The notes beneath the pieces were generated by a model. It made no database searches. It worked only from the letters and a program-made list of their open reading frames with translations, and was not told the DNA's origin. Positions 1 to 15,341 of a DNA stretch of 15,341 bases are shown in pieces (positions within the stretch are counted from its first letter, which is position 1; each line of letters opens with the position of its first letter). The stretch covers positions 1 through 15,341 of the forward strand of contig JAFTBT010000077.1 in NCBI GenBank assembly GCA_017455085.1, read 5' to 3'. A program made the position numbers and the translations under genes. The DNA is from Synergistaceae bacterium (GTDB lineage: Bacteria > Synergistota > Synergistia > Synergistales > Aminobacteriaceae).

Positions 1-2
1 TA

Positions 3-353
3 CCGAATGCCATACTTGACCCGGAAATTACTGCACCTGTACCGGAGGCCATACTTGACCCGGAATTTACTGCGCCTGTACCAGAAGCAATACATGAGCA
101 AGAAATTACTGCACCAGCACCGGAGGCCATACTTGACCCGGAAATTACTGCACCTGTACCGGATGCCATACTTGACCCGGAAATTACTGCGCCCGCACCG
201 GAAGCAATACTTGAGCAAGAAATTACTGAGCCTGTACCGAATGCCATACTTGACCCGGAAATTACTGCACCCATACCGGAGGCCATACTTGACCCGGAAA
301 TTACTGCACCCATACCGGAGGCCATACTTGAGCCGGAACTGCACGCGCAAGAA
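3..353 (+). repeat. 39-bp in-frame tandem repeat, 8 good copies plus 1 degenerate
   Basis: Units start at 3, 42, 81, 120, 159, 198, 237 and 276, with a decayed copy at 315-353. Each encodes P-[E/N/D]-A-I-L-[D/E]-[P/Q]-E-[I/F]-T-[A/E]-P-[V/A/I]. The array may continue left of the window. The unit length is a multiple of three, so copy-number change would lengthen or shorten the protein without a frameshift. Copies vary (LDPE versus LEQE or HEQE), so the array is not freshly expanded. Confidence 0.9.
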
Positions 354-2087
354 AACGAAGCCTCATCAGCTCCAGATACCTATCCCCTCAACGAGACTAC
401 AGAAATACATGATGATTTCCCTGTCGACATACTCAACGATAACATACATGATACTGATGACGACTTCCCTGATATCCCTGTCATTGACGCTCAACAAATC
501 GCTCACTCTGCCGCTAATCCACAAGAAAACTCTCTCCCGGATATCCCCGTCATCTCTCCTGCACAAGATACAGAATTTCCTGCTGACTTCCCTACCTTCG
601 CTGATGTCGTCGTTAATGTTGACGCTGAACTGCCGCACGTAAATTCTGACACTCCAGAAAACACTTCAGACGATTTCCACGCTGAAGCACTCGATCCAGA
701 AAATGAAGCCGCTCCGGTTACCGTAACTATGCCAGAAAATACTAAAACCGCTGAAGACAAACTCATGGCTAACATCGCCGAAGCTATGACTGGCTCTCCA
801 CTCACTCTCGACAAGCCGGATCCTTCAGAACCATACAGACTTCCTGAAAACCTCCTGAAGCCACAGAATGACACAACTTCTTCGCCGCAGTCCGCTGAAG
901 ATAAACTCATTGCTGATATCTCTCAGGCCATATCTGAATCTCCTATAGAGGCCGCTCAGAAACATGCTCACCAGAATTTTGAGGATGAACTCAGCCCATT
1001 TGACGAAATGCCTTTGCCTGAACCTATTCAGACACCGGATTTTGATGACAGTCTTGAACATAATCCAGATGATGAGGAAGGTGATGATTTTGACGAGCCC
1101 TTTCTCCCTGATTTTCCCTCCGAGACAGAACAGCAGGAAGATACATTACTAGGTGATGAGAATACAGCCGAAGATGTTGGAGATTTTTCAGAACTGCCAC
1201 TTGCTGAAGATGATACTGCCCTTGATGCAGATATGCCCGATTTTTCCCTGATTGATGAGCCAGAAATTGACACGAACCCTGAGCCAGAATCAGAACCAGC
1301 AGCGAAACATGACACAGACACGGAAATTGACACAGAGCCGGAAATTGCTACAGAGCCAGAACCAGAGCCTCAACCGGATACAGACACAGAGCCAGAGCCT
1401 CAGCCGCTAACAGCAGAAGACAGACTCGCTCAGGAACTCGCCGACTTCACTCATCAGGAAGCTCCTCAGCCGGAACACTCTCTACTGGATGCACCGGATA
1501 CTGCTACTGACATCACAGAACCTCAAGCTCCTCAAGAAGACTTCACAGATGAGTTCAACTTCATGGACACTTGGGGTGATGCCGCAAGCACTATGAATTA
1601 CGGTGATGATGAGCTCGAACATGACACTGCACCTCAGGAAGACACACCAGATTCTCAGGATGTATTCTCTCAGCCGCAAATGCCCGCTCCTCTCGTTGAG
1701 CCTGTACCCAGAATCACACACGCTCCTCAGAATCCCACAGTGCCGAATACTCCAGAACTACATGACGCCTCGCCCATATGGAGGATATTGCTTCAGGCAG
1801 TACTTGGCCTGCTCATACTAGCGGGAATATATTCACTGTTCAGGCTTCACCAGCTCACCGACAACATCACAGCTATGACGCTTTACGGCACTAGTCAGGC
1901 AGGAATATCTGCTCAGTCATATGATTACGCGGTTGACATGATACCTGACGGAGAAATTTCTCCACGAATGCGGCTCAGGGGCATAGAAGGCTGGAAACTT
2001 GTCGGCTCAAGACGCTCTCAGGATGCAGCTACAGGCCGTTATGCCTACGAATTTATCTTTATGCGCCCAACACCAGCAAATCACTGA
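3..2087 (+). CDS. Large acidic repeat protein with one membrane helix and a DUF4177-like C-terminus (5' partial)
   Basis: No stop occurs in this frame from base 3 to the TGA at 2085, so the gene enters from the left edge; the ATG at 729 is internal. About 694 residues are visible. Order: eight 13-residue repeats (consensus PEAILDPEITAPV) plus a degenerate ninth; a long acidic Pro/Glu/Asp-rich stretch, very probably disordered, with three AEDKL/AEDRL helix-like motifs (nt 750, 894, 1413) and a PEPEPQP/DTDTEPE tract (about nt 1270-1410); one hydrophobic helix at about nt 1776-1845 (ILLQAVLGLLILAGIYSLF); and a soluble C-terminal domain of about 80 residues with GIEGWKLVGSRRSQD and YEFIFMR, which resembles DUF4177. 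The last 100 residues are paralogous to the next gene. The function is unknown; it looks like a membrane-anchored protein with a long flexible arm. It is the first visible gene of the ftsY operon. The coding assignment is firm; the domain name is a motif-level inference. Confidence 0.85.
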   Translation, partial: PNAILDPEITAPVPEAILDPEFTAPVPEAIHEQEITAPAPEAILDPEITAPVPDAILDPEITAPAPEAILEQEITEPVPNAILDPEITAPIPEAILDPEITAPIPEAILEPELHAQENEASSAPDTYPLNETTEIHDDFPVDILNDNIHDTDDDFPDIPVIDAQQIAHSAANPQENSLPDIPVISPAQDTEFPADFPTFADVVVNVDAELPHVNSDTPENTSDDFHAEALDPENEAAPVTVTMPENTKTAEDKLMANIAEAMTGSPLTLDKPDPSEPYRLPENLLKPQNDTTSSPQSAEDKLIADISQAISESPIEAAQKHAHQNFEDELSPFDEMPLPEPIQTPDFDDSLEHNPDDEEGDDFDEPFLPDFPSETEQQEDTLLGDENTAEDVGDFSELPLAEDDTALDADMPDFSLIDEPEIDTNPEPESEPAAKHDTDTEIDTEPEIATEPEPEPQPDTDTEPEPQPLTAEDRLAQELADFTHQEAPQPEHSLLDAPDTATDITEPQAPQEDFTDEFNFMDTWGDAASTMNYGDDELEHDTAPQEDTPDSQDVFSQPQMPAPLVEPVPRITHAPQNPTVPNTPELHDASPIWRILLQAVLGLLILAGIYSLFRLHQLTDNITAMTLYGTSQAGISAQSYDYAVDMIPDGEISPRMRLRGIEGWKLVGSRRSQDAATGRYAYEFIFMRPTPANH

Positions 2088-2094
2088 AGGAGGT
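2087..2094 (+). promoter_or_regulatory. Strong Shine-Dalgarno with unusually long spacing
   Basis: AAGGAGGT overlaps the stop of the upstream gene. An in-frame TAA at 2101-2103 excludes any earlier start, so the ATG at 2110 must be used, leaving about 15 bases between the site and the start codon. This is longer than the usual 5 to 9. Confidence 0.7.
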
Positions 2095-2109
2095 ATACAT
2101 TAATCCACA

Positions 2110-2655
2110 ATGCCAGAACAGAATTTATTAGACGACAGCGAACTCAATAATGATTTCGGTACAGCTCTCGATACGCCATCATTCGATGAAACAGTGGACG
2201 ATGTCGAACAACAAGAGAAGGAGAAAACCGTGAAAATCCGCGAAAAACTCAAACGCAAGAAAGAAGCCTCAGGAACTCCAGCATCCGAACCTGCTCCAGC
2301 TCCGGCCAAGAAGAAATCTTCAGGCAAAAGCAAGGGCGGATACTTGACACCAGTATTGATATTCCTGCTGTTGGTAGTGGGAGTGTTATTGCTGCTCCAG
2401 TTGCACCAGTTTTCCGACAGAATTACAGCCGCAATGATGAACTCGGGAGCTTTTGACGGGAATAGTTCAGGCCTTGAGGCAAATGCATCGTATGAGTACA
2501 CGATAGAGTTTATTATCGACGACAACCTAGACAAAAGAATGGCTGCAAGAGGACGCGAAGGCTGGCAGATAGTAGGTTCAAGGCGGACTCAGGACACAAC
2601 TACAGGACAGTACGGCTACGAGCTTATATTCATGCGCAGGCTTGGGAGCAAATAA
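2110..2655 (+). CDS. Single-pass membrane protein with DUF4177-like C-terminal domain
   Basis: 181 residues. An acidic N-terminus (1-40) is followed by a Lys-rich and Pro/Ala-rich stretch (41-77), one very hydrophobic helix (about 78-97), then LHQFSDRIT and a compact domain with the motifs EGWQIVGSRRTQD (150-162) and YELIFMR (170-176). The basic residues before the helix predict N-terminus inside and the C-terminal domain outside. Its membrane segment and C-terminus match the end of the preceding protein (LHQ-hydrophobic-[TS]D-x-IT, RM-x2-RG-x-EGW, VGSRR-x-QD, TG-x-Y-x-YE-x-IFMR), so the two arose by duplication, with the N-terminal arm differing greatly in length. It lies 22 bases after its neighbour and 55 bases before ftsY, probably in one operon. 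The function is unknown; the resemblance to DUF4177 rests on the GW and Y-x-[FI]-x-R signatures. Confidence 0.85.
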   Translation: MPEQNLLDDSELNNDFGTALDTPSFDETVDDVEQQEKEKTVKIREKLKRKKEASGTPASEPAPAPAKKKSSGKSKGGYLTPVLIFLLLVVGVLLLLQLHQFSDRITAAMMNSGAFDGNSSGLEANASYEYTIEFIIDDNLDKRMAARGREGWQIVGSRRTQDTTTGQYGYELIFMRRLGSK

Positions 2656-2735
2656 TCATACGTGGCATTATCCACAAAATCATGTGCACATCGGAGGTAA
2701 GTAATCACACATGGCATTATTCGCAAAGTTACGTG
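2653..2735 (+). repeat. Imperfect direct duplication of the ftsY 5' end
   Basis: Bases 2653-2686 and 2702-2735 match at 27 of 34 positions without gaps. The second copy holds the real ftsY start (ATGGCATTATTCGCAAAG); the first has GTGGCATTATCCACAAAA. The first copy therefore opens a 12-codon frame from GTG 2662 that ends with TAA at 2698-2700, overlapping the ftsY ribosome site CGGAGGT. Whether this short frame is translated is not known. Confidence 0.75.
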
Positions 2736-3637
2736 AAAAGCTGAAGGGTGTTCGCGAAAAATGGAGCGGAGGAATAGCGAGGCTGTTTTCTTCGGCAAAG
2801 ATAGACCCGCAGTTTTGGGATGAACTGGAGGAGCAGTTAATCACCGGAGACACCGGCATAGACTTCACCGAAAAAATCATAGACTTCCTGAAGAGTGAGG
2901 CCAAGACCAAACGCATCACATCAGCGGAGGAACTCAGGGGAATTTTCACCAGCAGGATAGTTGATGAACTGAACTCAGTGCAGGGAATGGGGCAGGAGTT
3001 CTCGCTCACGCATAAGCCCATAGTACTGCTGATGATCGGCGTGAACGGAAGCGGAAAAACTACCTCAGCAGGAAAGCTCGCGATGATGTACAAGCGTCAG
3101 AAAAAGAGTGTCATTCTCGCAGCAGCAGACACCTTCAGAGCCGCAGCAGTCGACCAGCTCAAAATTTGGGGAGAACGTTCCGGAGTCAGAGTCATCGCTC
3201 AAGGTCAGGGCAGCGACCCCGCAGCAGTTGCCTTCGACGCGTGGAAGGCAGCAGAGTCCTCGAAAGCTGACGTGCTTATCGTCGACACAGCAGGCAGACT
3301 CCACGACAAGCATAATCTCATGGAGGAGCTCCGCAAGATTCACAGGATACTATTACGCGAGGCAGGGCAGGACAGACTCGAAACAGTGTTAGTGCTTGAT
3401 GCAGTATTAGGGCAAAACTCAGTGGCTCAGGCTGAGACGTTCAACAGCATAATACCAGTAACGAGCATCATACTCACCAAGTACGACAACACAGCAAAAG
3501 GCGGCGTAGTCATCTCCATTGCTGAGAAACTGCATGTGCCAGTTAGGTATATAGGTCTCGGCGAAGGAATAGACGACCTGAATACGTTCAGCCCCCAAGA
3601 ATTTGCGAGTGCATTGATGTCCAGTGAGCAGGCCTGA
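2711..3637 (+). CDS. ftsY: Signal recognition particle receptor FtsY
   Basis: SRP-family GTPase that docks SRP-ribosome complexes at the membrane and passes nascent chains to the translocon. 308 residues: a basic amphipathic start (1-25), the N domain (about 30-90), then the G domain with P-loop GVNGSGKTT (110-118), DTFRAAA (140-146), DTAGR (192-196), G4 TKYD (256-259) and the closing GLGEGIDDL (282-290). It lacks the long acidic A domain of enterobacterial FtsY, so membrane contact probably relies on the N-terminal helix. Two family-typical positions differ: TKYDNTAKGG where TKLDGTAKGG is usual, and LDAVLGQN where LDATTGQN is usual. The nucleotide-binding residues are intact. The start is the ATG at 2711 behind CGGAGGTAA, 12 bases away. 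The next gene begins inside its 3' end. Confidence 0.97.
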   Translation: MALFAKLREKLKGVREKWSGGIARLFSSAKIDPQFWDELEEQLITGDTGIDFTEKIIDFLKSEAKTKRITSAEELRGIFTSRIVDELNSVQGMGQEFSLTHKPIVLLMIGVNGSGKTTSAGKLAMMYKRQKKSVILAAADTFRAAAVDQLKIWGERSGVRVIAQGQGSDPAAVAFDAWKAAESSKADVLIVDTAGRLHDKHNLMEELRKIHRILLREAGQDRLETVLVLDAVLGQNSVAQAETFNSIIPVTSIILTKYDNTAKGGVVISIAEKLHVPVRYIGLGEGIDDLNTFSPQEFASALMSSEQA

Positions 3638-4562
3638 TACTTTTCCGGACTTAACCCCAGAATCCACACTGATATATTTTCTGCGTACGCTGTTCACATC
3701 CGGAGCAGAGTATGCCGTGTATATCCCGGACGCTGGAGACGTGATAGTGCTGACGAGCGGGCAGTTGACTTCGCTGGTTGAGCGTGGATGTGCTGATGCG
3801 ATGGTGAAGAGTCTTCCGCAGCTGGTGCTTAGGAATATAGTGCAGCCCGTGAATCTTGAGGGGATAGAGTACCCGCAGGAGTTACGTGGTCTGTACGTGA
3901 GCAATACAGGGTCATTCACGGGAAATCTTGAGACAGCACTGTACCCAGACGAGCCGCAATATCCCGAATGGTGGAACGCGCCAGTACCGTTTGCGTTGTC
4001 CTCGCGTGGAAAACTGAGGCTGAACGACACAGCAAGAAACATGTTAGGTTATGGGCTTGAGCAGATGAATGCGTATGAGCTGCCGGAACGTGATGAGTTT
4101 ATCGTGAGGCTTGACGGGCTTAATGGGTCGAGACTAATTGCGTTCAGGAAGTTGCGGGCGGGAATCTTCACGATAGATGACTGCACCGAAGACCTGACGG
4201 ATGCGCAGGATATGACGTGGTGGGCGGCAGTAGGTCAAGCGTGGGTGAAGGAAATCGAGGCACAGGGCGGAAAGTGGCAGAGACTCAGCAGCCCCCCAGA
4301 AAAAGGCAGAGCATTTCGTGCGTGTGAATGGCAGGGAGAATTGCAGGGGTATATCAGCGTAGAGATGCCGGACAGAAAAACGAAATCCACACCAAAGAAT
4401 CAGCAGCCAGCACCACAAAAATCCATCATTCAGGACGAACACGAAGAGCCATCACTAAGCAGCCCCGATGACGTTATAGGCAGTATAGGCCCGCAAGCTA
4501 TGGCATTGTTAGCTTCAGGACAGACCAGAGAAAACGAAGGAGGAGCAATTTTTCAGCTATGA
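3624..4562 (+). CDS. Uncharacterised cytoplasmic protein, possible PAS fold
   Basis: 312 residues from a GTG start that overlaps the ftsY stop by 14 bases, so translation is probably coupled; no clear ribosome site precedes it. No signal peptide or membrane helix is visible. Residues about 123-190 read like a degenerate PAS domain: GKLRLNDTARNMLGYGLEQM resembles the usual asparagine-containing 'vN.aa...lGy' start, and IFTIDDCTEDL resembles the closing 'DiTe' segment. The N-terminal 110 residues are not recognised. Residues about 195-250 are Trp-rich and basic; 250-300 are Pro/Gln/Ser-rich and look disordered. The PAS suggestion is inference and the role is unknown. Its position between ftsY and a DUF4416 gene gives no direct functional clue. 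Confidence 0.85.
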   Translation: MSRPDTFPDLTPESTLIYFLRTLFTSGAEYAVYIPDAGDVIVLTSGQLTSLVERGCADAMVKSLPQLVLRNIVQPVNLEGIEYPQELRGLYVSNTGSFTGNLETALYPDEPQYPEWWNAPVPFALSSRGKLRLNDTARNMLGYGLEQMNAYELPERDEFIVRLDGLNGSRLIAFRKLRAGIFTIDDCTEDLTDAQDMTWWAAVGQAWVKEIEAQGGKWQRLSSPPEKGRAFRACEWQGELQGYISVEMPDRKTKSTPKNQQPAPQKSIIQDEHEEPSLSSPDDVIGSIGPQAMALLASGQTRENEGGAIFQL

Positions 4563-5071
4563 CCCCAAGAGTCAAACGCATAACAGGCATATTATTTCCG
4601 TCAGAGAATCATGAATTGCTGTTGTGGAGCATAGGGAGGCTTTCGGAGATTTGGGGAGAGCCTGAGCTTCAGAGTGATGCAGTACCGTTCGACAAGACAG
4701 ATTACTACCACGAAATAGCTCCGGAACTGTCGAGGGTGTTCGTGAGTTTTCCGGGCCTGGTGAATCCTGAAGGGCTTGCAGACTGGAAACATCAGGCAAT
4801 AGCTATCGAGGCACAGAGCCGTGAACCGGTTAGGGCTGTGAATATTGACCCGGGATATGTTGACGGTGCAAGGCTGGTGTTGGCGTCGACGAAGGATCAT
4901 GCGCATAGAATCTATTTGCGTGACGGGATATTTGCTGAAGTCACGATGAGGTATAGATTCAGGAAGTGGGCGAGTTTTGACTACACGTTCCCAGATTTTG
5001 CGAGCGGAGTATACGATGAATTTTTGTGTAGTGTCCGGAAAATGTGGCTGATGGAGGCGAAAAATGTATAG
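4559..5071 (+). CDS. DUF4416 family protein
   Basis: 170 residues, full length for DUF4416. It has the family's conserved pattern: IWGEPELQSDAVPFDKTDYY (31-50), the SFPGL segment, AVNIDPGYVDGARLVLASTK (93-112) running into DHAHRIYLRDGIFAEVT, then the aromatic YTFPDF near the end. The molecular function of the family is not established. The ATG lies in an ATGA overlap with the previous stop, and GAAGGAGGAG ends about 13 bases upstream, a long spacing. The last 8 bases overlap the next gene. It is a cytoplasmic protein. Confidence 0.9.
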   Translation: MTPRVKRITGILFPSENHELLLWSIGRLSEIWGEPELQSDAVPFDKTDYYHEIAPELSRVFVSFPGLVNPEGLADWKHQAIAIEAQSREPVRAVNIDPGYVDGARLVLASTKDHAHRIYLRDGIFAEVTMRYRFRKWASFDYTFPDFASGVYDEFLCSVRKMWLMEAKNV

Positions 5072-5552
5072 ACCTGTGAAAGTATGGGTGTGTTTTGCGG
5101 TGATGATGGTGTGGCTGTGTGCAGGAGGGGCGTATGCTCTGGAGCTTCCGGATGCTGTGAACGAATGGCACTGCGTGAATGAACATGTTGTGCCTCTGAT
5201 TCTGGATGCTAACGGCGAGAATCTGGGCCGGATGGTGTACAGGGACTATGTGAGGGATTTTCCGAAGGGTTCACTGCAAATCATCATGACTGAGGGACGA
5301 GGAACAGGGAGTCTGTATGTGCCTGAAGGTGTGAGGGATTCGAGGGGAGCTATGTCGGCGGAGTCGGGCTATGAGATTCTGAACGTTGCGGACAGAAAAT
5401 CAGTGCTTGAGAAACGCGAATATTTGCCTCTTGCGCTGGCAGTAGATGTTGGTGATAATGTCATACTCACGATAGAAAGCGGCTCACTCACTGAAAGCGG
5501 GATAGTGAGCTTTGCGGAGGAGGTATTATCATCATGGAGAAGTACAGAATAG
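5064..5552 (+). CDS. Small exported protein of unknown function
   Basis: 162 residues. It begins with a classic signal peptide: basic residues R3/K6, hydrophobic core (VWVCFAVMMVWLCAGG) and a likely cleavage after AYA at residue 25. The mature part of about 137 residues has no further membrane helix or lipobox and includes the segment RGTGSLYVPEGVRDSRGAMS, followed by a stretch rich in alternating hydrophobics (LALAVDVGDNVILTIESG), which suggests a beta-rich fold. The family is not recognised. It overlaps DUF4416 upstream by 8 bases and the aminotransferase downstream by 19 bases, so it belongs to the same translationally coupled series. Confidence 0.8.
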   Translation: MYRPVKVWVCFAVMMVWLCAGGAYALELPDAVNEWHCVNEHVVPLILDANGENLGRMVYRDYVRDFPKGSLQIIMTEGRGTGSLYVPEGVRDSRGAMSAESGYEILNVADRKSVLEKREYLPLALAVDVGDNVILTIESGSLTESGIVSFAEEVLSSWRSTE

Positions 5553-6616
5553 GCCTCATTCCCGGGCCTGTTAGCGTTCCCGAAAATATACGCACAGCTT
5601 GGAGCAGTGATTTCGGAAGCTCAGATCTAGAACCGGAATTTTTCAGCCTTTACCGCCAAAATCAGACACTCATTCAGAAAATACTTCACACTCAGAACAG
5701 CATAGTCATCACTTCCGGAGAAGCAATGTCGATTCTATGGGCAGCCCTAAAATGCACGTTGAGGCCTGGAGAAAAAATGCTAGCGGTCTCTTCGGGACTC
5801 TTCGGCTCAGGATTCGCGGACATGGCAAAAAGTTTTGGGGTAAATGCAGAAACATGCGCCTTCCCGTATGACGAAGTACCTGACCCGCAAAAAGTTTCAG
5901 ACCACGCAAAACGTCTCCGCCCGAAAATCATCACTGCCGTACACTGCGAGACACCTTCAGGGACTCTGACTCCTAGCCTGCCAGAAATCGGAGCTGTTGC
6001 CCGTGAAGTAGGTGCGCTGTTTATGGTGGATTTCGTATCGAGTGCGGGAGGTGCATATCTCGACGTTGATGCTTGCGGAATAGATATAGGTCTTCTCGGA
6101 AGCCAAAAGGTACTATCACTAACATCATCACTCTCAATTTCGAGCATTTCTCCGCGTGCTTGGGACGTTATCGAGAATGTGAACTACTCAGGCTACGAGT
6201 CATATTCTGAGTGGCGGGATGTCCCAGAAAATCACTACATGCCATACACACACGACTGGCACAGCATGAAGGCTCTGAATATCTCCCTGAACGCAATAAT
6301 GTCCGAAGGCCTCCCGAATGTCCTTGCGCGTCACGAAAAGGCCGCCAAACTTTGCAGGGACATGGGCAGAGATATGGGGCTGGAGATTTTCCCGAAGAGT
6401 GAGGGTATATGTTCGCCAACGGTTACGGCGTTCCGTGTGCCTGACGGGATGACTTGGCCGGAACTGGATGAGGCATTGCGGGAAAAGGGCGTAGCTGTCG
6501 GCGGGAACTATGGCTGTCTTGCGGGACGAGTCTTCAGAATCGGACACATGGGCAGTCAGGCGGATTGTGAGCTTGTCCGTGAAGGGATGGAGATTCTGCG
6601 TGATGTGCTGCCCTGA
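5534..6616 (+). CDS. Class V PLP-dependent aminotransferase, alanine-glyoxylate / serine-pyruvate type
   Basis: 360 residues, typical for the small class V aminotransferases. The N-terminus LIPGPVSVP (8-16) is the family signature. SGEAMSIL (61-68) corresponds to the phosphate-binding loop; HCETPSGT (137-144) is the variant of the usual HxETSTG; D166 in MVDFVSS is the partner of the PLP ring nitrogen; GSQKVL (189-194) gives K192 as Schiff-base lysine. The C-terminal RIGHMG is the usual substrate-carboxylate arginine region. It probably moves an amino group between a small amino acid (Ala or Ser) and a 2-oxoacid such as glyoxylate; the exact substrate cannot be read from the sequence. AGGAGGT sits 9 bases before the ATG. 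It is the last gene of the series and its 3' end overlaps a convergent gene by 83 bases. Confidence 0.92.
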   Translation: MEKYRIGLIPGPVSVPENIRTAWSSDFGSSDLEPEFFSLYRQNQTLIQKILHTQNSIVITSGEAMSILWAALKCTLRPGEKMLAVSSGLFGSGFADMAKSFGVNAETCAFPYDEVPDPQKVSDHAKRLRPKIITAVHCETPSGTLTPSLPEIGAVAREVGALFMVDFVSSAGGAYLDVDACGIDIGLLGSQKVLSLTSSLSISSISPRAWDVIENVNYSGYESYSEWRDVPENHYMPYTHDWHSMKALNISLNAIMSEGLPNVLARHEKAAKLCRDMGRDMGLEIFPKSEGICSPTVTAFRVPDGMTWPELDEALREKGVAVGGNYGCLAGRVFRIGHMGSQADCELVREGMEILRDVLP

Positions 6617-7196
6617 ACCACTCATCAAGAAACTCTAGCTGCTCTTCCGTGTGAAACCAGTGATCCCCGTCCTGCATTACGGTAAGTTCCGCATGATGTT
6701 CCTGCGAAAATTCCCGAACTCTCCCCACAGGAATCAGGTTATCCTTCTCTGCATGAAGTATCCATGTCGGGGCTGTCCATTTCAGCGGGTGAGCTCGGAC
6801 GTACTCCAGATATTTCCACGAGAGTTTTGCGCCGTAAGGGGTATCGATTTCCTGCTTGGCCTGCAATTCTGACTCACTGACTCCGGCAGAAGACATCATC
6901 CCTAAAATCAGCATCTCCATGTTCACGACGGGAGAGATGAAGAATGCGCGGGATATATTTTTGTCGTTGAGGGAGTCCATGCAGAAATATGCTCCGAGAC
7001 TTACGGCGATTACTGAGACATGAGCGAACTTTTTGCTGAGGGAGTCGTATTCTGTGAGGATTTCGGCCTTAACGTCCCAAGGGTCTATGCCGTGATAGTC
7101 AATCCCGAAGATTTCGCACTCACACAGATCCAGGAAGTGATAAGCCTCGTTTGGGTGGCCGCCCATTCCGTGAAGATACATCATGCATTCAGACAT
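6534..7196 (-). CDS. Alpha/beta hydrolase
   Basis: 220 residues, cytoplasmic. It shows a full hydrolase set: oxyanion-region HGMGG (9-13), nucleophile elbow AVSLG with S66 (the usual first Gly is Ala), acid D152 in HAEKDNLIP and His179 in GDHWFHTEEQ. The short length and the absence of a large cap suggest a small esterase or thioesterase; the substrate is unknown. The start is the ATG at 7196 with AGGAGG at 7205-7210, 8 bases away. A second, out-of-frame ATG at 7198-7200 opens a three-codon frame closing at 7191. About 25 C-terminal residues lie antisense to the aminotransferase and look like a low-complexity extension past the normal domain end. Confidence 0.9.
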   Translation of the reverse strand: MSECMMYLHGMGGHPNEAYHFLDLCECEIFGIDYHGIDPWDVKAEILTEYDSLSKKFAHVSVIAVSLGAYFCMDSLNDKNISRAFFISPVVNMEMLILGMMSSAGVSESELQAKQEIDTPYGAKLSWKYLEYVRAHPLKWTAPTWILHAEKDNLIPVGRVREFSQEHHAELTVMQDGDHWFHTEEQLEFLDEWFRAAHHAESPSLHGQAHNPPDCPCVRF

Positions 7197-7200
7197 TCAT

Positions 7201-7285
7201 AATTCCTCCTGTAACTAAAATTTTGCTGGTAATATAATAGCTTCATAACTATCACTATTCACATTTCTAGAAGGAGCTTGATTTT
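7201..7285 (+). promoter_or_regulatory. Divergent intergenic region with likely kinase promoter
   Basis: These 85 bases separate the hydrolase (-) from the kinase (+). A perfect -10 hexamer TATAAT lies at 7233-7238 on the + strand. The -35 region near 7210-7215 is poor, which suggests activator dependence or a weak promoter. The kinase ribosome site AAGGAG is at 7271-7276. The same AT-rich block offers TATTAT/TATATT on the - strand for the hydrolase. No operator was recognised. Confidence 0.45.
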
Positions 7286-10200
7286 ATGCGGGACTCAGTG
7301 CCAATTGATGAACGCCGGATTTTCTTAGACACCATAAAGCAGCTGGGGACTAACTCGATTCTCACACGCATTCACGATGACGGACACCAAGAAGCCTTAT
7401 ACATTTCTCCGGGATATATCGCCATGATGAACGAAACTTCCGAAGACGACGCCATGCGCTACAACGTCTCCCAAGACTTCAGCGAGGTCATTTACCCAGA
7501 AGACAGGCCATTAGTCGAGTACATGCTCGCTCACAGAGAATCACCCGAAAAGACTCACAACATCCAGATCCGGAAAGTTACTGCCAAACATAATATCATC
7601 TGGTGCGATGTCCACTATGCATTTATCTCGCTCAACGGAGAGAACTATTTACACCTCACATTCCACGACATCACCCGCTTCAAGAACTACGAGGAGAAAA
7701 TTCGCACAAGCTATGACTCAATCGGTCAGACATTTTACCATCAGGATGAATTTACGCTTAGCATGTTCCGCGTGGATTTGACTCTTGACGCTGTGGAGGA
7801 AGCCAGAGGCAGAGACTTATTCGCCAGCGACAAAGAACATTCCGAATACTCCGAGATGCTCAGATATAGAGCGAGGCACTACATCAACTTCACCGAACGC
7901 AAAAAGTTTCTGGATACCTTTGGAGTCGACGCGTTACTCGACAGCTACATAAAGAGCCGTATCGGCATCAAGCAAATACTGCTCTCCAGGCGCGAAAAAG
8001 GCAGCATATGCTACGTGGAAGTCTCCGCCATGATGACACGCAACCCCTTCACCGGCCACGTTATGGCCTTCATCACGGAGCGCGAATGCAACAATCACAA
8101 AGTCTACCAGACCATAGTCGATAAGATTCTCACACGGCAGTTCGAGATGATCGCATACATGTCGCTCGGAAAGTACAGCGTCACGGTCAGCACCTCCCTC
8201 AGCGAAGGCAGCATACTTCCCAAAACCGCACACCCTACATTCAACTCGTACATTCAGAGCGAGATTCTCCCTATACTTCACGGCACGGAGGAACAGCAGC
8301 ACTCTATGGCTCACGCACTCGCTCCGGACTCGATAGCCTTCGGGACACAGAAGGACTCTCTCTATGAGGTCAATATTGCCTGCGACATAGACGGCAGAAT
8401 CTTTCACAAGCAGTTCAACTTTTACGCGGTCAACCCGGGTTTCTACATCATACTCGTATCCGACACAACAAGACTCCACCGTGAACAGGAGGAACGCAGC
8501 CGGGAACTTGAGGATGCATTAGCCCTCGCAAAAGCTGCAACGGAACAGGCCAAGCGCGCGAACTCCGCCAAGAGTGAATTTCTCGCCAACATGTCCCACG
8601 AGATCCGCACACCCATCAATGCGGTGTTAGGCATGAACGAGATGATTATTCGTGAGAGCACCAGCAAGAGCATCACCACATACGCCCGAAACGTTGAGAG
8701 CGCAGGAAGAAATCTGCTGTCAATCATCAACGACATACTGGACTTCTCGAAGATTGAGGCCGGAAAAATGGAGATATCCGAAGGCGACTACAAACTAAGC
8801 TCGGTGCTTAATGACGTTACTAACATGATTGTGTTCAAAGCCCGGCAAAAGGATCTGAAATTTTCCGTGAATGTCGATGAATCTCTGCCTGATGGACTTT
8901 TCGGGGATGAGGTCAGAGTCCGGCAGGTCATCACCAATATTCTCAACAACGCCGTGAAATATACACACGAGGGCAGCGTAACTATGGACGTCTCAGGAGA
9001 AATGAACCCTGAAGCCGAAATCATTAACCTTGTCGTGAAAATCACAGACACAGGAATCGGCATCAAGGAGGAGGATTTACCGAAGCTGTTCCGGAAGTTC
9101 GAGAGGGTAGACCTCGTGCAGAATAATACCGTTGAAGGTACGGGGCTGGGGTTGTCGATTACGCAGAACTTGCTGCGAATGATGGACGGACACGTGAGCG
9201 TTGAGAGTGTTTACGGTGAGGGCTCAACGTTTACGATTCACCTGCCCCAAAAAGTCGTGTCTCCTGAACCTATAGGGAACTTCCACGAGAAATTCGAACG
9301 CTATGTACACGCGCTGAAGGCCTATCGTGAGTCGTTCAAAGCTCCGGACGCTGATTTGCTGGTTGTTGATGATACGGATATGAATCTCACAGTAATAGAG
9401 GGTCTCCTCAGCAAGACGGATATTAACCTAGATACTGCCTCAAGCGGTTTGGAAGCACTTGGCCTGACGAAGAGCAAGCACTACGACTTGATTCTTATGG
9501 ATCACAGAATGCCCAACATGGACGGCACCCAGACCATGAACGCGATTCGTGAGCAACTTGACGGGATGAATCAGGACACCCCGATAATCTGCCTGACTGC
9601 TGACGCTGTGAGTGGTGCTAGAGCGAAATACCTTGAGCAGGGATTCACTGATTACCTGTCAAAACCCGTAGAGAGCCGACAGCTTGAGGAGGCACTGATA
9701 AAGTACTTGCCTGCTGAGAAGATCATAGTGCAGGAAGAATCGGACGAGGATATGCCCGAAGAATCAGGGGGAGTCTCTGAGCTTGAGGAGTTCTATTCAC
9801 GGACAGAAGGCCTGAACTACCACGAGGCACTCAAGAATTGCGCGACGGAGGAGATTTTGGCGAAGACATTGCAGCAGTTCTACAACTCGATTGCGAATAA
9901 CCTGCGGGACATTGAGAGATTCTACACTGAAGGCGACATCAAGAATTACACCATAAAAGTACATGCCCTGAAGAGTTCGGCGAGACTCATCGGTGCGCAG
10001 GAGCTTTCACGTGATGCGGCACACCTTGAGGATTGCGGGAACAGTGAGGACACTGACGAGATTGCGGCCAAGACTCCGAAACTGCTTGAGGATTATCGGG
10101 TGTATCTGGACAGACTCGCACCACTTTACGCACAGAATGAGGACGCAGAAGAAATAGACCCCGAAAAACTTCATGAGGCCTATGAAGCGATAAAGGAGTT

Positions 10201-10357
10201 CGCCTCGATGTTCGACAGTGATTCTATAGACGGGATAATGTCCATGCTGAGAGAGTATAGGATTCCGGAATCAGAGTCAGAGCGTTTCAACGTGATAGCC
10301 TCGTGTGCTGATAGTGCAGACTGGGGCGGACTTGAAGAGGCACTCAAGAATATATAG
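7286..10357 (+). CDS. Soluble hybrid sensor histidine kinase: PAS-like modules, HisKA, HATPase, receiver, Hpt
   Basis: 1023 residues with no membrane helix, so an intracellular sensor. A PAS-like module occupies about 25-135 (ends in FHDITRF). Two further degenerate PAS-like sensor modules lie at about 150-270 and 285-395 (ends in VSDTTRL). A coiled-coil follows (398-428), then the H-box MSHEIRTP with phosphoacceptor H438. The ATPase has N box NILNNAVKY (551-559), G1 DTGIGI (588-593), F box LFRKFE and G2 GTGLGL (618-623). The receiver has D695/D696, phospho-Asp D739, T771 and K793. The Hpt domain has KVHALKSSA with H893. A helical extension of about 65 residues follows. All residues for a His-Asp-His phosphorelay are present. 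The signal is unknown. AAGGAG is 9 bases before the ATG. The response regulator starts 15 bases after the stop and is the obvious final acceptor. Confidence 0.96.
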   Translation: MRDSVPIDERRIFLDTIKQLGTNSILTRIHDDGHQEALYISPGYIAMMNETSEDDAMRYNVSQDFSEVIYPEDRPLVEYMLAHRESPEKTHNIQIRKVTAKHNIIWCDVHYAFISLNGENYLHLTFHDITRFKNYEEKIRTSYDSIGQTFYHQDEFTLSMFRVDLTLDAVEEARGRDLFASDKEHSEYSEMLRYRARHYINFTERKKFLDTFGVDALLDSYIKSRIGIKQILLSRREKGSICYVEVSAMMTRNPFTGHVMAFITERECNNHKVYQTIVDKILTRQFEMIAYMSLGKYSVTVSTSLSEGSILPKTAHPTFNSYIQSEILPILHGTEEQQHSMAHALAPDSIAFGTQKDSLYEVNIACDIDGRIFHKQFNFYAVNPGFYIILVSDTTRLHREQEERSRELEDALALAKAATEQAKRANSAKSEFLANMSHEIRTPINAVLGMNEMIIRESTSKSITTYARNVESAGRNLLSIINDILDFSKIEAGKMEISEGDYKLSSVLNDVTNMIVFKARQKDLKFSVNVDESLPDGLFGDEVRVRQVITNILNNAVKYTHEGSVTMDVSGEMNPEAEIINLVVKITDTGIGIKEEDLPKLFRKFERVDLVQNNTVEGTGLGLSITQNLLRMMDGHVSVESVYGEGSTFTIHLPQKVVSPEPIGNFHEKFERYVHALKAYRESFKAPDADLLVVDDTDMNLTVIEGLLSKTDINLDTASSGLEALGLTKSKHYDLILMDHRMPNMDGTQTMNAIREQLDGMNQDTPIICLTADAVSGARAKYLEQGFTDYLSKPVESRQLEEALIKYLPAEKIIVQEESDEDMPEESGGVSELEEFYSRTEGLNYHEALKNCATEEILAKTLQQFYNSIANNLRDIERFYTEGDIKNYTIKVHALKSSARLIGAQELSRDAAHLEDCGNSEDTDEIAAKTPKLLEDYRVYLDRLAPLYAQNEDAEEIDPEKLHEAYEAIKEFASMFDSDSIDGIMSMLREYRIPESESERFNVIASCADSADWGGLEEALKNI

Positions 10358-10372
10358 AGGAGAATAATAACC

Positions 10373-11062
10373 ATGAAGCAGAAAATACTATACATCAGTG
10401 ATAGGCCGACTATGGGCGCGGATATGCTCATGAAGAGTCTCGGTGATGATTATGAAGTTACGCCGGCGAGATCCAGCGATGATGTGAAGCATGTGCCGGG
10501 AATGGTGTTCGTGAATCTTGCGGGGCTTGAGCGTCCTGACAGGGTGAAGGCGTTCGGTGAGGCGCGAATATTTTTGCTGGGTACGCTTGCGGAATGTGAG
10601 GGGAGTGATATTGCCGGTGAAAAGCTCGTGAAACCGTTCAACGCTAAGGAGATTCGGAAGAGGCTTGAAGGTCTTGCGCAGACGGACTCGGAGTCACAGA
10701 AAACTCTTCTGCTTGTGGATGATGACGCTGTGATGATTCGGACTCTGCGTGAGGGGCTGAGTACGAGCTACAAAGTGCTGCCAGCAAATTCTGGGGTGAA
10801 TGCGCTGAAGATTCTGGAGCGGGCGAGGCCGGACATGATACTGCTGGACTACGAGATGCCGGGCATGAGCGGGCCGGAAGTGTTGGCGATTCTGAGGGCG
10901 AATGACGACACGAAGGGGATACCTGTGATGTTCTTAACGGCAAAAAACGACTTGGGTAGTATTTCGCTGATTGAGGCACTGAAACCGGACGGGCATATGT
11001 TGAAGACGCTGCCACTAAGGGAAATCAAGGGAATAATCCAGAAATTTTTTGACGGTCGATGA
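10373..11062 (+). CDS. Double-receiver response regulator without output domain
   Basis: 229 residues. The C-terminal half (about 110-229) is a good CheY-like receiver: acidic pocket D116-D118 in LLLVDDDAV, phospho-Asp D159 in ILLDYEMPGMSG, T189 in FLTAK and K211 (LKTLP rather than the usual KP). The N-terminal half (1-100) looks like a second, degenerate receiver: D10 in ISDRP, and the closing LVKPF (85-89) with K87 kept, but N48 in VFVNLAG where the phospho-Asp belongs. This half is therefore probably a pseudo-receiver used for dimerisation or allostery. There is no DNA-binding, GGDEF, EAL or HD domain, so output must be through protein contact. GAGGAG is 10 bases before the ATG; the gene is cotranscribed with the hybrid kinase and ends just before a terminator. 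Confidence 0.93.
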   Translation: MKQKILYISDRPTMGADMLMKSLGDDYEVTPARSSDDVKHVPGMVFVNLAGLERPDRVKAFGEARIFLLGTLAECEGSDIAGEKLVKPFNAKEIRKRLEGLAQTDSESQKTLLLVDDDAVMIRTLREGLSTSYKVLPANSGVNALKILERARPDMILLDYEMPGMSGPEVLAILRANDDTKGIPVMFLTAKNDLGSISLIEALKPDGHMLKTLPLREIKGIIQKFFDGR

Positions 11063-11068
11063 GAAAGA

Positions 11069-11103
11069 GTCCCCCTTGTGTGAGAGCAGGGGGGAATGTT
11101 TTT
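11069..11103 (+). terminator. Rho-independent terminator behind the kinase/regulator operon, probably bidirectional
   Basis: The stem TCCCCCTTG (11070-11078) pairs with CAGGGGGGA (11087-11095), nine pairs with one G-T pair and an 8-base loop, followed by ATGTTTTT. It starts 7 bases after the regulator stop. The opposite-strand gene stops at 11105, so on the - strand the same hairpin sits directly behind it, followed by a weaker U-rich run (ACTCTTTCTC). Confidence 0.85.
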
Positions 11104-11104
11104 G

Positions 11105-11596
11105 CTACTTCAGGAAATCCGGGCCGAAGCTGATAGGGAAAAGCTGCTCAAGAGTCATCTCTATGTAGTCATCTTCGGACTTGGCCATGATCACAAGCAC
11201 ATTCTTAGGGTCTCCGAACTCGCGCATAACCTGAAGGCATATTCCGCATGGTGCAGCGTATTCGGTGACGACGTGGTTTGCTCCGCCAATGACGGCAACT
11301 GCACGTATGGTTCTCTCGCCTTCAGCAACAGAATGGAAAACAGCGTTACGTATCGAGCACAGACTGGCAGCATACGAAGCATTCTCCACATTTACGCCGG
11401 TGTATACTTTTCCTGAACTGCACAGGACAGCCGCAGACACGTTGAAGTGTGAATATGGAGCGTATGAGTTTTTCTGAACGGCCAGAGCTGACTTGATGAG
11501 TGATGCTCGGTCGACATCATCGAAGCCTGCTGTGTGTGAAAAAGCTGCTGAGGTGAATGCTAATAACATGAAGACTGCTGCAAGATATTTTCTCAT
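11105..11596 (-). CDS. Exported cytidine-deaminase-fold protein lacking the catalytic glutamate
   Basis: 163 residues. Residues 25-155 follow the homotetrameric cytidine deaminase family closely: NSYAPYSHFNVSAAV (43-57), GVNVENASYAAS (67-78) with the substrate-binding N69 and E71, and PCGICLQVMREF (116-127). Zinc ligands C80, C117 and C120 are present. The usual C-A-E-R motif reads C80-S-I82-R, so the proton-shuttling Glu is Ile, and the R of the usual CRQ is L121. Deamination is therefore not expected, although zinc and nucleoside binding could remain. The N-terminus (MRKYLAAVFMLLAFTSAAFS) is a clear signal peptide, which normal cytosolic deaminases lack, and no start codon exists between residue 10 and the mature domain. 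AAGGAG is 11 bases before the ATG. A sequencing error would have to change several bases, so real divergence is likelier. Confidence 0.85.
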   Translation of the reverse strand: MRKYLAAVFMLLAFTSAAFSHTAGFDDVDRASLIKSALAVQKNSYAPYSHFNVSAAVLCSSGKVYTGVNVENASYAASLCSIRNAVFHSVAEGERTIRAVAVIGGANHVVTEYAAPCGICLQVMREFGDPKNVLVIMAKSEDDYIEMTLEQLFPISFGPDFLK

Positions 11597-11621
11597 TTGG
11601 TATCACTCTCCTTGATGAGTA

Positions 11622-11649
11622 AGCATACTACAGAAAAGTCCAGCGTCAA
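11622..11649 (-). promoter_or_regulatory. Likely sigma-70-type promoter for the CDA-fold gene
   Basis: On the - strand TTGACG (11649-11644) and TATGCT (11627-11622) are separated by 16 bases and lie just upstream of the ribosome site AAGGAG (11613-11608). Confidence 0.5.
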
Positions 11650-11961
11650 TTTTCCCTTATGGAGCTATTTTGTCGGCTATTGGTCGATGTTTTTGACGGC
11701 AGATAATCTTGTCTGACTGTAGTTTCATGAACTGAGTAGCTGCTATTGTTGCAGACGCATATGTACCGAATTTCTCCGGCGGCGTATCATCCTATGTTGA
11801 CCGAATACTCTCCAGTAAACTGCACATATTTCTGCTGTTACTAATACTATATCTCCAGAAAGCTCAATACTTCCCGCAAATAATACATATCCTGCAAGTC
11901 AAAGTGTTTTCTCTGCTGTAAAATACTCTCACAAATTCCCACATCACACGAAAAAATTCAT

Positions 11962-11968
11962 AGGAGGT
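11962..11968 (+). promoter_or_regulatory. Shine-Dalgarno that decides the galT start
   Basis: AGGAGGT lies 2 bases before an in-frame TTG at 11970, which is too close, and about 10 bases before ATG 11979, which is the expected start. Confidence 0.75.
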
Positions 11969-11978
11969 ATTGATTCAC

Positions 11979-13475
11979 ATGGTCAATCACGAACTTAACA
12001 GGCTGATAGCTTTCGCAATGTATCATCAGCTAATCACTCCCCAAGACAAAATCTGGGCGGCTAACTCACTGATTGGGATTCTGGGTATTCACTCGTTCGA
12101 GCCTGAAGACATCACAGAGACCTTCACCAACTCTCCCGACTCCATACTCGCGAAGATTCTCGACTGGGCCGCAGAAAATCACCTCATCGAGAACACAGAG
12201 ACAGAGCGCGATCTCCTCGACACCGAACTCATGGGTGCACTGACACCCAGACCTTCGGACGTGATAGACCGTTTCGAGTCGTTGAGGGCAGACTCTCCCG
12301 TGAAGGCCACCGACTATTTTTACGGTTTAGGAGTCTCGTCAAACTACATCCGTTCCGAACGCACAGCAAGAAATATCTGCTGGAAGTCATTAACAGATTT
12401 CGGAGAACTCGACATTACCATAAACATGAGCAAACCGGAGAAAGATCCCAGAGACATCGCGAAGGCCAAGACCATCAAATCCACAGGCTACCCGAAATGC
12501 TTACTGTGCAAGGAAAACGAAGGCTTTTACGGACACCATGCACACCCTGCCCGCCAAAACATCAGGCTCATTCCAGTAACACTAAGCGGACGTGATTGGT
12601 ACTTCCAGTATTCGCCGTACAGCTACTACAACGAGCATTGCATTGTGCTGGATGGGAATCATGTGCCGATGCTGATATGCCGAGAGACGTTCGAGAATCT
12701 GTTTGCGTTCGTCACGGAGTTTCCGCATTATTTTGTGGGGTCTAACGCTGATTTGCCGATAGTGGGAGGTTCGATTCTGTCACACGATCACTATCAGGGA
12801 GGGCGTTATGTCTTCGCGATGAATACTGCTCCGTATGAACGTGAATATGAGTATTCGGATTCTGATGTGAAGATTGGGCGTATCAAGTGGCCGATGTCTG
12901 CGGTACGTCTGAGTTCACGAGACCCGGAAAAACTCACAGCCCTTGCGGATAAGATTCTGGGTGCGTGGCGTGAATGGACTGACGAGAGCGTGGGAGTCCT
13001 TGCGTATTCTGACGGTGAACCTCACAACACGATCACTCCCATTGCGAGGAGACGGGGCGAAGACTACGAGCTGGACTTAGTTTTGCGCAACAACAGGACC
13101 AGCGAGGAACACCCATTAGGAATATTCCATCCACATGCAGAAGTTCACCACATCAAGAAGGAGAATATCGGGTTAATCGAGGTTATGGGCTTGGCGGTGT
13201 TGCCTGCGAGGCTGAAGAGTGCGCTTGAGAGGATATGTGCTGCGTGGCTTGAGGGAAAAGAGAGTCTACCTTCGGAGCTTGAGGCACATGAAGTTTGGTA
13301 CAGAGGTTTGCGGAAAAAGCATGAAGGGCTTTCTGGGGAGGACAGAGTCAGGCAGATGCTGCGGGATGAAGTCGGGCATGTGTTTGCGCAGGTACTCACT
13401 GACAGCGGAGTCTACAAACGAACTCCTGAAGGTGTGGCAGCATTCGACAGATTCATAACGTGTGTGTTGGCTTAA
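11979..13475 (+). CDS. galT: UTP/UDP-glucose-hexose-1-phosphate uridylyltransferase, class II (Firmicutes-type) GalT
   Basis: 498 residues, the usual length of class II GalT, which is not closely similar to the E. coli type. In the Leloir pathway it exchanges UMP between UDP-glucose and galactose-1-phosphate. Visible family features: KIWAANSLIGILG near the N-terminus, the CLLC pair (174-177) in YPKCLLCKENEGFYGHHAHP, NEHCIVLDGNHVPM (218-231), and the core GGSILSHDHYQGG (263-275) holding the histidines expected of the uridylylated active site. The ATG at 11979 is chosen from its ribosome site. It is the first gene of the galT / epimerase-like / Rpn unit. Its C-terminal tail (AAFDRFITCVLA) is repeated twice downstream. 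Neither galactokinase nor UDP-galactose epimerase is in the window. Confidence 0.95.
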   Translation: MVNHELNRLIAFAMYHQLITPQDKIWAANSLIGILGIHSFEPEDITETFTNSPDSILAKILDWAAENHLIENTETERDLLDTELMGALTPRPSDVIDRFESLRADSPVKATDYFYGLGVSSNYIRSERTARNICWKSLTDFGELDITINMSKPEKDPRDIAKAKTIKSTGYPKCLLCKENEGFYGHHAHPARQNIRLIPVTLSGRDWYFQYSPYSYYNEHCIVLDGNHVPMLICRETFENLFAFVTEFPHYFVGSNADLPIVGGSILSHDHYQGGRYVFAMNTAPYEREYEYSDSDVKIGRIKWPMSAVRLSSRDPEKLTALADKILGAWREWTDESVGVLAYSDGEPHNTITPIARRRGEDYELDLVLRNNRTSEEHPLGIFHPHAEVHHIKKENIGLIEVMGLAVLPARLKSALERICAAWLEGKESLPSELEAHEVWYRGLRKKHEGLSGEDRVRQMLRDEVGHVFAQVLTDSGVYKRTPEGVAAFDRFITCVLA

Positions 13476-13654
13476 TCCCCCTAACCCAGCGGCAGAAGTC
13501 AGCATTAACAACATGGCACTGTTCGACAGATTCATAACGGGCGTGTTGGCTTAACCCCTAAACCAGCGAAGAGATTATCACTAACAACATGGCAGCATTC
13601 GATCGCTTGGCACGCCATACTTGGCACAGATTCATAACGGGAGTATTAGCGTAA
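13434..13654 (+). repeat. Triplicated galT 3' tail
   Basis: Three copies in the same orientation: the true galT end (13434-13475), 13512-13554 and 13588-13654. The last nine codons of galT and copy 2 differ only at TGT/GGC. Copies 2 and 3 share 25 of the last 29 bases, and all four differences fall in third codon positions and are synonymous (ggc/gga, gtg/gta, ttg/tta, gct/gcg). The spacer CCCCTAA-x-CCAGCG and TAACAACATGGCA is also repeated. Copy 3 carries a 24-base in-frame insertion with two TTGGCA words. Copies 2 and 3 begin with ATG (13513, 13589) and end with TAA but have no ribosome site, so they are probably not genes. Confidence 0.85.
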
Positions 13655-13657
13655 CTA

Positions 13658-13685
13658 CACACACAAAAATTCATGATGGAGGTAT
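13658..13685 (+). repeat. Copy of the galT leader in front of the epimerase-like gene
   Basis: CACACACAAAAATTCATGATGGAGGTAT matches the galT leader at 11945-11970 (CACACGAAAAAATTCATAGGAGGTAT) with few mismatches and a 2-base gap. It includes the ribosome site GGAGGT (13678-13683), 9 bases before ATG 13693. Confidence 0.65.
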
Positions 13686-13692
13686 CAGCATA

Positions 13693-14685
13693 ATGGAACG
13701 CAACGAACTTTACAGGTACATCGGAAATTCTGAACAGGTTTACGGAGTCCGCAGGGTGATTCTTGACGAGGGCAATGCTCGTGGAATCGCAATGTATCAG
13801 GTTACGACAGCAGGAGGCCTTGAGCTGGATATACTGCCAGATACGGGGCTGGACATTGGGCATTTGCGCTACAAGGGCGTGAACATCAGCTACACCACCA
13901 AAAACGGCTATGACTCTCCTGTGAGATTCTTCCCTGTGTCTGGGAATTTCGGGAGGTATTTTCCGGGAGGTATGCTGTTCACGTGCGGGCTGCTCTCTGC
14001 CGGGCCGGAGAACACTGACACGAAGGACGGAGGTTTTCAGCCATTGCACGGGATGATTCACGGGAAATCTGCGCGCGGAGTTTTCGGGTATGTTGACGGA
14101 GAGAACATAGTAGTCGGCGGTGAACTCATCGAGACGGAACAGAACGGGTGCAATTTTTCGCTGCGTCGCAAGTACACGATTCCGGTTTGGGGAAGCGAAG
14201 TGCGGATTGAGGACGAGATCACGAACCTGACTCCTGCACCGGTGGAGTATATGATGCTGTACCACATGAATTTCGGGTGGCCGATGCTGAGTGAGAAGGC
14301 ATATCTTGAGCTGCCGGAAAAGCGCAAGGTGACTCCACGTACGCCGTATGCCGAGCAGGGACTCAGTGAGCAGTGCAGATTTTGCGAGCCTATTAACGGC
14401 GAAGAAGAGCAGGTATTCTTCAACGAGATGGAGAGTGAACCGTATGCGAGGCTGAAGAATCCGGAGCTGGGGTTGTGTGCGGAGGTGTCGTGGTCGCTGG
14501 AGAGTCTGCCGATACTTGCGCAGTGGAAGAATATGCGGAGTGGGGACTATGTGTTGGGGTTGGAGCCGTCGAGCTGCTACATTATGGGTCGTGAGCGTGA
14601 GAGGAGGGAAGGAAGGCTGATGACTCTTGAGGGCTTTGGCAGTGTGAAGAACTGTGTGAAGCTTAGGGTGAGTGAGCTTGCGTGA
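13693..14685 (+). CDS. Aldose-epimerase-like protein, DUF4432 family
   Basis: 330 residues, full length for DUF4432, which has the galactose-mutarotase beta fold. Visible features: the early pattern GGLELDILPDTGLDIGHLRYKG (44-65), typical of this family; GMLFTCGLLSAGPEN; LHGMIHGKSARG with two histidines in the expected active-site position; DEITNLTPAPVEYMMLYHMNFGWPML, the conserved central stretch; and LEPSSCYIMGRERER near the C-terminus. It is predicted to be cytoplasmic and to interconvert anomers of a sugar or sugar phosphate. Downstream of galT, galactose or a related hexose is the natural guess, but DUF4432 members are not well characterised. The start is ATG 13693; an earlier in-frame TTG at 13621 lies inside the galT-tail repeat and is rejected because of the in-frame TAA-free but repeat-derived sequence and lack of a ribosome site. 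The next gene overlaps its stop. Confidence 0.9.
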   Translation: MERNELYRYIGNSEQVYGVRRVILDEGNARGIAMYQVTTAGGLELDILPDTGLDIGHLRYKGVNISYTTKNGYDSPVRFFPVSGNFGRYFPGGMLFTCGLLSAGPENTDTKDGGFQPLHGMIHGKSARGVFGYVDGENIVVGGELIETEQNGCNFSLRRKYTIPVWGSEVRIEDEITNLTPAPVEYMMLYHMNFGWPMLSEKAYLELPEKRKVTPRTPYAEQGLSEQCRFCEPINGEEEQVFFNEMESEPYARLKNPELGLCAEVSWSLESLPILAQWKNMRSGDYVLGLEPSSCYIMGRERERREGRLMTLEGFGSVKNCVKLRVSELA

Positions 14686-15341
14686 AGGCGAAACCGAAAT
14701 ACTATGACGAGATTCAGAGGCTCAGGCTGATAGATGATGAGCTTATGGAGCTGTGTTTTAACGATAATCTGGAGGCTGCGGGGCTGCTTGTGAGCGTGAT
14801 ACTTGGCCGTGAAGACCTGAAGATAATATCTGCGAAAACTCAGGCAGTTATGAAGGGCGTAATGCGTGAGGTGAGGCTGGATATACTTGCTGTTGATGAG
14901 GAAGGCAGAAAGTACAACATAGAGTTTCAGCGTGATAACTCTGGAGCTGTTCCGGAACGTGCGAGATATAACAGCAGCATGATAGATGTGAACAGTCTGG
15001 ACAAGGGCGGAGACTTCACAGAACTTCCTGAAGTATACGTAATCTTCATAACCGAACATGACGTATTAGGCGGCGGATTACCTCTATATACCATTGACTG
15101 GCGGATTAACGAGACGGGTGAAGTCTTTGGCTGCAGGTCTCATATAGTGTACGTGAATGGTGATCATCGTGATGCAGCTACAGCATTGGGAAAGCTAGTA
15201 CATGATATTTTCTGCGAGAGGCCGGAAGAGATGAATTACTCTACACTTGCGGAAAGAGTCAGGTACTTCAAGGAAGATAAAAAGGGGGTGAAAGATTTGA
15301 GCGGAGTAATGGAAGAATTAGTGAAGACTGAACGGGCAAAA
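14682..15341 (+). CDS. Rpn-family recombination-promoting nuclease / PD-(D/E)XK transposase-like protein (3' partial)
   Basis: 220 residues are visible before the right edge and no stop is reached. The GTG start at 14682 overlaps the previous stop as GTGA; an in-frame TGA at 14673 leaves no earlier option. The order is typical of the family: an N-terminal helix (IQRLRLIDDELMELCFNDNL), then the PD-(D/E)XK core with D67 in EVRLDILAVD and E80-x-Q82 in YNIEFQRD, the RARYNSSMID segment (Arg-Tyr helix), VYVIFITEHD and the VYVNG strand, then a helical C-terminal part. These are endonucleases related to RpnA-E, which promote recA-independent recombination; they are often called transposases although no element ends are seen here. 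Translational coupling to a sugar epimerase-like gene is unusual. The family call is strong; mobility is unproven. Confidence 0.9.
   Translation, partial: MKAKPKYYDEIQRLRLIDDELMELCFNDNLEAAGLLVSVILGREDLKIISAKTQAVMKGVMREVRLDILAVDEEGRKYNIEFQRDNSGAVPERARYNSSMIDVNSLDKGGDFTELPEVYVIFITEHDVLGGGLPLYTIDWRINETGEVFGCRSHIVYVNGDHRDAATALGKLVHDIFCERPEEMNYSTLAERVRYFKEDKKGVKDLSGVMEELVKTERAK

Follow-up and report, generated by a model that had tools for sequence, protein, structure and literature searches.

The window analyzed here, a stretch of 15,341 nucleotides, carries on its reverse strand (11105..11596) a gene with an ATG start that encodes a protein of 163 amino acids, a putatively exported cytidine deaminase (CDA) homolog without the catalytic Glu. 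The list of open reading frames, Pfam and NCBIfam agree on this gene: its product scores 51.1 bits against PF00383 (cut-off 25) and 122.7 bits against TIGR01354 (cut-off 113.65), and human CDA (1mq0) aligns with residues 39-162 at 104.1 bits. In the latter alignment C80-S81-I82-R83 lies under C-A-E-R and PCGICLQ under PCGACRQ. By sequence, the protein has the tetramer-type CDA fold, with the catalytic Glu and the Arg of CRQ both absent. Read on the reverse strand, the place of the Glu is taken by Ile82 (codon ATA, 11351..11353, from the alignment and the codons themselves) and that of the Arg by Leu121 (CTT, 11234..11236); the predicted zinc ligands Cys80 (11357..11359), Cys117 (11246..11248) and Cys120 (11237..11239) are all kept, and so is the family N-x-E motif as Asn69-Val-Glu71 (11384..11392), of which we take Asn69 and Glu71 to be the ribose-contacting residues of the CDA family. 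Residues 1-20 (11537..11596, reverse strand) are a predicted Sec signal peptide, in which direct reading shows basic residues at the start, then a hydrophobic core and finally A-x-S. A sequence-only reading of this stretch had reported the CSIR and CLQ motifs, the three cysteines and the signal-peptide-like start, and the open reading frame, the two domain libraries and the 1mq0 alignment bear out each of them.

Upstream of the ATG, direct reading finds a ribosome-binding-like AAGGAG (11608..11613, reverse strand) and, beyond it, there is a promoter-like TTGACG-16-TATGCT (11622..11649, reverse strand); promoter-like matches number 2 against 2.0 in shuffles, a count not above chance and thus no evidence by itself. 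Terminator-like sites number 3 against 0.7 in shuffles, and one of them, a hairpin at 11070..11095 on the forward strand with a weaker one on the reverse strand (11086-11071), lies between the CDA gene and a convergent response-regulator gene. That flank holds a hybrid histidine kinase together with the response regulator; the other holds a GalT-like protein, whose gene is divergent from the CDA gene, and a DUF4432 protein. Since its neighbor is convergent on one side, with the hairpin between, and divergent on the other, the CDA gene is probably transcribed alone. As for the host, it looks like a member of the Synergistaceae: the window encodes an FtsY (2711-3637) that shares 93% identity with P0150, a partial FtsY named Synergistaceae, and 86% with another such FtsY, P0155. 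In 40 of the genomes behind the 80 loci described below, full-length FtsY matches all stayed at or below 50% identity. Synergistaceae are two-membrane cells. Elsewhere in the window, its edge (1-338) is a tandem array of 8.7 copies of a 39-base unit that also has a 117-base period. The neighboring genes at 729-2087 and 2110-2655 encode proteins whose C-termini are alike over a stretch of 78 residues (46% identity) and whose acidic N-termini are unlike each other. Finally, a 79-base direct repeat in two copies with 84% matches (13443-13594) covers the last part of the GalT-like gene and the intergenic space up to the DUF4432 gene.

The N-terminus is very probably a Sec signal peptide that would take the protein out of the cytoplasm, and this part of the sequence-only reading is supported by sequence features and hydropathy. 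The loss of the Glu is hard to reconcile with catalysis. In the deaminase family this residue is the proposed proton shuttle (PMC8216470), and, judged by that established role, the window protein is very likely dead as a deaminase. By descent and fold it is a CDA; as an enzyme it is without the residue that defines one, the catalytic Glu being gone. The AlphaFold2 model (from a 45-row alignment) has a mean pLDDT of 87.3, with 112 of the 163 residues at 90 or above, and consists of a low-confidence helix at residues 2-20 followed by a well-predicted CDA domain; prediction is poorest in the active-site loop, where residues 75-77 have pLDDT below 50. When this model was compared with the PDB, the first 42 structural matches listed were all CDAs, with TM-scores by target of 0.79-0.89.

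To place the protein among its relatives, we have employed the best 120 of the 4773 homologs found with the window protein itself (P0001) and the best 120 of the 7656 found with a profile built from 17 Glu-less proteins, so the counts that follow describe the near neighborhood and not all CDAs. The resulting census set comprises 154 proteins including that of the window, with one (P0254, gapped at position 82) standing outside both classes. The Glu is kept in 126 of the 154 and lost in 27, where it is Ile in 23 and Val in 4. This tabulation of residue 82, which the sequence-only reading had called for, gave an association with an export-type N-terminus: a hydrophobic N-terminal segment is present in 27/27 of the Glu-lost proteins against 65/126 of the Glu-kept ones (hydropathy threshold 1.2; Fisher 3e-7, the rows being related), and an earlier, smaller set at a threshold of 1.6 gave 20/20 and 46/101. 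The closest relative listed, P0002, comes from another source and is 93% identical (12 of 163 residues differ), and it too has CSIR and CLQ. Because a different sequence shares these motifs, a base-calling or sequencing error at residue 82 can be ruled out. Among the matches listed, the next nearest relatives, P0003-P0007, are 77-82% identical and have a similar N-terminus with Glu and CRQ kept. The situation that would have refuted the sequence-only reading, namely homologs with this signal peptide that without exception keep CAE, does not arise, since P0002 lacks it, even if P0003-P0007 retain it. More generally, N-termini with basic first residues, a hydrophobic core and an A-x-A/S box are found in P0001-P0005, in P0007 and in a Selenomonadaceae set, P0006 beginning inside its hydrophobic core.

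N69 and E71 are kept in all 27 Glu-lost and all 126 intact proteins, and F51 in 26/27 and 111/126, respectively. The predicted zinc cysteines C80, C117 and C120 are retained in 126, 125 and 126 of the 126 intact proteins, and in 17, 4 and 27 of the 27 Glu-lost ones, 23 of which have Gly or Ser at position 117; all three persist in only three Glu-lost proteins, namely the window protein, P0002 and P0050. Arg121 is present in 126/126 intact and 25/27 Glu-lost proteins, being absent among the latter only in the window pair. Two individual variants may be mentioned: P0247 and P0249 have NAVE for CAER, with Asn for the first zinc Cys, Val for Glu82 and Glu as the next residue, and P0046, the sole Glu-keeper without Cys117, has CAER along with PGG for PCG and is possibly a recombinant of intact and dead forms. 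Predicted models of both kinds of protein agree with CDA structures. Among 80 loci from named genomes the Glu is lost in 4 (L005, L006, L008, L011) and kept in 76. Three of the loci (L029:7860-8417, L038:3741-4289 and L052:1653-2210), from MAGs labelled Bacteroidaceae, Prevotellaceae and Treponema, encode intact-motif CDAs with an apparent lipoprotein signal, a hydrophobic stretch ending in Cys, which suggests that export of intact CDAs may recur. As to a link with phages or defense, no relative was found in viral contigs, and PADLOC gave no match for the 4 proteins submitted.

Trees made from 124 columns, the catalytic ones left out (open forks 50/110 and 26/61), group the window pair with P0003-P0007 (support 99/97) and place the other Glu-lost proteins apart from them, in the midst of proteins that are Selenomonadaceae wherever the source is named. 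Forcing all 27 losses into one clade costs 60.5 log units and is rejected (p-AU 0.0114), whereas a single clade of the 25 that remain without the window pair is compatible with the data (p 0.48), with the groups in both tests defined by residue 82 and named after an earlier tree had been seen. A single origin of the loss is thus rejected, and there have been at least two independent ones; P0050 and P0247/P0249 could stand for further events or could share an origin with the others. Since the Glu loss recurs, the finding is stronger than the sequence-only reading stated. A single base change turns either Glu codon into one for Val, and two are needed for Ile; the codon at residue 82 is ATA both in the window gene and in 6/6 Glu-less genes examined.

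The Selenomonadaceae copies occupy a particular site. In ten genomes, all of the same family as G006 (a MAG labelled Selenomonadaceae), a CDA homolog stands directly downstream of glpC, the gene for a subunit of the anaerobic glycerol-3-phosphate dehydrogenase (glp gene names checked by NCBIfam on L008). The motif is intact at four of these loci (L002, L004, L007, L105) and lost at six (L005, L006, L008, L011, L104, L108). The next gene is glpK in 8/10; in L005 it is a gene of a nucleoside/nucleotide-kinase family, and in L108 the contig ends. A signal peptide is present in the intact L002 and L105 and absent in L004 and L007, which are also intact. In the L005 copy the frame is interrupted by a TAA immediately ahead of the mature domain, and this one of the six may be decaying or misassembled. 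The 22 core dead proteins all have Asp in place of Ser74 and all lack Cys117, and the window pair is without Asp74. In G005, G006, G008 and G010 the dead copy is the sole match to P0001; with P0024 as query, a second, weaker match appears in G005, G006, G008, G122 and G158, and G005, G006 and G010 each have three further PF00383 genes, so that an active partner may be present. A nucleoside-type protein, intact (L002, L004, L007, L105) or dead (L006, L008, L011, L104), sits here inside a glycerol operon, between glpC and glpK.

The genes do not appear to have drifted freely after losing the Glu. Over the mature domain, Nei-Gojobori dN/dS for the six Selenomonadaceae dead genes ranges from 0.077 to 0.300 (15 pairs), against 0.104-0.224 for the intact genes (10 of 15 pairs, the five involving L001 having been dropped for saturated dS). 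Codon models, judged on likelihoods only and with omega=1 fitted under whichever of eight kappa values did best, give lnL -1161.5 free against -1209.1 at omega=1 for the six dead genes, and -1234.1 against -1283.3 for five intact genes, L001 being excluded. This codon-level test concerns the parallel Selenomonadaceae clade only; the window lineage was compared at the protein level. There, 9 of the 12 differences between P0001 and P0002 fall in the mature part, and by a profile built from the remaining 152 proteins they have a mean log ratio of 0.12, as compared with -4.36 for random single-base changes. Only 1 of 20000 random draws was as mild, though one change gives 6.2 of the sum, and the nine sit at variable positions (p 0.008). 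The stem of the pair looks quite different. It has 13 changes, which both P0001 and P0002 carry and none of P0003-P0007 does. Eight of them are no more than 6 residues away from a zinc Cys, a zone that takes up 29 of the 135 positions (p 0.001), against 0 of the 9 later mature changes (Fisher 0.006), p-values that are only indicative because the 6-residue limit was picked after the list of changes had been seen. Changes private to P0003-P0007 are not clustered in this way (1/7, 1/4, 1/5, 0/1 and 1/4). The pattern in the window lineage is that of a burst at the active site, which may reflect a pocket that had become useless and was under relaxed constraint, followed by what would be renewed constraint. 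The sequence-only reading held that this is a preserved gene and not a decaying pseudogene; the protein-level constraint in the window pair and the dN/dS of the parallel dead clade both speak for that view. Retention of window-type proteins by purifying selection after the Glu loss is, on these comparisons, quite likely, and the dead-and-selected status of the exported CDA pseudoenzymes is well supported.

What might such a protein do? The reading that we favor, at about even probability when its last part is taken loosely, is that of an exported CDA-fold pseudoenzyme kept by selection and probably serving as a non-converting nucleoside binder. The ancestor, close to P0003-P0007, would already have been exported with its active site intact. 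Along the branch that led to the window lineage, Glu would have become Ile, Arg121 become Leu and the nearby motif loops been altered, with an end to deamination, and purifying selection would then have held the folded protein. The Sec signal peptide would send it out, into the periplasm if the host has two membranes, where it would use the retained ribose contacts to bind nucleosides, leave them unconverted and act as a holder or sensor. A nucleoside-type ligand, considered by itself, falls slightly short of an even chance: N69 and E71 are equally invariant in the intact proteins, and binding is therefore allowed and not proved, since their retention may be structural. With the ligand included, the whole succession of exported, dead, selected and nucleoside-binding is tentative. 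So is its extension to both lineages, namely that Synergistota and Selenomonadaceae (Negativicutes) each made an exported CDA into a periplasmic nucleoside-binding protein by changing Glu to Ile or Val, with cytidine or uridine held unconverted in a receptor, buffer or delivery role, and that these proteins would constitute a new class of nucleoside binder. The sequence-only reading had offered a nucleoside-binding or a zinc protein as the repurposed function; the former stays possible in the light of the invariant N69/E71, and the latter does not hold as a common theme. Zinc storage as the common role is rejected, and zinc is not the shared element, because 24 of the 27 Glu-lost proteins are without at least one zinc Cys, all three being kept only in the window pair and P0050.

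Several other explanations have to be weighed against the nucleoside binder. The exported CDA could have had a prior second, non-catalytic job, as a scaffold, an envelope partner or the receptor of another ligand; once catalysis became dispensable outside the cell, the dead forms would have kept only that job, without any nucleoside binding. The fold, the export segment and the operon site in ten genomes are common to intact and dead forms, and the zinc-ligand losses suggest that pocket chemistry is not what is being kept, but the persistence of the pocket residues N69/E71 and F51 is at odds with this account, which moreover has no identified partner gene, and we consider it rather unlikely. 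It is also conceivable that a periplasmic CDA is no longer needed and is simply being lost. The missing Glu and zinc ligands, the TAA in L005 and the active-site burst on the window stem are what one would expect of such decay. Nevertheless, the dN/dS of the dead set is in the range of the intact genes, omega=1 fits far worse, the tip changes in the window lineage are mild, and the export segment and domain persist in all 27 Glu-lost database proteins (although only open frames would enter a protein database), all of which makes decay improbable.

Neither of the two remaining alternatives seems attractive. The protein might be a changed enzyme, with the window zinc site doing other chemistry or with Asp74 of the Selenomonadaceae dead clade as a new acid/base group. 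The three cysteines of the window pair and the uniform Ser74 to Asp change in the 22 core proteins lend themselves to this, but the window pair no longer has Arg121 and no single site explains both lineages, because the pair is without Asp74 and every Asp74 protein is without Cys117; we regard it as very improbable. Least probable, to the point of being hardly credible, is a cytoplasmic CDA variant whose N-terminus is not a working signal peptide. The signal peptide was indeed judged by eye and by a hydropathy score, yet the same three elements, from the basic first residues to the A-x-A/S box, are seen throughout P0001-P0005, P0007 and the Selenomonadaceae set.

It is useful to set the favored reading, an exported and non-converting CDA pseudoenzyme, beside known systems. 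The tetrameric CDAs (TIGR01354; human 1mq0, B. subtilis 1jtk) are like the window protein in fold, zinc Cys triad, N-x-E motif and mature-domain length, and unlike it in that the window protein has an export-type N-terminus, Ile for the catalytic Glu and Leu for the CRQ Arg. Closer in their N-termini are the intact export-type CDAs (P0003-P0007; L002 and L105; the lipoprotein-like L029, L038 and L052), which join such an N-terminus to a CDA domain; unlike the window protein, they keep Glu and CRQ and so are presumably active outside the cytoplasm. The nearest precedent for the loss itself would be ADAT3/Tad3, which the tRNA A34 deaminase contains as its inactive subunit: Val replaces the same Glu and the deaminase fold is kept for a non-catalytic role (PMC8216470, PMC7713142). 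There too the proton-shuttle Glu has become aliphatic and the zinc site is kept, but ADAT3 pairs with an active ADAT2, whereas the window protein is small, has a predicted signal peptide and is without an identified partner; we draw an analogy and do not claim membership in an ADAT3-type system. Exported alarmone synthetases (PMC12691689) are a further case of a cytoplasmic-type nucleotide enzyme with a Sec signal peptide, but they have an unrelated fold and are catalytically active. In a chiefly open-access literature, no exported or dead CDA is described among the titles and abstract openings listed.

There is also a practical side to these proteins. The automated annotation "cytidine deaminase" would be wrong for the Glu-lost genes, because 6/6 of the Glu-lost proteins submitted to NCBIfam pass the cut-offs of the "cytidine deaminase" equivalogs NF004064 and TIGR01354. 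A bacterial CDA gene is taken as a predictor of the breakdown of cytidine-analogue drugs, and it is where it is used in this way that the misannotation would matter. If the interpretation given here is true, the Selenomonadaceae, in which the same place in an operon holds an intact copy in some genomes and a dead one in others, offer a natural experiment on an enzyme becoming something else. In that case, cells have on at least two occasions disarmed a textbook salvage enzyme after its export had evolved, while selection kept the protein.
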